Shown here: positions 1-64,000 of the stretch, one piece after another
Layout: each line of letters starts with the position of its first letter
Position numbering within the stretch: the first letter of the stretch is position 1
From: a virus
Reading direction: 5' to 3' (one strand)
Virus record (IMG/VR): IMGVR_UViG_3300013120_000738
Span: 1-64,000 of that record
DNA length: 64,000 bases
Made by a program: the position numbers and the translations under genes
Notes under the pieces: model-generated
The model's database searches: none
What the model saw: only the letters and a program-made list of their open reading frames with translations
Told to the model about the DNA's origin: nothing

Positions 1-486
1 GCCATCCAGACAAAATTTACTCCTTGAAATTCTTTTGCCCCTTTCCCTAGCAACAACAATCCGCCACCAAGTAATAGGGCACCTATACCAACAAGTGCTG
101 CACCAATAGTAAATGGTACACCAGCAGCCCATAGCATGGTACCACCAATTGCCAGCTGGCCTGCCATCCAAACAAAATTGACCCCTTGAAATTCCTTAGC
201 ACCCTTCCCAAGTGCTTGCATTCCAAACCCGAGAAGTAACGCGCCTATCCCAACAAATGTAGCACCTATTGCGAATGGCACACCAGCAGCCCATATCATC
301 GTACCACCGACCATGAGCTGGAACGCCATACCAATAAAGTCGACACCTTTAAATTCTTTTGCACTCTCGGCAAGTGCTGACATTCCTGTACCGAGTAGCT
401 TAGCCCCAAATCCGATCAATATAGCAGCTACAGCAAATAGCGATCCTGCAACTAACAAAGTAACACCAGCATATATAAGCGCCACA
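1..486 (-). repeat. 54-residue (162-bp) tandem repeats in the tape measure gene
   Basis: Similar units begin at about 1, 163 and 325, a period of exactly 162 bp. Each encodes a version of 'AKEFxGVxFxxMAxQL' followed by a hydrophobic 'GGTMxWAAGVPF' segment. The first two visible copies are closer to each other than to the third. The array probably continues past the left edge. Confidence 0.8.
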
Positions 487-3026
487 GCTATTAACGGCAT
501 CAAGAGCATAACTGGTATTAATATAAGGACTGCTCCGGTAATCTTCCCGGCCGACTCCCACAATGCAGTAGCAAAATCTTTTATCATATCACCCGAGAGT
601 TTCTCGAGTGCTGTAGCAAGCATACCTAAAGGTGGACCCAATAGCCATGCGGATATAGCCAGCATGCTCATAGTAGTAGCCAGAACTATAAGTCCTGGAG
701 CACTTATTAAGGCTGCATAGGCAAGTATCATCATGCCAGCAGCCACCATCGGCAATTTGACCCATAGTGGCGGAGAATGAGGGCCAATAGCTTCCACAAT
801 CATCATGAAAGCTTCAGCTGCCATCTTTAGACCGGCACCCATTAACCAGGCAGCAGCACCAATCAGAGCTAGAGCACCACCAATAGCCCATAATATTCCC
901 ACAACAGGTCCTGCTACAGGTGCTAATGCTCCTACAGCGGTCACAAGAATATATGTAGCTGCCACCAACAACAATACTCCAATCAGTATAGTATGGAATG
1001 GTATATCAACAAGTATTTTCATACCTTGTGCAAAGAAATACGCACCAGCACCAGCCATCATCAGCGCAGCACCAAGAGCAAGCAATCCTAGAGCATTAGC
1101 AGCTGCAGCGCTGCCAACAGCTCTTATACCTCTAGCGATACCCCTCATCACTTGATATATAACTTCACCAACAGCTACCGCGAAATCTACAATAAGCCCC
1201 AAGAAAGTGCTGATTATATTAGCAACACCACTTATAAGCCCAGGAAGTCCGGCAAATCCAAGTGCAAATGAAGTTAATGCCCCAGCAGCTATGATAATCA
1301 CCATAGCAAGGCCTAACACCATCCCCGCCAAAACTCTCATCCATTTTATTATGAATCCGAGTGGGCCTAATGCATTTTCTAGCCATACTGTGAATTTATG
1401 TATACCAGTAATAACACTAGCTATACCCCATACAACCCACTCAAGAACTACAAGTAATGGATACAAACCCTCGGATATAACTGACAAGATTACACCAAAA
1501 GCACCTGCCATTCCTGCTTTTATTTGGTTCCATTTAGCAGAAGCAGTAGTGTAAGTCTCATTTAGCCTCTTCCTATAATTCAAGTCCGCTGCTAATTTAT
1601 CATGTAGGGCATCATATGTCCCTAGCATTTCTACATTGCCTTTGTTTATCTCATTCTGCCTTCTAATCATCATGAGCAAGGCATTTTTATCCATAAAGAG
1701 GATCTGCTCAGATAATAAATTAAGTCTAGCTTGTTGCTCGGCAGTTAACGTCGTCATCCTATCTATTTGGGTGGCTGCAGGTACTATACTTTTAGCTATT
1801 TCAAGTATACCCTCTCCCATTTGATTATATCGTTCAGTTGGGTCAGCATTCGGGTCTATACGCAGCTTACCATAGAAAACGGAAGCCTCAATCCCAGTAA
1901 GCTTCATCTTCTTCATTATATCATCAATAGCAGCAGCTGGGGCTCCCAATTCTTTACCAGCCTTTCTATATCCAGCTTCTGCTAATGTGAATTGTTCTAC
2001 AGCATCCTGACCGAACATAAATGCCATTTCTTGTGCAGTCTCTGTATTACTCTGCATCATACGATTCATGTCATCAGTGCTTAACGCGAATCGTCGTTGC
2101 GCTTCTATCAACATTCCTATATGTTTAGAAGATCTTTCAGCGTCTGATCCCGCTGCTCGTAGACCACGAGTATACTCTGCAAGCGTACCAGCAGATAATC
2201 CAGTTATCCGTTGAGCTCTTCCAACAGATTTAGCTAATTTGTCTATTTCATTAGTCGGTGTCTTAACATCAGCCAAGGCTTTATAGGCAGCCATTGCATC
2301 TTCACGTAAGACACCATATCTAGCAGATAGATATCTAGTTCTATTAGTAAGTTGCATCATCGAGTCGTAAACCCGATAATTCGCTTCCTTGAATTTTTCT
2401 GCCTCCTCGTCGAATTTCTGTATAATCCCCCATAATTTACGAGCGGCAGCTACTAATTTACGAAAATGCCCTTCATTCCGCCTCGTATTATCACCTATAC
2501 GTTCTCCAGCATCACCGATCGCCCGTTGTAGTCCTTGTTCTTCAGCTAATAATCTTAACTCATCGGCATGCCCCAAATTTTTCCGTCTTATTGCTTCATT
2601 GATATTCTCTAGACCCTTCAGAGCATCATCCTTGAGGATATCCTCATCTTTCAATATTTCATGTAGATCCTCTACTATATCCTTTTTCTCTTCTAATAAT
2701 TTTATTTCCTCTTTTAATCTGTCAAGATTATCAAGACCTAATTGGTCCATATCACCAAGAGTATCACTAGCACCTACAAAACTCTTCTCGACATCACTCC
2801 CACCAAGATTTATATCTTTAGCAATCCCTGCTATATCACTCAGATTAGTCTTCAGGGCATCAGTAATTCCCTCTATACTACCCAAAGCATTCCTAGCTGC
2901 CTCGCTTACCTCATTTTCCAAATTGGATATACGTTGACTAAAGTCCCCAAGCGCAGCATCTGCCTCCGCCGTCTCAAGGGCTAAAGATACCTGTAGGGCA
3001 TATACATTCTGGTCAACACCGGCCAT
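1..3026 (-). CDS. Tail tape measure protein, N-terminal part (3' end beyond window)
   Basis: The minus strand is open from an ATG at 3026 to the left edge, about 1008 codons, starting MAGVDQNVYALQVSLAL. The N-terminal third is helical and charged, with coiled-coil-like stretches. After roughly residue 500 it becomes a long series of hydrophobic Ala/Gly/Ile/Leu-rich segments. This pattern fits a tape measure protein, which sets tail length inside the tube and can contact the host membrane. The location upstream of tail genes on the same strand and the unusual length agree. The 3' part seen here contains 54-residue internal repeats. The start follows a TAAGGGGATA leader also seen before two other genes. 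I recognise no peptidase domain in the visible part. Confidence 0.75.
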   Translation of the reverse strand, partial: MAGVDQNVYALQVSLALETAEADAALGDFSQRISNLENEVSEAARNALGSIEGITDALKTNLSDIAGIAKDINLGGSDVEKSFVGASDTLGDMDQLGLDNLDRLKEEIKLLEEKKDIVEDLHEILKDEDILKDDALKGLENINEAIRRKNLGHADELRLLAEEQGLQRAIGDAGERIGDNTRRNEGHFRKLVAAARKLWGIIQKFDEEAEKFKEANYRVYDSMMQLTNRTRYLSARYGVLREDAMAAYKALADVKTPTNEIDKLAKSVGRAQRITGLSAGTLAEYTRGLRAAGSDAERSSKHIGMLIEAQRRFALSTDDMNRMMQSNTETAQEMAFMFGQDAVEQFTLAEAGYRKAGKELGAPAAAIDDIMKKMKLTGIEASVFYGKLRIDPNADPTERYNQMGEGILEIAKSIVPAATQIDRMTTLTAEQQARLNLLSEQILFMDKNALLMMIRRQNEINKGNVEMLGTYDALHDKLAADLNYRKRLNETYTTASAKWNQIKAGMAGAFGVILSVISEGLYPLLVVLEWVVWGIASVITGIHKFTVWLENALGPLGFIIKWMRVLAGMVLGLAMVIIIAAGALTSFALGFAGLPGLISGVANIISTFLGLIVDFAVAVGEVIYQVMRGIARGIRAVGSAAAANALGLLALGAALMMAGAGAYFFAQGMKILVDIPFHTILIGVLLLVAATYILVTAVGALAPVAGPVVGILWAIGGALALIGAAAWLMGAGLKMAAEAFMMIVEAIGPHSPPLWVKLPMVAAGMMILAYAALISAPGLIVLATTMSMLAISAWLLGPPLGMLATALEKLSGDMIKDFATALWESAGKITGAVLILIPVMLLMPLIAVALIYAGVTLLVAGSLFAVAAILIGFGAKLLGTGMSALAESAKEFKGVDFIGMAFQLMVGGTMIWAAGVPFAIGATFVGIGALLLGFGMQALGKGAKEFQGVNFVWMAGQLAIGGTMLWAAGVPFTIGAALVGIGALLLGGGLLLLGKGAKEFQGVNFVWM

Positions 3027-3094
3027 GATAACCTATATTTGTTATTAATATATCCCCTTACCAACTCTATGTATTTCACATAATAGGGTTGTCG

Positions 3095-3123
3095 ATTTAA
3101 CTCCCATTCCCCTGCTTGTAACA
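3095..3123 (+). promoter_or_regulatory. Candidate promoter-like element, copy A
   Basis: A 29-nt block beginning ATTTAACT and ending TTGTAACA lies 50 nt upstream of the ATG at 3145. It matches a block upstream of the ligase gene (37643-37671, minus strand) at 25 of 29 positions. Both sit in intergenic space at the head of a gene and point toward it. A promoter or activator site is the simplest reading. No experimental or family evidence is available. Confidence 0.4.
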
Positions 3124-3144
3124 TGGCAGTAGGAGGACAACATA

Positions 3145-3504
3145 ATGAAATGGCTCGATGACCTCACAGAATGGCTCAAAGGATTTGGCGATAGGTTACA
3201 GCAGAATCCTCGTAGCCTCGACCAAATCTTCGCAAAGACCGAATGGACGGAAGAAGAGCTGGTCGACTGGATGAACAGGATTCCGAAAGAACACCGTAAC
3301 CTGATCGCAGTCCGAGCTATCGAAGCTCGAGACCAGGGACAAGACCCAGTAGAATTCCTACGCAGGGCTCGTATCGAATATGAAGCCGGTCAAAGAGGGG
3401 CCGCAGGCTCCGGAATGTCCCTCCTAGATCTCTGGTGGGAATACGAATGCGGTGTAGTTGCTGGTGACCTCTTCATGGGCAAATACCTGCCAGATCGAGA
3501 CTAA
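3145..3504 (+). CDS. Hypothetical protein, 119 aa
   Basis: Acidic soluble protein with an amphipathic start (MKWLDDLTEWLKGF). I recognise no family. The ATG follows a strong AGGAGG ribosome site. It heads a two-gene plus-strand island that diverges from the tape measure gene, with a shared promoter-like element 50 nt upstream. Confidence 0.6.
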   Translation: MKWLDDLTEWLKGFGDRLQQNPRSLDQIFAKTEWTEEELVDWMNRIPKEHRNLIAVRAIEARDQGQDPVEFLRRARIEYEAGQRGAAGSGMSLLDLWWEYECGVVAGDLFMGKYLPDRD

Positions 3505-3506
3505 CC

Positions 3507-3689
3507 ATGCATCTAGAAGTCACACAACCAGATGGGTCCATAGAATATGTGACCCCCACGGACATAGCCCGCGCCAGAATCTTCGCATCTTTCAACGAAG
3601 AACTGGCCTGGCTACTGTCCGCTCTCGATAATTTAACCCCCGGTAAATCCTTGCAACATGGCGGTAGGATTTGGAAACGCGTAAACTAA
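3507..3689 (+). CDS. Hypothetical protein, 60 aa
   Basis: Small protein starting MHLEVTQPDGSIEYV, two bases after the previous stop, so probably co-transcribed with it. No recognisable domain. Its 3' end overlaps the convergent HNH gene by 4 bp. Confidence 0.5.
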   Translation: MHLEVTQPDGSIEYVTPTDIARARIFASFNEELAWLLSALDNLTPGKSLQHGGRIWKRVN

Positions 3690-4168
3690 TTTATTCTAGT
3701 AACAGCTCTACACCTCTCCAAGAACTCTCCATCTGTCAAAGTATTCCTAGCCATATTAACCCACCAACACACAAGCCTAATATTATCCCTACTATAGTCC
3801 TTTAAACAGTTAATACGATCAACCGATATATTAGCATAATGTGAATCAGTAGTCATTGTTAATCCAGTAATTGCACATTTTCCTTCCTGTTCTTGCCATA
3901 ACTCAACTAAATCGTTATAAGTTATTGAACAATTAATGTTCTTACGATGTCTACATTTTTTAATCAACACTTTAAAGCGACCGTGAAGCGTCTGAGCCCA
4001 TTTTTTCTGGATTTCACTTATTTTACCAGCATTCTTTTCACGATATCGTTTAGCCTTGTGTCTTCCTTCTGGGCTATTCCGTTTTCTTCTTTTCTTTTCT
4101 AAGACATCTTCTCGATTTTTGAGATACCATTTTCGCCATCTATCCCTTTTTTTCTGTAGATCTATCAT
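3686..4168 (-). CDS. HNH-type endonuclease-like protein (copy 2 of a tandem pair)
   Basis: About 160 aa. A lysine/arginine-rich N-terminal helical region is followed by a C-terminal core with 'CAITGLTM', 'ISVDRINCLKDY' and 'NIRLVCWWVNMARNTLTD'. These resemble the HNH cores of phage homing-type nucleases, with D-R at the HNH position and an invariant Asn downstream. I chose the ATG at 4168 because GGAGGG precedes it; an in-frame ATG lies at 4183. It overlaps the related upstream gene by 29 bp. Such nucleases commonly cut DNA at intron or intergenic target sites and spread by homing. The core lacks the usual paired CxxC zinc motifs, and activity is not shown. Confidence 0.6.
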   Translation of the reverse strand: MIDLQKKRDRWRKWYLKNREDVLEKKRRKRNSPEGRHKAKRYREKNAGKISEIQKKWAQTLHGRFKVLIKKCRHRKNINCSITYNDLVELWQEQEGKCAITGLTMTTDSHYANISVDRINCLKDYSRDNIRLVCWWVNMARNTLTDGEFLERCRAVTRIN

Positions 4169-4595
4169 CAATACCCTCCACAACTAATTTACACCAATTC
4201 CGGAAATCACTGTCAGTCAACGTATTTCTAGCCATGTTGGCCCATTTACTAACAAATCTAATATTAGATAACTCATAAGGACCATGTGGTCTGATTCTAT
4301 CGATTGTCACAGCATCTGGAGATGGTCCGACATGATTATAAGTCATTGGAAGATTGCTTAAAGCACATCTCCCGCCTTGTTGTTCCCACAACAATTCTAA
4401 ATCTTCAATAGTAATATCAGTCCCGGCTCGTTTTCTAATATCTTTCAAAAGTTTATTAAACCTACCTCTTACTGTTCTACAGTATTCGTAATGCTTCTTT
4501 GCAAGTCTTTCTTTATTTAATTCTCTATACTTTTTATTCCGATCGAGTTCAGATTGTCGATGTTTCCGATAATATTGTCTTTGTTTAGTACCCAT
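4140..4595 (-). CDS. HNH-type endonuclease-like protein (copy 1 of a tandem pair)
   Basis: 151 aa. It shares with its neighbour a basic N-terminus, 'CALSNLPMTYN', 'VTIDRIRPHGPY', 'NIRFVSKWANMARNTLTDSDF' and overall length, so the pair arose by tandem duplication. The conserved D-R and N residues fit an HNH-like fold. The start ATG at 4595 follows AAAGGGC. The tandem pair sits between unrelated small genes, typical of freestanding homing endonucleases in large phages. Confidence 0.6.
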   Translation of the reverse strand: MGTKQRQYYRKHRQSELDRNKKYRELNKERLAKKHYEYCRTVRGRFNKLLKDIRKRAGTDITIEDLELLWEQQGGRCALSNLPMTYNHVGPSPDAVTIDRIRPHGPYELSNIRFVSKWANMARNTLTDSDFRNWCKLVVEGIDDRSTEKKG

Positions 4596-4645
4596 ATCGT
4601 TTGCCCTTTAGTTATTTAATACTTCAACATATATTTGCCTAACGT

Positions 4646-4674
4646 ATTTAACTATTAAATCCCACTTGCCACAG
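4646..4674 (+). promoter_or_regulatory. Weak third copy of the ATTTAACT promoter-like element
   Basis: ATTTAACT followed 12 nt later by ACTTGCCACA, upstream of the strong ribosome site at 4701. It matches copies A and B only at the two ends and needs a one-base gap, so it is offered with caution. Confidence 0.2.
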
Positions 4675-4712
4675 TCTAATATCAACAACCTTCAAACTAA
4701 AGGAGATAAATA

Positions 4713-5353
4713 ATGGGTTGGTGTGACAAATAATCCTTGAAGCTGTAGATTGCTTATGTCTCGCCCATTGGGAAACAGGCGGGCTCCCTAGTAATGCTCC
4801 ATCTGATTTAACAATTCCAGTAACCAGAACTAATAAGAGAGGGCAAACTCGTCAATATTGGAAATATCGTGCCCAAAGCCATAAGAATAATCATGTTACA
4901 GTATGGGTACGCACTGCATTAGATAACTATATCTGGACCGCCAATCATGGCTTAGCATTATGCCAAGAATATTATAAGAGATATAACAAAGTCCATAAGA
5001 CCGAAGAGCACTTATTGTGGTTCAAGACACATTCACCAGGCATCCCAAAAGGTTCTACCCCATTTAGACAAGCAGTAGCACGTGAACCAATCGACTGTGT
5101 CCGTGACGACGTCGTCTTAGCATATAAATTATATTATGCCTACTATAAGAGTCACCTAGCCAAATGGCGTCATTCAAGACCGCCTGGATGGTATTCTAAA
5201 ATGCGAGATCTTATAGCGATGAAAGCACCAGTATGCGTTGTAGAAGCCGCAGCATATGGTGGTAGTCATAAACCATTACCTCAAGATTCTATGAACTGCC
5301 AACATTTACCTAAGACGTGCCACACCCCTAGTGGAGAACAACTAATAAAATGA
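4713..5353 (+). pseudogene. Pyrimidine-dimer DNA glycosylase-like phage protein, frameshifted near its start
   Basis: A strong ribosome site (AAAGGAGATAAATA) precedes ATG 4713, but that frame reads MGWCDK and stops at 4731. The same protein then continues in another frame from about 4730: 'IILEAVDCLCLAHWETG', 'VWVRTALDNYIWTANHGLALC', 'KTEEHLLWF', 'DDVVLAYKLYYAYYKSHLAKW'. From memory, intact relatives in phages read C-D-K-H-V-V-K-x-I-L-E across this junction, so a short stretch coding H-V-V-K and one extra base seem to be missing. This suggests an inactivating deletion, a sequencing or assembly error, or less likely a recoding site. The remaining open frame has no ATG or GTG near its start; the first usual start is TTG at 5015. 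Family function (DNA repair glycosylase/lyase) is from annotation habit, not proven. Confidence 0.55.
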
Positions 5354-5356
5354 GCA

Positions 5357-5420
5357 CCGGCTGATCGGGGACATCCGTGACAGCCGGGGCTCGGATCACG
5401 GTGGGGTCGGGAGCCCACCG
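5357..5420. terminator. Pair of GC-rich hairpins between convergent genes
   Basis: Two stems: CCGGCTG at 5357-5363 pairs with CAGCCGG at 5381-5387, and CGGTGGG at 5399-5405 pairs with CCCACCG at 5414-5420. They lie between a plus-strand and a minus-strand gene end, where a bidirectional terminator is expected. There is no clear T-run. Confidence 0.4.
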
Positions 5421-5425
5421 GGACC

Positions 5426-6085
5426 TTAGTAGACTGCCTCCTCATATAAGCAGTCATTCTCGACCACAGGCAACTTAGACGGTATAACGTACTTCTTGCA
5501 CTTCGTACTGTTATCCGCCTTCCTGAGATTCAAGCCATGTGCCCCGATTAAATCTCCGATTGATCTTGTAGGACCATGGTCATCAACACGTGCTTCATCC
5601 CTATCGAACCATTCTTCTATTAGATCATCAGGAATAAGAGCGTATACCATTTTTGCAGTTATTATGCTGCCTACTTCATATACACCCTTATCAATCTGTT
5701 CTTGAAGCCACTCAGTAATATTCGACAAGTTCTTACGTTTCCTAATTGGTATCCGTTCCTCCAGATCAGATAGATCTGTAGCCATGGTCGCACCCTTCTT
5801 AAATGACTCCGGGGCTCTCCATTTTCCGACACCACAGACCTCATCTAGTACGTTTGTTACTGACACAGCAGTAAACGCACCACTCACCTTAGAAAGCCGT
5901 TCAACCAACTTGGCAATAACTTTTCCGCCTTCTCTGACGGTTTTGCCAACTAACAATTCAGCCATTTTGTCGCAATCTAAAGCTTCCTTGACTTCAGGAA
6001 TCACAACAAATTTATCCCTATATCCAAGTGCAAGTCCTTTGACTTTGCTACCTAGATTAGAGACATCAGTAACAGTTTTTCCCAT
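5426..6085 (-). CDS. Hypothetical protein, 219 aa
   Basis: Soluble, charged protein with no family I recognise. The start ATG at 6085 has AAGGGGATATCCA in front, a strong ribosome site whose TAAGGGGATA leader recurs before the tape measure and baseplate genes. It is separated from the nucleotidase gene upstream by about 120 bp that contain a hairpin, so it may be a separate transcript. Confidence 0.6.
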   Translation of the reverse strand: MGKTVTDVSNLGSKVKGLALGYRDKFVVIPEVKEALDCDKMAELLVGKTVREGGKVIAKLVERLSKVSGAFTAVSVTNVLDEVCGVGKWRAPESFKKGATMATDLSDLEERIPIRKRKNLSNITEWLQEQIDKGVYEVGSIITAKMVYALIPDDLIEEWFDRDEARVDDHGPTRSIGDLIGAHGLNLRKADNSTKCKKYVIPSKLPVVENDCLYEEAVY

Positions 6086-6103
6086 TGGATATCCCCTTAT
6101 GAG

Positions 6104-6156
6104 GTAGGTTTGATTCGGGGGAGGCTCGCTGCGAACTTCCGAAAACCCGAACCTAC
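6104..6156 (-). terminator. Hairpin between nucleotidase and 219-aa gene
   Basis: GTAGGTT at 6104-6110 pairs with AACCTAC at 6150-6156, and inside it CGGG at 6116-6119 pairs with CCCG at 6146-6149. It lies downstream of the nucleotidase stop on the minus strand. It could be a terminator or an RNA-processing element; no T-run is present. Confidence 0.3.
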
Positions 6157-6205
6157 TTTATAAATACACAGAAACACCAGAAGTACACAACCGGTATTAT
6201 TCAGA

Positions 6206-6829
6206 TTACAGACTGATCTTCAGCTCATCACCAGGCTGACGTCTGTAAACTACCTCAAGAGCGGCCTTGATATGGGCACGATTAGTACCATCGAAATAGA
6301 GTGCTCTAGGATGCTCAAAATATACATTAAATTCATTCTGAGGTAATATAGCTAGGCCTCGTGGCCTACGTCCCAACCAAGCCTCAACATATGGCGGATG
6401 ATCATCTATAAGGACTTTCCCATAATCTAGACTTTTGGCGACTACATCATCAGTACCAGTAACTACTCTGATTCCTATATCACCGGTCAAGGTTTCAGGA
6501 ATCCTTCTATGGCACCACTGAACTTTCTCTTGCCATGCTAAAGGACACCAAGACGGTCCTTTGGTAAGAATATGAATACTAAATCCTATTTCCTTAAGCA
6601 TTTCCAGCACCATAAATCCAAGATGGAGTGTCTCCAATTCCTCCCACCATCCTGGTGTATTAACAATAGCCTTCCGACGCGCTTCAAGATGTCGTGGTAG
6701 ACTATGAAGATCAGAATGCCGAAGAGTTTCACCAGGACCTGACATAGCCATAAGATCCCGATATAAGGCCTTTTCATAGTCAGCTAAAGTGCCGTCCATA
6801 TCAACTAGTGCTATCTGATTACCGTCCAT
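6206..6829 (-). CDS. HAD-family 5'(3')-deoxyribonucleotidase-like protein
   Basis: 207 aa. The HAD motif I DMDGT is at residues 10-14; motif II is plausible at 'IHILTKGPS' (about 103-111), and the acidic motif 'VLIDDHPPY' lies near residue 145. This layout matches 5'-nucleotidase-C-type deoxyribonucleotidases, which remove phosphate from dNMPs and help tune nucleotide pools in phage infection. Its start overlaps the 3' end of the primase gene by 11 bp, so the two are probably translated together. Substrate is not certain from sequence; another HAD phosphatase role is possible. Confidence 0.6.
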   Translation of the reverse strand: MDGNQIALVDMDGTLADYEKALYRDLMAMSGPGETLRHSDLHSLPRHLEARRKAIVNTPGWWEELETLHLGFMVLEMLKEIGFSIHILTKGPSWCPLAWQEKVQWCHRRIPETLTGDIGIRVVTGTDDVVAKSLDYGKVLIDDHPPYVEAWLGRRPRGLAILPQNEFNVYFEHPRALYFDGTNRAHIKAALEVVYRRQPGDELKISL

Positions 6830-7940
6830 CTCTCTTTTTGGCCTCTTGAACTTCTGATCGGAATCGAACTAAATCATCAACAGTTAGCTTCTTCAACTGT
6901 CTATCGTATAACCGTCTAACCTCGGACAGCGTTAATTTCAATTCAGTAATACATTCGTTCCAGTCCTTTATTACCATGTTCTTCCCGTCCTTCTTATATG
7001 GTATAGAAGGAGGAAGACTAAACCATATTGGAAACCTGAGATTGCGTAGTAATAATTGATTCTCAATAATACTCTTTTTACCAGCTATATCATTATCGGG
7101 CGAGAGTATTATTCTCTCCTTAGGACCTAATAATTTAATCTTTTTGACCTGATTAGGACTTAGTGATGCACCTCCTGAAGCCAGTACTTGCTCTCCCAAT
7201 GTGTTCTGATCAAATATCGATTCGGTAATAATAACATATCTAGCAGGTTCAATATCATCAAAACCATATAAATAATCTGCTCTGCCACCCTCCATCTTCC
7301 CAGTAATATTATCTTCATTATCATATTCATATAAATCCGGGAATTCAAATCTCTTATTAATCCTCGATCGGCTTTGCCAATATACTAAGTCATCGAATTC
7401 ATAGTATGGCCAATAAACATCCATCCCTAAGTAGTATAATTCGTGAGTCTCTATCCCCTCGTCAGTATAACCTCTAGACCGCAACCAACCCTTCAGAATA
7501 TTAGCTTGAGGATCTTCCGCCGACCAAAGTAGCCTCGTGCCCCCAGGAAGGCTTACGGAAACGGTTTTCTTGGCCTCTGAGGCACCGGGCCGGTTTTCGG
7601 GCCTCATGTAAAGAGAAACGCTCCCCGTGTCTCCGAGAACCTCGGAGAGGGCATCCTTCATAGAGCATTTCCGATAGACCCGGACGAATCTGATAAATGA
7701 GCAATTACGCTTACCAGTCCTAGGATTTATTGGACCGGCCCATTCATCCCCATGCCAAGAGTGGCAGACACCTTTATCAGGATTTATTTGGAAGCGGAAT
7801 CTTGTATCGCCGTCGAATGGGTCGCATATTTGATATTCCGCACCACCTTTGCGTACTTTATACTCGAAGTTTCGCTCTACCCAAGCGATAATTCTATTCG
7901 GTGGTATTTTCTTGTAGGCATGGTCAGGCATACATTTCAA
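6819..7940 (-). CDS. DNA primase, DnaG-type with TOPRIM domain
   Basis: 373 aa. The N-terminal part has Cys39, Cys59, His60, His63 and Cys80, a likely zinc-binding region as in DnaG-type primases. A TOPRIM core follows, with the glutamate in 'YVIITESIFDQNTLG' (about 233-247) and the acidic 'IILSPDNDIAGK' (about 282-293). DnaG-type primases make RNA primers for lagging-strand synthesis and work with a DnaB-type helicase, present here at 59827-61164. The gene is far from the other replication genes and directly follows the sensor-holin-receiver cassette. It lacks an obvious helicase-binding C-terminal domain. Confidence 0.75.
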   Translation of the reverse strand: MKCMPDHAYKKIPPNRIIAWVERNFEYKVRKGGAEYQICDPFDGDTRFRFQINPDKGVCHSWHGDEWAGPINPRTGKRNCSFIRFVRVYRKCSMKDALSEVLGDTGSVSLYMRPENRPGASEAKKTVSVSLPGGTRLLWSAEDPQANILKGWLRSRGYTDEGIETHELYYLGMDVYWPYYEFDDLVYWQSRSRINKRFEFPDLYEYDNEDNITGKMEGGRADYLYGFDDIEPARYVIITESIFDQNTLGEQVLASGGASLSPNQVKKIKLLGPKERIILSPDNDIAGKKSIIENQLLLRNLRFPIWFSLPPSIPYKKDGKNMVIKDWNECITELKLTLSEVRRLYDRQLKKLTVDDLVRFRSEVQEAKKRDGR

Positions 7941-7969
7941 ATACCCTGACAGTGCCTAGCATGATTAGA

Positions 7970-9715
7970 CTAACGATCAGGAATAGTTCGAACATCTTTA
8001 GTATCTCCATTAGGATCTACAGCAGTTGGTAGGATTTCTACCTCTTCATCTAGTACCACTTGTGCGACATATAAGTTTCTACCATTAATCACTGACATCA
8101 CTCGAATGTTGATGTCAATTTCTTCACCATCCTTGGTGACCATTTTGCCAGAAACTTGTATGATGCCGCCTTTATTTAATTTTTCCAGAAGATCCGGATA
8201 CGTCATTCCTATTTGGTGTCTCTCGAATCTTCCTGGGGGGATTATTAGGTCAAGCTTTCTACCTATAGCTTCACCTTCTGTCCACCCAAGTAATTTTTGA
8301 GCACCATCATTCCACATAGCAATCGTACCATTCTTAGCATCACAAATAATATATGCTGTATCACTCATTTCAATTATTCTACGCCACTGATCTGCTCTCT
8401 TATTAGCCCTGTATATTGTTATGACTTGCCATAGGTCTTCCATCAAGAAAGTAACTTGCAAGACGTCATCTTGCGTATACGGTTTCTTCTTATTCCCAAG
8501 TCCTATAATTAGTCTACATTTCCCTTCAGTAAAAACTGGTACAGACATATATCGGCTCAATACTACTTTATGCTCTGCAGGGTGCTCTGCATTTTCATCC
8601 ATAGGCTTGCCACCAAAGTCATTGTTAACGTATGCCTTTTGTGTTCGAAATGGAATAGCCCATTGTGCTTCCCTTGCGATACCTTCTGCAATATCAAATT
8701 CAGCACGATCATTATGTATCTTATAATCCAACTGCATATTTTCAGACCAAACAGCTACTGTCACCGTATTTTCATCATTTTCATGAACATAGCCTATATA
8801 ACCATACCTACTACCAGTCAAGCGAATACATTCTTCTAGACAAAAATCCTTCAAACTCGCCTCAGTATGTGTACCAACATGGCTGTATAATTTAAGAGAA
8901 GCTTCTAATCTCTCTTGCGTTATACTAATCCTAACATCATTCACTTGTGCCACATGTAAACTATATCCAAGAAATGAAACCAAAAAAGCAATGATAAGAA
9001 TGATTATAGCAGATGATACTTTGCGTAATGTGTTTTCAGGCTTCCGCTTACGCGATTCATGTCTATCGTGGAGCCGCTTAAAAATCGGAGTAAGAGCACG
9101 AATGAACACAACAGAACCAACAAGTATGACCAAAACAGCAAAACTTGAAGCAATAACACCAGCCCTAATAAAAGGACTTCTGATTTCAGCAATATCCATT
9201 TTCGCCACTAATCCAAGATCGCAACAAATCATATCAACGGGTTCATATGCTGCAAGGACATATACACCTCTATAATCGCGACCTACCATGGAACCAGAGT
9301 GACCATTTAGAACCATTTGCATAGGCTCAGCATAATTAGATTTTAAAGCTATGATCTTACGATCTTCTACACCTGTATGGCGATGACTAAGTAGAAATAC
9401 TATATCACTACCTTCTCGTTCTGCTAATGTAAATTCTCCAGTTTTGCCAAAACCATTATATCTCCGATGTGCTTCAGTAATTTGAGTCAATGCTGCTTCA
9501 GATGCTTCATCTTGATCTTCAATTTGACTATGAGAGAATTTAGCTATTGACTCCATTAATCTGGCCTGGCTACGAGAAGTCTCAACTAATCTACGCTCAA
9601 CTTCATGTACTGCAGCATTATACGACAACACTATCGAGACAATACCAATAATCAATGACACACAAGTCATAACTATTAGTAAAAAATAAAATCTTTTACG
9701 ATCATCACGTATCAT
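7970..9715 (-). CDS. Membrane sensor protein: Cache-like, GAF and PAS domains, no kinase
   Basis: About 581 aa from ATG 9715 (an in-frame ATG at 9760 would add 15 residues; the shorter form overlaps the holin gene by 11 bp, and GGAGGAGG lies upstream). Order: membrane helix near the N-terminus; extracytoplasmic Cache-like region ('GKTGEFTLAE', 'NGHSGSMVGRDYRGVYVLAAYEP', 'LGLVAKMDIAEIRSPF'); a second helix; a basic linker; a third helix; a GAF domain ('FCLEECIRLTGSRYGYIGYV', 'RYMSVPVFTEGKCRLIIGLGNK'); and a PAS domain ('IIEMSDTAYIICDAKNG', 'NDGAQKLLGWTEGEAIGRKL'). The arrangement copies the input half of proteobacterial hybrid histidine kinases, but no H-box, ATPase or other output domain follows. 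It lies in a row with a holin-like gene and a membrane-bound receiver gene. The signal it binds is unknown. Confidence 0.75.
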   Translation of the reverse strand: MIRDDRKRFYFLLIVMTCVSLIIGIVSIVLSYNAAVHEVERRLVETSRSQARLMESIAKFSHSQIEDQDEASEAALTQITEAHRRYNGFGKTGEFTLAEREGSDIVFLLSHRHTGVEDRKIIALKSNYAEPMQMVLNGHSGSMVGRDYRGVYVLAAYEPVDMICCDLGLVAKMDIAEIRSPFIRAGVIASSFAVLVILVGSVVFIRALTPIFKRLHDRHESRKRKPENTLRKVSSAIIILIIAFLVSFLGYSLHVAQVNDVRISITQERLEASLKLYSHVGTHTEASLKDFCLEECIRLTGSRYGYIGYVHENDENTVTVAVWSENMQLDYKIHNDRAEFDIAEGIAREAQWAIPFRTQKAYVNNDFGGKPMDENAEHPAEHKVVLSRYMSVPVFTEGKCRLIIGLGNKKKPYTQDDVLQVTFLMEDLWQVITIYRANKRADQWRRIIEMSDTAYIICDAKNGTIAMWNDGAQKLLGWTEGEAIGRKLDLIIPPGRFERHQIGMTYPDLLEKLNKGGIIQVSGKMVTKDGEEIDINIRVMSVINGRNLYVAQVVLDEEVEILPTAVDPNGDTKDVRTIPDR

Positions 9716-10055
9716 CGTTTGGCTCATCATCCTCCTCCGACTCATCAGGAACCGGTTCAATATGGAGATTTATCTTCCCCTGAAAGAAAATCTTCATTAA
9801 ATCAAGTGCCGTTGCCCCACCTATTCCAGCTAGCCCACTCACGGCTAACAAAAATGGTATATTTCCTTTGCCTTCAAAGTAATTATACCACATTAAAGCA
9901 ACAATTAATCCAATGATTCCACTATATAAGATAGACGATAAGACGGATCTGAGATTCAGATCTTCTTTACCTCTCAGTAAAGCTGCTAGTCCTCCAAGAG
10001 CTGCGACGCCGAAGGCCGACATGAAGACTAGTATATGAGTAAGAGTCCACACCAT
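9705..10055 (-). CDS. Holin-like small membrane protein
   Basis: 116 aa with three predicted membrane helices (about 5-27, 38-58 and 67-88) and a short, very acidic C-terminal tail (DESEEDDEPNDD). Size, helix count and charged tail fit a phage holin, which opens the inner membrane at a set time to let lysis proceed. 'LSSILYSGIIGLIVALMWYNYF' style segments resemble phage holin family members. It overlaps the sensor gene downstream and follows the receiver-domain gene. No endolysin lies next to it, so the holin call rests on topology and size. A 16-nt tandem repeat covers its start codon. Confidence 0.55.
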   Translation of the reverse strand: MVWTLTHILVFMSAFGVAALGGLAALLRGKEDLNLRSVLSSILYSGIIGLIVALMWYNYFEGKGNIPFLLAVSGLAGIGGATALDLMKIFFQGKINLHIEPVPDESEEDDEPNDDT

Positions 10056-10084
10056 AAGTTAACCCAGTCATAAGTTAACCCAGT
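10053..10084. repeat. 16-bp tandem repeat spanning the holin start codon
   Basis: The unit CATAAGTTAACCCAGT occurs twice in a row (10053-10068, 10069-10084), followed by a partial CATAAA. On the coding strand it gives CTGGGTTAACTTATG twice, so a second ATG lies 16 nt upstream in another frame. No usual ribosome site precedes the holin ATG. Confidence 0.9.
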
Positions 10085-10090
10085 CATAAA

Positions 10091-10582
10091 TTATCCTACA
10101 CAAGCATGAAGGCACAAACCATACACGAAAAGCCCAAACAAACTAAGTATGATACACCAAAAGAACACACACCTCCAAAACCTAATTTTCCTCTCCTTCA
10201 GCAACAGATAAGCTTGAACAATAAGGGCATTTCCTATAAATTGCATATTCCCTTGACCCTTCCATAGGTATGTCAATGCTCCTGCATTATTAGCTTCCAG
10301 AATTAACTCAAGCTCTTCACTACCTGAAAAGACGACAACAGGGGGACTTTTATGTCGTCTATATCTAATATATTCAATAGTTTGTTTAGGTGTTGAATCT
10401 GGCAGATTCAGATCTAACAAAATCAAATCTGCATGTCTTTCACGTCCATGTGCATCATGTAGAGTACTAACAACCTCCAATGATATCAACTTATTCTTAT
10501 CATTGTGTTCTAATACTCGCTGCATTAGAGCGATATCGACTTGTAAGTCCTCGACCCACAATATCTTCATCGATTTCATCAT
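10091..10582 (-). CDS. Response-regulator receiver domain with C-terminal membrane anchor
   Basis: 163 aa. Residues 5-120 form a CheY-like receiver: acidic pair E11/D12, phosphoacceptor D57 in 'LLDLNLPDS', the Ser at 86 in 'VVVFSGS', and Lys108 in 'LWKGQG'. All catalytic positions are present, so it should be able to accept phosphate. Instead of a DNA-binding output domain, residues about 139-160 form one hydrophobic helix (FFWCIILSLFGLFVYG). Membrane-tethered single receivers are rare. It sits directly upstream of the holin-like gene, 35 bp away, with the sensor after that. A role in controlling the holin or in drawing phosphate from a host kinase is inference. Confidence 0.8.
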   Translation of the reverse strand: MMKSMKILWVEDLQVDIALMQRVLEHNDKNKLISLEVVSTLHDAHGRERHADLILLDLNLPDSTPKQTIEYIRYRRHKSPPVVVFSGSEELELILEANNAGALTYLWKGQGNMQFIGNALIVQAYLLLKERKIRFWRCVFFWCIILSLFGLFVYGLCLHACVG

Positions 10583-10607
10583 AGTCTCCTAAAGTGAGCT
10601 AGGAGCA

Positions 10608-11483
10608 TCATGATATCGTAAGAACAAATTTCCTGCTCACCCTAGTCGAACCATTCGGCAGCGTCAAAGTGATGTAATACCTATATGTCCCCTTTAAAAA
10701 ACGAGACGTGTTGAGATCATACTGGACTACCCACGGATTTGACCTATACGATCCTTGTCTGATACCAATCCTACATGCCTCAGCATCGGCAAGCAATTCA
10801 TTGTGCTGAGTTTCTATCGTGATAGTCGGCTGCAAAAATGGAATGATAGGATTAACAAGATTGAAATTATAATCATACAAAGGCAAAGGCATAAGCCCAA
10901 CCTCAAGAGGCCTCGCCTCAGGTGTATGAAATTTCTGATCTAGTGGTTCAAAACCAAACCGAATAGTCTGTAACCGATCGTCGCAAAACCATTCTTCTGG
11001 ATAAACCCAAAACCGATGACAACACCTTAATAACAATGGGTCATAGGTGTCCTCATCCATATCACAATCTGTAGCATCCGTACCTAACGCTCCACAAGGA
11101 TTATCGGCGAAATAGTACCAAACATCAAAATAGACATCAGGTACTTCAAAGTCCTCTGAAATAGCATAGGGAAGGTGATATCTGCCAGCTACCGGTGTAT
11201 CATCCTCTGATGGCTCTGTGCAGCAGTCGCCAGCTTCAGAAGCTATCTCATGGCGACAAATTGGAGATGGGTATAGAGGATCATCGAGATCAACAACAGG
11301 CACAGTAGCCACCAAATTATGTGGAACCACCGATGACTTATAGATCTCAATTTGCCTGATAGCGTATGGATCAGTTAATACCCCATTCTTTCGGAAATCC
11401 ACGTTTAGATCAACCACACTGCCTCTTCTGGCAGAGATTCGTGGATACGCACCAGTAAGCTGTGCACATGTCATACCACACAC
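10608..11483 (-). CDS. Hypothetical virion-associated protein, 291 aa
   Basis: Cys-rich in the middle ('GDCCTEPSEDD', 'CGALGTDATDCD', 'LRCCHRFWVYPEEWFC'), with beta-rich N- and C-terminal parts; the end 'LTLPNGSTRVSRKFVLTIS' looks like an Ig-like strand pair. No family recognised. It lies just downstream of the baseplate gene cluster on the same strand, so a minor tail or baseplate component is plausible. Confidence 0.5.
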   Translation of the reverse strand: MCGMTCAQLTGAYPRISARRGSVVDLNVDFRKNGVLTDPYAIRQIEIYKSSVVPHNLVATVPVVDLDDPLYPSPICRHEIASEAGDCCTEPSEDDTPVAGRYHLPYAISEDFEVPDVYFDVWYYFADNPCGALGTDATDCDMDEDTYDPLLLRCCHRFWVYPEEWFCDDRLQTIRFGFEPLDQKFHTPEARPLEVGLMPLPLYDYNFNLVNPIIPFLQPTITIETQHNELLADAEACRIGIRQGSYRSNPWVVQYDLNTSRFLKGTYRYYITLTLPNGSTRVSRKFVLTIS

Positions 11484-11524
11484 TCCCTAAAAGCTATAAT
11501 ATCTTTGATGTGTGGTGATGCAGA

Positions 11525-11737
11525 CTATCGTCGACGCACAGAAGGCATAGACGGTATAGATGGGCGAGGAATATGTGGGAGAGAATGCGAACCCATTTGT
11601 CGCTTTTCCCTATCGGCCCTCTCCTTGAACTCCCTCTCAAGCCTTTTCATATACCAATTTCTATCCTCGGCCGTCATATTATCCTGTTCGAATATATCAA
11701 GATTACCATAATGCTTTAATTGGAACTGCTGTTCCAT
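11525..11737 (-). CDS. Small helical protein, 70 aa
   Basis: Central charged helix ('TAEDRNWYMKRLEREFKERADREKRQ') followed by a Pro/Ser/Arg-rich tail. Similar short proteins often sit between the tape measure and baseplate genes of T4-like phages, sometimes called assembly chaperones. I cannot assign a function. It is 28 bp downstream of the baseplate gene. Confidence 0.5.
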   Translation of the reverse strand: MEQQFQLKHYGNLDIFEQDNMTAEDRNWYMKRLEREFKERADREKRQMGSHSLPHIPRPSIPSMPSVRRR

Positions 11738-11765
11738 AATATTATTATATAGACGGTCATACTCC

Positions 11766-12845
11766 TCACTGCTCTGTCGGGCGAAAAAAGTTTTCTGTTA
11801 TCGGCAACTCCACTTTAAAATCAGTCTCACAATCGGGGCACGTCACCGCAACAGTATTATCAATACCAGGAGTATTCTCACGCAACCATTCTCTGATTGC
11901 CGTAGTATCTCGCCCGTGTAACTTCCCAATAAAATTCCTAATAGTAAAGAGATCACTCTCCCCCATCACATTGACAATAATCTTCTCAAGATTATCAGTT
12001 ATAGTATCATCAAGTTCTTGTTGTTGAGCTGCACCACCTCCCCCAGCTCCACGACCATACTTCAGCGGGTTAGTCTTAACATTACCAGGTCTTGCGTACG
12101 ACTTCTTCTTGAATTTCCTTTTACCAAGCATCTCATTAGCATCCTTGGCACGTAGGAATCGCACACCAACCCAGAATTCTTTCTTGGTTACTTTACTGAA
12201 ATATGGTAATATGACCTTAAACGGTTCTGAACCCAGAGAATTATTAGCCCAGACTATGGTTTGAGCTAGTTCATTAAGATCATATATGTGTGTATTGGTC
12301 GCATTGCAGGTCACATTCGGGCATGTTACTGCAAATTCGTATAGATTACCATAAGTAATACCACGCAGGAAATAAAGTAGAAAAACTCTATCACCCAACA
12401 ATAAGTCCGTGGCATCAAATTCATCTGGGAACTGGCAGCATTCCTTGAACAGATAATCTATCGATTGGCCACTCTGTGCCAGCCTTTGTGTAGCCAAGAC
12501 TTTCTCGGCGGTTTGGCCCATCGCTTTTACCATGATGATACCATCTGACCATCCGTAGTACATTCCTCTACTTGGAAGATGGCATTCTTCCCATGGTATA
12601 AGTTGTTCTTCTGAGGCCTGTAGTACTCGATTGAGTACTTCTCTAGAGGTGAGTTCTTCGTCTTGGAGCCCTAGGTCACCAACCCGTTCATCCATTTTGT
12701 TTACTTGATCTTCATCAAGTAATTGAGGCCCACCATCAACTGGCATTTTAGGTTCATCGGGACCATTGATGTTTAATTCCTCTTCGGGAGGAGCAGCACC
12801 ATCAGGAAGATTGTCTTCCGATTCAGGAATCTTTTCGTCGGCCAT
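11766..12845 (-). CDS. T4-type baseplate protein (gp26-like / hub assembly)
   Basis: 359 aa. A long acidic, low-complexity N-terminus (about 1-70) is followed by 'LPSRGMYYGWSDGIIMVKAM', typical of the T4 baseplate protein family. Two Cys pairs, 'CPNVTC' (about 175) and 'CPDCETDF' near the C-terminus, suggest zinc-ribbon elements. In T4, gp26 helps assemble the baseplate hub. Order agrees: tail tube genes lie upstream and the tape measure gene follows on the same strand further down. The ATG has AAGGGGATAATAT before it, sharing a TGAARTACATA...TAAGGGGATA leader with the tape measure gene. Confidence 0.6.
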   Translation of the reverse strand: MADEKIPESEDNLPDGAAPPEEELNINGPDEPKMPVDGGPQLLDEDQVNKMDERVGDLGLQDEELTSREVLNRVLQASEEQLIPWEECHLPSRGMYYGWSDGIIMVKAMGQTAEKVLATQRLAQSGQSIDYLFKECCQFPDEFDATDLLLGDRVFLLYFLRGITYGNLYEFAVTCPNVTCNATNTHIYDLNELAQTIVWANNSLGSEPFKVILPYFSKVTKKEFWVGVRFLRAKDANEMLGKRKFKKKSYARPGNVKTNPLKYGRGAGGGGAAQQQELDDTITDNLEKIIVNVMGESDLFTIRNFIGKLHGRDTTAIREWLRENTPGIDNTVAVTCPDCETDFKVELPITENFFRPTEQ

Positions 12846-12925
12846 ATATTATCCCCTTATTTGTATCTTATGTACTTCAGATGATATAGAAAGCGTTAAC
12901 TATAGATTGGATATAATAAGAGGCG

Positions 12926-13486
12926 CTATTCAGGCGGTAATTCTTCCGCCCAATCATATGCTACAGTGACTTCTACAGTTTTGACGTCACTATTAGTATA
13001 GGTCATTTCTCCATGTCGTATAACTTTTGGCCAACTACCATTTAGTAGCCATCCCTGTACTGATTTACCAGTCGGGAGGAAAGTCTCTAGATGTGATTGT
13101 TTCTTATATTCACTAGCAACTTTCAGGCCTTTCATAGATGTCCATATAGTCTCGCGCCATTCCTTTAAGTATTGTAACATTCCTACTGTATCATACCATG
13201 TTACTTTAATATCATCCCATGTAACACTCTTTGCCCATTTATATTCTAGGCTCGCCCCAAGAACCGTTTCTTGGTTGACAGTAAATGTAGGAAGTGTCAT
13301 ATCCTTAAGATGGATAAGAGCACTTCTAGCTCCAGGTGGGCTTTCTAATGTGTCTTCAAAGATTTTGAAGATTTCCCACATATAAATATAGTAGTATTCT
13401 GACTCAGAAGGTACGTGCTTCGAACTATCGGGCACTGTCATGCCACCAACAGGATCAGCAAAGCCTTGTACAGCAAATCCTGGCAT
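12926..13486 (-). CDS. Tail tube-like protein, copy 3
   Basis: 186 aa, starting MPGFAVQGF. Shared with the next two genes: the MPGF start, a 'YxWEIF' strand, 'ITWYD'-like strand ('IKVTWYD') and a C-terminal 'W-P' then 'YTNSDVKTVEVTVAYDWA'. This is the gp19-type tube fold, in which subunits stack in rings inside the sheath. It follows copy 2 by one base. This copy is the most divergent and may form an initiator or terminator ring instead of the main tube (inference). Confidence 0.65.
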   Translation of the reverse strand: MPGFAVQGFADPVGGMTVPDSSKHVPSESEYYYIYMWEIFKIFEDTLESPPGARSALIHLKDMTLPTFTVNQETVLGASLEYKWAKSVTWDDIKVTWYDTVGMLQYLKEWRETIWTSMKGLKVASEYKKQSHLETFLPTGKSVQGWLLNGSWPKVIRHGEMTYTNSDVKTVEVTVAYDWAEELPPE

Positions 13487-13487
13487 A

Positions 13488-14096
13488 TTATCCCTCCCTC
13501 TCCCTTGCCTTATTGAAGCGGAGAGTAACTGTTATATCTGCTATATCTGTATCAGCATAGGATAAATCTGATGGGGTCACTTTAGATGGCCAACAATCCA
13601 TCAATTCATATTGCCATATATATTTTGCTTCACCATCAAGCATTGCTAATTTGCATAATCTATAATAGTCTTTTGGTACATTATGCGTGCTAGTCCTAAG
13701 GTCAAGAATTGATTTACTATTTCTAGGATCTCCAGCCCACCAGTCATATATCAACATTGCTGGACTATCTTCACCAGCGCTGTTTACAACCTCATAGAAT
13801 GAGACTTCTACAGGTTTCCATCTATTTTTACCGGGTCTATAAATTTCATCTTGAGCACTATGTATAGTTATTTCATCGAATTCTGGGGTGGGTCTACTGC
13901 ATTTATACGCATAGACCAGCAATGATTGCCAGTCTAATGATGAACCACCAAGAGATTGAGCTGCAAATATTTCCCAAATATATCTATGTTTTCTAGCGGA
14001 TTCTGTTATATAGGAAGGAGGGTCGTACGGGGGTTTGCCCTCTAAGCCCGGTGGGGCACAGTCTGAGTCAGGTGCTGGTATATTAAAGCCTGGCAT
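13488..14096 (-). CDS. Tail tube-like protein, copy 2
   Basis: About 202 aa from MPGFNIPAP at 14096; an upstream in-frame ATG at 14114 would add six residues, but the shared MPGF start favours 14096. It has 'KHRYIWEIFAAQ', 'VEVSFYEVVN', 'LMDCWPSKVTPSDLSYADTD' and 'DITVTLRFNKA', matching the tube pattern of its neighbours. It is a paralog of the genes on either side and likely part of the tail tube or a modified ring. Confidence 0.65.
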   Translation of the reverse strand: MPGFNIPAPDSDCAPPGLEGKPPYDPPSYITESARKHRYIWEIFAAQSLGGSSLDWQSLLVYAYKCSRPTPEFDEITIHSAQDEIYRPGKNRWKPVEVSFYEVVNSAGEDSPAMLIYDWWAGDPRNSKSILDLRTSTHNVPKDYYRLCKLAMLDGEAKYIWQYELMDCWPSKVTPSDLSYADTDIADITVTLRFNKAREREG

Positions 14097-14123
14097 ATCA
14101 TATGTACAACCCAAACACCTGCA

Positions 14124-14726
14124 CTACATTCCAGGCGGGCATGCAGGAGTAACCGGCTCGTTAGTAGCACTGTTCTGGCAGCTACGAATCGCACGATCGT
14201 ACCGCATCGTCGCTTCGATGGTCATCAGATCGGTTGAGGTGTAATCAAGCTCTTGCCAATTGATTTCAGCTGGCCATGTACCATATAGCTCCCATCTCTC
14301 AGAGACAGCAGTAGCACCCATTCCGCCCACTAAGGCCATACCGCCGACCATAGCAAGCTGGGCAAACTTCTTATACTTTTCAGGATGTGCCACCTGAATA
14401 GTCGTCATATTTACTACTGTTTCCAGCCAGTAATAAATATCCGCAGATATATCGGGTTTCTGTTCCCCATCATACCATACCAGAGTAATCGGGTCCCAGT
14501 CTTGCTTACCAGCAAAACGGACCACTTCCTGATTATGGTGCATTTCAGGCTGTTCGAACTTGAAGCTAGGTCTTGAGGCAGACTGCAGCATCAGTCGAGA
14601 TATGGTGGAAAATGGCGTACCTTCACCACGTAGAATAACCTCGAAAACCCACCGATGCTTACGGCGGACTTCCATGGTGTTGGGCACTCCGCCACCGCCA
14701 ATGCCATTCACATTGAAACCAGGCAT
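14124..14726 (-). CDS. Tail tube protein (gp19-like), copy 1
   Basis: 200 aa. 'RRKHRWVFEVILRG', 'FEQPEMHHNQEVVRFAGKQ', 'ITLVWYDGEQKPDIS' and 'LYGTWPAEINWQELDYTSTD' follow the gp19 tube family pattern closely. It comes immediately after the sheath gene, the normal T4 order 18 then 19, so it is the best candidate for the major tube subunit. ATG 14726 is 10 bp after the sheath stop and follows an AAGGAG ribosome site. Confidence 0.75.
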   Translation of the reverse strand: MPGFNVNGIGGGGVPNTMEVRRKHRWVFEVILRGEGTPFSTISRLMLQSASRPSFKFEQPEMHHNQEVVRFAGKQDWDPITLVWYDGEQKPDISADIYYWLETVVNMTTIQVAHPEKYKKFAQLAMVGGMALVGGMGATAVSERWELYGTWPAEINWQELDYTSTDLMTIEATMRYDRAIRSCQNSATNEPVTPACPPGM

Positions 14727-14736
14727 GTTTTACTCC

Positions 14737-17598
14737 TTAGGAAACAATACCACCTGCCGCCAAGACTTCTTCTGCCGAGAAGCTAGCACCAGTTCGCATT
14801 ATGACTAAGTTAAGGACGATAAATTCAACCGTCCTCGTCGGCTGCAAGAACACTGATACCCACAACTCGTTACGATCTATACGTTCAGGTGTATTATTGG
14901 TCTGATCACAAACCACCTTAAAAGCCTGCAGACCACGCCGAGCCTTGATATCACCAAGGAATGGGTTGATCGAAGCCTCGACCTGTCGCCACAAGACAGC
15001 GTCATTCGGCTCAAAGATGAAGTTTCTTAGCAACTGGATCAGATTCTTCTTGATGAAGATCAAAAGCATTCTGACATTTACACGATCCAGAGCTGATTGT
15101 GTTCTTTGAAGCGTTCGCTGGCCCCAAACGGTAATACCGTCTTGCGGGAACTTCACGATCGGGTTCACCGCATTACCAGAACCATATAGCAGATCCCGCT
15201 CACCCATGGCCGGTGTGTATTCAACATCCAACGCCGTGAGCAATCTACCACGTTTCAGACCAGCAGGAGCGAACCATTGTTCCGTGTCTCTCGCAGTCCT
15301 CGAGAAAACTGCAGAAACATGACCGCTAGGCGGCACCCACATCTCAGCAGCCGAGAACTGATCAAAGATCCGCAGCCAACCCCAGTATAGAGCACCGTAG
15401 CTGCTATTGATGGCAGCCCTGAGGTCTGATAGCAACATCCCATTATGCCAGTCAACAACCTGTTGCGGTCTCAGGCCAAACGGCGGATCGACAATGTACA
15501 GTACATCGCCACGGCTCTCACAAATCTGCAAAGCCGTCCCGATTACAGCACCAGTCGAGAAGCCAGGAGTAACCAACAGGTTAATGTCGATCGTCTCAGG
15601 ATTCTGGAATGCGTACAGACCAGTCGATGTCGCTGGATTTCCTATGACTGCCGCATCCAATTCACTTGAGTATGCGGGGTCAGTAGGAACACCATTGGCT
15701 TGACCAGCATATTCCCTCATGTTGAACTGCGAGGGTAGGCGTACCACAAATGTCGAAAGATCATTGACATTGTTTTCTAGGAACGCCGGACGCTCTTCCC
15801 AGTTTAGGTAGTTATTACCATTAGTACCACCAAGGGTCGTCCCAGGATTGATAACGTTGCCGATATACCTGGCATCTCTCTTATCGAAGGTGATATCTTC
15901 GACAACGTCCAAGGGCTGATCATTCGCATCGTAAAGCGTCAGCTTATATCGCCCAGAAAGATCACCAACACCATCGGTGAAGGCTTCCAGGGTCACAGAG
16001 AAATCATCAACCCACGTTCCAGGGCTCGTCGCTACCAACCATCCAACGATCCCTTGGAAGTACGCCGTATCGCTGACGCACTCGTCACTTAGAGGATCAT
16101 CCTCACAGCTCAATGGGCTTGATGGAGTTACCTCTCCAGCATCCGGCAATTCCGTTCGGCTATCGAAGAAACCACGGTAAGCTCGTTTATATGGGTATGG
16201 AATATTCACCTCTTCGGCGAATCGTAACGTCTTGAGATTCGAGTAACTCGCCCGCATTATCAGAGTGTCTAATTGGCGACCAACAGAGGTCACGATTACA
16301 ACGTGAGTAGTACCGCCTGGGACAGTAAGTTCAAAAGAGTCCCATAGGACTTCACCCGCTACGACACCCGCACCATCAATGCTCGCGGCTACCGATGCAG
16401 TAGTCTGATCAAGGCCTACTGGTACGTTGAATTCCTCAATTTGTGATGTTGCTTCACCAAGCAATTCCATCTTGACGCGGTTCTTTTGAGTCGTAATATC
16501 ATAAGGACCGGCATCAAGACCTAACAAGTAGGATCGAGGAATATCCCAAGCGTATTGAGTGGTACCTACCTCTAGAGCGAATGCTTCGGTACCAGTCAGT
16601 TGGATTCGTTCACCAGCAACCGATGTCCTGATCTGGGGAACCGTCGTCGAACCATCTTCCAGAGTATACTCAACAAAGATGTAATCTGATTCCACTGCAG
16701 CAGTCAGAACAGCATTTGCCGCGTTAACAAATGCTTGTACGGTCGTGTAGGAGGCTGCGGGCATTTGATAGGTGCCATTACTAACACCTTCAACCTCAAC
16801 AGTAAAATCTCTGTTGTCCGGAGCCACGCTGAACATAAAGGTGTCATTCTCGTCCAGGACACCACCGGTGACTACCACTCTGACATACAGACCATCGCCG
16901 ATACGAATGTTTTGCGATGTACCGTTGTCGTCATCATCAACCAGAGTACCTTCTGCGACAACCTCACCATCACTATTCCTGACGATCTCAAAACCGGCAC
17001 CGTCAACTGGAGCTCCAGCTGAGACAGAAGGAGCCGAAGTGATGATCATCACAAAAGAATCATCGACTGAACCGGTATAAGTACCAGTAATTGTCAGCGT
17101 AGCGGTGGTAGCACCATATGTGCTCGATACTTCAACGTCGCTGTAATCGACAGCACTTGTTGATGCGTCATGGAAGGTATACGGTTCGGCATTATCGCCG
17201 ATACCATCACCAATCTCTCTTAGTGTTAGTCGACCATAATCGATACCAGTGAAAAGAGGTATTCTACCCCATCCTTTTCCACGACCTCCTGAGGTATCAA
17301 TGCAGATGTCGTCTAAGGCAGCTACTTGGCCCGTCTCGCATTCCACACCAACACGCATAGCATAGCATTCTGCACCTTCCTCCATGAATGAGAGGATGGC
17401 GTACATGAAATAACTTTCTGGGAACGGTTCGCCAAAAGCATCCAGAGCTAATTGAGCATTAGCGAGCAACAGTGGCTCATTCATAGGACCTTTGTTAGCT
17501 GTACCGATGAAAGCTGGGCGCAGAGGCCCAATAGCAGCCGGTAGAACACTAAGGTCTATTTCTCGCGGGAAGACGCCCGGACTGAGGTATACTGCCAT
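14737..17598 (-). CDS. Tail sheath protein (gp18-like), 953 aa
   Basis: The start 'MAVYLSPGVFPREIDLSVLP' is the classic sheath N-terminus and fixes the start at 17598, not at the upstream in-frame start 17613. The C-terminal third carries the conserved sheath core ('LLYGSGNAVNPIVKFPQDGITVWGQRTL', 'RVNVRMLLIFIKKNL', 'FEPNDAVLWRQVEASINPFL', given in pieces). It contracts to drive the tube through the host envelope. T4 gp18 has about 659 residues, so this protein carries roughly 300 extra, probably as surface domains in the repeat-like Thr/Val-rich region at about 150-420. Tube genes follow directly. Confidence 0.9.
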   Translation of the reverse strand: MAVYLSPGVFPREIDLSVLPAAIGPLRPAFIGTANKGPMNEPLLLANAQLALDAFGEPFPESYFMYAILSFMEEGAECYAMRVGVECETGQVAALDDICIDTSGGRGKGWGRIPLFTGIDYGRLTLREIGDGIGDNAEPYTFHDASTSAVDYSDVEVSSTYGATTATLTITGTYTGSVDDSFVMIITSAPSVSAGAPVDGAGFEIVRNSDGEVVAEGTLVDDDDNGTSQNIRIGDGLYVRVVVTGGVLDENDTFMFSVAPDNRDFTVEVEGVSNGTYQMPAASYTTVQAFVNAANAVLTAAVESDYIFVEYTLEDGSTTVPQIRTSVAGERIQLTGTEAFALEVGTTQYAWDIPRSYLLGLDAGPYDITTQKNRVKMELLGEATSQIEEFNVPVGLDQTTASVAASIDGAGVVAGEVLWDSFELTVPGGTTHVVIVTSVGRQLDTLIMRASYSNLKTLRFAEEVNIPYPYKRAYRGFFDSRTELPDAGEVTPSSPLSCEDDPLSDECVSDTAYFQGIVGWLVATSPGTWVDDFSVTLEAFTDGVGDLSGRYKLTLYDANDQPLDVVEDITFDKRDARYIGNVINPGTTLGGTNGNNYLNWEERPAFLENNVNDLSTFVVRLPSQFNMREYAGQANGVPTDPAYSSELDAAVIGNPATSTGLYAFQNPETIDINLLVTPGFSTGAVIGTALQICESRGDVLYIVDPPFGLRPQQVVDWHNGMLLSDLRAAINSSYGALYWGWLRIFDQFSAAEMWVPPSGHVSAVFSRTARDTEQWFAPAGLKRGRLLTALDVEYTPAMGERDLLYGSGNAVNPIVKFPQDGITVWGQRTLQRTQSALDRVNVRMLLIFIKKNLIQLLRNFIFEPNDAVLWRQVEASINPFLGDIKARRGLQAFKVVCDQTNNTPERIDRNELWVSVFLQPTRTVEFIVLNLVIMRTGASFSAEEVLAAGGIVS

Positions 17599-17656
17599 GA
17601 TGGGTACTCCCAAATCATCAAATTTCCATCTTCATGGGTATATTTGCCGAGATGAA

Positions 17657-17914
17657 CTAGGGATTTACTACCGCTTCAGCGTCTTCAGCTTCCTGACTAT
17701 CATAAATGACCCTAATCATCCGACGTTTCTGAAGGTTCTCGATCTGTTCCCACCGGAGGTGGCTGTGAGGAAGGAGAGTGTCCTGACCAGGTGCTAATCG
17801 CACCTGTGATTCACCAGTGTAGAAATCAGCTCCAGGTGGTCTGACCTGGAGAGGAATCATCTGTGTACCACAATTGTAGAGCCTCACCATTCGTGACTTT
17901 TCGGCCTTTGCCAT
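17657..17914 (-). CDS. Small virion-type protein sharing a domain with two other genes here
   Basis: 85 aa. Pattern: an N-terminal strand 'MVRLYNCGTQMIPLQV', then 'VRLAPGQDTLLPHSHL', then 'QIENLQKRRMIRVIY'. The same layout appears in the 76-aa protein at 44437 ('IPILLNAI', 'LSIAPGAELVI', 'QLEQLQRKNLITFI') and in the first 48 residues of the glycosyltransferase at 47479. It lies between the sheath gene and a probable tail completion gene, so a minor virion or decoration role is likely. Function unknown. Confidence 0.55.
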   Translation of the reverse strand: MAKAEKSRMVRLYNCGTQMIPLQVRPPGADFYTGESQVRLAPGQDTLLPHSHLRWEQIENLQKRRMIRVIYDSQEAEDAEAVVNP

Positions 17915-17973
17915 TGTCTAGTCTCCATTTCTGATCGTAGTTTGAAGCATACTTCCAATATCTACCGGGGGTA

Positions 17974-18846
17974 TCAATCACTAACAGTCTGAGTAGGTTC
18001 ATACCATAGATTACCACCAGCCCCAACCGATTGTGACTTAGAAGCAAGTAGTATATTACTAACCCGCTCCTTAAGCACTACAGTCCTACCAAGTACGGTC
18101 TTGACAATCTTCTCGGGCAACGGCAACCAAGCTTCAGCAGTACAATTAAATTCATAGCGTACTCTAGCAAGTTGATCAAACCCCGCCTCTTTATCACTTG
18201 CATCAGTAGAGCCGCCAAAACGTATTTGTACGCCACCCTCCAACTTGCCATCGAACATAATGAACTCAGCAAGCGGATTAAAACGTGTTAGCACTTGATA
18301 TAATATATACTCTGCATCCCTCTTACGTTCTGCCCAAATTATCAAATTATACTCAACAAGCCACGGAGTAGGCCGAAACACTAAAGCAATCTGATCATAT
18401 TGCTTGCTCAAATATCTCCCGGTCATAGCACCATATGGAGGACTATACTTCTCTGGATTGAATTCATGGCTCTCACGGCTTACCGCCGCCACAGGCAACC
18501 TAGCCCTACCCTCTTTCAGCTCATCAGCCCAAATCATAAGGCTCTTATCGCCACCAGCAACTTTCACCCGCATAAAACGATAATTGTCTTTAGTAGGCAC
18601 TCTTATACCAGACCAATATTGCTTCATAGCATAGTCTAGCGACCTAAACCCAGGAATTAAGAATTCCTCTAAATGTTCAGGATAGGATAGAAAATCAGTA
18701 CCATCAAACGGATTTCTACCGCCCTCGACATGACTAAGCTGCCTGACTGCAGGGACTTCACCAAGCCCAAACGGTACCTCCGTAGGCGGTGTTCGAAGTT
18801 TCTCACCCCTGACTGAGAAGTCAGCATCAAAATCATATACTGGCAT
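17974..18846 (-). CDS. Probable tail completion / sheath-stabilising protein
   Basis: 290 aa. Contains 'YWSGIRVPTKDNYRFMRVKVAGGDK', 'YDQIALVFRPTPWLVEYNLIIWAE' (in pieces) and 'PLAEFIMFDGKLEGGVQIRFGG'. The layout, an N-terminal arm followed by a beta-rich domain with 'YNLIIWAE', recalls T4 gp15/gp3-type terminators of the tail. Position just before the sheath gene supports this. No motif is diagnostic, so the call is by context. Confidence 0.4.
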   Translation of the reverse strand: MPVYDFDADFSVRGEKLRTPPTEVPFGLGEVPAVRQLSHVEGGRNPFDGTDFLSYPEHLEEFLIPGFRSLDYAMKQYWSGIRVPTKDNYRFMRVKVAGGDKSLMIWADELKEGRARLPVAAVSRESHEFNPEKYSPPYGAMTGRYLSKQYDQIALVFRPTPWLVEYNLIIWAERKRDAEYILYQVLTRFNPLAEFIMFDGKLEGGVQIRFGGSTDASDKEAGFDQLARVRYEFNCTAEAWLPLPEKIVKTVLGRTVVLKERVSNILLASKSQSVGAGGNLWYEPTQTVSD

Positions 18847-19121
18847 TAACTTGCCTTCACTAACTCAATAAGTGCAAATGGTGGTCCGAGTTCTTTCAAT
18901 CGTGCTACAACTTTCGCCCTATCCTCCTCCGATTTGAATTCGTAAGTATGGGTTCTCTCCCTCTCCTTCCAATCAGTCTCTCTGCGCACAGCACTTGGTA
19001 CAGTTTTAGTGACTTCTCCAACAGCAGCCTTCTCAATTAAATTGAAAAATGCTGCATGGTCATTACTAATCTTATTTCTAAGATCACCAAGGGACCCGCA
19101 TTCTACCTTATCAGCCATCAA
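18846..19121 (-). CDS. Hypothetical protein, 91 aa
   Basis: Small charged protein ('RRETDWKERERTHTYEFKSEEDRAKVVARLKEL'). It is packed with ATGA-type overlaps between a neck-like gene and a tail completion-like gene, so it is probably needed for tail or neck assembly. No family recognised. Confidence 0.5.
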   Translation of the reverse strand: MMADKVECGSLGDLRNKISNDHAAFFNLIEKAAVGEVTKTVPSAVRRETDWKERERTHTYEFKSEEDRAKVVARLKELGPPFALIELVKAS

Positions 19122-19744
19122 ATGCTTTCCCTATACTGACCACCGGTCTTGATTTGCTCCTCTGTTGGCATATCATCTTCAGGTCGCACTGCAATATCAG
19201 CAGTAAGGGTCTCAACCTGGCATGTATAATATAGCCAGATATAGCGAAAATTACCCGTAGGAGTACCATTAAGCACCCTAAAATTCCTTGGGTTGATCAT
19301 CGCTGCATTATATGGTAACTGAATCACATCACCACTACGAAGCATCCTATCTCCAAGTTTATCATAGATGCTCATATGGCTAAATGCTACTTCAGCAGTA
19401 TTCTTAGTATCTAAACCCCATTTCTCTAATTCCACTTGAATCGGTTCAGGCTTGAAAAAGGCCTTAATAGTAAATGCATTCCAATAAGTAGGATCTGGAT
19501 CTTCATCCCATACAGCATCATAATCAGCATTTTCAGTCCTGGTATAGACCTTAACCTCTGCACCACTTACGTTTATCATCTCCTCTGCCATCGTTCTAGC
19601 CAGTTTTACATCCCGGCTTTCTTCATCATGAATAGCAATAGGTGTATGATGCTGATCAATATCAGATCTAAAACTCTCCCAAGCAGAGCTAAATAAAGCA
19701 GGACTAACTTGACCGGTATCAATCGCAAATCTGTGTACGGACAT
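19118..19744 (-). CDS. Probable neck/connector protein (gp14-like)
   Basis: 208 aa. Segments 'AFTIKAFFKPEPIQVELEKWG', 'MSIYDKLGDRMLRSGDVIQLPYNA' and 'PRNFRVLNGTPTGNFRYIWLYYTC' (each shown in part) resemble neck proteins of T4-like phages, where a 'GDVI' strand precedes a 'FRV' strand. The gene sits between head-proximal and tail genes, the expected place. Identification is tentative. Confidence 0.4.
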   Translation of the reverse strand: MSVHRFAIDTGQVSPALFSSAWESFRSDIDQHHTPIAIHDEESRDVKLARTMAEEMINVSGAEVKVYTRTENADYDAVWDEDPDPTYWNAFTIKAFFKPEPIQVELEKWGLDTKNTAEVAFSHMSIYDKLGDRMLRSGDVIQLPYNAAMINPRNFRVLNGTPTGNFRYIWLYYTCQVETLTADIAVRPEDDMPTEEQIKTGGQYRESI

Positions 19745-19777
19745 ATCAATTCCTCTATAGTAGATTTGGAGAACGAG

Positions 19778-20077
19778 ATGGCCTTTTTACACTGTCACAA
19801 ATGCGGATGGGAACAAGATGACTTCTGGTCAGAGAATTATAATCCCATCAAATCACTACAAGACTGGATGAAAGATCTACTCACCAAAGACTTAGAAGAA
19901 GTATTTGGAACAGATGAATTTACTGGTTATACTGTAACATGGAGAGAATTACTCGCCAAAGAATGTGAAAAAGCAGCAAAAGCTATTCGAAATATGAAAT
20001 GGCGAACAGAGAAAGACTATAAAGAATCAGAAGACCAGACGTGTCCAAAGTGTGGTAGCCCACTAGATGTGGATTAG
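19778..20077 (+). CDS. Small zinc-ribbon protein
   Basis: About 99 aa from ATG 19778, chosen because TTTGGAGAACGAG precedes it; the longer frame from 19709 would overlap the divergent gene. Cys pairs 'CHKCGW' at the start and 'CPKCGS' at the end can form a split zinc ribbon, with a helical middle. Lone plus-strand gene in the structural block. Function unknown. Confidence 0.5.
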   Translation: MAFLHCHKCGWEQDDFWSENYNPIKSLQDWMKDLLTKDLEEVFGTDEFTGYTVTWRELLAKECEKAAKAIRNMKWRTEKDYKESEDQTCPKCGSPLDVD

Positions 20078-20583
20078 GTTCCACTAATACCCCATGGCGG
20101 AATAGGAGGTAGTACACCGACACCAGCCGGAAATTCACCCTCTTCTTTATAAGGACTACGAGGTGGGGCTTCTGTATCTTCAAAGTCTGGTGATGGGCAA
20201 TATCCCATCCCAATTATATCACATGAATCATAATCTTCCTCTACTGGCAATTCCTCACTAGCTAGATCCCTGAGCATTTGATAGTAATCTGGTTTGCTGG
20301 CACAAGGGCAATCAACGTCGACTGCAGGCAATACAAACCATTTCTGACGAATAGCCCCACGACCCCAGTTACTACCCCACTTTATCCATGAACCAGGAAT
20401 TGCGGCTAAGGCCTCCTCAAGATCAACAAGAGCACTACCGCAATTCTGTTGTGCTAACCAGCTTGAAAGTTTATTAGATGATAAGGCTGATGTAGGTTCA
20501 CACCCTGGCACGAGTATCTTGTTGGTGGGCAAGACCTCTAATTGTAGTGCGATATCTACAGGGTATCTAGTAGGCATTTTCAT
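20074..20583 (-). CDS. Hypothetical protein, 169 aa
   Basis: Starts MKMPTRYPVD and has a Cys cluster ('DVDCPCASKPD') and an acidic, Pro-rich C-terminus. No family recognised. Its first about 45 bp resemble the first bases of the nuclease gene upstream, which suggests the nuclease inserted between this gene and the one at 21416. Confidence 0.5.
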   Translation of the reverse strand: MKMPTRYPVDIALQLEVLPTNKILVPGCEPTSALSSNKLSSWLAQQNCGSALVDLEEALAAIPGSWIKWGSNWGRGAIRQKWFVLPAVDVDCPCASKPDYYQMLRDLASEELPVEEDYDSCDIIGMGYCPSPDFEDTEAPPRSPYKEEGEFPAGVGVLPPIPPWGISGT

Positions 20584-21419
20584 TCTTCCTCAAATATCTT
20601 TGTTGGGTCAACTGATGTTGTGCCAGTTAACACTATTGCAACAAAGCACATAGCTTCACAATATTGATATAAAGCTCTTAGTTTAGCCTGTACTCTATCA
20701 TCATTCAGCAACCTAGCAGCTTTCACTTCGACAATTAATATTTTATCAACTAATTTTATCATGAAATCAGGATAATAAATCCTTTTCTTTTCATCATGAA
20801 GATACTCGATCTTAATAGAATCTTTTGAAAAAGTTAGAACTCTATTATCGTTATCGAGGAATAATGCTACATCTTTTTCCCAACTGGAATGACACCAAAA
20901 AGCACCACCTTTTTTAGTTTCTAATCTACAACCACGTCTCCCCCGCATCCGTTTCTTACATGCTTGTTCAGAAGACATGTCAAAACCTTGAGATTCTTTA
21001 TATCTGCGAGCAGAGCACTCTAATCGTAATTTCTTAGATTTAGTTATAGCGAATTTTCTTAACCAATCACCAACACATTTAGAAGATACACCCAACTCAC
21101 TAGCAAGCTCGGTTCTAGATTTGTTTTGAATTATATAAGCATCGTACAGCCAATCTTTGTTGTTTAATTTACCAATCGCTTCTATTGATACAGAACGAAC
21201 AAATTTATCAAGATTAGATTTTTTAATATCACGCGGTCTGTAATTTATAGGTATATTGTGTCGTTTTAATGCAGAAACTACAGCCTTTTTACCACATCCT
21301 ACAAGAGCACCTATTTGTCTGGTAGAAAGAGCAGGATAATATCGCTCAAGCCAACTTTTATCTAATAAAAAATCTGCTGCTTCACCTAATTGTGCTTTAT
21401 AATTAGTAGGTATTTTCAT
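20580..21419 (-). CDS. Homing-type endonuclease with HTH repeats and PD-(D/E)XK/Vsr-like domain
   Basis: 279 aa. The N-terminal half has two or three helix-turn-helix-like units ('LSTRQIGALVGCGKKAVVSAL', 'KSRTELASELGVSSKCVGDWL', in pieces), giving DNA recognition. The C-terminal half has 'WCHSSWEKDVALFLDND', then 'KRIYYPDFMIKLVDKILIVEVKAA', a TnsA/Vsr-like nuclease core with catalytic D and E-x-K. Such proteins act as freestanding homing nucleases in phages. It interrupts a row of structural genes, overlaps both neighbours by 4 bp, and its start region is repeated at the start of the next gene. Confidence 0.7.
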   Translation of the reverse strand: MKIPTNYKAQLGEAADFLLDKSWLERYYPALSTRQIGALVGCGKKAVVSALKRHNIPINYRPRDIKKSNLDKFVRSVSIEAIGKLNNKDWLYDAYIIQNKSRTELASELGVSSKCVGDWLRKFAITKSKKLRLECSARRYKESQGFDMSSEQACKKRMRGRRGCRLETKKGGAFWCHSSWEKDVALFLDNDNRVLTFSKDSIKIEYLHDEKKRIYYPDFMIKLVDKILIVEVKAARLLNDDRVQAKLRALYQYCEAMCFVAIVLTGTTSVDPTKIFEEE

Positions 21420-22252
21420 ATAATATCTTTGATCAGAGAACCACCAAACATTAATATAGGCAATAATATATTCCAGATCAAAACCGGATATGGCTCTCCT
21501 AAATTAAGTGCTTTCTCTATAATTGTCTCTTTGACCGCATTTGCCTCTTGAACCAAATCGGAGCCATCATAATTAATAGAGCCCCCATCAGGTGTAGGCA
21601 TACCGGCAACCTTTCGTCTAGCCATCCCCACAGCATGTTTTACCTCAGCTTCCATCATCTCATAACAAATTGCTCTGGCCTGAGGACTCCGAAAATGATT
21701 GACTACCGGGATATACAGAATTACAACGGGGAATGCCCCCTTAGGTGTTGGGTAAAGCCTTATCAATTGATCTTTAGCATCGAGTGAATCACCCTCAACA
21801 TTCCCCTCTACCTCACCTATTACTTCCCAGTGTCCTTCCGTCCCAAGAACTTTTTGAGAGAACTTACGATACGACTGTAGTAAATGATAATCGGTAAGAA
21901 TATTCTGAATACCAGAAATATTACCAATATTAAACAAAAAGCTCTCAGCGCCGAAAACATCGTCTATTCTCGTCGTTACTGGATCCCAAGATACTTCCTG
22001 TACCCAATATGCGTCAGCCGGTAACGGATATGTGGACTGCAATGGAGTAGTCCAAAATAATGCTAATTTTTGTTCCCTCGGAAAATAACCAGAAATAAAA
22101 TCACCAGCAACCCGAAAAATCGTTTCCCATTGATCCTCAGTAATTTCTACTTCGGTTACGGGGAAGGCAAGCTTTGATAGGACATACTTTTTCATCGGCT
22201 CGCTTCGAACCTTCAAGACCGATGGTAGGTCTGCTGGTGCAAGTATGGCCAT
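21416..22252 (-). CDS. Probable neck protein (gp13-like)
   Basis: 278 aa. 'VTEVEITEDQWETIFRVAGDFIS' and 'TTPLQSTYPLPADAYWVQEVSW' (in parts) follow the pattern of T4 gp13 neck proteins, which begin with an E-I-T-E-D-Q helix and then a Y-x-L-P strand. The C-terminus ends in a hydrophobic stretch ('LIWNILLPILMFGG'). Location near the gp14-like gene supports the call; no diagnostic motif. Confidence 0.45.
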   Translation of the reverse strand: MAILAPADLPSVLKVRSEPMKKYVLSKLAFPVTEVEITEDQWETIFRVAGDFISGYFPREQKLALFWTTPLQSTYPLPADAYWVQEVSWDPVTTRIDDVFGAESFLFNIGNISGIQNILTDYHLLQSYRKFSQKVLGTEGHWEVIGEVEGNVEGDSLDAKDQLIRLYPTPKGAFPVVILYIPVVNHFRSPQARAICYEMMEAEVKHAVGMARRKVAGMPTPDGGSINYDGSDLVQEANAVKETIIEKALNLGEPYPVLIWNILLPILMFGGSLIKDII

Positions 22253-23334
22253 TATACCCTCATTAGACTCTCTTCAAGTTCTGTTTTCTTCCTGGCATAT
22301 CCTCGATATCCTCTGGCATGCTCATATATCTTCTTTAGTACGTCCCGCACACCTCTTATTTCTGACGATGGTATGTTGAATGAACGTGCTCCACCATGGG
22401 GAGCACTGCTTCCACCTTGTTTCTTTGCTACCTCTATGACATATTCAACAACATCATTACCCATAAGGTGTATATCTGTAACCAATGCGATCCCTTGCGT
22501 AGCATGTGCTACAACATCAACTGTATCTATAATCTCACCAATATGATCTAATGTTACATTTTCTACCTCAATTTTTTGTATTTGTGGCTGAATCCCACTA
22601 TACGAATAATCCTTCTCACCCAAACAAGCAATATGTATATCAGCCCCACCAGCTTCTTCCACTTCTTTAATCTTCGCAACTCTTGGTCTAGTCATACTGC
22701 CAGTAGCGGGTCGTTCCAATCTTAGCCAAGGACCATCATATGCTAGGGTCACACCTGTGATATATGAGTATCTCGTTCGGAACTTTCCACCATCAGTATT
22801 CAATAATTTCCCGAAAATATTAAACCCAAAATCACGTAATTCTTGGACTTTAGCAGCAAGTTCTTGATATTCAGGTCTTCTAAAAAATCTTACTAACCCC
22901 GCTAATGTCTCGGATGTTATAGCTTTTTCATATTCATAGCTAACTAGTTTACCATTAGGTTGTACAAATTGAAATCGATCTGTAAGGGCTTGGAAGAATC
23001 TTGGGAATCTAGTTTCAACACGCTTACATAATTCTTTTATCTTATCAATCGATGACCTATATCGTGCTGCTTCCAAATCGGATTCTTGTTGTCTTCTTCT
23101 GTCTGCTTCGATCTGAGTTGCTGTTCTGCCATAATTTCTTAAACTATCAAGAGCATAACGCATTTTTTGAAGATAATGAGAACCAGCACAAACTCCACCA
23201 GGTAACGTACCGAAATCAGCTTCTCGATAGTCCTCTAGCTGATCGATGATATCATCGAGCATTCGTTTTTCCTCGTCGCTAAACTGAGCTTCGAGGATTA
23301 AATTCAATTGATGCTCAAACGGTAGCCGTAGCAT
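22252..23334 (-). CDS. Hypothetical protein, 360 aa
   Basis: Long charged helices at the N-terminus ('FSDEEKRMLDDIIDQLEDY', 'RRRQQESDLEAARYRSSIDKI'), then a mixed domain containing 'DVVAHATQGIALVTDIHLMG'. No family recognised. One base overlap with the gp13-like gene and 20 bp with the PcfJ-like gene suggest co-translation. Confidence 0.5.
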   Translation of the reverse strand: MLRLPFEHQLNLILEAQFSDEEKRMLDDIIDQLEDYREADFGTLPGGVCAGSHYLQKMRYALDSLRNYGRTATQIEADRRRQQESDLEAARYRSSIDKIKELCKRVETRFPRFFQALTDRFQFVQPNGKLVSYEYEKAITSETLAGLVRFFRRPEYQELAAKVQELRDFGFNIFGKLLNTDGGKFRTRYSYITGVTLAYDGPWLRLERPATGSMTRPRVAKIKEVEEAGGADIHIACLGEKDYSYSGIQPQIQKIEVENVTLDHIGEIIDTVDVVAHATQGIALVTDIHLMGNDVVEYVIEVAKKQGGSSAPHGGARSFNIPSSEIRGVRDVLKKIYEHARGYRGYARKKTELEESLMRV

Positions 23335-25288
23335 CTTCCAACCTCTGTAATCTTGCTAATTTCCGGTCGATAAGCTTCTTAACACCACGTGACTTAGTCA
23401 TGATTCTAAGTTCTCGTAGTTCAGCTGGATCATCGATCTCCAGTACTTCAGCTGTGTCAGCGGCTAGCTTAGCAGAAGTTCCCTTCAAAGTCGGATAAGT
23501 TATTTCTCCTTCTTTAGCCGTTATCTCTCTTATTCCAGCCATCATGTGTTTCAGCTTTGCATTAATAGATTTATTACCTATTCTATATAATTGAGACAGA
23601 TTCTCAAATTCAGTGCTGTAAACTATTGCATCAGCCACTGCGGATTCTATACTAAAATCTGGCGGCAAAAGACTTAGTATAGCAACCTTACTCTCAAAAT
23701 CTCCTTCAACAAGTTCACCTGTAAGCGAAGTAAGTATTAAATTAATCGTATTACTCCCAGCCTCGCTCTCAACAGCGGATCGCAATAACCTTGTCATATG
23801 ATCCAACGGGACATTCCCAAACATTACTGGAGCAATATCATTACTTAATGCGCCCTTTGCCATCATTTCATCGACTATATCTGCGAATCTATCATGCCTA
23901 CCAGGGAATGCCCCAATAGCGTGTTTATAATTTCTAAAAGCTGCGGCAAGATCCTCTACATCGATCTTCGATATATCGTCTATAAAGTCCTCAGGATGGT
24001 ATGCTGCATGTATAGTCAATAGGGCTGTACGCGGCAATTTACCTTCTTCAGCAAGTTGCAATGCTTTTTCCTCCGATATCTTGCGATATTTTATAGCCAA
24101 AGTAACAAATTCACCAGCGTCCCAGAGCCACCAGGCTCCTTGTTTTCCATAGTAATGGCCTTGTTGTTGTTTGGCGGCAGGATTATTATGTAAAAGAGCA
24201 AGTACCGTATCTTCGGTTAATCTCTTTACAATTTTCTCATCAGCATGCCTCATACCTTGTTTACTGATAATAGCATTCAAGTTCTCATCATTGAGCTTAC
24301 CAAGCAAATGAGCATTTTCTGTAATATCACCTTGGTATGATGTTATAAAATCATCTAATGGTATCTCAAGACGCCAGAAATCGGAATGATTGGTTATCTC
24401 TATTCCCTTCTTACGTATAAGAGTCCTAACAAAATCCATTATAGGTTCATGATATTTCTCAATTGGTGCTCTATTCTGCTTACCTTTAATTTCATTAACT
24501 GCCCACTTGCCAGAACCGGCATTTTTTGTGATTGACATACTAACATGCGGATTATTATATCTATTCCGCATGCTAAATATCTTAGTAGTATCACCTGGAT
24601 TACAGTACTTGCCGATGCAATTCTGCATCTTCACACCCTCGATGCGTGCATCGTCTTTTTTAACTGATATCCAGAAGAATGGACCAGATTTATGCACCGC
24701 TTGTTCAGGTCCTCGTACGTATTCCCCTCCTACTTTCTGATTAGCAAATTGTTGTTCATGCCATTGATGGGATGCCGCCTGCACATCCTGTAATGACATC
24801 TCTTTTAATTGATCGTCGGTAAGGCCTTCACCCTCAATATAATGAAACAATCCCTCATCAAATACTGCGTCAGGATCCTCTTTCTGGATCCTCATAATCC
24901 ATTGCCAGTACTTGGGGTGTACTTCCTTCGCTCTCCTCACCTCAGCAGCATACTTCAATTCTGCTTCGCTCTTCTCCCTCTTCTTAAAGGGATCTAGTTC
25001 TGCTACAGCTGCTAGAGAGTCTTGGTCAATCTTGTCGATGACACCTTGATTCAGACCTAGAACGAGTTTCTCAGCGTTCTTTCTATCCAGATCGATAGCT
25101 TGTTGGATAAGATCGGTATCCACCTCTGGATACTTTTTACTCAAATAATCAATCTGATCTTCAAGGAGTAATGTATCAAAGAAATGTTGGTCAAAGCCTT
25201 CAAACGGCAGTAAATTTATACCTTTTGGTTTTGATCTATTAATCTCACACAATTTATGACTTGATGATCTATACACATCATTTCTCAC
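23315..25288 (-). CDS. PcfJ-domain protein, 657 aa
   Basis: The middle (about 205-290) holds 'GVKMQNCIGKYC', 'IFSMRNRYNNPHVSMSI' and 'NEIKGKQNRAPIEKY', the hallmarks of PcfJ-like proteins: a Cys pair, a 'S-x-R...PH' strand and 'I-x-G-K-Q-N-x-x-P'. PcfJ was named in a conjugative plasmid and is widespread in phages; its biochemical role is unknown. Here it is joined to long helical flanking regions, much longer than the core family. The start is GTG at 25288, overlapping a 57-codon gene by 11 bp. It lies among structural genes, so a virion or injected protein is possible. Confidence 0.6.
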   Translation of the reverse strand: MRNDVYRSSSHKLCEINRSKPKGINLLPFEGFDQHFFDTLLLEDQIDYLSKKYPEVDTDLIQQAIDLDRKNAEKLVLGLNQGVIDKIDQDSLAAVAELDPFKKREKSEAELKYAAEVRRAKEVHPKYWQWIMRIQKEDPDAVFDEGLFHYIEGEGLTDDQLKEMSLQDVQAASHQWHEQQFANQKVGGEYVRGPEQAVHKSGPFFWISVKKDDARIEGVKMQNCIGKYCNPGDTTKIFSMRNRYNNPHVSMSITKNAGSGKWAVNEIKGKQNRAPIEKYHEPIMDFVRTLIRKKGIEITNHSDFWRLEIPLDDFITSYQGDITENAHLLGKLNDENLNAIISKQGMRHADEKIVKRLTEDTVLALLHNNPAAKQQQGHYYGKQGAWWLWDAGEFVTLAIKYRKISEEKALQLAEEGKLPRTALLTIHAAYHPEDFIDDISKIDVEDLAAAFRNYKHAIGAFPGRHDRFADIVDEMMAKGALSNDIAPVMFGNVPLDHMTRLLRSAVESEAGSNTINLILTSLTGELVEGDFESKVAILSLLPPDFSIESAVADAIVYSTEFENLSQLYRIGNKSINAKLKHMMAGIREITAKEGEITYPTLKGTSAKLAADTAEVLEIDDPAELRELRIMTKSRGVKKLIDRKLARLQRLEDATATV

Positions 25289-25451
25289 GTCTTAATCGTC
25301 GTAATTCTGCAACCAAGCCTTCTTCGTCAGTTACTCCGACGTTCTCGACCTCATTCAAAACATCAAGAACTTCTTGTGGCGTTAATTCCTGTCCGTGTTT
25401 CTCTGCGATATACTGTCTGATGTATTGGAGATCCTCTTTAGCAATTTCCAT
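25278..25451 (-). CDS. Small helical protein, 57 aa
   Basis: Begins MEIAKEDLQYIRQYIAEKHG and ends RRLRREK; highly charged, predicted all-helical, with no recognised family. It overlaps the PcfJ-like gene by 11 bp, consistent with translational coupling, and starts 8 bp after the 183-aa gene. Confidence 0.5.
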   Translation of the reverse strand: MEIAKEDLQYIRQYIAEKHGQELTPQEVLDVLNEVENVGVTDEEGLVAELRRLRREK

Positions 25452-25458
25452 AACGTAC

Positions 25459-26010
25459 CTAGGTCTTGGACATGTGATAACCTTTGTCGCCGTATACCAC
25501 CCCAGCGACTTCTAACCTGAAGATACGATACGTAACGCCAGATGGTAGACCAGCATCGAGTGCATCTTCCAGGAGAGTCTTAATTACAGATTCTTCATAC
25601 CGATTCTCACTCGATGGATTCTGCAAATGGGCAGCCGCCCCTCCAGCACCAGTCCGTATTTCACCACCATGGAATACGGTCTTATCTGGGTGCTGCTGAT
25701 TGTTATCCAAACCAGACTCGAAGAATCCTGTTATCATCAATTGCGCAGGATTTTGACCAATACGTGGCTTGACGGACATACCATGGCGGTATCCACTCCA
25801 GCTACCACCACTTTGACCGCCACGGAGATGACCTTGGCCACCTCCAGGAGTTGCTAATTGAAAGCTGCTTTCGGTAGCAATCGCATCATACGCTAATGCA
25901 CCGATTTTTTGCATATCTCGCCACATTTCCATTCTCTTGGATTTCAGGAGTCCTGAACCCCATTGTGGCTCAATTCGAATGTGTACAGTAAATGGTGTCC
26001 ACCTGGCCAT
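25459..26010 (-). CDS. Hypothetical structural-block protein, 183 aa
   Basis: Gly-rich middle ('LATPGGGQGHLRGGQSGGSWSGY') flanked by mixed alpha/beta sequence. ATG 26010 follows AGGATACTTATC. No family recognised; position in the morphogenesis block suggests a virion or assembly part. Confidence 0.5.
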   Translation of the reverse strand: MARWTPFTVHIRIEPQWGSGLLKSKRMEMWRDMQKIGALAYDAIATESSFQLATPGGGQGHLRGGQSGGSWSGYRHGMSVKPRIGQNPAQLMITGFFESGLDNNQQHPDKTVFHGGEIRTGAGGAAAHLQNPSSENRYEESVIKTLLEDALDAGLPSGVTYRIFRLEVAGVVYGDKGYHMSKT

Positions 26011-26051
26011 GATAAGTATCCTCCATTAATATTTTTGTATGAAGAAAAAAC

Positions 26052-26450
26052 ATGATTAATATCATAATCATCTACGATGAAGAATTGGAAAGCATCAAGG
26101 TGAGCGGTGGTGCACAGCCATCAGATTATAGAGGAAGCCTCAAGGATTGGTTGGATATACATGCATTAAAAATATCTCAATTACAAAAAGACGGAACATG
26201 GGATATTAGAATTCCCAAGAATATATGGCGCACCCATATCGAGGGTAATAAAAATTTACTAGATATCTTCGAAATAATTGCAGAGATATGTGCGACAGAT
26301 ATACAAAACCCTAATCCAAAATCACCGGCATGCATCTGCCCAATAGAATGTGATTGTGCTGATCCAGACAACGGATTATTCAGCGAGCACTGCCCAATCC
26401 ATAATGAAAAGCCTATGCCAGATCCAGATTGTCCGTATCACCAGATCTAA
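26052..26450 (+). CDS. Hypothetical protein with Cys/His-rich tail, 132 aa
   Basis: The C-terminal 45 residues carry many Cys and His ('CICPIECDCADPD', 'HCPIHNEKP', 'DCPYHQ'), likely binding one or two zinc ions. The N-terminal part is alpha/beta without a known motif. Lone plus-strand gene, overlapping the convergent gene by 4 bp. Confidence 0.5.
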   Translation: MINIIIIYDEELESIKVSGGAQPSDYRGSLKDWLDIHALKISQLQKDGTWDIRIPKNIWRTHIEGNKNLLDIFEIIAEICATDIQNPNPKSPACICPIECDCADPDNGLFSEHCPIHNEKPMPDPDCPYHQI

Positions 26451-27079
26451 GTAATTACTATTCTATCTGCCTCTACAGACTTTATATTGTGCCGCCACGG
26501 ATGCTTGCTGTGAGGATCCGGGTCATACACGAAATTACTATTTACAACCCTAAATGCATCCTCATATACAAATGTAATATTCCTTACTGGCCACGGTAAA
26601 ACACCAAATCCTATTTCATATCCTATTAGATGTACTATCTTAATAGTACTGCCTTGCTCCATGGCAGTGCGACGTCTGTAAAAGAATCGCATTCCAGGCA
26701 CTAAGTCTTGATGGAATAGGACTCTACCAGCTTTCGTAGTCAGTGAGAATCCTCTCAAATTCTCTCTGCTTACTAATTCACAGGAACGACTATTTCCTTC
26801 TTCATCATATTGTTTAAAGGTTGAACCATCAGCGTAATGAGCTATCCATCTTATTTTATCGCTTGGTGTCATATTCACGGCATCCGGTTTAGGACTGGGT
26901 GAGAATGTATGGATGCCTTGTTTATCAAAGTTCAGGTTCATTGGATGTGTTTCACCCAATTCTGCTGCTTCATTTATTTCTAAGCATTTAGGCTCACCGT
27001 CGCTATCTCCTTCTTTCACTTGTTCAGCACTGAATGGTAATTCGGCTGTCCACCTATCGATTTTTACTTGGCGTGGCAT
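26447..27079 (-). CDS. Hypothetical protein, 210 aa
   Basis: Beta-rich protein with 'SDKIRWIAHYADGSTFKQYDEEGN', a pattern seen in phage proteins of unknown role, and 'GYEIGFGVLPWPVRNITFVYED'. No functional motif. Preceded by a long hairpin at 27105-27136, so its expression may be separate from the upstream gene. Confidence 0.5.
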   Translation of the reverse strand: MPRQVKIDRWTAELPFSAEQVKEGDSDGEPKCLEINEAAELGETHPMNLNFDKQGIHTFSPSPKPDAVNMTPSDKIRWIAHYADGSTFKQYDEEGNSRSCELVSRENLRGFSLTTKAGRVLFHQDLVPGMRFFYRRRTAMEQGSTIKIVHLIGYEIGFGVLPWPVRNITFVYEDAFRVVNSNFVYDPDPHSKHPWRHNIKSVEADRIVIT

Positions 27080-27104
27080 AATTTATCTCCCGATTTATAT
27101 ACAG

Positions 27105-27136
27105 CGACCCCAGAAAGGACGTACTTTCTGGGGTCG
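27105..27136 (-). terminator. Perfect 13-bp hairpin between two minus-strand genes
   Basis: CGACCCCAGAAAG at 27105-27117 pairs fully with CTTTCTGGGGTCG at 27124-27136 around a 6-nt loop. It lies just after the stop of the 107-aa gene. No T-run follows on the minus strand, so it may be a weak terminator or a protective 3' end. Confidence 0.55.
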
Positions 27137-27143
27137 TAATATT

Positions 27144-27467
27144 TTAGATGTCGACTTCTACTTCGATTTCGTCGACGTCTTTTGTCCTATTTTCGAGGTT
27201 TTTCTTCGTCGCCTCGAGTTCTTCTTCGTAGGATGCCACTTGTTTCTTATTCATCAAGTTCTTTGCACGCACCCATAGACAATTCTTGGATTTGGCACGG
27301 CCGCCACAGTCATGGGAGCCCACACCATCTTTCTCGAATTCCACACCTACTTGGCATACGGGATTATCCGTTAAAGCAATTATTGTTGCTTTCTGGGGTG
27401 GCATAAGTGCCCTAGCGAATCTAGGGATCATCACCCAACATTTGGTACCCTTTTTTATTTTAGCCAT
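27144..27467 (-). CDS. Hypothetical protein, 107 aa
   Basis: Compact beta-rich N-terminal part with 'CGGRAKSKNCLWVRAKNLM' and a charged helical tail. No family recognised. ATG 27467 is preceded by GGAGACTGACG. Confidence 0.5.
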   Translation of the reverse strand: MAKIKKGTKCWVMIPRFARALMPPQKATIIALTDNPVCQVGVEFEKDGVGSHDCGGRAKSKNCLWVRAKNLMNKKQVASYEEELEATKKNLENRTKDVDEIEVEVDI

Positions 27468-27485
27468 CGTCAGTCTCCAATATGG

Positions 27486-28076
27486 CTATGTTTCATCATA
27501 AAGCCAAGTGAATGTTTCTTTGTTCGTCGTACCTGCCGATGCACCAGGGTTGTTTACCTCGAATTGGTATACAACAAAGTCTCCAAAATCGCCGGTGCTG
27601 GTCTGAGAGCCATCAACACTTAGTGGACTACCACTGGTATGTGTAAATGCTGTGACTGGGTTCGTTAGCAAGGCTGCATAATTACCCTTACTCAGTAGCG
27701 TACCACTAGTACCGGTCGTTCCAGTAGCCTGAACATATGGTGTGGCATGATCTTTGTCAGCTCTAGCAACCTTACAATAAATCGCATTGGGGTCACCGCC
27801 TGGGTCAAGACTATTGGTTCCGTCAGTATACCATCGCAGGTTATTAATAGTACCAGTCGGTGCTACAGAAGCAGATAACCTGGTACAACACCAAAAACTA
27901 CGATTCGTACCAGCAACAGTTGGGATCTTGATCGGATTTGAACTTCCAGCAGCTGTTGTCTGATGCGAGTCGCTGGCATTTACGACGGTATTCCCAGCAC
28001 CGGCAGCATCGATAGTCGTCTTTGTCGGCCCACCAGCTACTCCGGTCCACCGTTTTATTGCAACAGTTGCAGTCAT
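27486..28076 (-). CDS. Probable virion protein, Ser/Thr/Gly-rich, 196 aa
   Basis: Composition (Thr, Gly, Asn, Ser) and strand-like repeats such as 'TTAAGSSNPIKIPTVAG' resemble phage decoration or fibre-associated proteins. 'FVVYQFEVNNPGASAGTTNKETFTW' (in parts) looks like a jelly-roll edge. Its start is 86 bp from the divergent plus-strand structural genes, so a bidirectional control region probably lies between. Confidence 0.45.
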   Translation of the reverse strand: MTATVAIKRWTGVAGGPTKTTIDAAGAGNTVVNASDSHQTTAAGSSNPIKIPTVAGTNRSFWCCTRLSASVAPTGTINNLRWYTDGTNSLDPGGDPNAIYCKVARADKDHATPYVQATGTTGTSGTLLSKGNYAALLTNPVTAFTHTSGSPLSVDGSQTSTGDFGDFVVYQFEVNNPGASAGTTNKETFTWLYDET

Positions 28077-28162
28077 TTGTATTCTCCAATACTGCTTTAG
28101 TATTCAAATTATCTTTGCCACGATTAAAATAGCAGCAAATCTAATGATAAGGAACATAAATT

Positions 28163-28630
28163 ATGTCTCTAAAACTATCAACAGCCGCCAGAAACGCAGT
28201 ATGTGATGCTGTAACAGCCAAATTAACTGCCGGTAGTTTTGGGCCATATCCAGGAGCTGTCATAACTGTTTATACCGGAACTAGACCAGCCAGCCCAGAT
28301 AATTCTCCAGCTGGTGGTACAGTTGGTGTAGCTAGCTTTGCCCTAGGTAATAGTCCAGGATTTGACCCAGCAGTAGGTGGTGTTGCACAAAGTAATGATC
28401 CATCCTATGGTCCTCCTTATGAGGACGAAAACTCACAATCGGGGACAGCAGTATGGTTTAGGATGACTAATAGAGAAACTGCATTAGGAGTGGCCTTAAT
28501 AGATGGTAGTGTAGGTGTTCTAGGTAGCGGAGCAGATCTAGAATTTGATAGTATAGTATTTAATGGAAGCATTGGTGCTCCAACCCGAAGTACTCTTACC
28601 AGTTTCTTTATTAGCGTTTATGCACCATGA
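28163..28630 (+). CDS. Phage structural protein, paralog 1
   Basis: 155 aa. 'VYTGTRPASPDNSPAGG', 'TAVWFRMTNRETA', 'GVLGSGADLEF' form a pattern also seen in the next gene and in minor structural proteins of other phages. Probably a fibre-base or adaptor protein (inference). Strongly linked to the next two genes by overlapping stop and start codons. Confidence 0.55.
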   Translation: MSLKLSTAARNAVCDAVTAKLTAGSFGPYPGAVITVYTGTRPASPDNSPAGGTVGVASFALGNSPGFDPAVGGVAQSNDPSYGPPYEDENSQSGTAVWFRMTNRETALGVALIDGSVGVLGSGADLEFDSIVFNGSIGAPTRSTLTSFFISVYAP

Positions 28631-29040
28631 CAACAACCGTCGCTGAAGCACTGAAAAACATAATGATCGATACCTTGGTCGATCTAGTTGACCAAGGTAC
28701 TATATCTGTCGTAGGCGGACATATTAAATTCTATACAGGAACAAGACCGGCAAGTCCAGATAATGCACCAACAGGTACATTCCTAGCTCAAAAACAATTA
28801 GTAAACCCAGCATTCCAAGATGCTTCTGGTGGCTCATCAACAGCCAACGCTATAGGATCATTTGCAACATGGGCCACAGGAACAGTAACGTGGTTTAGGA
28901 TAGTAGATCGCGACGATAATGCTATCATGGATGGTACATGTGGGATAACAGGTAGCGGTGCAGATATAGAATTCAACACAGTAGATTGGACTTTTCCAGG
29001 CACTGTCGAAATCACCAGTTTAAGAATTTATCACCCATAA
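28627..29040 (+). CDS. Phage structural protein, paralog 2
   Basis: 137 aa. Shares 'YTGTRPASPDNAPTG', 'TVTWFRIVDRDDNA', 'GITGSGADIEFNTV' with the gene before, so the two are tandem duplicates that have diverged. ATGA overlap upstream; its TAA shares a base with the ATG of the long repeat protein. Confidence 0.55.
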   Translation: MTTTVAEALKNIMIDTLVDLVDQGTISVVGGHIKFYTGTRPASPDNAPTGTFLAQKQLVNPAFQDASGGSSTANAIGSFATWATGTVTWFRIVDRDDNAIMDGTCGITGSGADIEFNTVDWTFPGTVEITSLRIYHP

Positions 29041-32015
29041 TGTCTAGACCACAAATCGACTACATCTACGAAGAAATTTATGGTACCGCCGCACAAGGTA
29101 GTGTTACTTATGGTGACACGTATAGTGAGAATCTCATAACTATCCCGACTGGATCATTCACTCCTGGATACTGGTTGGCTCTCCTAGGATATGAGATGGT
29201 TGGGATGGGGAGTCTCCATAATCCTAGTGCGGATTTTACTACATTTCAAATGGATGGTACTCCCATCCCATCGGGAGGTACATTAGCTCATGATTGGACC
29301 GGTACATGGAGCCGACCTATTTGGGACATGCACCAACCAATACAGTCTTTTGGAACACATACAGGCTGGTTAGATGCGACTGATGAATATTCGGTTGGTT
29401 TTATAGCCCAAAGAGATTACCTCATAAGAAATGTAAGATTATTCCTTATGAGGATTTCTGAAGAAGGTAGTATTACCAATCTACCTTTTTATCTCGGTGG
29501 TGCATCTACACCAGTTTCGATGTTCTCAATATTCACCGAGATGCCCTCAAATACCTCTTCTCACTTCAGCGGTTCTAACGCTGCATTTACAATCGCAAAT
29601 CCTCAACTTAGCGGAGGACTAGGTGATAGATGTCTTGCAATCGGAACTGTTTGTGTAAGGTCTTCAGGTGTAAATTGGCCTGGGCCTATGGAATTTTGGA
29701 TGGAACACTATTATGATACTATTACTATAAACGCCAGTAACTCTCTAATTATTCCGCGCATGCATATGCCACCAAACGATGTTGGCAAATCAAGTTCTGA
29801 ACAGCGATGTTATACTTTCATATTCCCATTCGATGCCGTTATGTCAACCATATCAATGCGAATGAATTATGAATATCCAGCAGGTGGATGGGGTGGGATG
29901 GCACATGTCGACAGCACTTATGAAGTAGGATTCAGAATCCAACTCTTGAATTTAGAAGGATTTTATGATCATACAACAGGTAGAGATACTTTAAGCGGTG
30001 CTTGGCCAACAGGTGCTTGGGGAGTAGGATGGCTTAGTGGCGGTAGTCAAGCCGATACTGTAGCAGATACATCAGAAGCCCCTGCTCTAACCCTTTTGAA
30101 CACAACTCAAAACCTCGGTGGCCCAAGCCCATTAACATATCCACTACAAAACCAAAGGATCAAGACGGACATAAGAACTTATGATGCCACAGACCCAATC
30201 ACACCAGAACCTGAATCAGATCACAAGGGTATACATGAATGGCACACTCTTGATGCATTTACTGCAGCAAATGGATGGAGCGACCCTGGAGTTACAGCTG
30301 ATCTAAGACCAATGAATGAGGTGCTTGCAGGATCTAGAATACCAATAAATCATATGGTAATAATGCCAGAGGGAGGACCAAGCACATATAATAGCCAACT
30401 CAGGCCAATGAGTACTTCTCCAGACCCAGTACAAACAAGGCCTGGAACAACAGATGTTAGAACATGGGCCTCGTTTACATTATCAGACAATAGAGAATAT
30501 CATACAGGTGCTGGTGGCGGAATAATCACTCTATTCAAGGGAGAAGGTGATGGTATAGCAGAGGTAGAAGCTACTATAGATCACACCACAGATGCTCTAT
30601 TACAAGCGGAAATAAGTGTCACACATACTACTGATGCGAGATTATTATTACCAGCTACAGTACTACATGAACAAACAACTGACGCTCTATTACAAGCAGA
30701 AATAAGTATCACATATACTACTGACGCTTTATTAGCCGAAGAAGTCTCTATAACCCACACGACCGAAGCAGAATTGTTTGAGGTATTAGCTGTAACTCAT
30801 ACTACAGATCTGTTATTATTTGAATCTGATATCCCACAGGACCACACAACAAACGCTCTATTATGGGCAGAACAAACCCTTACTCACACTACAGATGCTG
30901 AAATAAAATTCCAATACGATATTGACCACACTACCGATTCTCGCGTCTTTGGAGCATTAAAGCATAGTTCTGATGCTTCTGTATTATGTGTTGGAACTGC
31001 TATTAGCCATACTACTGATTGTTGGGCAGCGGTAGCAGTTGAACAGACATATGATCACACAACCGATGCTCTATTATGGTCAGAGGGTAGTCTAGCTCAT
31101 ACTACCGATGCCGCTATATGGGCCTTAGAAGAATTAAGTCACACAACAGATTTATTAATATACCGATCACACAGAAAGTCATATACTACTGATGCATCGA
31201 TGCAAGAAATTAACATTGTATTGTCACATACTACTGATGCATTTATTGGCAATGTAGTAGGACACCATACAAACGCATTATTGAAAGAAGAAGTACAAAT
31301 AACTCACACTACAGATTCAATATTATCTGAGCAACATGACATAACTCATACCACTGACACATTATTGGCAATTCAAAGAGGTGCAGCCCATACCACCGAT
31401 GCAATCCTCGCAGAAGAACACCAAATAACCCATACCACAGACGCAATCTTGGCAGAAGAACACGATCTACCATATACTACTGATGCATGGCTAACCGGAT
31501 TCAAAATACAAACTACAGATGCTAGTCTATTAGAGACTATTGAGATAGAACAAACAACGGATGCATTAATCAAACGAGAAGTCCGAATATGGCATGGTAC
31601 AGATTCCGAATTGCGAGACGAAGGAAGATTATGGCATAGTACCGATGCTCTAACATCCTGGGAAACAGATGGCGTTGGTAGTATTAATTTTGGTGATTTA
31701 GTAACTCTTCCTTCAATTGCCGCATCAGCAACAGCGTATAAATCATTATTCATTACTGGTATAGCGGAAGAAGATCATGAGACTTTCCCGCCAGATGGAC
31801 ATGTTGATTCAGTCTACGAAGAGAATATGAATACATTAGATGGTTGGCGACCACCAGATCAATTCGGGCGATACCCGACAGATCCCGATTATCCTAATGC
31901 AGATCCTAAACCATGTAGCCCATGCAGTGGTGGAACTAGTGGTAATATTCCACGTAAGACTATCCACCAACAATCTAGTGAAGATTGTTCTTGCGACGAA
32001 GATAGTACCGAATAG
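29040..32015 (+). CDS. Large virion protein with 26 HTTDA repeats (fibre/adhesin candidate)
   Basis: 991 aa from ATG 29040, which overlaps the previous stop by one base; an earlier in-frame ATG at 28986 lies inside that gene and is unlikely. Residues 1-510 form a large non-repetitive domain. Residues about 514-870 are 26 tandem units of about 14 residues with core H-T-T-D-A-x-L. The tail holds a Cys-rich stretch ('KPCSPCSGGTSG', 'EDCSCDEDS'). Such regular short repeats suit a long, thin shaft, so a fibre or receptor-contact protein is likely. It follows two structural paralogs in one operon. Confidence 0.6.
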   Translation: MSRPQIDYIYEEIYGTAAQGSVTYGDTYSENLITIPTGSFTPGYWLALLGYEMVGMGSLHNPSADFTTFQMDGTPIPSGGTLAHDWTGTWSRPIWDMHQPIQSFGTHTGWLDATDEYSVGFIAQRDYLIRNVRLFLMRISEEGSITNLPFYLGGASTPVSMFSIFTEMPSNTSSHFSGSNAAFTIANPQLSGGLGDRCLAIGTVCVRSSGVNWPGPMEFWMEHYYDTITINASNSLIIPRMHMPPNDVGKSSSEQRCYTFIFPFDAVMSTISMRMNYEYPAGGWGGMAHVDSTYEVGFRIQLLNLEGFYDHTTGRDTLSGAWPTGAWGVGWLSGGSQADTVADTSEAPALTLLNTTQNLGGPSPLTYPLQNQRIKTDIRTYDATDPITPEPESDHKGIHEWHTLDAFTAANGWSDPGVTADLRPMNEVLAGSRIPINHMVIMPEGGPSTYNSQLRPMSTSPDPVQTRPGTTDVRTWASFTLSDNREYHTGAGGGIITLFKGEGDGIAEVEATIDHTTDALLQAEISVTHTTDARLLLPATVLHEQTTDALLQAEISITYTTDALLAEEVSITHTTEAELFEVLAVTHTTDLLLFESDIPQDHTTNALLWAEQTLTHTTDAEIKFQYDIDHTTDSRVFGALKHSSDASVLCVGTAISHTTDCWAAVAVEQTYDHTTDALLWSEGSLAHTTDAAIWALEELSHTTDLLIYRSHRKSYTTDASMQEINIVLSHTTDAFIGNVVGHHTNALLKEEVQITHTTDSILSEQHDITHTTDTLLAIQRGAAHTTDAILAEEHQITHTTDAILAEEHDLPYTTDAWLTGFKIQTTDASLLETIEIEQTTDALIKREVRIWHGTDSELRDEGRLWHSTDALTSWETDGVGSINFGDLVTLPSIAASATAYKSLFITGIAEEDHETFPPDGHVDSVYEENMNTLDGWRPPDQFGRYPTDPDYPNADPKPCSPCSGGTSGNIPRKTIHQQSSEDCSCDEDSTE
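30579..31650 (+). repeat. 26 tandem 14-residue (42-bp) HTTDA repeats
   Basis: Protein-level units such as HTTDALLQAEISVT, HTTDAILAEEHQIT and YTTDALLAEEVSIT recur with a 14-residue period, a few being 12-17. DNA identity between units is lower than protein identity, except two adjacent units near 31400-31470 that are nearly the same in DNA, suggesting recent duplication. Confidence 0.9.
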
Positions 32016-32025
32016 TTCGGTAATG

Positions 32026-32460
32026 CTATTTTCTAATAAGAGCAATAATGTTTAATAATAGGTTATCTCTAATAAATATGTATAGTGCCGTTTCGATAAC
32101 GATGATCGCTATAATACTCCAATAGAATGGTACATTTGTTGCGAATATCCATCCTAGAGAGCATATCACTAAATCAGATATAGAATTTACTATAGCATCA
32201 CCAGCATACGTTGGATGGCCTTTCCTTCTATATTTCTTAATAATATATTGCGTATTTTCAATTATCTCCCATACAAATTCAGCTCCGAGAGCTATTACCC
32301 ATGGTAAACCTATAAGGCTAAAAATCACTCCGTGAAGGAAATGAGACCATGTATAAAAATCGACTATTCCGCCGCTGTTTAAATGAGGAGCGTACCATGC
32401 TCTGCCCATCAGACGGAGTATGATCACTAATAAAACGATATAGACAAATAATACCACCAT
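32026..32460 (-). CDS. DUF2585 / UPF0314-type membrane protein
   Basis: About 144 aa with four membrane helices. 'GRAWYAPHLNSGG', 'WSHFLHGVIF', 'AEFVWEIIENTQYIIKKYR' and 'GDAIVNSISDLVICSLG' are the family signature. The family is known mainly from alphaproteobacteria and has no assigned function. I place the start at ATG 32460; the longer TTG start at 32490 lies inside a terminator-like hairpin. A host-derived gene carried by the phage is likely. Confidence 0.7.
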   Translation of the reverse strand: MVVLFVYIVLLVIILRLMGRAWYAPHLNSGGIVDFYTWSHFLHGVIFSLIGLPWVIALGAEFVWEIIENTQYIIKKYRRKGHPTYAGDAIVNSISDLVICSLGWIFATNVPFYWSIIAIIVIETALYIFIRDNLLLNIIALIRK

Positions 32461-32474
32461 ATTTATACATAGAA

Positions 32475-32504
32475 ATGGCCCGACGAGCAACCTCGCCGGG
32501 CCAT
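32475..32504 (-). terminator. GC-rich terminator-like hairpin
   Basis: ATGGCCCGACGAG at 32475-32487 pairs with CTCGCCGGGCCAT at 32492-32504 with one mismatch around CAAC. On the minus strand TTTCTAT follows. It ends the 132-aa gene upstream. Confidence 0.6.
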
Positions 32505-32545
32505 ATCCGCCGCGTAATTCAGACCGAATCCCAAATCATTCGAGA

Positions 32546-32944
32546 TTACAGGTCTGGTGTTAGGTCCCGTGCGTCCTGATGCAGGTCGCCAGTAAGGCCT
32601 GCCACGGTGTTGGTCAGGAACTTGTCGTGACCGATTTGGAAAGCGAAGTCCACAGCAGAAATGTTCGCTTGGGCATTCGCGAAGGACACCTGATCCACCA
32701 AGCCGATGACAATCGGGAATCCACGCGTTGCGTTGTGCCGTGCTTCGCCCATATATGGGCTGAAGTCGGCCGTGGTCGTGTCGCGGGCCTTTACCTCAAC
32801 CAGGATTTCGTTCGCCGGAATACTCATGACCAGCGGACGAAGTCGCTTGATCAAGGCCGCGACCGACTCGTGACGGTGCATCTGCCGGAAAGATCTGATC
32901 CTCCGGAATACCGTAATGTCGGTATTAGCTGGTTGTGCAGCCAT
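32546..32944 (-). CDS. Hypothetical protein, 132 aa
   Basis: Compact soluble protein ('PANEILVEVKARDTTTADFSPYMGE'), with visibly higher GC than its neighbours, which may point to recent acquisition or high expression. ATG follows AATGGAGGCCAACACTC. It is a single-gene unit with its own terminator-like hairpin. A head decoration protein is possible but unsupported. Confidence 0.55.
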   Translation of the reverse strand: MAAQPANTDITVFRRIRSFRQMHRHESVAALIKRLRPLVMSIPANEILVEVKARDTTTADFSPYMGEARHNATRGFPIVIGLVDQVSFANAQANISAVDFAFQIGHDKFLTNTVAGLTGDLHQDARDLTPDL

Positions 32945-33030
32945 GAGTGTTGGCCTCCATTTTACCTTGAGTTAGTAACCATTACAATTTATATTTGCTG
33001 AGAGAAGCAACTGCTTCAATTACATATTGA

Positions 33031-33790
33031 TCAATACGATCCACTAAAAATTTTCCGCCTAACAGTAAACGGTCTCCAGGTCTGTCTGGCCTGGGGTTGA
33101 ACTCTTTTAAAACGTGGCAGATTCTCCGCATTATATTTATTATTTATATTAGTCACTCTATGGTTATGTACATTATCATGAATAGTAATCAAATCCTCAG
33201 AACCAATATCCCTTAAAGAACAAGAGGCAATGTTATGGGAATTCACCAAGTGATTCCTAAGATCTCCTGACCAACCCCATGTGCTACCAGGTAATCTAGT
33301 GATTGGTGGCAACTTCGCAAGATCTTTAGATTTCAAATGCTCAACTATTTCCTCATAACCAAGATAATTAGTCCTGAACCAACCACGACTCGTTTTCGTA
33401 TAAACAACAAGCTGCGGAACTATCATCTTCTTTACAAGATCACCAATCTTGATAGAGTGTTTCTTATCGATCCGCAATTCTGAAACATGCGATAAATCAT
33501 TCAGATCATCAAAATATTTCTCTTTTAGTCTATCACAAGGTATACAATTCGGGCCAGTCAACAATATATGGATAGGCTTCCCAGATTCCATCGCCGCAGC
33601 TCTAGCAACAGCATAATCAGATGGCAATTCCTTCTTTTCAGCAGTTAAACTCCAAGGATCTTTAAGACTCCATATAGATGTTGTAGTAACCAAAACTCCA
33701 TATAGATGTTGTAGTAACCAAACTCCACTCGTTACCGTACCCAACACCTATGACAAGGACGAATACGATAGAAAATATTACACCTCTCAT
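33031..33790 (-). pseudogene. Secreted thioredoxin-like protein, frame broken by a 28-bp tandem duplication
   Basis: From ATG 33790 a clean signal peptide reads MRGVIFSIVFVLVIGVGYG, then NEWSLVTTTSIWS, and stops at 33662. The body of the protein, including the thioredoxin-like 'ILLTGPNCIPCDRLKEKYF' with its CxxC, is in another frame starting near 33690. A perfect 28-bp tandem duplication (33667-33722) causes this shift: removing one copy joins signal peptide and thioredoxin domain in one frame (about 243 aa). A shorter protein may still be made from an internal start, but without the signal peptide. The intact form would act in the periplasm in disulfide exchange. Confidence 0.7.
33667..33722. 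repeat. Perfect 28-bp tandem duplication
   Basis: ACTCCATATAGATGTTGTAG plus TAACCAAA occurs at 33667-33694 and again at 33695-33722 with no difference. 28 is not a multiple of three, so it shifts the reading frame of the thioredoxin-like gene. Confidence 0.95.
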
Positions 33791-33794
33791 CTCC

Positions 33795-34772
33795 TTACCC
33801 TTTATTAATAGGGTTCTCCAAGTCTAGATCCATGGTTACCATCATCCGGATGAGTTCTTTAAAGCTTATTTCGGGCTCCCATCCGAGCTCCTTCTTAGCC
33901 TTACTAGGATTTGAATGCAATAAATTAACGTCAGCAGGCCTCAAAAATTTCGGATCAATCTCCACATATTCTTCATAATCCAGCCCAACACACTCGAATG
34001 CTAATTGGGCTAATTCTCGTACGCTATGTGTTTCACCGGAACCAATCACAAAATCCCCAGGCTCATCTTGTTGGAGCATCAACCACATAGCCCTAACATA
34101 ATCCTTAGCATGGCCCCAATCCCTCTTAGCATCCATATTACCAAGATATAACTTATCCTGCAACCCTAATGAAATCCTGGCAGCAGCTCTAGTGACTTTC
34201 CGTGTCACAAATTCATATCCGCGTCTTTCAGATTCATGATTGAATAATATACCATTACTGCAGAACATATCATAGCTCTGCCTATAATTTATAGTAGTCC
34301 AATATGCTGCCAACTTCGCAATAGCATATGGACTCCTCGGTCTAAATGGAGTATTCTCATCTTGTGGCGTCTCCGCTACATCTCCGTATAATTCACTACT
34401 ACTGGCCTGATAAAACCGCACATTCTTATCAACAAGTCGTATGGCTTCCAAGACCTTGAAAACACCTAAAGAATTGATACCAACAGTAGTGATAGGGTGA
34501 TTCCAACTAGCGGGAACAAATGATTGTGCTGCCAAGTTATACACTTCGTGGGGACGTATTTTATCGATCAATTTCATAACCGAAGATTGATCAGTAATAT
34601 CCCCAAAATGCATAGTGATTGAGTCAAGTATATGATTTATCCTAGCAGTATTCGGCGTACTAACACGCCTTGATGCACCATGTACATCGTAATCCTTTTC
34701 TAGTAAGAATTCCGCAAGGAATGATCCATCTTGACCAGTAATACCTAGAATCAATGCGCGTTTCTCAGACAT
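33795..34772 (-). CDS. gmd: GDP-mannose 4,6-dehydratase
   Basis: About 325 aa. The NADP-binding loop '[17 protein letters not shown]', '[17 protein letters not shown]', '[20 protein letters not shown]', the catalytic '[12 protein letters not shown]' (Y-x-x-x-K) and '[15 protein letters not shown]' mark this enzyme clearly. It converts GDP-mannose to GDP-4-keto-6-deoxymannose, the precursor of fucose, rhamnose and related sugars. I chose ATG 34772, preceded by GGAGGAGCTT, over the longer frame from 34808. It probably feeds the glycosyltransferases at 43-49 kb. No epimerase or reductase for the next step is visible here. Confidence 0.92.
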
Positions 34773-34820
34773 AAGCTCCTCCAAAGATAGATTATGAAAT
34801 ATATACAACAGAGATAAATT

Positions 34821-35312
34821 ATGCCAAGAACAGAAACAGGTTGGTCAGCATACAGGACATGGTATCATCCTGTAGAACAGATACGCGATAGTGTGCATTC
34901 TATTGCATTTGACGAAGAACAAACGAATTGGCTTCTAGGCGATGAAGATATAGATTTTCCCGACCCACATACAGAATCTCTAGATGGCCTCGCTCCATTA
35001 ATGATAGAAAATAATCTACATGGAAAATGCATCTTAATGATACAATTCTATATTGAATCAGTCACTATAAACGATCATGAAGAACAAAACGAAGAACTAA
35101 GTAGTGCTTATCTATTAAAATTAGATGATTATGGCAACGAAGTTGCATCAGTACGCGTGCCGGAGACCATAGCAATGCCAATAGCAAAAGCATTTAAAAG
35201 AGAGATACAAGATACCCCATACGAGATTGATCGAGAGTGGAACCACTCAGATGAGATTCAAGAGGACTCAATACCTGATATAGTTGCATCACTCATCACA
35301 GAAGATCCATAA
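34821..35312 (+). CDS. Hypothetical protein, 163 aa
   Basis: Acidic protein ('[13 protein letters not shown]'-like segments, many Asp/Glu) with no recognised family. It diverges from gmd with about 48 bp between. ATG follows AGAGATAAATT. A strong hairpin pair follows its stop. Confidence 0.5.
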
Positions 35313-35349
35313 ATACATCTAGCGTATTTAAAGAGTGAAACTGCAGATG

Positions 35350-35416
35350 GGTTCCGATCGTTTCGGAACCAGTCCCCGTGTTTCGATCCTAGTAACGGGG
35401 GATCGAACACGGGGAC
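35350..35416. terminator. Two hairpins forming a bidirectional terminator
   Basis: GGTTCCGA at 35350-35357 pairs with TCGGAACC at 35363-35370. GTCCCCGTGTT (35372-35382) and CGATCC (35384-35389) pair with GGATCG (35400-35405) and AACACGGGGAC (35406-35416), with a one-base bulge. AATTTTAT follows on the plus strand. They lie between convergent gene ends. Confidence 0.75.
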
Positions 35417-35420
35417 AATT

Positions 35421-37601
35421 TTATACTTCGGCTTCGACGGCTTCTTTATCCGGCTTCTCCAGCACAACCTCTCCATCGATCGCCTTCTTAAGGTAATCTA
35501 TGGAAATAATACCACAGCCGTACTTCTCAGCCTTCTTCGTTTTATTAGAACTGCTTGTTGCATCCTTCTGGACAAGAAAGTCCAATGCCTTAGACACACC
35601 AGATTTAACCGTGCCACCTAATCGTTCGATGTCACCGATATAAGCCCTAGTGCCTGTTAAGCAGAAAGACAGGCCTGTAAAAATTTTCCCTTCTGCCGGT
35701 TGAGTCATCACTCCATCACCATCGGTGTCAACCGGTTCATCCTCCTGAGTCTCTTCTTTGATCGTGACACCAACCGACCGCAACTTCTCGATCAAGGGGC
35801 GGCACTCATCGATACCCTTCCGGATTGACTCACGAATAGTGTCACCGAATCCGGGGATCTGAAGTGTAGCCAACTTCTGATCATCAAGCCAATCATCAAG
35901 AGCATCCAATTGACCACTCGCCGTACCTCGCAAGATCTCAACACGGCGGCGACCGAGCAGATCAATTCCAAGAGATCCTAAGAAAACATGAAGAGGTAAG
36001 CACTTCTTCGATGCGATATTCTTCACGATTTCCGAAGCTCGTGACTCGCCGATACGCACACCGCCATCAAGTTCAACATCCTTCATCTGATCAACGGCCA
36101 AGGTGTACAAATCAGCTGGGTCACCAACAAGACTATTATCCCACAGAGCCTTCAAGATCGTGTCACCGATCCCAAGGATTCCGGTACCTTTCTTCGAAGT
36201 CCCAATCCAATGATCAATCTTGCCAAGACCCACCGCTGGGCACTGAGAACTTGAACAATATGTGATAGCACCAGTCTTGCCCCTCATAGTCCTTGTCGTA
36301 GGTTCACCACAAGTTGGGCACCGCTTCGGTTCTTCGATTTGTTGGCGTGTAACATGTTTACGAACTCGACGCGTGATTTTCGGGATAATATCACCCGCTA
36401 GGATTACCTCGACGGTATCACCAATTGCGACGTCAAGACGATTGATCTCGTCCCAATTGTTCAAAAGGGCGTGAGTAACATTCACACCGCCGACGCGAAC
36501 TTCCTCAAGCAAAGCCGTAGGAATAACAGCCCCGGTATGGCCAACCGTCAAGATCACATCTTTAAGCGTAGTTTGGCCCGAGTAGTGCGGGAACTTGATC
36601 GCTCGAGCATACTTCGGACGCAGACGAGTCTTCTTGTCGGCAGTCACAAAGACATCTTGATGTGCAGCTTGATTCAAGCACACTACCACGCCATCGATCG
36701 CGAATGGAAGTTGTTCACGGCCGTCAAGTGTAGCTGCATAGAATTTCTTGACGTCGTCGATCGTTTTGCACACCTTGTGAGGAACAGGTCTAAATCCCAA
36801 TTGCTTCAGAAATTTGAATTTACCTGATTCCGTAGCGAATGGGTCGCCTGGCACTCCACCGTCACCGGCTTCAACATTGAATGCGATAAATCGCATTCTC
36901 TCACTATCTTGACCATCATCACGGCTGAAGCAACCATTACCAATAGCACGAGCATTGCTCTGGTCCTTTTCATCAATATCATCAAAGGGTTTGCCAAGGT
37001 CACGGGATCGGATCACTTTCCAATCCTCAGTATAGAGAATGGCCTCACCACGCACTTCCAAATCCAAAGCTTCCTCTAGGACTGTTGGGAGTCCTTGGAA
37101 GTTTGCACCGTTGGCGGTGATATCTTCGCCGACTGCCCCATTACCTCTCGAGGCTACCCGAACAAGTTTACCGGCCTTATAGCTGGCGCAGATACTGCCA
37201 CCATCGATCTTGAGCGATGTACAGACCTCTACAACACCATCGTCCTTGATCTTCTTGCAGACACCGGTGTACCAAGAATCGTACCCAAGGATACCGTCAT
37301 CAGTATTATCGAGCGAACCCATTGGGATAGCGTGAGTGACTTTATCACGCAGTTCGGCTTCGCTGAAGGGGGCACCAACCCGATCGATACGCTCGTCATC
37401 TGGTGCTTTTGCTTTGAGAGCCGGACGGAGGAGATCATACTCCGCATCGGTCATAATCGCTTCCGAGCCAACGCGGTAATATGCGTGGTCAGCCTTGTCG
37501 ATGAGCAATTGAAGCTTGTGAACCGGCAAGCTGTTGATCGCGGCTGCAAAGCCGTCTTCGTGGTGGCGTGAAGCCTTGATGAGGTCTTGTGCTGATGCCA
37601 T
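35421..37601 (-). CDS. ligA: NAD-dependent DNA ligase
   Basis: 726 aa, near the bacterial length of about 670. Domains in order: Ia ('ADHAYYRVGSEAIMTDAEYDLL'), adenylation with active Lys in 'SLKIDGGS' (about 129-136), 'SRGNGAVGEDIT', OB fold, a four-Cys zinc finger ('CPTCGEP', 'CSSSQCPA'), HhH repeats ('LGSLGIDLLGRRR', 'IPGFGDTI') and a C-terminal BRCT ('GLSFCLTGTRAYIG'). It seals nicks using NAD+. Many T4-like phages use ATP ligases instead, so a full bacterial-type ligase is notable. The gene has its own upstream promoter-like element and downstream terminator. Confidence 0.93.
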   Translation of the reverse strand: MASAQDLIKASRHHEDGFAAAINSLPVHKLQLLIDKADHAYYRVGSEAIMTDAEYDLLRPALKAKAPDDERIDRVGAPFSEAELRDKVTHAIPMGSLDNTDDGILGYDSWYTGVCKKIKDDGVVEVCTSLKIDGGSICASYKAGKLVRVASRGNGAVGEDITANGANFQGLPTVLEEALDLEVRGEAILYTEDWKVIRSRDLGKPFDDIDEKDQSNARAIGNGCFSRDDGQDSERMRFIAFNVEAGDGGVPGDPFATESGKFKFLKQLGFRPVPHKVCKTIDDVKKFYAATLDGREQLPFAIDGVVVCLNQAAHQDVFVTADKKTRLRPKYARAIKFPHYSGQTTLKDVILTVGHTGAVIPTALLEEVRVGGVNVTHALLNNWDEINRLDVAIGDTVEVILAGDIIPKITRRVRKHVTRQQIEEPKRCPTCGEPTTRTMRGKTGAITYCSSSQCPAVGLGKIDHWIGTSKKGTGILGIGDTILKALWDNSLVGDPADLYTLAVDQMKDVELDGGVRIGESRASEIVKNIASKKCLPLHVFLGSLGIDLLGRRRVEILRGTASGQLDALDDWLDDQKLATLQIPGFGDTIRESIRKGIDECRPLIEKLRSVGVTIKEETQEDEPVDTDGDGVMTQPAEGKIFTGLSFCLTGTRAYIGDIERLGGTVKSGVSKALDFLVQKDATSSSNKTKKAEKYGCGIISIDYLKKAIDGEVVLEKPDKEAVEAEV

Positions 37602-37642
37602 TTTGGACTCCCTATTTGCGTTTTAAATACCTTCCAAGATAT

Positions 37643-37671
37643 TGTTACAAATAGGGGTATGGCAGTTAAAT
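37643..37671 (-). promoter_or_regulatory. Candidate promoter-like element, copy B
   Basis: On the minus strand this reads ATTTAACT, GCCATACCCC, TATTTGTAACA, matching copy A at 3095-3123 in 25 of 29 positions. It lies in the gap between the TAXI-like gene and the ligase ATG, 70 nt upstream of that ATG. Confidence 0.4.
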
Positions 37672-38925
37672 TCATTCGGTAGATTGGGCTTCCCTTTTCC
37701 TTCTCCTCCTCGCCCTTCTCGTTTCTGTATTCACATCCTCCCCATTACTCCGTTTCCCAATAAGCTTATTCAACCATCGAACAAAAGCATAGACACACCA
37801 CAGACCAGCTGTCATAAGTGCATAATATACACTTTCTGGCCATTCAGACGGTTTACCACCATCCCTGATCAATACCGCCGCAGGATGTAGTGGATATTTC
37901 AATTCTCCTTCCTCGGGTTTATTAGGAACGTTGGCCCACTGTATCTCCGGGATTCTATGTTGAAGAGCTCGTTGGCATACACCGGCTAAGTAAAATGCAT
38001 CTCTATCACTCATAGCAGAAGAGCATACTAGGACACGGCGTGAACCAAATACATCGATCTTTGTTGGACAGAAATCACCATGAACATAAGAATTAGCTTC
38101 AAATGTATCAGGTAATAATTGTTCATAACTTCTAATTATCGCATCACGATCATTATCTAAACCAACTAAGCGACATGTGTCATCCTTAACAATGCTCTCT
38201 ATTATCGGGGCATGTTGTGGACCACCATAAAATGCTACATCAACAAACCCTCTATGTAATGCCGATCGCATTTCATGCCAATCAGCAATACCATGAGCAG
38301 AATGTTGTCCTGGATTAAGACCGTAATGTTCTAGCACATATTCAGCACATCTACGGGTACCACTATCATATGGCCCGAGAAATATCCTACCATGTTCTAG
38401 CTTCGGAGCAATGTCTTTAAACAATATCGTGTTATTAGAGGTACCAATCGTATTTCTAGTCAGAAAGTCTCTAGTCACCAAGATATGTAAACAATTACGA
38501 TCTAATGGTAATAGAATTCTGATATGCTTTGACTCGCCGAAACCATCATGTGTAAATCCAATAACTCTACCAGTATTGTCCTTACTAACACTTTCTCGAT
38601 TTTCTTCGTAACCATCAGTGCCTATTGGGTCCAAAATATATTGTGTCACCCAGAATTTCCATGGTGAAGCTGATTGAGTTTCCATATATTCTGAGATCTC
38701 ATGTACTAACGCTTCTGTAGATCCACCACTAGGACCAACAAGAACATCTATCTTTCTGGTACTAATATAATCACGATAATGTGAAGCACTTATCACTAGG
38801 ATAAGCATGAATATCATACAGAACAATAACGGTATAGCATTCTCACTAATAAACCCAAATATCCATTTTAATATATGATATAGAAGAGAGCCAATCTGGT
38901 TTGGTAAATCGCTGAATCGTTCCAT
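37672..38925 (-). CDS. Membrane-anchored TAXI-type solute-binding protein
   Basis: 417 aa. One helix near the N-terminus (about 28-48), a large extracytoplasmic domain, then a second helix near 370-390 and a basic C-terminus. The domain shows the TAXI/TRAP receptor pattern: 'VLVGPSGGSTEALVHEISEYM', 'RIFLGPYDSGTRRCAEYVLEHYG', 'DWHEMRSALHRGFVDVAFYGGP' (each partial). TAXI proteins bind small organic acids for TRAP transporters or act as sensor domains. No transporter subunits are near, so a sensing or binding role at the membrane of the infected cell is more likely. Such a gene is unusual in phages; origin from the host is inferred. Confidence 0.65.
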   Translation of the reverse strand: MERFSDLPNQIGSLLYHILKWIFGFISENAIPLLFCMIFMLILVISASHYRDYISTRKIDVLVGPSGGSTEALVHEISEYMETQSASPWKFWVTQYILDPIGTDGYEENRESVSKDNTGRVIGFTHDGFGESKHIRILLPLDRNCLHILVTRDFLTRNTIGTSNNTILFKDIAPKLEHGRIFLGPYDSGTRRCAEYVLEHYGLNPGQHSAHGIADWHEMRSALHRGFVDVAFYGGPQHAPIIESIVKDDTCRLVGLDNDRDAIIRSYEQLLPDTFEANSYVHGDFCPTKIDVFGSRRVLVCSSAMSDRDAFYLAGVCQRALQHRIPEIQWANVPNKPEEGELKYPLHPAAVLIRDGGKPSEWPESVYYALMTAGLWCVYAFVRWLNKLIGKRSNGEDVNTETRRARRRRKREAQSTE

Positions 38926-39000
38926 TTGACATACCCCAGATATATCTTTGTGAATAATTATTTAACAAGGCTACATGTATTATCACAACGGAGGGCTAAA

Positions 39001-39633
39001 ATGAACGAACAGATGCAAATTACGGTTATCTCTTATATTCCTTTGTTGACCGGTAGAGCAGGTGAGATCCTAAGTCCGGAAGACTTCAATGAAGACAGAT
39101 TCAAGGATTGTCATCCCGGCAACGTAGAAGCGTGCTTATGGGCACAAATCAGCGAAGAAGAAGGTGTGGTACCTGTCTTCGTATTGGACCGAGCCCATGA
39201 AGTAGCAGATCATTTAGTAGAGTGGGCTGAGAATGATTTAGATAGATGGTTCGCTCTATGTTTCCAAGAACGTGGTGATCTATACACAGCACTTTTAATG
39301 CCAAATATCGATGAATCTATTAGGCGATTCAAACAAGCCCAAATGATAATCAATAGGTCAAAACCGCCAGAAGACGCAAAATATACAGCGATCTTTCATC
39401 CATTGAAATTTACGTCTCAATCTGAAAACACATTCAAAAAGGTACGCGACAGAATCAGGGATAGATCAAACGTCGGTTTCTTAGATATCACTGATATCGA
39501 TAAAGATAACCCACTAGATATTAATGAAGAAGATATTAAGAGTATTGGGCCATTTAATGTATGTTGGGACAGTACTGTATTTGGTCTTAATATAGAAAAT
39601 TTATGCTTTGAAGATGAAGAAGAGGCCACCTAG
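39001..39633 (+). CDS. Hypothetical protein, 210 aa
   Basis: From ATG 39001 with CGGAGGGCTAAA before it; the longer frame from 38926 lacks a ribosome site. Acidic, soluble, no recognised family. ATTTAAC occurs 41 nt upstream. Its last codons overlap a tRNA-like structure on the other strand. Confidence 0.5.
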   Translation: MNEQMQITVISYIPLLTGRAGEILSPEDFNEDRFKDCHPGNVEACLWAQISEEEGVVPVFVLDRAHEVADHLVEWAENDLDRWFALCFQERGDLYTALLMPNIDESIRRFKQAQMIINRSKPPEDAKYTAIFHPLKFTSQSENTFKKVRDRIRDRSNVGFLDITDIDKDNPLDINEEDIKSIGPFNVCWDSTVFGLNIENLCFEDEEEAT

Positions 39634-39734
39634 ACGATTTGCACGTCTGACCCCCAGGTTCCCCTAGTGCTCTGGACTACCTCGTAGAGGTAATACCCCT
39701 ACATTGGCTCCCCGAAGGGCTGAGCTAAAGTGGC
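39625..39734 (-). other. tRNA-like structure with enlarged central region
   Basis: Reading the minus strand: 7-bp acceptor GCCACTT/AGGTGGC (one G-T pair), then TA, a D-like arm GCTC-11 nt-GAGC, a 58-nt central region, and a T-like arm AGACG-TGCAAAT-CGTCT. The central region has a stem GTAGGGG/CCTCTAC and an overlapping TTACC/GGTAG arm, but no canonical anticodon arm at the right distance. It could be a decayed or intron-bearing tRNA, a tRNA-like control element, or chance. CCA is not encoded. Confidence 0.3.
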
Positions 39735-39740
39735 CACAAA

Positions 39741-39989
39741 TTATGCTTTTGTCTTCTCTTTTGCTTTCGCTGCACGAGCCTTAACTCTCTCAATTTTGCC
39801 TAAAGCGAATTCATGAGCTTGGCGGAGCGAATCAACTGCTTTCTTACATTTCTCATAATTTGGAGTGATTTTTGCCAATTTGGCTTCACTCGCAGTTAAC
39901 TTCTTCTTGATTTTTTCGGCTCGTGCAGTTAGCCTAGCAATCTTTTCATCTGGAGTTTGTGGTTGTTTACTCTGTTCTTTCTTTGCCAT
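39741..39989 (-). CDS. Small coiled-coil protein, 82 aa
   Basis: Almost entirely Lys/Ala/Glu-rich helix ('DEKIARLTARAEKIKKKLTASEA'), predicted coiled coil and strongly basic. May bind nucleic acid or act in packaging or structure; no family recognised. ATG follows ATAGGTACAAAA. Confidence 0.5.
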   Translation of the reverse strand: MAKKEQSKQPQTPDEKIARLTARAEKIKKKLTASEAKLAKITPNYEKCKKAVDSLRQAHEFALGKIERVKARAAKAKEKTKA

Positions 39990-40044
39990 TTTTGTACCTA
40001 TATTGATATTGCCACACGGACGCTTTGATTTTATTTAGATTTGA

Positions 40045-40113
40045 TTATGCGAAGATGAATATAAGTATTCCAACAACTGTCATAAATAGTGCGTAGTAGA
40101 ATAACCCTATCAT
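40045..40113 (-). CDS. Single-helix membrane peptide, 22 aa
   Basis: Reads MIGLFYYALFMTVVGILIFI-FA, one hydrophobic helix and nothing else. Its ATG shares bases with the TGA of the gene upstream (ATGA), a common sign of translational coupling. Too short for family assignment; it could tune membrane proteins or lysis. Confidence 0.4.
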   Translation of the reverse strand: MIGLFYYALFMTVVGILIFIFA

Positions 40114-40397
40114 CTCAATGCAGCCTCTAACCATCCGCAATTATAGGCGGCTTCATGTAAAAACCAATCGTACCCATGCCTAGATGGATCACAGGTACGA
40201 TTAGTTCGTGCGTCCTTATAACCCTTTTCGAATGGGCCACGTATTCCTGGTAATTCCAGGGGTGCCCAATCGTCACACGTTAGGTTTGATGCGAACTGAA
40301 GCTCTGGCTGGCGGTGTCTTCTTGACTTCTTCTTTAGCCACCCCTTTGTCCAGAAGCTTCTGGCGCAATTCAGGAACTGTTTTAAGGCGTTCTTCAT
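40110..40397 (-). CDS. Small protein with RMF-like C-terminus; start uncertain
   Basis: The C-terminal part ('FEKGYKDARTNRT', 'CDPSRHGYDW', 'YNCGWLEAAL') follows the pattern of ribosome modulation factor-like proteins: G-Y-x-x-A, a Cys-Pro-like turn, and G-W-x-E-A. The ATG at 40397 lies deep inside the gene upstream in another frame and lacks a ribosome site, so the true start may be later and non-ATG, or reached by frameshift from that gene. RMF parks ribosomes in bacteria; a similar role here is speculation. Confidence 0.4.
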   Translation of the reverse strand: MKNALKQFLNCARSFWTKGWLKKKSRRHRQPELQFASNLTCDDWAPLELPGIRGPFEKGYKDARTNRTCDPSRHGYDWFLHEAAYNCGWLEAALR

Positions 40398-40614
40398 CGA
40401 ACGTTAACACCACTTTCTCACTGCCTTGTCGTGGCTCAGTGACATCAATTTTGCCGAGACCTTCGACAGTAATATTCATCTTCTTACCGTTAGCCAGATC
40501 ACGAAGTTCTTCCTTTTTCGCGTCCAACTTATCAGCAAGTTCTTGGGACTGGATTTGTAATTCCAGTGCTTCCTTTGCAAGATCCTGACCAATATCGGTT
40601 ACAGCGGTACTCAT
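40273..40614 (-). CDS. Hypothetical protein, 113 aa
   Basis: From ATG 40614 after CGGAGGTTGTT; an in-frame start at 40635 is less likely. A helical N-terminal half (QSQELADKLDAKKEELRDL) precedes a mixed C-terminus (TFDEERLKTVPELRQKLLDKG, in parts). Possibly a coiled-coil protein with a small folded domain. No family recognised. Confidence 0.5.
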   Translation of the reverse strand: MSTAVTDIGQDLAKEALELQIQSQELADKLDAKKEELRDLANGKKMNITVEGLGKIDVTEPRQGSEKVVLTFDEERLKTVPELRQKLLDKGVAKEEVKKTPPARASVRIKPNV

Positions 40615-40635
40615 AACAACCTCCGTAAATACCAT

Positions 40636-40938
40636 ATGCTAAAACAAACGCGGCGGGTAACCACTCTCTTCCTCCAGGAGCTCCCAGAACAAGTAGAGTA
40701 CTTTGATGCATATATGTACGTAATGGTAGATCGTAAACCAGATAAAATAGTATCTGGAGCACAGTTTGGTACTGAAGTCAGAATTAATCCGTGTGTGCTA
40801 GACTGGGAGAAAAAGACTATAACGATGACTATTCCAAAAGATATAAATGAAGGTATTGATAGCTGGGATGATCTAGATCCAAATTTCTATGAAGCTGTCG
40901 AAGCAGCCTTTCTAGCATTAATCAAAAGTTGTCTTTAG
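40636..40938 (+). CDS. Hypothetical protein, 100 aa
   Basis: Mixed alpha/beta protein ('VEYFDAYMYVMVDRKPDK', 'NEGIDSWDDLDPNFYEAVEAAF') with no recognised family. Diverges from the 113-aa gene with about 20 bp between, and overlaps the convergent gene by 17 bp. Confidence 0.45.
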   Translation: MLKQTRRVTTLFLQELPEQVEYFDAYMYVMVDRKPDKIVSGAQFGTEVRINPCVLDWEKKTITMTIPKDINEGIDSWDDLDPNFYEAVEAAFLALIKSCL

Positions 40939-41173
40939 AAAAGAACTTATTGACTTCACGCCACATCTCGTCAATCGCTTTAACATGCTTATTATATCTC
41001 TTTCTAATATCCTTTGGCATCCATTCCTTTGGGCCTTCATATATTAACTTGCCATTCTCTTTTATATTGACCCAACTACCATGTGTTTCACACGTCCATT
41101 CATGTTTCCTAAGTCCAAATATTTCGCGTATCCTACCGAAAGCTCCTCTCAGGGATAGCTTTGAAATCTTCAT
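40922..41173 (-). CDS. Hypothetical protein, 83 aa
   Basis: Basic protein: 'GLRKHEWTCETHGSWVNIKENGK' then a helical tail with many Lys/Arg. No family recognised. Overlaps the neighbour upstream by 41 bp, consistent with co-translation. Confidence 0.45.
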   Translation of the reverse strand: MKISKLSLRGAFGRIREIFGLRKHEWTCETHGSWVNIKENGKLIYEGPKEWMPKDIRKRYNKHVKAIDEMWREVNKFFSKDNF

Positions 41174-41480
41174 ATGACATCCTCAGCATCCAAACATTAT
41201 CTGTAACTACTCTAAATTTGTGAGTAATCCCAGACATGTCAGTTATAGTTACTAATCGCCCTAGATGCCTAGTACCATCAGATAATACTATACAAGTACT
41301 CGGATTACAACGCGACTCAAAAACAATAGCAACATCTATCCCAGGTTCTTCAAATCCATAATCAGCTAAATAAATATCACGATCAATTATAGAACGTACC
41401 GCAAAGTATTGAAATTCTGTGTTAGGAAATAAATATGGATCATTATGATGGTATGGATCGGTTAGGTATGGATCGTTCAT
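41133..41480 (-). CDS. Hypothetical protein, 115 aa
   Basis: From MNDPYLTDPYHHNDPYLF; a TTG start at 41495 is possible. The first 20 residues repeat N-D-P-Y and L-T-D-P-Y motifs, an odd tyrosine/proline-rich start. The rest is beta-rich. Overlaps the end of the next gene upstream by 38 bp. No family recognised. Confidence 0.45.
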   Translation of the reverse strand: MNDPYLTDPYHHNDPYLFPNTEFQYFAVRSIIDRDIYLADYGFEEPGIDVAIVFESRCNPSTCIVLSDGTRHLGRLVTITDMSGITHKFRVVTDNVWMLRMSYEDFKAIPERSFR

Positions 41481-42285
41481 TATATCTACTAGCAACTTTA
41501 TAGTATCTTAATGGTCTAGGTCCATACAAACTTTGTTCTCCAGGACCGGCAATTCCAGAAGCAGCATAATGCCAAAAGGTCGTGGTCAACAATGGTGTAG
41601 CCCTACGAGCCAAATACAGAGCAATCAACCTCTCAAACATATGTGGTGTCCAAAAACCAATATCACGTAACCTAAGATTCCTAGCTATTCTAGCAAGCTT
41701 ATCACCAAGATAATCAAAAGTAGCTCTAGTACAAAGAAATTGATGTGAGTAAATCAACCTTGGTTGAATATCCATAGCCCAATCATGTATATCGGCATCA
41801 TATTCCTTCATAATCTCCCACACACTAATCTGATCATCAAAAAGATGTCTAAAGAACGGATCATAATTGGGAGTACAATATACCTCTTCCGGTATCACCC
41901 AATCGTCCCATATACCAATATATCTCGACGGTGCTGTTAGTCCAATCGCTCGTAATTCATCCTCTCGAAGCCATTTATTCAATTTTCTCCAGGTCTCACC
42001 CGCCTTAAAGTGTATACCTATATCAGCATGCATGATAGCAACATCATCGTTACCTATAAGATTATCCGCATGCTCCCAAATAGTAAGAATAACAGATGTT
42101 TCGAACAAACCAGAATTCCAAGAAGCATACGTGGGAAAGAAATCATTAGATTCTGACAAATCCGCATTCTTTACTTTAGTAGTACCACATGCAATCCTCC
42201 TAGCATTTACAATCTGGCTCCTAAATGCCTTCTTAGAAATAATGTCAGTCGACTGTGGATGACAGAGTAAAAATGCTTGAATCAT
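41443..42285 (-). CDS. Glycosyltransferase-like protein of unknown family, 280 aa
   Basis: 'SNDFFPTYASWNSGLFETSVILTIW' and 'DDVAIMHADIGIHFKAGETW' (in parts) recall bacterial and phage glycosyltransferases, where an acidic D-x-D-like site follows a hydrophobic strand. 'RPLRYYKVASRY' ends it. It begins a long region of surface-chemistry genes. I cannot name the family with confidence. Confidence 0.35.
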   Translation of the reverse strand: MIQAFLLCHPQSTDIISKKAFRSQIVNARRIACGTTKVKNADLSESNDFFPTYASWNSGLFETSVILTIWEHADNLIGNDDVAIMHADIGIHFKAGETWRKLNKWLREDELRAIGLTAPSRYIGIWDDWVIPEEVYCTPNYDPFFRHLFDDQISVWEIMKEYDADIHDWAMDIQPRLIYSHQFLCTRATFDYLGDKLARIARNLRLRDIGFWTPHMFERLIALYLARRATPLLTTTFWHYAASGIAGPGEQSLYGPRPLRYYKVASRYNERSIPNRSIPS

Positions 42286-42300
42286 AATAAAATCTACAGT

Positions 42301-43140
42301 ATGAAATTAAGATTAATAGTTGAATACAAAGCAGTAACCCTGACAAAAGGGTTAATAGCACACTTCAAGAATGTGTTAGAGCCTATATTACCAAAGTTAT
42401 CACGTATCAAAGACATCAGATCTATAATTAGGTACATAAACGCCGCATTCGAAAAACAACCATTCCAAGACCGTAGGATCGTTTTTAATATACCAAGTAA
42501 AGAAGACCTCGTAGACCCATACCCGGAAGCTATAATACAAGGTAATGTAGATCCAGATAATCTCATTATTAATCTAACACCAGGTAAAATATTTATCGAA
42601 GCAATTCGAAATCAAGATATTGGGCCAATTCTTGCAAGTGTTAGGACCATTATAGGGCATGAAGACACACATGTTCAACAATTCGGTAATAAAGATTCCA
42701 AATTATCCAAAAACCTGACTAATGAGAAACACTGGAAAGCACTAGAAGAACTTGTAGGCGAGAATGGTGCTAAATTCTCTAGTATGATGTATGATGATCC
42801 ATCTAGCCTAGATGATCAACCAGCTATAAGAAAGATGATATCACAAAGGTACTATATTAACCTATCAGAATTGCCATCACACGCATATTCAGCAGTAGCA
42901 GAACTAGTCAATAGTGTAAAGAAAGAAATGCCAAACGCTAGACCACAAGAAGTACTACAAACAACTGACAAACTAATTAGGACACTAAAGGATGACCCCA
43001 CAAATAAAACAGTCGCTAATGCATCCAAAGCAGTGAAATTATATACACAAGGCGTCGCCAAGGATTTTCCAAAAGCTGTACCAAGCTTTATCAAGATGAT
43101 GGGGCAGACATTACGAAAATTAAGAGAAGAATTCTTCTAA
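42301..43140 (+). CDS. HExxH-motif protein, putative metallopeptidase
   Basis: About 279 aa from ATG 42301 (frame open from 42277). 'VRTIIGHEDTHVQQFGNK' around residues 115-132 contains H-E-x-x-H followed by V-Q-Q, the zinc-peptidase motif. A C-terminal helical domain follows. Function could be cell-wall or capsid-related proteolysis. Only the motif supports enzyme activity, and HExxH occurs by chance, so this is tentative. Confidence 0.45.
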   Translation: MKLRLIVEYKAVTLTKGLIAHFKNVLEPILPKLSRIKDIRSIIRYINAAFEKQPFQDRRIVFNIPSKEDLVDPYPEAIIQGNVDPDNLIINLTPGKIFIEAIRNQDIGPILASVRTIIGHEDTHVQQFGNKDSKLSKNLTNEKHWKALEELVGENGAKFSSMMYDDPSSLDDQPAIRKMISQRYYINLSELPSHAYSAVAELVNSVKKEMPNARPQEVLQTTDKLIRTLKDDPTNKTVANASKAVKLYTQGVAKDFPKAVPSFIKMMGQTLRKLREEFF

Positions 43141-43277
43141 TGCGACTATCATTAATTACAGACGATACTACCAGACGCGACTTCTTAAAAAGAGAAAAGA
43201 ACGGGAAGAAGCAGACCGCTGGAAACCAGACCCCGCCGCATCAAGTATGCATCAACCATGGTTCGAATCAGTACTAG
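43140..43277 (+). CDS. Possible small protein, 45 aa
   Basis: Begins MRLSLITDDTTRRDFLKREK; its ATG overlaps the previous TAA. A competing frame over 43139-43303 reads a more protein-like 'YRRYYQTRLLKKRKEREEA' and 'HQPWFESVLESHLSF' but has no normal start. Either one may be real, or the region may carry a frameshift. Confidence 0.25.
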   Translation: MRLSLITDDTTRRDFLKREKNGKKQTAGNQTPPHQVCINHGSNQY

Positions 43278-43567
43278 AATCCCATCTCAGTTTCTATAAG
43301 TAATCTACCAGGTTTTGTCCCATCACTCTTCTGATATAAGTGGCTTCTATATTCATATACTTTACCGTCAAAATGAAGTTTCACACCACCTGTCATACCC
43401 TCCAGTCGCAGTGAAAAATCATTGCTTAAATCAGTCTCTGTTCCAACAACAGGAGCATTAGCTTCATCTATTCCAACTCCCTCTGGAAATAATATCAAAA
43501 AATATATAACCTTTTGCCCATTATGTTCTAATGGTTCTGGATTTTTATCTAGTCTATAATATCTCAT
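43274..43567 (-). CDS. Hypothetical protein, 97 aa
   Basis: Beta-rich ('LRLEGMTGGVKLHFDGKVYEYRSHL', in parts). No recognised family. Overlaps the glycosyltransferase upstream by 4 bp, so it may belong to the same operon. Confidence 0.45.
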   Translation of the reverse strand: MRYYRLDKNPEPLEHNGQKVIYFLILFPEGVGIDEANAPVVGTETDLSNDFSLRLEGMTGGVKLHFDGKVYEYRSHLYQKSDGTKPGRLLIETEMGF

Positions 43568-44412
43568 TCAATAAATCCCATTTTCTTATCTATAGACAAG
43601 CGTGCTTCTTTTATTCCAAATGATTTCACATGAATATTATTACCATCATCTGCTTCAAGTTCAGCCGAAACATAACTAGTTAACTCATTATCACACCAGT
43701 GCATATGTGTGCCAAGCATCTCTGGGAAACGCGATTTCCATTTATTATGTAATAATCTAAAGAATTGCCAATATCGACTCCTGCCAGCCATACTAGATGA
43801 ATATGCCCCATAATGAATTATAGGTAAGTCTGCCGCATACACACCAAATCCAGCCGCCCTCGCCTGCAAACACATATCGGCCCCATAAAAATGGAACCCA
43901 TTAAACATCGTATCAAACCGCAGTCCTGTTTTCTTATTAAGAATAAATAAGCATTCATCAACACAATGAACTCTTGTCGGCGACTTTAAACCATCCCAAT
44001 ATGGTTCCGAATCAACATCATCTGTATGCCAGACACTACCTACCGCCACAGTATCCAATAATACTGCACCACCCCATGGCCCTATATCTCGCCTCTCCCT
44101 ATTAAGATCTATCCCAGCAGCACCAAGTATTCCCCAATCTTTATCCAATTTCCCCAATGTCTCTTCCGCTATCGCAAACCAATCCTCTACGAGTGTAATA
44201 TCTTGGTGAGCAATAACCAGATTATCTGATCTTGCAACCTTAATTCCTAAATTTAGAGCAAGGCTAGCTGAATATAACCCACTATCATTTAGTACGGGAA
44301 TAATTTCTACGTCAAAATTACCACGGCACCGGTCTATTGAATCAAGCAAGCATTCTTGATAAATGTCCGGCTCAGAGATACAAGTAATAACAGAAAATAT
44401 AGGCATCATCAA
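43564..44412 (-). CDS. GT-A-type glycosyltransferase, family 2-like
   Basis: 282 aa. 'VITCISEPDIYQECLLDSI', 'SASLALNLGIKVARSDNLVIAHQDITL' and 'DWFAIAEETLGKLD' (in parts) form the nucleotide-sugar-binding half of a GT-A fold, with 'HQD' in the place of the D-x-D. A C-terminal part has 'FHFYGADMCLQARAAGFGVYA', typical of GT2 acceptor regions. It transfers a sugar from a nucleotide sugar to an unknown acceptor. Part of the glycan gene group. Confidence 0.6.
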   Translation of the reverse strand: MMMPIFSVITCISEPDIYQECLLDSIDRCRGNFDVEIIPVLNDSGLYSASLALNLGIKVARSDNLVIAHQDITLVEDWFAIAEETLGKLDKDWGILGAAGIDLNRERRDIGPWGGAVLLDTVAVGSVWHTDDVDSEPYWDGLKSPTRVHCVDECLFILNKKTGLRFDTMFNGFHFYGADMCLQARAAGFGVYAADLPIIHYGAYSSSMAGRSRYWQFFRLLHNKWKSRFPEMLGTHMHWCDNELTSYVSAELEADDGNNIHVKSFGIKEARLSIDKKMGFIE

Positions 44413-44436
44413 AATTACAGTAAAGGAGAATGAATC

Positions 44437-44667
44437 ATGGCTACACGGGTAACTACCATCACCAATATTTCAACCCAGACAATACCTATCTTGCTGAACG
44501 CTATCGACCTCGATAAAGCGGCTGCAACATCGGATATTGATCCCACCCGTGCCGAGCAATTATCGATAGCGCCAGGTGCAGAACTAGTTATCGAGACACA
44601 AAGAATTGACATAGGTCAATTGGAACAACTACAGAGAAAGAATCTCATCACCTTTATTGGTTACTGA
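44437..44667 (+). CDS. Small virion-type protein, 76 aa (domain shared with 17657 and 47479 genes)
   Basis: 'NISTQTIPILLNAI', 'LSIAPGAELVIETQR' and 'QLEQLQRKNLITFIGY' parallel the 85-aa protein at 17657-17914 and the N-terminal 48 residues of the glycosyltransferase at 47479-49440. ATG follows AAAGGAGAATGAATC. Presumably a small folded virion module; function unknown. Confidence 0.55.
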   Translation: MATRVTTITNISTQTIPILLNAIDLDKAAATSDIDPTRAEQLSIAPGAELVIETQRIDIGQLEQLQRKNLITFIGY

Positions 44668-45122
44668 GTCACTAAAACAAACCTATCGTCTAGATATTGT
44701 CTCAATACGGGCAGCACTTGTTTAGGTCGCAATCTACCATTAGCACATCCCACCATCGGTAGAACAATCATATCGGCCTCTAATATATCTATTAACCTAG
44801 CTAATTGAATAGTAGATCTACGTATCAAATCGATATCCGAGTCCTGTTGCCAAGACAACCAGGGTTTATCCTCATCTAGTGGTTTAGTAGGAAATAATAT
44901 AAATTTCTTTTTCCTGTATGGTAGTGTTGCTGTATTAGCACCGAATTTTTGGCATTTCTTACCATACCATATAGGTAGATCTGGATCTATCCCAGCAGCA
45001 GCTCTGGCTATACCAGCACCCATAGGATTAGAACCGTCTTTCTTCCAACCGATGTTGGTAGTAATGACGATCCACTTCCTTCTGTCGTGGAAGTTCCAGA
45101 TGTTACCAACTCTCTCAATCAT
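44661..45122 (-). CDS. Macro-domain-like protein
   Basis: About 153 aa from ATG 45122 (a TTG start at 45128 is possible). 'WIVITTNIGWKKDGSNPMGAGIARAAA', 'FILFPTKPLDED' and 'ADMIVLPMVGCANGRLRP' (in parts) fit the macro fold: a TN strand, the G-A-G-I-A ligand loop and a 'VGCxNG' loop. Macro domains bind ADP-ribose or remove it from proteins. T4 Tk.4 is a phage relative. It may counter ADP-ribose-based host defence (inference). It overlaps the 112-aa gene upstream. Confidence 0.6.
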   Translation of the reverse strand: MIERVGNIWNFHDRRKWIVITTNIGWKKDGSNPMGAGIARAAAGIDPDLPIWYGKKCQKFGANTATLPYRKKKFILFPTKPLDEDKPWLSWQQDSDIDLIRRSTIQLARLIDILEADMIVLPMVGCANGRLRPKQVLPVLRQYLDDRFVLVTQ

Positions 45123-45453
45123 CAACAATCAAGTCAAGAATTCGTGCAGGGTTTATTTTGTCATAATAACCGCAATGTGGCTTATCTGTACACTCCCGTA
45201 TGGTCTTCACAGCAGAACTTATAAAATGTAGAACATCAGCATCTGGATTACTGATCATTATTCCTTCATCTTTACCAAGATACACCGCGTATAAATAGTC
45301 ATCCTCTATAATAAATATTAATTTTCGCCATCTACCAAGACCATCTGTGACTTCTGATTTAACTATATCCGATGCCTCTTTGCGCACCGGCAATTTCATA
45401 CTTCGTAAGATATCGATCACAAGATCAGCAATCAATATGGTTGCTCCCCACAA
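45115..45453 (-). CDS. Hypothetical protein, 112 aa
   Basis: Starts with TTG at 45453, or with a second TTG at 45435 that has GGGGAG at good distance. Alpha/beta protein with 'RKLIFIIEDDYLYAVYLGKDEG'. No recognised family. It overlaps both neighbours by a few bases. Confidence 0.45.
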   Translation of the reverse strand: MWGATILIADLVIDILRSMKLPVRKEASDIVKSEVTDGLGRWRKLIFIIEDDYLYAVYLGKDEGIMISNPDADVLHFISSAVKTIRECTDKPHCGYYDKINPARILDLIVDD

Positions 45454-46094
45454 AACTCATCAAAATCTATCTCAGTATCAGGATAATATAGATCGATTGC
45501 ATATTTCTCAGCATCTAATACACGCTGTAACAATTCTGGGGTATACTTTGCAAGTTGCTTAGATGACATCTCGCCCATAGACGAATCGTTTATTCTCCCA
45601 GCATCTATAAATTTCTGCTCATCGAATTCTACACCGGCATTCTGTAATATATTAGTAGCATCAGTTACCAAGTTCTCCATAGTACCAACGTTGATTTCTC
45701 CTGATGGTACTCTCTCAATATAGACCTTATATAAAGTTGATACCCAACCGGGTTTATGAATCAATAGATTATCGACCCACTCCCGAAAATCATTAGATGA
45801 GCAATTTCTATCTATCGGATGGCTCATATGCCACCCATGCTTAACCCTAAATGCCCATCTAGATTGATACCACGTAATCGGATGCCTAACAAAAGCAAAA
45901 TAATAAGCGGATTTAATAGTGTCCGGATTAATATGATTAGCTAGTTCTGGAAAATGCGAGTGTTGTTGCCCAACATGTGAGTATGGTTTACCGGTAGCCA
46001 GCTTAATAGCCTCACGGAACCACGATCCTCCAGTCTTAGGGATATGAAGAAATATCCATGTCCGTCCATCAGAACACTCGCCCATCAAAGCCAT
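45432..46094 (-). CDS. Sulfotransferase (sulfotransferase-2-like), copy 1
   Basis: 220 aa. 'TWIFLHIPKTGGSWFREAI' (about 12-30) is the PAPS 5'-phosphosulfate loop, and 'YYFAFVRHPITWYQSRWAF' (about 63-81) the 3'-phosphate site. These two motifs define PAPS-dependent sulfotransferases that add sulfate to sugars or other acceptors. It lies between glycosyltransferase genes, which suggests a sugar acceptor. Rare in phages; a second, distantly related copy is at 53560-54360. Confidence 0.8.
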   Translation of the reverse strand: MALMGECSDGRTWIFLHIPKTGGSWFREAIKLATGKPYSHVGQQHSHFPELANHINPDTIKSAYYFAFVRHPITWYQSRWAFRVKHGWHMSHPIDRNCSSNDFREWVDNLLIHKPGWVSTLYKVYIERVPSGEINVGTMENLVTDATNILQNAGVEFDEQKFIDAGRINDSSMGEMSSKQLAKYTPELLQRVLDAEKYAIDLYYPDTEIDFDEFCGEQPY

Positions 46095-46276
46095 TACGAA
46101 GTCCTTCTTGTCAAAGCCTCTACCATATGCCTAGCTATTGCATCAAGGACATCCTCACCATCCTCGATCTTATGCCCAAAAACTTTGATGGCTTGGTCAT
46201 CATTCTCCACACTACCCCATTTATATTCGGTAATCTCGTCTAATCGGTTCCGAAACAATTCAAAAACGTCATCCAT
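46094..46276 (-). CDS. Hypothetical protein, 60 aa
   Basis: 'DDVFELFRNRLDEITEYKWG', then a helical tail ending 'ALTRRTS'. ATG 46276 with TAGGTGTATC before it, in the 8-bp gap after the glycosyltransferase gene. Tightly packed with its neighbours; no family recognised. Confidence 0.4.
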   Translation of the reverse strand: MDDVFELFRNRLDEITEYKWGSVENDDQAIKVFGHKIEDGEDVLDAIARHMVEALTRRTS

Positions 46277-46283
46277 GATACAC

Positions 46284-47231
46284 CTACTCTATTATCTTCT
46301 CAGCTTCCTCCTCAAAACCAAGTGCAGTAAACATGGTGCTCATCCGATGGTGGTATGTATGGTGTTGTAAGACAGAATCTCTTTGTTTAGTAGCAAGAAG
46401 AAACCGCTCCTCCTCATTCTCAGGGCGACTATAATAAACACATCTTTCAAGATACTCTTCGGGAGTAGTAGCGATTACTATACCTTCGATAATCCTATCC
46501 AATCTTGGTACTGCATCATGTACCGCCAAAGCACCACATAGTGCTACTTTGAAAGCTCTTTCAGGTAGATCAATACCAAAACTTCTTGTATGCTGCTCCG
46601 ATATACAAGGTCCCACCTTGCCACTATTGAAGAACGCACATACTTTATCATCGGCTATAGCACCGCTAGAAATACCATCTGGCCAATCGCCCCAACCGTG
46701 CAGTTTATGTGTTATCTTGCCATTCTGCAACACCGGCATCAAGCATTCAGTTATTGTAATAGCCTTATATGGCCAGATACCACCAAGATAGACGACGTCG
46801 AATTTTCTTTCCCCGTCTAGTAATTTATATATAACCTTATCACCAGCTGTGGGCATAGGCACCCAAGTAATTCCGGCTTTCTGTGACCAATAAGACCATA
46901 GAATCCTATCAGAATCATATCCGTAACCGAATACTACATCGGGCTTTTGTTTACGCACCCAATTAATAGCATCTGTTGATTCTGATACCCCATCGATAGT
47001 GCTAGGACCCCATGGATTGACATGGATAGCTATCTTCGCACGCCTGTTTCTTGGTATTTCTTGCTTGTGGCCAGAACAACCCATATAAATATCTGGGTTA
47101 AAATCATCCCAGCTAGCCCTATCATTATTCCATCGGCGAACTTCATGCCCTTTATCACGAAGAGCATTGATCCAGCCATCTGAAATATAACCAAAAGCAC
47201 CACCAGGCCTGTGACATATAAGGACTCTCAT
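46284..47231 (-). CDS. GT-B-type glycosyltransferase
   Basis: 315 aa. 'MRVLICHRPGGAFGYISDGWINAL' opens an N-terminal Rossmann domain; 'KFDVVYLGGIWPYKAITITECLMPV' and 'FGIDLPERAFKVALCGALAVHD' (in parts) are the C-terminal donor domain. The 'PERAFKVALCGA' motif is close to the CgeB/YkvP-like glycosyltransferase pattern. It moves a sugar from a nucleotide-sugar donor. Adjacent to a sulfotransferase and to the double-GT2 protein. Confidence 0.65.
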   Translation of the reverse strand: MRVLICHRPGGAFGYISDGWINALRDKGHEVRRWNNDRASWDDFNPDIYMGCSGHKQEIPRNRRAKIAIHVNPWGPSTIDGVSESTDAINWVRKQKPDVVFGYGYDSDRILWSYWSQKAGITWVPMPTAGDKVIYKLLDGERKFDVVYLGGIWPYKAITITECLMPVLQNGKITHKLHGWGDWPDGISSGAIADDKVCAFFNSGKVGPCISEQHTRSFGIDLPERAFKVALCGALAVHDAVPRLDRIIEGIVIATTPEEYLERCVYYSRPENEEERFLLATKQRDSVLQHHTYHHRMSTMFTALGFEEEAEKIIE

Positions 47232-47482
47232 TACTCACCATCTACAATAGTTGGGATTTGTTCTCTAGTAACAACAATATTTAGTTCTTCTGGGACCGCA
47301 TAAATCGTGTAACCAAGGCACGCATCAACCACAAAACGCCCTAGGCCTTGACCATGATCTGTTGGTGTAGAAACCACCACGCCAGTTATCTGATACTTAG
47401 CACAGAATCTAGCAGCATCACTGCTATTCAACTTACCATCGTCATCTAGTAGCCGGAATTTGACGATATCACCACTTTTCAT
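47231..47482 (-). CDS. Hypothetical protein, 83 aa
   Basis: Beta-rich: 'MKSGDIVKFRLLDDDGKLN', 'QITGVVVSTPTDHGQGLG'. No family recognised. Coupled to both glycosyltransferase neighbours by 4- and 1-bp overlaps, so it may be an accessory subunit. Confidence 0.45.
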   Translation of the reverse strand: MKSGDIVKFRLLDDDGKLNSSDAARFCAKYQITGVVVSTPTDHGQGLGRFVVDACLGYTIYAVPEELNIVVTREQIPTIVDGE

Positions 47483-49440
47483 TTCGCATGCCTCTTTAAT
47501 AAATTGCCCCAGCCCTGTTCAACCAAACGTTTATGTTGCATTTTGACTCTTTTCTCAATCCCTAATACAACGAGATTTTTCTCTTTGATTTTATTAGTCT
47601 CATGATGCTCATTCCAGTATGGTACACGACCATGCCACAAATGCAAGAAATCGAAAATCCTATCCTCTTTCCAATCACTAGCTCCAGATAACCTAGCGTA
47701 GAAATCACAGTCCTCACATCCGTAACCCCAATAGTCTTGGCAAAATGCACCAACTCTCCAATATGCCTGAATAGTACACCCTACTGATCCACCTTCAAAA
47801 TATCCAACAACTCTATCACAATTTATATCATCATCCACTTTTCCTAAATCACATATACGATCTGTTGATTGCTTGTCGGCATAAACAACAGTACTACCAA
47901 GGTGGCATGATTCACGATCTTCCAAGATACGAGCAACAGATCTTGTATAATTTCCCTGAACAAGCAGATCAGCATCATGTAACACCACAGTCGGTGTAAT
48001 CACCTTCGATACACCTGTGTTAAAAGCTAATGACTTATTAAATAACGGATTCTGGGCGGTAACGTGGCAATAAGTAACAGGATTGAAGTTATCGAGATTT
48101 ATCTTGGTATTGGCATCTTGTTCAACAACTATAATATGAACAACAGGATATCGTTGTGCTCTTATATTATTGACAGCGGCTAAGATGCACTTTTCTCTGC
48201 CGGTATTTCTAAATGGTATTACATAAGATATTTCCGGCAATCTAGATCTTTCTGTTGGACCTATCCTCCTATAAGTTCTTTTAGCAAATATCTTCCTTCC
48301 TTCTCTGAGATGTGTACTTCTATCTTCCATAGCAGAAGTATCTTTATGGATCTTGAAATAAAGTTCTGACCCATCGACATCCCAAAATCCTGGATTTTGT
48401 AATTCAAATTCCCATGCCTTCTGAGACCAATCTACATGTTCCATTCCATATAGACCATATGCTTCATCAAAATAACCACATTTAACAAGCATTTCCCTCG
48501 AGAAAGCCAATACTGCACCATGTGGCTTTTCATCCACTACTCGCAGATTTAGGTTACCTCTTTTCTGCAATTTGCCTTCGCCAGCACCATACACACCAAC
48601 CTGTCTGTAAGAGAAATGGTGCATACCTGTCTCTATCATAGCGTCATGGTATAAAGTGTCCCAGCCCTTTCTTAAAACTTCAACATCATCATTTAGAATC
48701 ATACCGTAAGCAAATCTCGACAAGCACCGTATCAATCTATTACTATTGCCAGCTATACCTAACCTCTCTGAATTCTTAATAACCACAATATTATGATTGC
48801 TTGATAAATCATTCAGATATTGTACGGTTGGTTTATCAGTACTAGCGTCATCGCTGATAAAGAGGGTAGTTTTAGACAAATCAGTATTGGTGAGAATTGA
48901 ATTTACTAATCTCTTTAAACAATCTGCTCTATTATATGATAGTATTCCAATTCCTATATTATTACTTATTGGGAAGATATTGTTCTTTAAATTGGATTGA
49001 AGCAATCTATTTGCATCTACATTTACTCTTCTACCGACGACTTTTGATCTCTTCCTTTGTCGCGGTGCAGCCCTCTCTTGTCTAATTATACTACGAGCTC
49101 TTGATACTCTAACTGCTTTCCGTGCTTCTTGCCGGGCTTTTTTACGTTCTTGTAGTTTACTTCTTTCTTCCTGCAACTGAGATTGATCTGGAGTCTCTTT
49201 CTTCTCTTGCCTCCTAGTCTTTGTCTTACCTAATATCACTTTATTTCTAATCAAGGACTGCGGTTGTTTCATACGTTTATTTGGTGTTGATTCATTTACG
49301 AGTTTTATAAATCCTCTAGTCCTATATCGTTCAAAATATTCACCCAGCACTCTTTTCTGGCGTGGTCGCAGAATAATCTCCTTGCCATCGGGGCCTATAA
49401 GATGAACTGCATAATTATTGTGATTAATATATTCGGGCAT
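47479..49440 (-). CDS. Two-domain GT2 glycosyltransferase with virion-like N-terminal domain
   Basis: 653 aa. Residues 1-48 match the small virion-type module of the genes at 17657 and 44437 ('NYAVHLIGPDGKEIILRPRQK', in part). Residues about 60-140 are an Arg/Lys-rich, probably disordered or coiled linker. GT2 domain 1 (about 155-380) has 'IGILSYNRADCLKRLVNSIL', 'FISDDASTD', 'LNDDVEVLRKGW'. GT2 domain 2 (about 405-653) has 'ISYVIPFRNTGREKCILAAV', 'VVLHDADLLV' and 'YWGYGCEDCDFYARL'. Each has the acidic residues for metal and donor binding. The module may tether the enzyme to virion proteins. Confidence 0.75.
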   Translation of the reverse strand: MPEYINHNNYAVHLIGPDGKEIILRPRQKRVLGEYFERYRTRGFIKLVNESTPNKRMKQPQSLIRNKVILGKTKTRRQEKKETPDQSQLQEERSKLQERKKARQEARKAVRVSRARSIIRQERAAPRQRKRSKVVGRRVNVDANRLLQSNLKNNIFPISNNIGIGILSYNRADCLKRLVNSILTNTDLSKTTLFISDDASTDKPTVQYLNDLSSNHNIVVIKNSERLGIAGNSNRLIRCLSRFAYGMILNDDVEVLRKGWDTLYHDAMIETGMHHFSYRQVGVYGAGEGKLQKRGNLNLRVVDEKPHGAVLAFSREMLVKCGYFDEAYGLYGMEHVDWSQKAWEFELQNPGFWDVDGSELYFKIHKDTSAMEDRSTHLREGRKIFAKRTYRRIGPTERSRLPEISYVIPFRNTGREKCILAAVNNIRAQRYPVVHIIVVEQDANTKINLDNFNPVTYCHVTAQNPLFNKSLAFNTGVSKVITPTVVLHDADLLVQGNYTRSVARILEDRESCHLGSTVVYADKQSTDRICDLGKVDDDINCDRVVGYFEGGSVGCTIQAYWRVGAFCQDYWGYGCEDCDFYARLSGASDWKEDRIFDFLHLWHGRVPYWNEHHETNKIKEKNLVVLGIEKRVKMQHKRLVEQGWGNLLKRHAK

Positions 49441-49442
49441 GC

Positions 49443-50099
49443 CTACCTCTTCACTTCAACATATAATGGCACAAAATTATCTGGTGTCACACTATGCATT
49501 CTAAATCTGCTTGGTTTCAGTATTAAATCACCACTGTATGAACCAGATCCATATTCAATATACTCCATAGCACGATCGTCAAGAATCTCGATCTTTTGTA
49601 CTTCTTGTGTTGGAAAAACTTTGCTGAAAACATCTCTAAGCATTCCAGGAGATGCAAACTTATTTATCCCAACTTGGATGTCTACTAATATAAGCTCACC
49701 ATCAACAATGGCAAAGAAGAATTGTGCTTGATCTAATTTGATTAAGCGCATCGTTTCATATAGCACCATAATCCTGTCTTTAACCAGTTCGTTAGCATGC
49801 GTGACTAATGTAGTAGGCTTATCAGATACTATGTCTATCTTATTACCGAGCCAATCCCCGCATATTATAACAACCTGATCTTTCTGTGGTTGCCTATATA
49901 TCAACGCCGATAGACCAGCATTACCATAATGTCTTATAACGTAACAGAATATATCTTTTATAGGCGCGGAATCGAATGGGAGTAATTCAGGGTACTTTAA
50001 TAGCTCTGGTAACTTTAATTTAGATGTACCAGACGTTCGCATTTTGGGACGTTTCGTGCTGGAGAATCGCGAACTTTCCATTTGCGGCGGTTTTGACAT
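49443..50099 (-). CDS. Hypothetical protein, 218 aa
   Basis: 'QVVIICGDWLGNKIDIVSDKPTTL' and 'FFFAIVDGELILVDIQVG' are beta-rich and hydrophobic, preceded by a Ser/Lys-rich arm. No family recognised. Overlaps the gene upstream by 80 bp in another frame; the true start may be one of the Met residues further in. Confidence 0.4.
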   Translation of the reverse strand: MSKPPQMESSRFSSTKRPKMRTSGTSKLKLPELLKYPELLPFDSAPIKDIFCYVIRHYGNAGLSALIYRQPQKDQVVIICGDWLGNKIDIVSDKPTTLVTHANELVKDRIMVLYETMRLIKLDQAQFFFAIVDGELILVDIQVGINKFASPGMLRDVFSKVFPTQEVQKIEILDDRAMEYIEYGSGSYSGDLILKPSRFRMHSVTPDNFVPLYVEVKR

Positions 50100-50385
50100 C
50101 TGACAATTTTACCTTTATAGTTTCTTTTGTTTGTTTCTCTTCTGGCATTGTTAATAATATAAATGGTACTCCAGAAACTACAATATGTAGTTCATCAGTC
50201 TCATGATCATAATTGACAATCAAACCATGCCATGTAGTAAACCATTTAGACCAAACAAAATAATCGCCGAATTGTGGCTTATATTGGGATCTAGGTTTGT
50301 ACTGAGCCAGTACTGTCGGATTCGCTAGGTTTTGTTGTTCTAGTGAGTTTGTGGGTGTAGATGTCGTATTTGTAGATGAAACCAT
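50020..50385 (-). CDS. Hypothetical protein, 121 aa
   Basis: Starts with a Thr/Ser/Asn-rich stretch, then 'FGDYFVWSKWFTTWHGLIVNYD', an SH3-like beta sequence. Overlaps both neighbours. No family recognised. Confidence 0.4.
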   Translation of the reverse strand: MVSSTNTTSTPTNSLEQQNLANPTVLAQYKPRSQYKPQFGDYFVWSKWFTTWHGLIVNYDHETDELHIVVSGVPFILLTMPEEKQTKETIKVKLSDVKTAANGKFAILQHETSQNANVWYI

Positions 50386-50833
50386 CGCCTAAATCCCAAT
50401 AAATAAGTGTGCCTTGCCGATACCCACCCAACCACTGCCTTATAAACTTGTCAACCCAAACAACACCTTCACTACCTTTCCCTATGGTAGCAGGCTTCAT
50501 CAATATACCATTCACTTCTGTAGGAGAACTATTGTCTCTTAATTGCTCCTCATGTTCTATCCATTTCTTGACTAAATCAAGACCTTCGATAAGCATTTCT
50601 CGCTTGGTCCTGGATTTTGTGTTTGCTGATACTTGTACTTGTCTGGATCCAGATTCTGTTTCGGCCTGTAATGTCGTACTCAGTGGTACTGTTCGAGAAG
50701 CCTCGTTCTTGCTAGGATCAAGTTCTGCTACTACTCTTTTTATATCACCAAGGGAATGGATTTCAGCCGGTTTTAGGATCTCCGGCCCCAACTTCCTCAT
50801 TTCCCTCTCCCTCGCCATATCCAATTCCAGCAT
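50291..50833 (-). CDS. Hypothetical protein, 180 aa
   Basis: Helical N-terminal half, then a C-terminal part with 'WVDKFIRQWLGGYRQGTLIYWDLGDGFIYKY' (in parts), again SH3-like. An internal Met at 50818 is an alternative start. It overlaps the membrane protein gene upstream by 71 bp. No family recognised. Confidence 0.4.
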   Translation of the reverse strand: MLELDMAREREMRKLGPEILKPAEIHSLGDIKRVVAELDPSKNEASRTVPLSTTLQAETESGSRQVQVSANTKSRTKREMLIEGLDLVKKWIEHEEQLRDNSSPTEVNGILMKPATIGKGSEGVVWVDKFIRQWLGGYRQGTLIYWDLGDGFIYKYDIYTHKLTRTTKPSESDSTGSVQT

Positions 50834-51266
50834 CTTCCTGCTCCGACACTCTAACTAATAAATCATGGGTACGTACGCGACCACGCCTTACTATCTCAAA
50901 AATAGCATGTGTCCAATTTGAAATCCTATGTATGATTAAAGTAGAAATTAACCAGCATACCAAAACATTATTGACTAGAGCACGCGGCCCATCTAATGAT
51001 ACAAATAAAGCTAGAAAGCCCGAAGTCCATACACTAGTACAATAACCACAACTCCATAGTTCATCTACAAACACTTTAAATCTTTGAAAATATGTATCGG
51101 GTGGTGGTTTATCAATAGGGTATGTCCATTTTTTCCACGGATCCCTAAAGAACTTAGCGGAGAACTTAGAATCCACTATTAATTCTGCTAGAGCTTCACT
51201 AGCTAGACCCAGCAGAATATATTGAACTATTACAAATAGCAATTGTTCAAAGGACATTAAAACCAT
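50763..51266 (-). CDS. DUF1360-like membrane protein
   Basis: 167 aa with two or three membrane helices. 'DELWSCGYCTSVWTSGFLALFV' carries the C-x-Y-C-x-x-x-W motif typical of DUF1360-type proteins. 'LLFVIVQYILLGLASEALAEL' is the first helix. The C-terminus is Gly/Glu-rich. Role unknown; present in some phages and Gram-positive bacteria. Confidence 0.5.
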   Translation of the reverse strand: MVLMSFEQLLFVIVQYILLGLASEALAELIVDSKFSAKFFRDPWKKWTYPIDKPPPDTYFQRFKVFVDELWSCGYCTSVWTSGFLALFVSLDGPRALVNNVLVCWLISTLIIHRISNWTHAIFEIVRRGRVRTHDLLVRVSEQEDAGIGYGEGEGNEEVGAGDPKTG

Positions 51267-51793
51267 TCCGCTTTCTGTTTATGTGGACAAATCCCATCGT
51301 TTCTAGCACGTCCGCAATTACAATTGAAACATAACACCTGATATCCATCTGGGAAATCATTCTTCTTCAACCAATATGCTAATCGTTTCCTATCACCTCG
51401 ATGTTGTTTATGACCATCACTGTTGATATGATCGATTGTTAAAAAGAAGATATTCGTTTCGCCACAACACGCACATTTTGGCCCACCATAATGATTTAAG
51501 ACCTCAAGAAATAATTGGCGTGACCGCCTCCGATAATACCCAGGATTTGACTTACGCCATTCAGCCGCAGATTCAACATATTTACTAGCACATGCTTCGC
51601 ATAACGTCTTTCCAGGGCGTGCTGTAGAACCGCAACGACATGTTCCAGTAGCAGCTAACTTCGAGTGGCGACGCTGCCGTGCTTCTTTTCGTTTTTGTTT
51701 ACAATATGTACAACAAATAGAATTATGTTCGGGTTCACGACAACCACATCTAACGCATTTATTATTTGCTTTTCTATCAGCGTACTTACCCAT
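51257..51793 (-). CDS. HNH endonuclease with several zinc motifs
   Basis: About 178 aa from MGKYADRK at 51793, with AGGGTACC before it; the longer frame starts at 51820. Two N-terminal zinc knuckles ('CVRCGCREPEH', 'CRCGS', 'LCEACASKY') are followed by the nuclease core 'CACCGETNIFFLTIDHINSDGH' and 'LCFNCNCGRARNDGICPH' (parts). The H-I-N within 'DHINSDG' and the C-x-x-C pairs fit HNH nucleases. Probably a freestanding homing nuclease, as it lies between unrelated small genes. Confidence 0.75.
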   Translation of the reverse strand: MGKYADRKANNKCVRCGCREPEHNSICCTYCKQKRKEARQRRHSKLAATGTCRCGSTARPGKTLCEACASKYVESAAEWRKSNPGYYRRRSRQLFLEVLNHYGGPKCACCGETNIFFLTIDHINSDGHKQHRGDRKRLAYWLKKNDFPDGYQVLCFNCNCGRARNDGICPHKQKAEWF

Positions 51794-51839
51794 GGTACCC
51801 TTTTTTGTCATATTTGACAAAATGGGTACACCACACCGC

Positions 51840-52100
51840 TTATGAGATATGCTTGCAGTTCACGTTAGCACATTGAATTCTCTGACGACTAGCAATAACA
51901 ACAAGCATCGTTGGGTATCCACATTTCGGGCACCTTTGACGTGGTACTACATATTGTCGTTTTATCTCGACATTTCTTGTAGAAGGCTTACGAGAAACTC
52001 TATGAATCGCCGCTCTCTTTTTCTTCTTCGTAGATGGGCGATTTACTACTTGTTGTCGAACAGTTCTAGGACTACCTTTTCCACCACCACAGCAAGGCAT
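51840..52100 (-). CDS. Small basic zinc-ribbon protein, 86 aa
   Basis: Starts MPCCGGGKGSPR, has a Lys/Arg-rich middle and a C-terminal ribbon 'CPKCGYPTMLVV...CANVNC'. Related in its first part to the 55-codon gene just upstream. May bind DNA or RNA. No family recognised. Confidence 0.5.
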   Translation of the reverse strand: MPCCGGGKGSPRTVRQQVVNRPSTKKKKRAAIHRVSRKPSTRNVEIKRQYVVPRQRCPKCGYPTMLVVIASRQRIQCANVNCKHIS

Positions 52101-52102
52101 AG

Positions 52103-52270
52103 TTACACTCTATATCTGTTTAGGTTATTGGCTGGCTGTGTGGCAACAATTATAGGTTTTCTAGCATTTAATCTAATAGTTTTCTTTTCTATCGCCCTCT
52201 TTGAAAGAGAACGACCCGCCGGTCTAGAAATCCTAATAGGTTGTTTGCCACCACAAGATCCACAAGACAT
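52103..52270 (-). CDS. Small basic Cys-containing protein, 55 aa
   Basis: Starts MSCGSCGGKQPIRISRPAG and is strongly basic. A good ribosome site GGAGTGTATA precedes it. Its CxxCGG start and basic composition match the N-terminal part of the neighbouring 86-aa protein. It is probably a tandem duplicate that lacks the zinc ribbon. Function unknown. Confidence 0.5.
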   Translation of the reverse strand: MSCGSCGGKQPIRISRPAGRSLSKRAIEKKTIRLNARKPIIVATQPANNLNRYRV

Positions 52271-52285
52271 TATACACTCCTATTT

Positions 52286-52942
52286 CTAGGTTTGTACAAA
52301 TATCGTCTTTGGATCTATATTAGCGGCAAAATCACGCCACCGGCATAAACAAGGCTCTAAGAGAGCAAGAGACACCATCACAGGATTCTTCTTAGAATGG
52401 GAAACATCTAGTTCTATTTCACCACATCTATCATAGCAATTCACGAGGATATGTGGGAATGGTAGTGTACCAGGCACCGGGGAAGTAGTAATATCAAACT
52501 TATTGACTGGATACCATGTTTCTATCAAACACTGTGGAAATGCTATCCAGTCGAAGTTTGGATGGGGTTTAAAAAACAATAATGGATATCTAATTTGTTC
52601 TATCTTCTCAGACAATATTATAGCATCATATGTTACCTGATGCCACCACTCTGTGAACTTAGCCGTTTTAGGACTAGACATAAGGCCATCTAGGCTAAAT
52701 CCCTGGCCTTTCTTGGCCTCTATGGCGAATATAGTATCACCCTCTACAGGTATTACATCGCCTACACCCTCTACCACCTTTACATCATCTCCACGCCCTT
52801 CAACCCGCCGCCGCCGAAATTCCTTACCAGTCCATTCTTTGAGTAATTTAGCCACACGGCGCTCATGAGCCTTAGCAGTCCTGACATTACTCTTGCCAGT
52901 TTTGGAGAATTTCTTTTTCTGTTCTTCTGTCAACTCGGCCAT
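52286..52942 (-). CDS. PD-(D/E)XK nuclease-like protein (resolvase-like)
   Basis: 218 aa. 'KAHERRVAKLLKEWTGKEFRRRRVEG' followed by 'GDVIPVEGDTIFAIEAKKGQGF' (parts) is the R-E-R helix, D and E-x-K pattern of Holliday-junction-resolvase-like and related nucleases. The second half ('IRYPLLFFKPHPNFDWIAF') is unusual for a resolvase. It may cut branched or invading DNA during replication or packaging. The call is by motif; the exact substrate is not shown. Confidence 0.6.
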   Translation of the reverse strand: MAELTEEQKKKFSKTGKSNVRTAKAHERRVAKLLKEWTGKEFRRRRVEGRGDDVKVVEGVGDVIPVEGDTIFAIEAKKGQGFSLDGLMSSPKTAKFTEWWHQVTYDAIILSEKIEQIRYPLLFFKPHPNFDWIAFPQCLIETWYPVNKFDITTSPVPGTLPFPHILVNCYDRCGEIELDVSHSKKNPVMVSLALLEPCLCRWRDFAANIDPKTIFVQT

Positions 52943-52987
52943 AATTACACCTCAAAGTTACAATACCTTATGTACAGGAGTGATATC

Positions 52988-53563
52988 ATGGCAACCAACA
53001 AAATAACTTTCAAAATACAGAAGGCAATATTTCGTTTCCTAGGTGACATAAAATGGGCTGGTATACTTCACCCATTCTGGTTCGTAATTAATGCTAGAAA
53101 TTGCCGATTAAAAGGCAAACATTATCGGCAACTAGAACCATTAATCAAACCCGGTGATATCATTATACGTCGGTTTGAAGGATATGTTGATAAATGGTTC
53201 ATCCCCGGCTGGTGGAATCATGCGGGATTATACGTAGGTGATAACGAAATTATCCACGCTATCAGTGACGGTGTACTCATAGAAGATCTTATAGACTTTA
53301 TGAGAACTGATCATATGATAGTACTACGAGCACCGGAGAAATACCGAGAAGAAGCTATCGAATTAGCCAGGAAAGCTGTCGGAAGTGAATATGATTTCGA
53401 TTTTGATTTCAAGAGTACATTAAGATTTAGTTGTACAGAACTTATAAGTCATTGCTTCCCAGGACTTATCACTGGGTCAAAACGATTCGGTAGAGTTACT
53501 GTAGTAGCGGATGATATTGTCAACAATTCACAACTAGAAGTAGTTTGGGATTCTACTAAATGA
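52988..53563 (+). CDS. Permuted NlpC/P60-type (YiiX-like) protein
   Basis: About 191 aa from ATG 52988 with ACAGGAGTGATATC before it; the longer frame from 52865 is not supported. 'KPGDIIIRRFEGYVDKWFIPGWWNHAGLYVG' (parts) and 'LRFSCTELISHCFP' give the order His then Cys of permuted papain-like enzymes such as YiiX, which hydrolyse amide or ester bonds in the cell wall or lipids. It may take part in host-envelope opening or in bond transfer. It overlaps the sulfotransferase by 4 bp, so they are co-translated. Confidence 0.65.
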   Translation: MATNKITFKIQKAIFRFLGDIKWAGILHPFWFVINARNCRLKGKHYRQLEPLIKPGDIIIRRFEGYVDKWFIPGWWNHAGLYVGDNEIIHAISDGVLIEDLIDFMRTDHMIVLRAPEKYREEAIELARKAVGSEYDFDFDFKSTLRFSCTELISHCFPGLITGSKRFGRVTVVADDIVNNSQLEVVWDSTK

Positions 53564-54360
53564 GAGTGCTAATAAATGAAGACAAAAAGCTCTGCTTCTG
53601 GACATCACAGAAGGCTGGCAGCACAACACTTTTTATATGGTTTCTAAAGACTATTGGCCAATATGAAAGAGCTTTAAAAGTCGGACTAAGAAGATATAGA
53701 AATCAAAGTGGTAAGTGGGCATCATGGAGCCAACGCAAAAAAGAATTCCTCCGAAACCCAGATCAAGATAAATATTATAAAGTTGCTCTTGTTAGAAATC
53801 CATATGCAAGGGCCGTAAGCATATTTCTCCACTGCCTTGAACGGCATCCACAAAATATTAGTGATAGGAAATTAAATCCTAGATTATTAGCTGAAAATCC
53901 ACGAGTAATAGTAAGAGTCGATTATAGCAAATTCGGTTTGACACCAAACCTATCATTCCATGATTTCCTATTATTGTTGATAGAAAACCAAAAAACGAAA
54001 AAAGGGTGGTTTGAAGGACATACACTACCACAATTACGCAGAAGAATCGACATATCGTATTTCAGTCAGATTATTAAATTAGAAAGCATCGAAGCAGAAT
54101 TAGACCAACTAAATCAAAGATTCGAATTAGGTGTCCAATATAAAGATTGCGACGTACCTCACCATACTGAGAGACGCACAGAAGAAGAGACTTTCGAAAC
54201 AGAACATTACAATCTTGGATATAGGAGCCTATATGATCTATATGATGGAGTATTCCCAGATTTCCATCATTTCTATACACCAGAAATTATAGATTTATTA
54301 GCTGAAATCCACGGCATAGATTTAGAAAGTCTGGATTATCCCAGCCCATTAGCTAGGTAG
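53560..54360 (+). CDS. Sulfotransferase-like protein, copy 2
   Basis: 266 aa. 'KLCFWTSQKAGSTTLFIWFLK' is the phosphosulfate loop (K-A-G-S-T) and 'YKVALVRNPYARAVSIFLHC' the 3'-phosphate site (V-R-N-P-x-x-R-x-x-S), as in carbohydrate sulfotransferases. The rest is only loosely related to copy 1. It transfers sulfate from PAPS to an unknown acceptor. Operon with the YiiX-like enzyme suggests a common envelope target (inference). Confidence 0.75.
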   Translation: MRVLINEDKKLCFWTSQKAGSTTLFIWFLKTIGQYERALKVGLRRYRNQSGKWASWSQRKKEFLRNPDQDKYYKVALVRNPYARAVSIFLHCLERHPQNISDRKLNPRLLAENPRVIVRVDYSKFGLTPNLSFHDFLLLLIENQKTKKGWFEGHTLPQLRRRIDISYFSQIIKLESIEAELDQLNQRFELGVQYKDCDVPHHTERRTEEETFETEHYNLGYRSLYDLYDGVFPDFHHFYTPEIIDLLAEIHGIDLESLDYPSPLAR

Positions 54361-54631
54361 CACTATTCACATCGCCAGCATCATACGTTACAATCATATT
54401 CTGATCCATATGATATAACACAAAATCGCTGGCAGCTTCAAGTTCTAGATAAGTCTTCACATCCGGATTATTAGCAGTATTTGGTATAGAGGAATCGGCA
54501 AGTACCCTATGATCGTGCGATCCCGTCAGATGTTGTGCGATAGTAGTAGTATTACTATCCTTATCCACAACATTCCCGGAGGCATCTACTTTTAGAAAAC
54601 CAGTACGCGCAACATGTATACCAACAGCCAT
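54353..54631 (-). CDS. Hypothetical protein, 92 aa
   Basis: Beta-rich, Thr/Asn/Asp-rich protein starting MAVGIHVARTGFLKVDASGN. Composition and size resemble small phage virion or fibre accessory proteins. No family recognised. Converges with the sulfotransferase gene, overlapping by 8 bp. Confidence 0.45.
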   Translation of the reverse strand: MAVGIHVARTGFLKVDASGNVVDKDSNTTTIAQHLTGSHDHRVLADSSIPNTANNPDVKTYLELEAASDFVLYHMDQNMIVTYDAGDVNSAT

Positions 54632-54647
54632 GATTCAATCTCCTGAT

Positions 54648-55499
54648 TTATATTTGAGATGGAGATAATTGTAGGAATGGTGGTAATAAATCCGTTTCTT
54701 CGGATACAAAACCCATCACTTTGTACTTACCAACTAACTCATCTATCTTTTTCTTGTCCCACCTGATTGGCTTTTGCATAGTTGACCAAACATACTTCCT
54801 ATTAGCAAGCAATCGTGGACACAATGATAAATCTATTAGTAATAAATTCTTATAATATAGCTGGCTACCCTGCGTTTGAAGAAATTCATTTAAGGATTGA
54901 ACACCTTCTAGCATAGCAGCCGATTTCTTAGGACCAATTCCACGATACCCATCAATTGAATCAGCCTTATCACCCATCAAGGCTTTTTGAGCAGCTGGAT
55001 TAATATGTGGGACGGACATCATTTCTTGTTTCTTCGGGTCCCACACTTCTACCGTTGGATACACAAATGGCATCTGTATCATATCGGAATCGGTAGAAAT
55101 AATTACACTATCACTAGGATGAATAGTATTCACAGCAGCATATATTAAGTCGTCTGCCTCCATCTGTGCCTTAAAATATTGGCGAACATTCATAAACGGA
55201 AGAATTTCCATCGCCACCCTAGTAGTAATGGCCAAATCCTCAGAAATATCCTCAACATATTGACTATTAGATCTATCTTTATATGTCTCCAGAACAAGTC
55301 TACGCCACACCTTTGTCTTCGGTGCATCCCAGAAAATGTGAACAGAAGATGGATTAAATCTGCCTATCCAAGATGATAACTGGCGTAGAAATATCACAAA
55401 ATAGTGATATTTAATAGTATGCCTTCTATCAGCCTTAACAGCATATATAGCCCTATAAAGGGCATTACGAGCATCAACAAGTAAGGCTTTATTAGGCAT
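54648..55499 (-). CDS. 5'-3' exonuclease (FEN / Pol I N-terminal type)
   Basis: About 283 aa from MPNKALLVDARN at 55499; a GTG at 55541 would add 14 residues. 'LLVDARNALYRAIYA', 'VHIFWDAPKTKVWRR', 'FKAQMEADDLIYA', 'VIISTDSDMIQM' and 'GDKADSIDGYRGIGPKKSAAML' supply the acidic metal sites and the helix-hairpin-helix. It removes RNA primers and flaps, as T4 RNase H or the Pol I N-terminus. Pol A here lacks this domain, so the two are separate polypeptides. No ribosome site is seen; a strong 12-bp hairpin sits just upstream of the start. Confidence 0.85.
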   Translation of the reverse strand: MPNKALLVDARNALYRAIYAVKADRRHTIKYHYFVIFLRQLSSWIGRFNPSSVHIFWDAPKTKVWRRLVLETYKDRSNSQYVEDISEDLAITTRVAMEILPFMNVRQYFKAQMEADDLIYAAVNTIHPSDSVIISTDSDMIQMPFVYPTVEVWDPKKQEMMSVPHINPAAQKALMGDKADSIDGYRGIGPKKSAAMLEGVQSLNEFLQTQGSQLYYKNLLLIDLSLCPRLLANRKYVWSTMQKPIRWDKKKIDELVGKYKVMGFVSEETDLLPPFLQLSPSQI

Positions 55500-55508
55500 A
55501 ATAGGGGA

Positions 55509-55541
55509 GTGGGGCGGGAGGGAACAGGGCTCCCGCCCCAC
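55509..55541. promoter_or_regulatory. 12-bp hairpin in the leader of the 5'-3' exonuclease gene
   Basis: GTGGGGCGGGAG at 55509-55520 pairs perfectly with CTCCCGCCCCAC at 55530-55541 around a 9-nt loop. On the minus strand it lies after the SSB stop and 9 nt before the exonuclease ATG. It could end SSB transcription or mask translation of the exonuclease. It has no T-run. Confidence 0.6.
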
Positions 55542-55555
55542 GTGGCGAAAGGAGA

Positions 55556-56596
55556 TTAGTCTTCGTCGTCGAGTTGCTCGAGAAGAGCACTTATTTCTTC
55601 ACTCTCGACATCATCGCCCGCAGGCTCAGTATCGGATGTCTCCTCCTGAACAGGGGCCTCACCCGCCAAATCATCTGAGCTATCGTCAGTTGGCCCAGCC
55701 TCGGCCTCAGATTCCTCAACTGGCCCAGCCTCGGACTCATCCTCAACCGGCCCAGCCTCAGCCTCATCAGTAGGAGCCGTTTCATCCTTATCAAAGCCTC
55801 CAGATTCCTCGTGTTGGTCGTCAGCATTTGATAGGAATGCGAACATCTTCTTGATGTCTGCGGGATTCGGTTCTTCCACCTTCGAGAACAAGTTATGGCG
55901 TAACCTCAGAAGGGCTTTGATGCCCTTTTCATTTGGCTCGCCTTTCTTACCTACCATTGGGACGGGCTCGCCATCTTTCGTGACAAAGTGGCTTGTTTTG
56001 TAACTATTCTGCTTACCACTCTTTATCACTTCCAATTGGAAGATGAAGGCCGCATGTTCGTCGTAAAAGACGCCATGTGCTTCAGGTTCTTCTTCATCAC
56101 CCTTATCATCACGGTACAATGCAGCGGTCCAGATGTCGAGGCACGTCTTGGGGGCATTGTAGTACTTTACCTTACCGCGAAGTTCCTCAGGGTTGCCTTG
56201 CCAATGTGTGAAATAAATATTGACCATCGAGTATTTGGATGGCAACCAAATCTCTCTGATTTTCTTCCGTGCATCTTCGTCTTTCTCTTCCCTAAGGAGA
56301 TCAAGGCCGAATTGGCAAATCTCACACTCAGAATTGTCCCAGGACCGTGGGCATGGGTGTGGCCGCATATTGATCCAGTGATTGCCATGTTGCAAGAAGA
56401 AGTGATCCATAGTCTCCTTGGCAGTACCGGATTTGAGTACATCACCCTTCTGTATCGGCGGTAGGACAAAATACCGATACTTGATAGCCTCGGTCGTGCT
56501 TGTGGCTTTCGCGGGCTTGAACTCGTCCGGATCAGCGAATTTCCCGCCCATTTGAGACTTCAATTTCTTGCGGATTGCTTCTACATCGTAACTCAT
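55556..56596 (-). CDS. Single-stranded DNA-binding protein, gp32-like
   Basis: 346 aa. An N-terminal basic region precedes a core with a zinc site ('HPCPRSWDNSECEICQFG') and OB-fold-like strands ('YRYFVLPPI', 'YSMVNIYFTHWQG'). The last 90 residues are very acidic, with repeats around E-A-G-P. gp32-type proteins coat ssDNA at forks and use the acidic tail to recruit partners. The repeats make the tail longer than in T4 gp32 (301 aa). Next to exonuclease, polymerase, helicase and RecA genes. Confidence 0.75.
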   Translation of the reverse strand: MSYDVEAIRKKLKSQMGGKFADPDEFKPAKATSTTEAIKYRYFVLPPIQKGDVLKSGTAKETMDHFFLQHGNHWINMRPHPCPRSWDNSECEICQFGLDLLREEKDEDARKKIREIWLPSKYSMVNIYFTHWQGNPEELRGKVKYYNAPKTCLDIWTAALYRDDKGDEEEPEAHGVFYDEHAAFIFQLEVIKSGKQNSYKTSHFVTKDGEPVPMVGKKGEPNEKGIKALLRLRHNLFSKVEEPNPADIKKMFAFLSNADDQHEESGGFDKDETAPTDEAEAGPVEDESEAGPVEESEAEAGPTDDSSDDLAGEAPVQEETSDTEPAGDDVESEEISALLEQLDDED

Positions 56597-56650
56597 TTTC
56601 AGTGCTCCAGTTTCAGCTTTTCAGTTTCATTTTCAGTTTCAGTTTCATTT

Positions 56651-57193
56651 TCAGGTGCTTTTGTCATACTCTTGTCGCTTGAACCCAGATAATGATCTGG
56701 CCAGTTCAGCTTTCATTTTCAACGCTTCGACCATGTGATACAATTTCCCGGTTTGCATTTGCAATGTCGCTAATTTTGCATCTGCTTCTTTTACACTATC
56801 CTCCGCTTCTAGTACCATTTTGACTTGATCTGCAGTAAGCCTTACATTATCCTTGGCAGCGTCATCCTGTACTTTCTTGATCGCCTTACCCTTCGCAGCC
56901 TTTAGGCCCCTCTCCGCAAGAGTCGCCCAAAATCTACTCTCCGAGTAAACCGCCGACCAGAATGCATATTGACCAGGAAGGTCTTGCATCTGATCCTCAA
57001 GAATATCATAATCAAGGTCGAGCTCCGGGAGCATATCGACCTCAACTCGCATCTTTTTCGGGAGCCCAGGTCTAATTTCCCTAACTGGATCATCAACCGC
57101 TAATTTGACCTTGAATCGAAATAATGTCGATTCAACCAAATCCACAGGAATATTCTCATCAATCCACTTAGGTCTTTTCTGCTTCTTGCTCAT
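56651..57193 (-). CDS. Possible recombination mediator (UvsY-like)
   Basis: About 180 aa from MSKKQKRPKW at 57193. Charged helical protein: 'DYDILEDQMQDLPGQYAFWSAV' then 'VRLTADQVKMVLEAEDSVKEADAKLA' (parts). The position after SSB and near RecA fits a loader such as T4 UvsY, but sequence similarity is weak. Treat as an unknown coiled-coil protein with a context hint. Confidence 0.35.
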   Translation of the reverse strand: MSKKQKRPKWIDENIPVDLVESTLFRFKVKLAVDDPVREIRPGLPKKMRVEVDMLPELDLDYDILEDQMQDLPGQYAFWSAVYSESRFWATLAERGLKAAKGKAIKKVQDDAAKDNVRLTADQVKMVLEAEDSVKEADAKLATLQMQTGKLYHMVEALKMKAELARSLSGFKRQEYDKST

Positions 57194-57470
57194 CAGGTGG
57201 GCTCCAGGCATTCATATTAAAGCCCTGATAATCGTCCAATACACCATCGTCTGTGTCATTCTGCATAGTATTATCTGGTGGTTGTAACGATTGCCAGGCA
57301 TTTCTCTGGAATGTAGGTTGAATTCTTTGTTTAGCTTGTCCTATAATTACTGCTCCAGCCGCTTTCTCAGCAATTTTCACCTTAGCACGATCTATCTTCT
57401 TAGCCTTTTTCTTCTTCCTCTGGAGACGTCTTTTTGCCTTCTCACGTAATTTATTTTCTTTGCTCTTCAT
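57168..57470 (-). CDS. Small basic protein, 100 aa
   Basis: The first 35 residues are Lys/Arg-rich ('RKKKKAKKIDRAKVKIAEKAA'), likely nucleic-acid-binding; the rest is Asn/Gln/Asp-rich and probably disordered. Overlaps the gene downstream and the polymerase upstream. No family recognised. Confidence 0.45.
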   Translation of the reverse strand: MKSKENKLREKAKRRLQRKKKKAKKIDRAKVKIAEKAAGAVIIGQAKQRIQPTFQRNAWQSLQPPDNTMQNDTDDGVLDDYQGFNMNAWSPPDEQEAEKT

Positions 57471-58672
57471 CTATAGACTTTCAATAATTTCCATTTCTTC
57501 CATTTCTTACCAACACTAACCTTAACCGGAAACGAAGGATTATCTTCCAGTAAACCGTCAAATGGGTGGAGCATGACATCTGCCACCATATCAACAGTAT
57601 CACCAATCTTATTACGAGGGCTTGAAACTACTAAGGAATCATGGATTTCTGTGATAAGTCTCGTCCCTATCTCGTCCCAAATCTTCCTAACAACTCTCTG
57701 CATAGCATGAGCTACAGAGCCTTGCATGACACCATTCAACACAGCGAGTTGATTCTTTGCATGGGCTAATCGGAATCTACGACCTAATATTGTCTGAAGA
57801 GAAGTTGAAGGACCATCCAATCTGGATTTGCACTTCATAATCCACTCACCTAAACCAGGGTATATATCACTTAGAGCTTCACTATGAAAATCCATCGAAT
57901 TTATAGATTTCAATAGAAATAACTTAGCCTCATCCCTAGTTATTTGATCATTTGAATCTTTATTTATCTCTTCCATCATTGTTGTATATGGATCTGATTT
58001 TTGGAAAGCCATCGATAATTTCGCATCATTAGCCAATAATGATGCAACACGAATATCTGCACAGATCCAATCAAAATGAATTAGTATATCACTATCAGGA
58101 AATCTCGGAGACCAAACAGGAAATTCCTCGCTTAATCCTTGTATATTATATCCTACTGTTTTACTTCTACCAGAGAACGTCCTTTGTGAATAAACCGGCC
58201 GTACCCTTTCATGACCGACCATCAAACCAGCACGCTGCAAATCCTCATAAACAATAGCAGCATCAGCTATCAATCTCTGATAATCACGTACCTTTTGAGC
58301 CTGCATCCTCTCTAGTACATGCCGAACAGCTAATATATCCGCGTGTTTAGACTTACCAGGCTTAATATTTGGTAAATGCAGATCATATACTTTATATGGT
58401 AGATCAAGTGGAAGTTTGAAAGTTCTAATATGGGCCTTAAAATCTGACAAAATTATTTCTGCTCCTTTAGAAGCAGCCGTTATAATTATTTTGCGTATTT
58501 CATCTATTCTACTAGATATATCTCCTACTATTTTACCCTCTCCAGACCTAAATAATTCCTTTATTATAATCTTATCGCCTATTGCGATACCACAAATACT
58601 AGGCCGCTCCCTAGCACCTTTAGGAGGTTCGAAGATTGTACAAACATAAACTCTGCGCATCGTTCTAATCAA
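57467..58672 (-). CDS. Family A DNA polymerase, divergent and short
   Basis: 401 aa; a polymerase domain with no recognisable 3'-5' exonuclease motifs and no 5' nuclease. Motif A reads 'HFDWICADIRVASLL' in place of D-Y-S-Q-I-E-L-R, keeping the Asp and Arg. Motif B keeps R-x-x-x-K in 'RDEAKLFLLKSIN' but lacks the usual Phe/Tyr positions. Motif C is 'EIHDSLVV', with H-D-S instead of H-D-E. Key catalytic Asps remain, so it may still work but with altered fidelity or nucleotide choice. It is shorter than Pol I Klenow-like proteins (about 600). Next to helicase and SSB genes it is probably the replicative polymerase. Confidence 0.7.
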   Translation of the reverse strand: MIRTMRRVYVCTIFEPPKGARERPSICGIAIGDKIIIKELFRSGEGKIVGDISSRIDEIRKIIITAASKGAEIILSDFKAHIRTFKLPLDLPYKVYDLHLPNIKPGKSKHADILAVRHVLERMQAQKVRDYQRLIADAAIVYEDLQRAGLMVGHERVRPVYSQRTFSGRSKTVGYNIQGLSEEFPVWSPRFPDSDILIHFDWICADIRVASLLANDAKLSMAFQKSDPYTTMMEEINKDSNDQITRDEAKLFLLKSINSMDFHSEALSDIYPGLGEWIMKCKSRLDGPSTSLQTILGRRFRLAHAKNQLAVLNGVMQGSVAHAMQRVVRKIWDEIGTRLITEIHDSLVVSSPRNKIGDTVDMVADVMLHPFDGLLEDNPSFPVKVSVGKKWKKWKLLKVYR

Positions 58673-58697
58673 TACGAGAGAGATGATAAGCTTGTAG

Positions 58698-59150
58698 TTA
58701 GCTACTGGTTGCTTTTTTCACTTCTTCAACCAGATCACCACTACGGGGGCCAGAGAAGTGTTGAGTTTTAGGATCGTGTTGGCCCTCTTTTTGTAGTTGA
58801 TTTTTGATATGATCAACTTCTCCCGGTACTCGATGCTCAGCATATGGATCATTTTGAGTTAGAGCATGCATATTCATATCACGCTTAGCTCCCGCTCGAT
58901 CCAACCAGCCATATCCGCGAATATAACTATGAATACTAGCACCATGAGGAGTTATCTGTGCGTTAGTGCTACCACACCTTGGGCACTCCGTCGCCTCTTT
59001 CAATTCCTCATCGGTAGGATTCATAGCGTGGGAAGTCTCAAATAAGACTTCCGCCTCAAGTATATCATCGGTTAGATCGTAAAGATCTTTCTTATGCTTA
59101 GCTGTTACTTTCTTTGCACAATCTAAGCATATATAATTATATCTAGGCAT
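58698..59150 (-). CDS. Zinc-ribbon protein, 150 aa
   Basis: Starts 'MPRYNYICLDCAKKV' and has a second pair 'ECPRCGSTNAQI', an FmdB-like split ribbon. The rest is charged, with many His ('HDPKTQHFSG'). Overlaps the co-chaperonin gene by 8 bp. Role unknown; perhaps nucleic-acid-binding. Confidence 0.5.
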   Translation of the reverse strand: MPRYNYICLDCAKKVTAKHKKDLYDLTDDILEAEVLFETSHAMNPTDEELKEATECPRCGSTNAQITPHGASIHSYIRGYGWLDRAGAKRDMNMHALTQNDPYAEHRVPGEVDHIKNQLQKEGQHDPKTQHFSGPRSGDLVEEVKKATSS

Positions 59151-59589
59151 CTTCTTTATAATGCTCGTATTCTATTTTGGTTGGTAACTTACAAATGAGA
59201 TTTCGCTCGGAAACAATGACTACCCTTTTGCCAGCGTATGGTGGGCTCTTCGAGTCAATATTTGCAATAACGCCTTTACCAAACATCACCACATCGCCGA
59301 TATTGACTTGAGATTCTAGACGACCACCAGCACCATTTGACATACCAGGACCAATTCCTACCACTAATCCCTCATTCTTGAACTTGGCCTCTTCAGTAAG
59401 TTCAATATTGGTGCCATGTTCGAACTGCAAAATAGCCACAAAATCATTCAAGCAGTCGACTTTACGGATTTGAATGACTTGAGTAGGGCCGGGCTGATCC
59501 TCAATAGATTCCTCTTCTTGCTCTTCTTGTAGTTCTTCTTCCTGTCTCTCTTCCTCGGCAGCGAGTTTCTTACTTTTTGGGATGTTCAT
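59143..59589 (-). CDS. GroES-like co-chaperonin (gp31-type)
   Basis: 148 aa. After an acidic Glu/Gln-rich N-terminal arm (10-35), the core shows 'GLVVGIGPGMSNGAGGRLES' (mobile loop region), 'VNIGDVVMFGKGVIANI' and 'YAGKRVVIVSERNLICKL' (parts), the GroES barrel. T4 gp31 replaces host GroES to fold the large capsid protein. The acidic arm is unlike GroES. It probably works with host GroEL during capsid assembly; no GroEL is encoded in the window. Confidence 0.75.
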   Translation of the reverse strand: MNIPKSKKLAAEEERQEEELQEEQEEESIEDQPGPTQVIQIRKVDCLNDFVAILQFEHGTNIELTEEAKFKNEGLVVGIGPGMSNGAGGRLESQVNIGDVVMFGKGVIANIDSKSPPYAGKRVVIVSERNLICKLPTKIEYEHYKEDA

Positions 59590-59623
59590 CTGTATCTCCT
59601 AGGGTATCGTTGAGTTGGATATA

Positions 59624-59830
59624 CTATTTACTCGCCGCAACTACTTCCTTGTGGCTTGTATCTGGGTCTTGTATAAATTGTACTGCAGTTTTACGGCTCG
59701 GGATAGCAGGTGTATGTGGTACACGTACTTGCATAGACGATCCATCTCGACAAACAGTGAAACCATTCCGTTCTATGGTTTCAGCAATTGTCTTAGAGAC
59801 ATCAACATCTACTATGACTCTAAGTTTCAT
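59624..59830 (-). CDS. Hypothetical protein, 68 aa
   Basis: From MKLRVIVDVDVSK at 59830, with AGGAAGCCCCATT before it (a longer frame starts at 59875). Small alpha/beta protein ending 'HKEVVAASK'. Overlaps the helicase stop by 4 bp, so probably co-translated. No family recognised. Confidence 0.4.
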   Translation of the reverse strand: MKLRVIVDVDVSKTIAETIERNGFTVCRDGSSMQVRVPHTPAIPSRKTAVQFIQDPDTSHKEVVAASK

Positions 59831-61164
59831 AATGGGGCTTCCTTTACTATCATTGTATCGTATGCGATGGTACAAGTTACTGTTTCTAACTTGGGACCAT
59901 TACGATTTTTGGCGATATACAATCGGATTTGAGGAAGAGGTTTACTCCTCCTCTCGGATGTCGTTTGACTAAGGCTGACAACATAATCAAGAGCAAACTG
60001 CTTGGCAAAGCTCTCCGCCGCTTTATTAATATCAACAACCTCGCCACCAGTCGCAGTTCTGTTCGTTTGAGTAGCAGTGAATAACAAAACATGCTCGTTC
60101 CTGGCAAGTCCTCTTAATTCATTAGCTACGTGTTTTTGGCGTGTGTAGTCATCACTATTGTACCTGTCGTTCCTGCTTATCATCAAATCAAGGTAATCGA
60201 TGATGATAACATCAGGACTCCATGATTCTGTACGACGCAAATTATCTAATAATGCATATATATTAGCAACACTACATTCTTCTGGGGACCACTCATATAT
60301 TGCAAATCTCTTCCTATAAGTATTCTTCATCCCTTCTATTCGTGTTATAATAGTCTCTTTGCGTTCAGCAGCTTCATTTATGGGCATACCACTAGCGATA
60401 CCAAGGCACCGCATAGCAGTCTTGATTGTATCAAGTTCGAATGTTATTAATAAAACATCCTGCCCAGGCTCTCCATTAGCTCCAAGACCACACAAAGAAG
60501 TGATAGCGTTATTGCACAGAACTATAGATTTGCCAACATTAGTTGCTGCCAGCCAGCATACGACTTCCTTCGGAGATGGACCACCATTATTAAGATACCT
60601 ATCTAATGATGGGAAACCTGTCGTACGATGATCTATAACATCTGGCTCGAATAATACTTTATACTGATCAAAAAACCAAAAACCTCTTTGACCTACATCG
60701 GCTATACGATTCGCATCTTGTACTATTTTCTCAAGATGATCATACTCACCTCTAACATAAGCATCTTGTGCATCATCACTGTATAGCAAACCAAACGCTT
60801 TATCTCTAGCCCATTGAAGCAAAGTATCCTTTATCATAGGAACTTCGCGAGGGTTCGATTTCCGCGATATAATCTCTAGCACATCTTCAAACGGCTCATC
60901 CTCCGTCATACTACGAAGGACTTTATCCCGCAACAATTTCTTTGTAGGGACTACTTCATACTTTTCAAAACAATTGAGGATCTCGGCCATCACCCATTGG
61001 CATTCTAATCTGCCAAACATAGTAGGCTTAAGAAACCTACCAACAGCCGTAAAGAATTCTGGGTGGTCCAGCGCAAGAGATACTATCGCCTCTTCTTGGT
61101 AACTACCGAAAGGCCTTTCCTCTGGCTCTGGCACAGAATCCAATAATTTATCAACTTTATCCAT
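59827..61164 (-). CDS. Replicative DNA helicase, DnaB/gp41-type
   Basis: 445 aa. N-terminal helical domain (1-150), then a RecA-like motor with Walker A 'WLAATNVGKSI' (about 204-214), 'VLLITFELD', Walker B 'DVIIIDYLDLM' and a Q-loop 'LLFTATQTNRTA'. DnaB/gp41 helicases unwind the fork as hexamers and partner with DnaG-type primase, encoded at 6819-7940. It overlaps the 111-aa gene upstream by one base. Good match in length to T4 gp41 (475). Confidence 0.88.
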   Translation of the reverse strand: MDKVDKLLDSVPEPEERPFGSYQEEAIVSLALDHPEFFTAVGRFLKPTMFGRLECQWVMAEILNCFEKYEVVPTKKLLRDKVLRSMTEDEPFEDVLEIISRKSNPREVPMIKDTLLQWARDKAFGLLYSDDAQDAYVRGEYDHLEKIVQDANRIADVGQRGFWFFDQYKVLFEPDVIDHRTTGFPSLDRYLNNGGPSPKEVVCWLAATNVGKSIVLCNNAITSLCGLGANGEPGQDVLLITFELDTIKTAMRCLGIASGMPINEAAERKETIITRIEGMKNTYRKRFAIYEWSPEECSVANIYALLDNLRRTESWSPDVIIIDYLDLMISRNDRYNSDDYTRQKHVANELRGLARNEHVLLFTATQTNRTATGGEVVDINKAAESFAKQFALDYVVSLSQTTSERRSKPLPQIRLYIAKNRNGPKLETVTCTIAYDTMIVKEAPL

Positions 61165-61499
61165 TATGTTATGCCACAGATAGCATTTCTCTGAGCTTGG
61201 ATCACAGTTAGTTGTCTTGTAAGATTAGCCTCTACCAGCTCCATAGCATCACAAGCGGGGACAAGTTCATCCTCGGTATAATATAGAACTGCACCATTAA
61301 CAGACAATGTATGCTCGCCATATCTAGCTCCCCTAGGCATTACTCCACCAGCCAAGATAGTGTATACCCATCCAGCTTGCCTCCATTGCGTAGAAGCACC
61401 CCACTGTACACTATTGATAGTGACTGCCTCTAAGAAACCAAGAGCAGCTGATTCCTTAAGGTAAAGAACATCGCCGGGTTCATATAACGGAGCATCCAT
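61164..61499 (-). CDS. Hypothetical protein, 111 aa
   Basis: 'EPGDVLYLKESAALGFLEAVTINSV' and 'QAGWVYTILAGGVMPRGARYGEH' (parts) form a beta-rich protein of a type common near phage replication genes but without known role. Between RecA and helicase, joined to both by short gaps. Confidence 0.5.
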   Translation of the reverse strand: MDAPLYEPGDVLYLKESAALGFLEAVTINSVQWGASTQWRQAGWVYTILAGGVMPRGARYGEHTLSVNGAVLYYTEDELVPACDAMELVEANLTRQLTVIQAQRNAICGIT

Positions 61500-61507
61500 C
61501 TTTTCAC

Positions 61508-62626
61508 CTACAGTACCAAACCAGGAAATACCTTACTGTAGATTTGTTGGCGTAATGCTATTGCTGTTTCAGGATTGTCTCGCAAGAACTTCAAAGCATT
61601 AGAACGACCATTACCCAAATTCTTATCACCAAGCTTATAAAAACTACCGCTCTGGGCAATTATTTTCTCTTCCACAGCAACATCTAAAAGAGCAGCATCA
61701 AGATCTATACCAAATACCGGTCTACTAGGATGCCCCACACATATTTCATATGATGCTTCACCAAAAGGATAACCAAGTTTATTCTTCTTGATCTTAGCTG
61801 TAGGTTTCGATCCTATTAGAGTATCACCATCCTTGATCTTACCACCAGCAGAAATATCAATTCTAATAGATGCAGCAAATTTGAGTGCTCTACCACCTGG
61901 TGTTACCTCAGGATTACCAAATACAATACCAATTTTCGACCGGATTTGGTTGATGAATATAATAGTAGCACCAGACTTACTGACTATTGGAACTAATTTA
62001 CGTATACCCTGCCCCATCAACTGTGCTTGAGCACCTATTTGCTTATCACCAATCTCACCAGCAAGTTCTGCTTTTGGAATGAGTGCCGCCACCGAGTCAA
62101 CAACTATAATATCGACTAGACCACTTTTGGCCATTATTTCAGCGATTTGAAGGGCTTCTTCGCCAGAATTCGGTTGTGATAGTAACAATTGATCTACATC
62201 TACACCGATCCTCTCAGCCCATGTTATATCCAGAGCATTTTCTACATCTATAAACGCTGCTGTACCTTGTCGTGGTTGGGAAACAAATTTCGATGCCAAA
62301 GTATCTTGTATTGTTGCACGAGTTTGGCCTTTAGGTTCGTCCTTAAAATGGTCCTTGCTTACAAAGGTCTTGCCTTGACATGCGGCTATAAAGTGCAATG
62401 CTGTAGTAGTCTTTCCACTACCTTCTGCACCATATAATTCTATCATTCTGCCTCTAGGTATACCACCACATCCGAATGCCATATCTATAGTAATAATGCC
62501 AGTACTATATGCCTCAACTGGTTTTACAGAACCGCGTCCCTGCATCACGGCACCGTCACCAAATTGCTTATTGATTATGCTCTTTACTTGATCCAGGCCT
62601 GTCTTCGATTCTTTTGTCTTTGCCAT
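61508..62626 (-). CDS. recA: RecA-type recombinase
   Basis: 372 aa, bacterial RecA rather than UvsX type. Walker A 'GAEGSGKTT' (about 64-72), 'LLLSQPNSGEEAL', Walker B 'DIIVVDSVAALIPKAE', L1/L2 region 'TIIFINQIRSKIGIVFGNPE' and 'GGRALKFAASIRID' are conserved. About 32 extra residues sit between the Walker A helix and the 'AFIDVENALD' strand. The C-terminal acidic tail of bacterial RecA is missing. It drives strand exchange in recombination-dependent replication and repair. Overlaps the 102-aa gene upstream. Confidence 0.9.
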   Translation of the reverse strand: MAKTKESKTGLDQVKSIINKQFGDGAVMQGRGSVKPVEAYSTGIITIDMAFGCGGIPRGRMIELYGAEGSGKTTTALHFIAACQGKTFVSKDHFKDEPKGQTRATIQDTLASKFVSQPRQGTAAFIDVENALDITWAERIGVDVDQLLLSQPNSGEEALQIAEIMAKSGLVDIIVVDSVAALIPKAELAGEIGDKQIGAQAQLMGQGIRKLVPIVSKSGATIIFINQIRSKIGIVFGNPEVTPGGRALKFAASIRIDISAGGKIKDGDTLIGSKPTAKIKKNKLGYPFGEASYEICVGHPSRPVFGIDLDAALLDVAVEEKIIAQSGSFYKLGDKNLGNGRSNALKFLRDNPETAIALRQQIYSKVFPGLVL

Positions 62627-62876
62627 GGGATAATTTTCCTAGTCTTGATATAAGCTCAGACAGATCATACTCCGCTATCTTCAACACATCACTTGCTGGT
62701 ATCTTAATAACAGCATTATTCTTGGCCAATAACAGCTTTCCATCCTCAACGGTGGCTACTACAGACCATATTCCTTTAGGGGATGCCGTCTCACCAGACG
62801 GGACAGATAAATATGATACGTTCTTAGTAGATAACAAGCGAACTTGATCGAATCTTCCAAAAGTAGTAGATTCCAC
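62568..62876 (-). CDS. Hypothetical protein, 102 aa
   Basis: First two thirds are beta-rich ('GIWSVVATVEDGKLLLAKNNAVIKI'), with a basic tail. It overlaps the start of recA by 59 bp in another frame; the tail within recA may be real given good ATG placement for recA. No family recognised. Confidence 0.45.
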   Translation of the reverse strand: MESTTFGRFDQVRLLSTKNVSYLSVPSGETASPKGIWSVVATVEDGKLLLAKNNAVIKIPASDVLKIAEYDLSELISRLGKLSHGKDKRIEDRPGSSKEHNQ

Positions 62877-62923
62877 AATTTATTACCACTCAAAATTACA
62901 ATTGAACATACAAGGAGATTGTC

Positions 62924-63484
62924 ATGACCCTCAATAAAGATGAAAAATTGTTGTGCGAAGCTATCGATTCGATGCTTCAACAAGATGCTAAACTCGGGCT
63001 AGCTATGCACGACAAAGAGCATGAAAAAACAGGGTCAGCCGAACGAGGTTATGAATATCTACATGGTCAAATAGACGAAATGTTTGCCGTCAAAGCGGCC
63101 GAATTAGACCATGCTGATGGGGTATGTCAAGCATTCAAGAAAGTACACAACTACAAATATGTTGACGACCCAACATTCAAGACAGCCATGGAAAAAGAGA
63201 TGGTCGCACAAGCTATACCGGAAGCAGATAGAAGTAAAGCACTAGAATTCGTACCAGCAATAATTAACGAACTCAAGAAAGAACAATCAGAATGGGCAGA
63301 GAAGGATAGTGGTTTCAACCCGGCTCTCGACGAGATAAGAGAAGCAAGCCAACCAGAACAACCACTAGACTTCCAAATCGAGGATGTAGATGGCTGGCCT
63401 AAAGACGCCAACGTCGAATGGGATGAAGGCGACGCCAGTCCAGGAAAGACCCCATCCGATTCAGAACACTCGATGCCAAAATGA
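62924..63484 (+). CDS. Hypothetical protein, 186 aa
   Basis: Mostly helical and acidic, with a Pro/Asp/Ser-rich tail. ATG follows CAAGGAGATTGTC. It diverges from the recA group with about 47 bp between, where CAAAATTACA occurs as before two other plus-strand starts (44437, and 52988 in a variant). No family recognised. Confidence 0.5.
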   Translation: MTLNKDEKLLCEAIDSMLQQDAKLGLAMHDKEHEKTGSAERGYEYLHGQIDEMFAVKAAELDHADGVCQAFKKVHNYKYVDDPTFKTAMEKEMVAQAIPEADRSKALEFVPAIINELKKEQSEWAEKDSGFNPALDEIREASQPEQPLDFQIEDVDGWPKDANVEWDEGDASPGKTPSDSEHSMPK

Positions 63485-63720
63485 AGCTAAAACAGATAAA
63501 TGAAAATCTGGTGATGCAACAGCTTCGCGGGCAATTAATGACATCAGGACCATATTTCGCCCGCCCTAATCTCCATCTACAAGGTACTACACAAGCATCA
63601 GGACATGATTCAGGAAGCAGATCAGCCGGACTAACATTCCTACCAACAGCTATACCACATAAACCAAGATATAGAAATTATCTAGGATTCGAGAAAAGAC
63701 CTGGTACTATCAGACTCTAA
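63481..63720 (+). CDS. Hypothetical protein, 79 aa
   Basis: Basic, Gly/Ser/Pro-containing protein, starting MKLKQINENLVMQQLRG. ATGA overlap with the gene before. No family recognised. Confidence 0.45.
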   Translation: MKLKQINENLVMQQLRGQLMTSGPYFARPNLHLQGTTQASGHDSGSRSAGLTFLPTAIPHKPRYRNYLGFEKRPGTIRL

Positions 63721-64000
63721 TATACTGATATCTGCCCAGCACCTTTGCACTTCGGGCAAGTATCACCATTCACTTCACAATCGCCCCTACATACAGGACA
63801 ATTAGTCATTGTCTTAGCATATCCTTGCCTAGCAAAATCAGGAGTTCTATCCTGCATAGAATCATCAGCCATCCTCTTAAATCTATCCTGTAACTTCCTA
63901 TCATCCTCAGACTTTATAATTGCAACACGAGTAGTGCCTGTACCATCTACCCGTTTCCTCTGAATAGCCAACGGTTGTCCCTCTCTGCCCTCTACGACGC
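63717..64000 (-). CDS. Zinc-finger protein, DnaJ-like Cys motif (5' end may be outside)
   Basis: The C-terminal 'NCPVCRGDCEVNGDTCPKCKGAG' (parts) has the C-x-x-C...C-x-x-C-x-G-x-G pattern of DnaJ zinc fingers. The frame stays open to the window edge; a TTG at 63971 is the only candidate start seen, so the gene may begin outside. Could act in protein or nucleic-acid binding. Confidence 0.5.
   Translation of the reverse strand, partial: VVEGREGQPLAIQRKRVDGTGTTRVAIIKSEDDRKLQDRFKRMADDSMQDRTPDFARQGYAKTMTNCPVCRGDCEVNGDTCPKCKGAGQISVY

Follow-up and report, generated by a model that had tools for sequence, protein, structure and literature searches.

Receiver, holin-like and sensor genes in a variable slot of a phage tail-gene region: a possible variant of a recurrent sensor and membrane-protein module

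Three membrane-protein genes between a presumed structural gene and a primase gene

The DNA analysed here (the window) is a stretch of 64,000 nucleotides that forms the first part of a virus record of 227,725 bases (IMG/VR record IMGVR_UViG_3300013120_000738); its minus strand carries genes for a T4-like sheath, tube and baseplate. Within this tail-gene region there is a slot bordered upstream by the gene for a 291-amino-acid (aa) presumed structural protein with no Pfam or PHROG name (10608-11483, minus strand) and downstream by a DNA primase gene (6819-7940, minus strand; PHROG DNA primase, 2e-26). The slot is occupied by three minus-strand genes encoding a membrane-anchored receiver (REC-TM; 10091-10582), a holin-like protein (9705-10055) and a membrane sensor (7970-9715, with a possible start at 9727). 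The initial annotation had placed three open reading frames here and described their products as membrane proteins. Both points are borne out, with one, three and three transmembrane (TM) segments predicted, respectively. The sensor and receiver genes are AT-richer than most of their neighbours (38% G+C compared with 43% for the genome).

Elsewhere in the window, the interval from the cassette block to the tape measure gene encodes two adjacent HNH-like proteins with approximately 35% mutual identity (3686-4595), and three consecutive tail-tube-like paralogues, a triplet kept in several relatives, follow the sheath (12926-14726). In SP-15 and LIS04, which have the closest sheath by sequence, the hub region leads directly to the tape measure gene.

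REC-TM (163 aa) is composed of a canonical CheY-like receiver and a single C-terminal TM segment serving as a tail anchor (residues 139-157; N-in as judged by charge). It scores above the cutoff of the Pfam Response_reg profile (PF00072; E = 6e-11, 42.9 bits compared with 30.2). Sequence and alignment show that all the phosphorylation residues are present (the acidic pair E11/D12, D57, S86 and K108), and the protein also matches the LuxO and KdpE receivers in the PDB, with D57 and K108 aligned. By profile and by conserved residues it is a response regulator receiver and, in a profile search, the only one in this genome. No recognised histidine kinase was found in the phage genome by profile search and the locus does not, therefore, qualify as a two-component system. 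The sole HATPase_c match, a 538-aa protein (L011:697-2313, equivalent to G000:184697-186313), was considered and rejected. It scores below the cutoff (19.9 bits) and combines an N-terminal GHKL-type ATPase match with a C-terminal HExxH zincin-like motif (AAHEFVHGLG); it is not a histidine kinase. AlphaFold2 without an alignment returned a pLDDT of 52 for REC and 39 for the sensor.

The gap between the receiver and holin-like genes includes a perfect 16-bp tandem duplication (TTATGACTGGGTTAAC, two copies; 10058-10089, minus strand) located directly before the start codon of the holin-like gene. The duplication results in three ATGs that stand close together, each in another frame.

The holin-like protein (116 aa) has three TM segments and an acidic cytoplasmic tail, and its charge distribution predicts an N-out/C-in, class-I-like topology. 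It has matches in two holin families of PHROG (E = 2.5e-6 and 7.7e-6) and is the only protein in the genome to match Pfam Phage_holin_3_3 (PF16083; E = 5e-5), at 23.7 bits, below the curated cutoff of 28.4. Its size, number of TM segments and orientation are those of holin superfamily III, which includes LydA (approximately 100 aa, two to three TM segments, N-out/C-in); its profile score falls short of that required for membership. A forced alignment with LydA of phage P1 gives 20% identity, and pairwise BLAST between the two gives no match. The protein is probably, then, a remote relative of LydA and of holin superfamily III. No endolysin was found in the phage genome using the GH24, M15_4 and SLT models (three models, which are not exhaustive). 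The neighbours of the cassette are the 291-aa protein and the primase and, with no adjacent endolysin, this is not a canonical lysis cassette.

The sensor is organised as a TM segment, a Cache-like extracytoplasmic region, a second TM segment, a basic loop, a third TM segment, a GAF domain and a PAS domain. In its 581-aa form, the TM segments occupy residues 12-30, 187-205 and 233-251, and approximately 155 aa separate the first two. The sensor had been described as a Cache-GAF-PAS protein. The last two domains are recovered (Pfam GAF_2, 4e-12, and PAS, 3.5e-9; TIGR00229 sensory box, 5.6e-12), but Cache has no Pfam match, and this label derives from position and from a short match to a Cache-like protein of another phage (pairwise E = 7e-4). 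No output domain (HisKA/HATPase, MCP or GGDEF) was found in the 581 aa, and the protein is thus not recognisable as a kinase or chemoreceptor. As FixL is the best PDB match, a heme-PAS reading was considered but abandoned: visual inspection shows KGGIIQVSG where the proximal histidine would be.

The topology of the sensor can be read in two ways. The positive-inside rule places both the N-terminus and the loop at 206-232 in the cytoplasm and, since a third TM segment follows, simple counting would locate GAF-PAS on the extracytoplasmic side. Either GAF-PAS truly lies outside the cytoplasm or one predicted TM segment is wrong. In the former case these domains would be away from the receiver, and an extracytoplasmic contact of the T4 RI type would be possible.

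As initially proposed, the holin-like and sensor reading frames overlap; the extent depends on the sensor start. A Shine-Dalgarno sequence, GGAGGAGG (9731-9738, minus strand), is located within the codons for the acidic C-terminal tail of the holin-like gene. It fits the ATG at 9727 better than that at 9715, and the overlap is consequently given as 11-23 nt. Translational coupling of the sensor to the holin-like gene is likely from this arrangement.

Occupancy of the slot in related phages

A search of IMG/VR and GenBank phages with each of the three proteins gave a single match, contig 3300009127_000001, which is 99.99% identical at the DNA level. No relatives were found by tblastn with the three proteins among the other loci of a set of 183, and the REC and PF16083 profiles, run across 36 genomes, gave no match outside the window's own genome. 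The trio is intact, but in these searches it has no relatives beyond that contig. The initial annotation had named a lack of conserved linkage in related phages as grounds for refutation; such a lack is seen here for receiver and holin, but not for a sensor together with a membrane protein (see below).

Since direct searches returned the near-identical contig alone, the flanking genes were used to test synteny. Relatives were gathered from IMG/VR with profiles of the sheath, the 291-aa protein and the primase. Homologues of the 291-aa protein (approximately 41-79% identical) occur in 65 distinct relatives, among which the primase is 40-61% identical. In 16 distinct lineages, including the closest, the 291-aa protein is followed by a slot with a PAS gene (L021, L101, L102/L103, L104, L105, L106, L107, L110, L112, L113, L114/L115, L121, L124, L125, L131 and L189). 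In 22 relatives no gene occupies the slot, and in others it contains tail-fibre-like genes, a 113-aa orphan, HNH or other genes. A PAS profile run across the 36 genomes identified eight with one match each: the window's own (in the sensor, the only PAS match of that genome), six relatives with the match in their slot and one genome with it at another site.

In a tree of the 291-aa protein, the window adjoins L101 (support 85/77), whose slot begins with a PAS gene. The simplest reading is that the window phage exchanged, in place, a PAS and coiled-coil pair (see below) for the REC-TM, holin-like and sensor genes; as tree support is moderate, we infer this replacement rather than observe it. The trio would then be a non-homologous variant of a recurrent module consisting of a sensor and a small membrane protein. 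The module is accessory: the empty slots imply that it is dispensable for lysis and, being so numerous, that it tunes a process rather than performing it.

The PAS and coiled-coil pair in relatives and in other phages

The slot PAS protein of the relatives is soluble and approximately 140-190 aa long. We aligned those of 14 of the 16 lineages with the window's own PAS domain (alignment A5, 15 rows); Pfam PAS_3 and PAS are matched by 14 of these rows. For L101 and L110, the PAS frame was identified by visual inspection. In each of the 14 lineages in which the contig continues, the PAS gene is followed, in the same order, by a gene for a coiled-coil membrane protein of 120-160 aa that is anchored by a C-terminal TM segment and bears the signature W.EY[KR][RK]LVL.ELER (for example, L104:9739-10657 and L121:10816-11752, with 12 further loci). 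The two frames overlap by 11-38 nt in nine of 11 measured pairs, although these values assume the first possible start and the overlaps may be shorter. Both genes have a pN/pS of 0.16-0.35 with synonymous sites near saturation and, on these values, look to be under purifying selection.

The coiled-coil protein shows weak matches to PHROG 'hemolysin' (XhlA-type) families (phrog_1193, 4e-5; phrog_937, 3e-3) and, in another phage, to a PHROG holin (1.7e-3). None was found when it was sought in bacterial genomes. Neither this family nor the soluble PAS gene is present in the window's genome, which does not, therefore, carry the PAS and coiled-coil module itself. As the coiled-coil protein is unrelated in sequence to the holin-like protein, a shared role is argued from position only.

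A further weak match, to SLATT (6.5e-5; its 22.8 bits fall well short of the cutoff of 55), bears on a possible function in superinfection exclusion or as an abortive effector. Here, the sensor would register membrane stress or a further infection, and the membrane protein would depolarise or block the membrane. A small TM effector together with a sensor is a common defence layout, and the variable occupancy of the slot would fit competition between phages. The genes are, however, located in the structural cluster, and the PADLOC defence models gave no match for the sensor, holin-like or PAS proteins, a value of 0.02 for REC and otherwise nothing beyond coiled-coil noise. We consider this explanation quite improbable.

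To look outside this phage family, IMG/VR was scanned for the coiled-coil signature. A PAS gene paired with one for a small membrane protein was found in at least three unrelated phage groups. The coiled-coil protein is directly preceded by PAS in L235, L236/L237, L248 and L249, and by a weak PAS_4 match (3e-4) in L239/L240; in L248 and L249 there are two PAS genes in tandem. In L252, L262, L265 and L267 (L267 shares its coiled-coil protein with L285), the upstream PAS-like protein, approximately 174 aa long, begins with a hydrophobic segment. The PAS assignments of the L235 and L252 groups were made by eye. Many podovirus-like contigs encode a 68-77-aa form without PAS, with head or tail genes around it (phrog_1103, function unknown). 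Outside the slot, which is empty in this 408-kb relative, G010 has, surrounded by tail-fibre-like genes, a gene for a kinase-less TM-Cache-TM-PAS protein and, next to it, one for a coiled-coil protein of 91 aa (L211:1360-2283).

In two of these loci (L248:1567-3301 and L249:5141-6879), the coiled-coil gene is followed by genes for small TM proteins and for a proline-rich lipoprotein of the o-spanin type, which reaches only 0.07 against PHROG spanin. These may be PAS-bearing lysis cassettes, for which database support is weak.

This distribution also bears on whether the slot is simply a permissive gap into which unrelated bacterial sensory genes have repeatedly been acquired with no shared function. 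Its diverse other contents, or lack of any, and the low G+C content of the sensor and receiver genes agree with such an origin. On the other hand, the slot PAS gene always precedes one membrane-protein family in fixed order, their frames overlap in most cases, selection on both appears purifying, and unrelated phages carry the pair too. For the PAS pair, passing cargo is already disfavoured, and overall we judge it slightly less probable even than exclusion. The initial annotation had presented the locus as one cassette. This is supported for a unit of sensory gene and membrane protein, seen in the 16 lineages and in unrelated phages, but not for the specific trio.

Possible mechanism and comparison with known systems

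The reading that we prefer, with confidence a little short of even, is that the cassette is a variant of this recurrent accessory module, here controlling lysis through a holin-like effector. What the variants have in common is a sensory domain that lacks an output and would be linked, through overlapping genes, with a small membrane protein of the late (structural) gene cluster; the effector of the window phage would most likely be the LydA-type holin-like protein. Since the sensor gene occupies the place of lydB in the P1 layout (see below), an antiholin-like role is proposed for it, and it could act as a ligand-controlled antiholin. The tail-anchored receiver might provide a second input, touching the holin or the sensor in the membrane and changing state once a host kinase or acetyl phosphate has phosphorylated it. 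Depending on the state of the host, the sensor and receiver would jointly hold back or set off permeabilisation of the membrane.

Control of lysis is the best reading, if unproven, of the holin profile matches, the class-I-like topology, the overlap with the sensor Shine-Dalgarno inside the holin-like gene, the same-slot pair in 16 lineages, the weak hemolysin and holin matches and the neighbours of the pair in L248 and L249. Set against it are the lack of an adjacent endolysin and of a kinase, the remoteness of the holin match, the singleton trio, the empty slots, the extracytoplasmic GAF-PAS given by the TM count and the PAS-less coiled-coil gene, which is not obviously in lysis cassettes.

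Some of the same observations could reflect signal interception. PAS, Cache-GAF-PAS and REC-TM would then act at the membrane as decoys or adaptors and subvert sensory pathways of the host (kinase clusters, chemosensory or redox signalling), with the small membrane proteins as anchors or scaffolds rather than pores. The signalling parts are all devoid of output and kinase domains, as expected of decoys, and the receiver retains every phosphorylation residue; the coiled-coil tail anchor of the relatives could be a scaffold, and one unrelated group anchors PAS itself by an N-terminal TM segment. Interception leaves unexplained the holin-family protein in the window and the weak matches that link the coiled-coil protein to XhlA and holin types, and we regard it as rather unlikely.

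Returning to control of lysis, phages are thought to time this event by holin accumulation and dedicated antiholins. The present findings suggest, without proving it, that in some phages sensors of bacterial type determine the moment of action on the cell membrane. A wider proposal, which we hold to be doubtful, is that several unrelated tailed-phage lineages own post-translational controllers of lysis or membrane damage, in which PAS, Cache-GAF-PAS and REC proteins, devoid of kinase and DNA-binding outputs, directly gate a small membrane protein. The window phage would have a three-part version, with a phosphorylatable receiver and a membrane sensor both acting on a holin. If this were true, phages would read the state of the host or environment (redox, ligand, energy, phosphorylation) and pass the signal straight to the membrane. 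The gene set is compact and testable (two to three small proteins), and the conserved slot offers a means of finding more variants. In the open-access literature searched, nothing relevant was found linking PAS with phage lysis, and a recurrent module of sensor and membrane protein is not described there.

The closest layout is that of P1 (lydC-lydA-lydB), in which lydA and lydB share 4 nt, the endolysin gene lies elsewhere and LydB is annotated as an antagonist of LydA; a second putative holin, LydD, adjoins the endolysin. In our hydropathy test, LydA has two TM segments and LydB an N-terminal one. P1 and the window thus share a LydA-type holin, an overlapping gene for a membrane-anchored regulator, another small membrane protein upstream and an endolysin elsewhere. 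They differ in that LydC is holin-like rather than a receiver, and the similarity to LydA is remote. To our knowledge, LydB has no recognised sensory domain. XhlA and the PHROG 'hemolysin' proteins share a fold type with the coiled-coil protein of the relatives (the matches are weak), and we know of no PAS linkage for them.

T4 resembles the window in concept, as a pair of sensor and holin with no homology found; we are aware of no Cache, GAF, PAS or REC domain in RI. This protein is a periplasmic superinfection sensor that binds holin T and delays lysis (PMC8385771). The statement in the initial annotation that phage lysis timing does not use two-component parts needs a caveat, since timing of lysis by the CtrA phosphorelay has been put forward for phages of alphaproteobacteria (lytic deferment; PMC9437464). 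CtrA is a host-encoded regulator acting at the level of transcription on phage promoters, with no phage sensor or receiver. For the window phage, we infer both lysis timing and control by phosphorylation. In Gram-positive bacteria, a membrane sensor and a receiver (LytST, or LytSR) control holin-like proteins (lrgAB/cidAB; PMC3507848); this system differs in being bacterial, in having a kinase and in acting transcriptionally. Finally, a divergent Rec domain of jumbo phages has been linked to NAD/ADP-ribose enzymes (PMC7824862). Both cases involve a receiver fold in large phages without two-component partners, but the jumbo-phage domain is divergent and lies beside NAD enzymes, whereas the window receiver is canonical, membrane anchored and encoded beside a holin-like gene.
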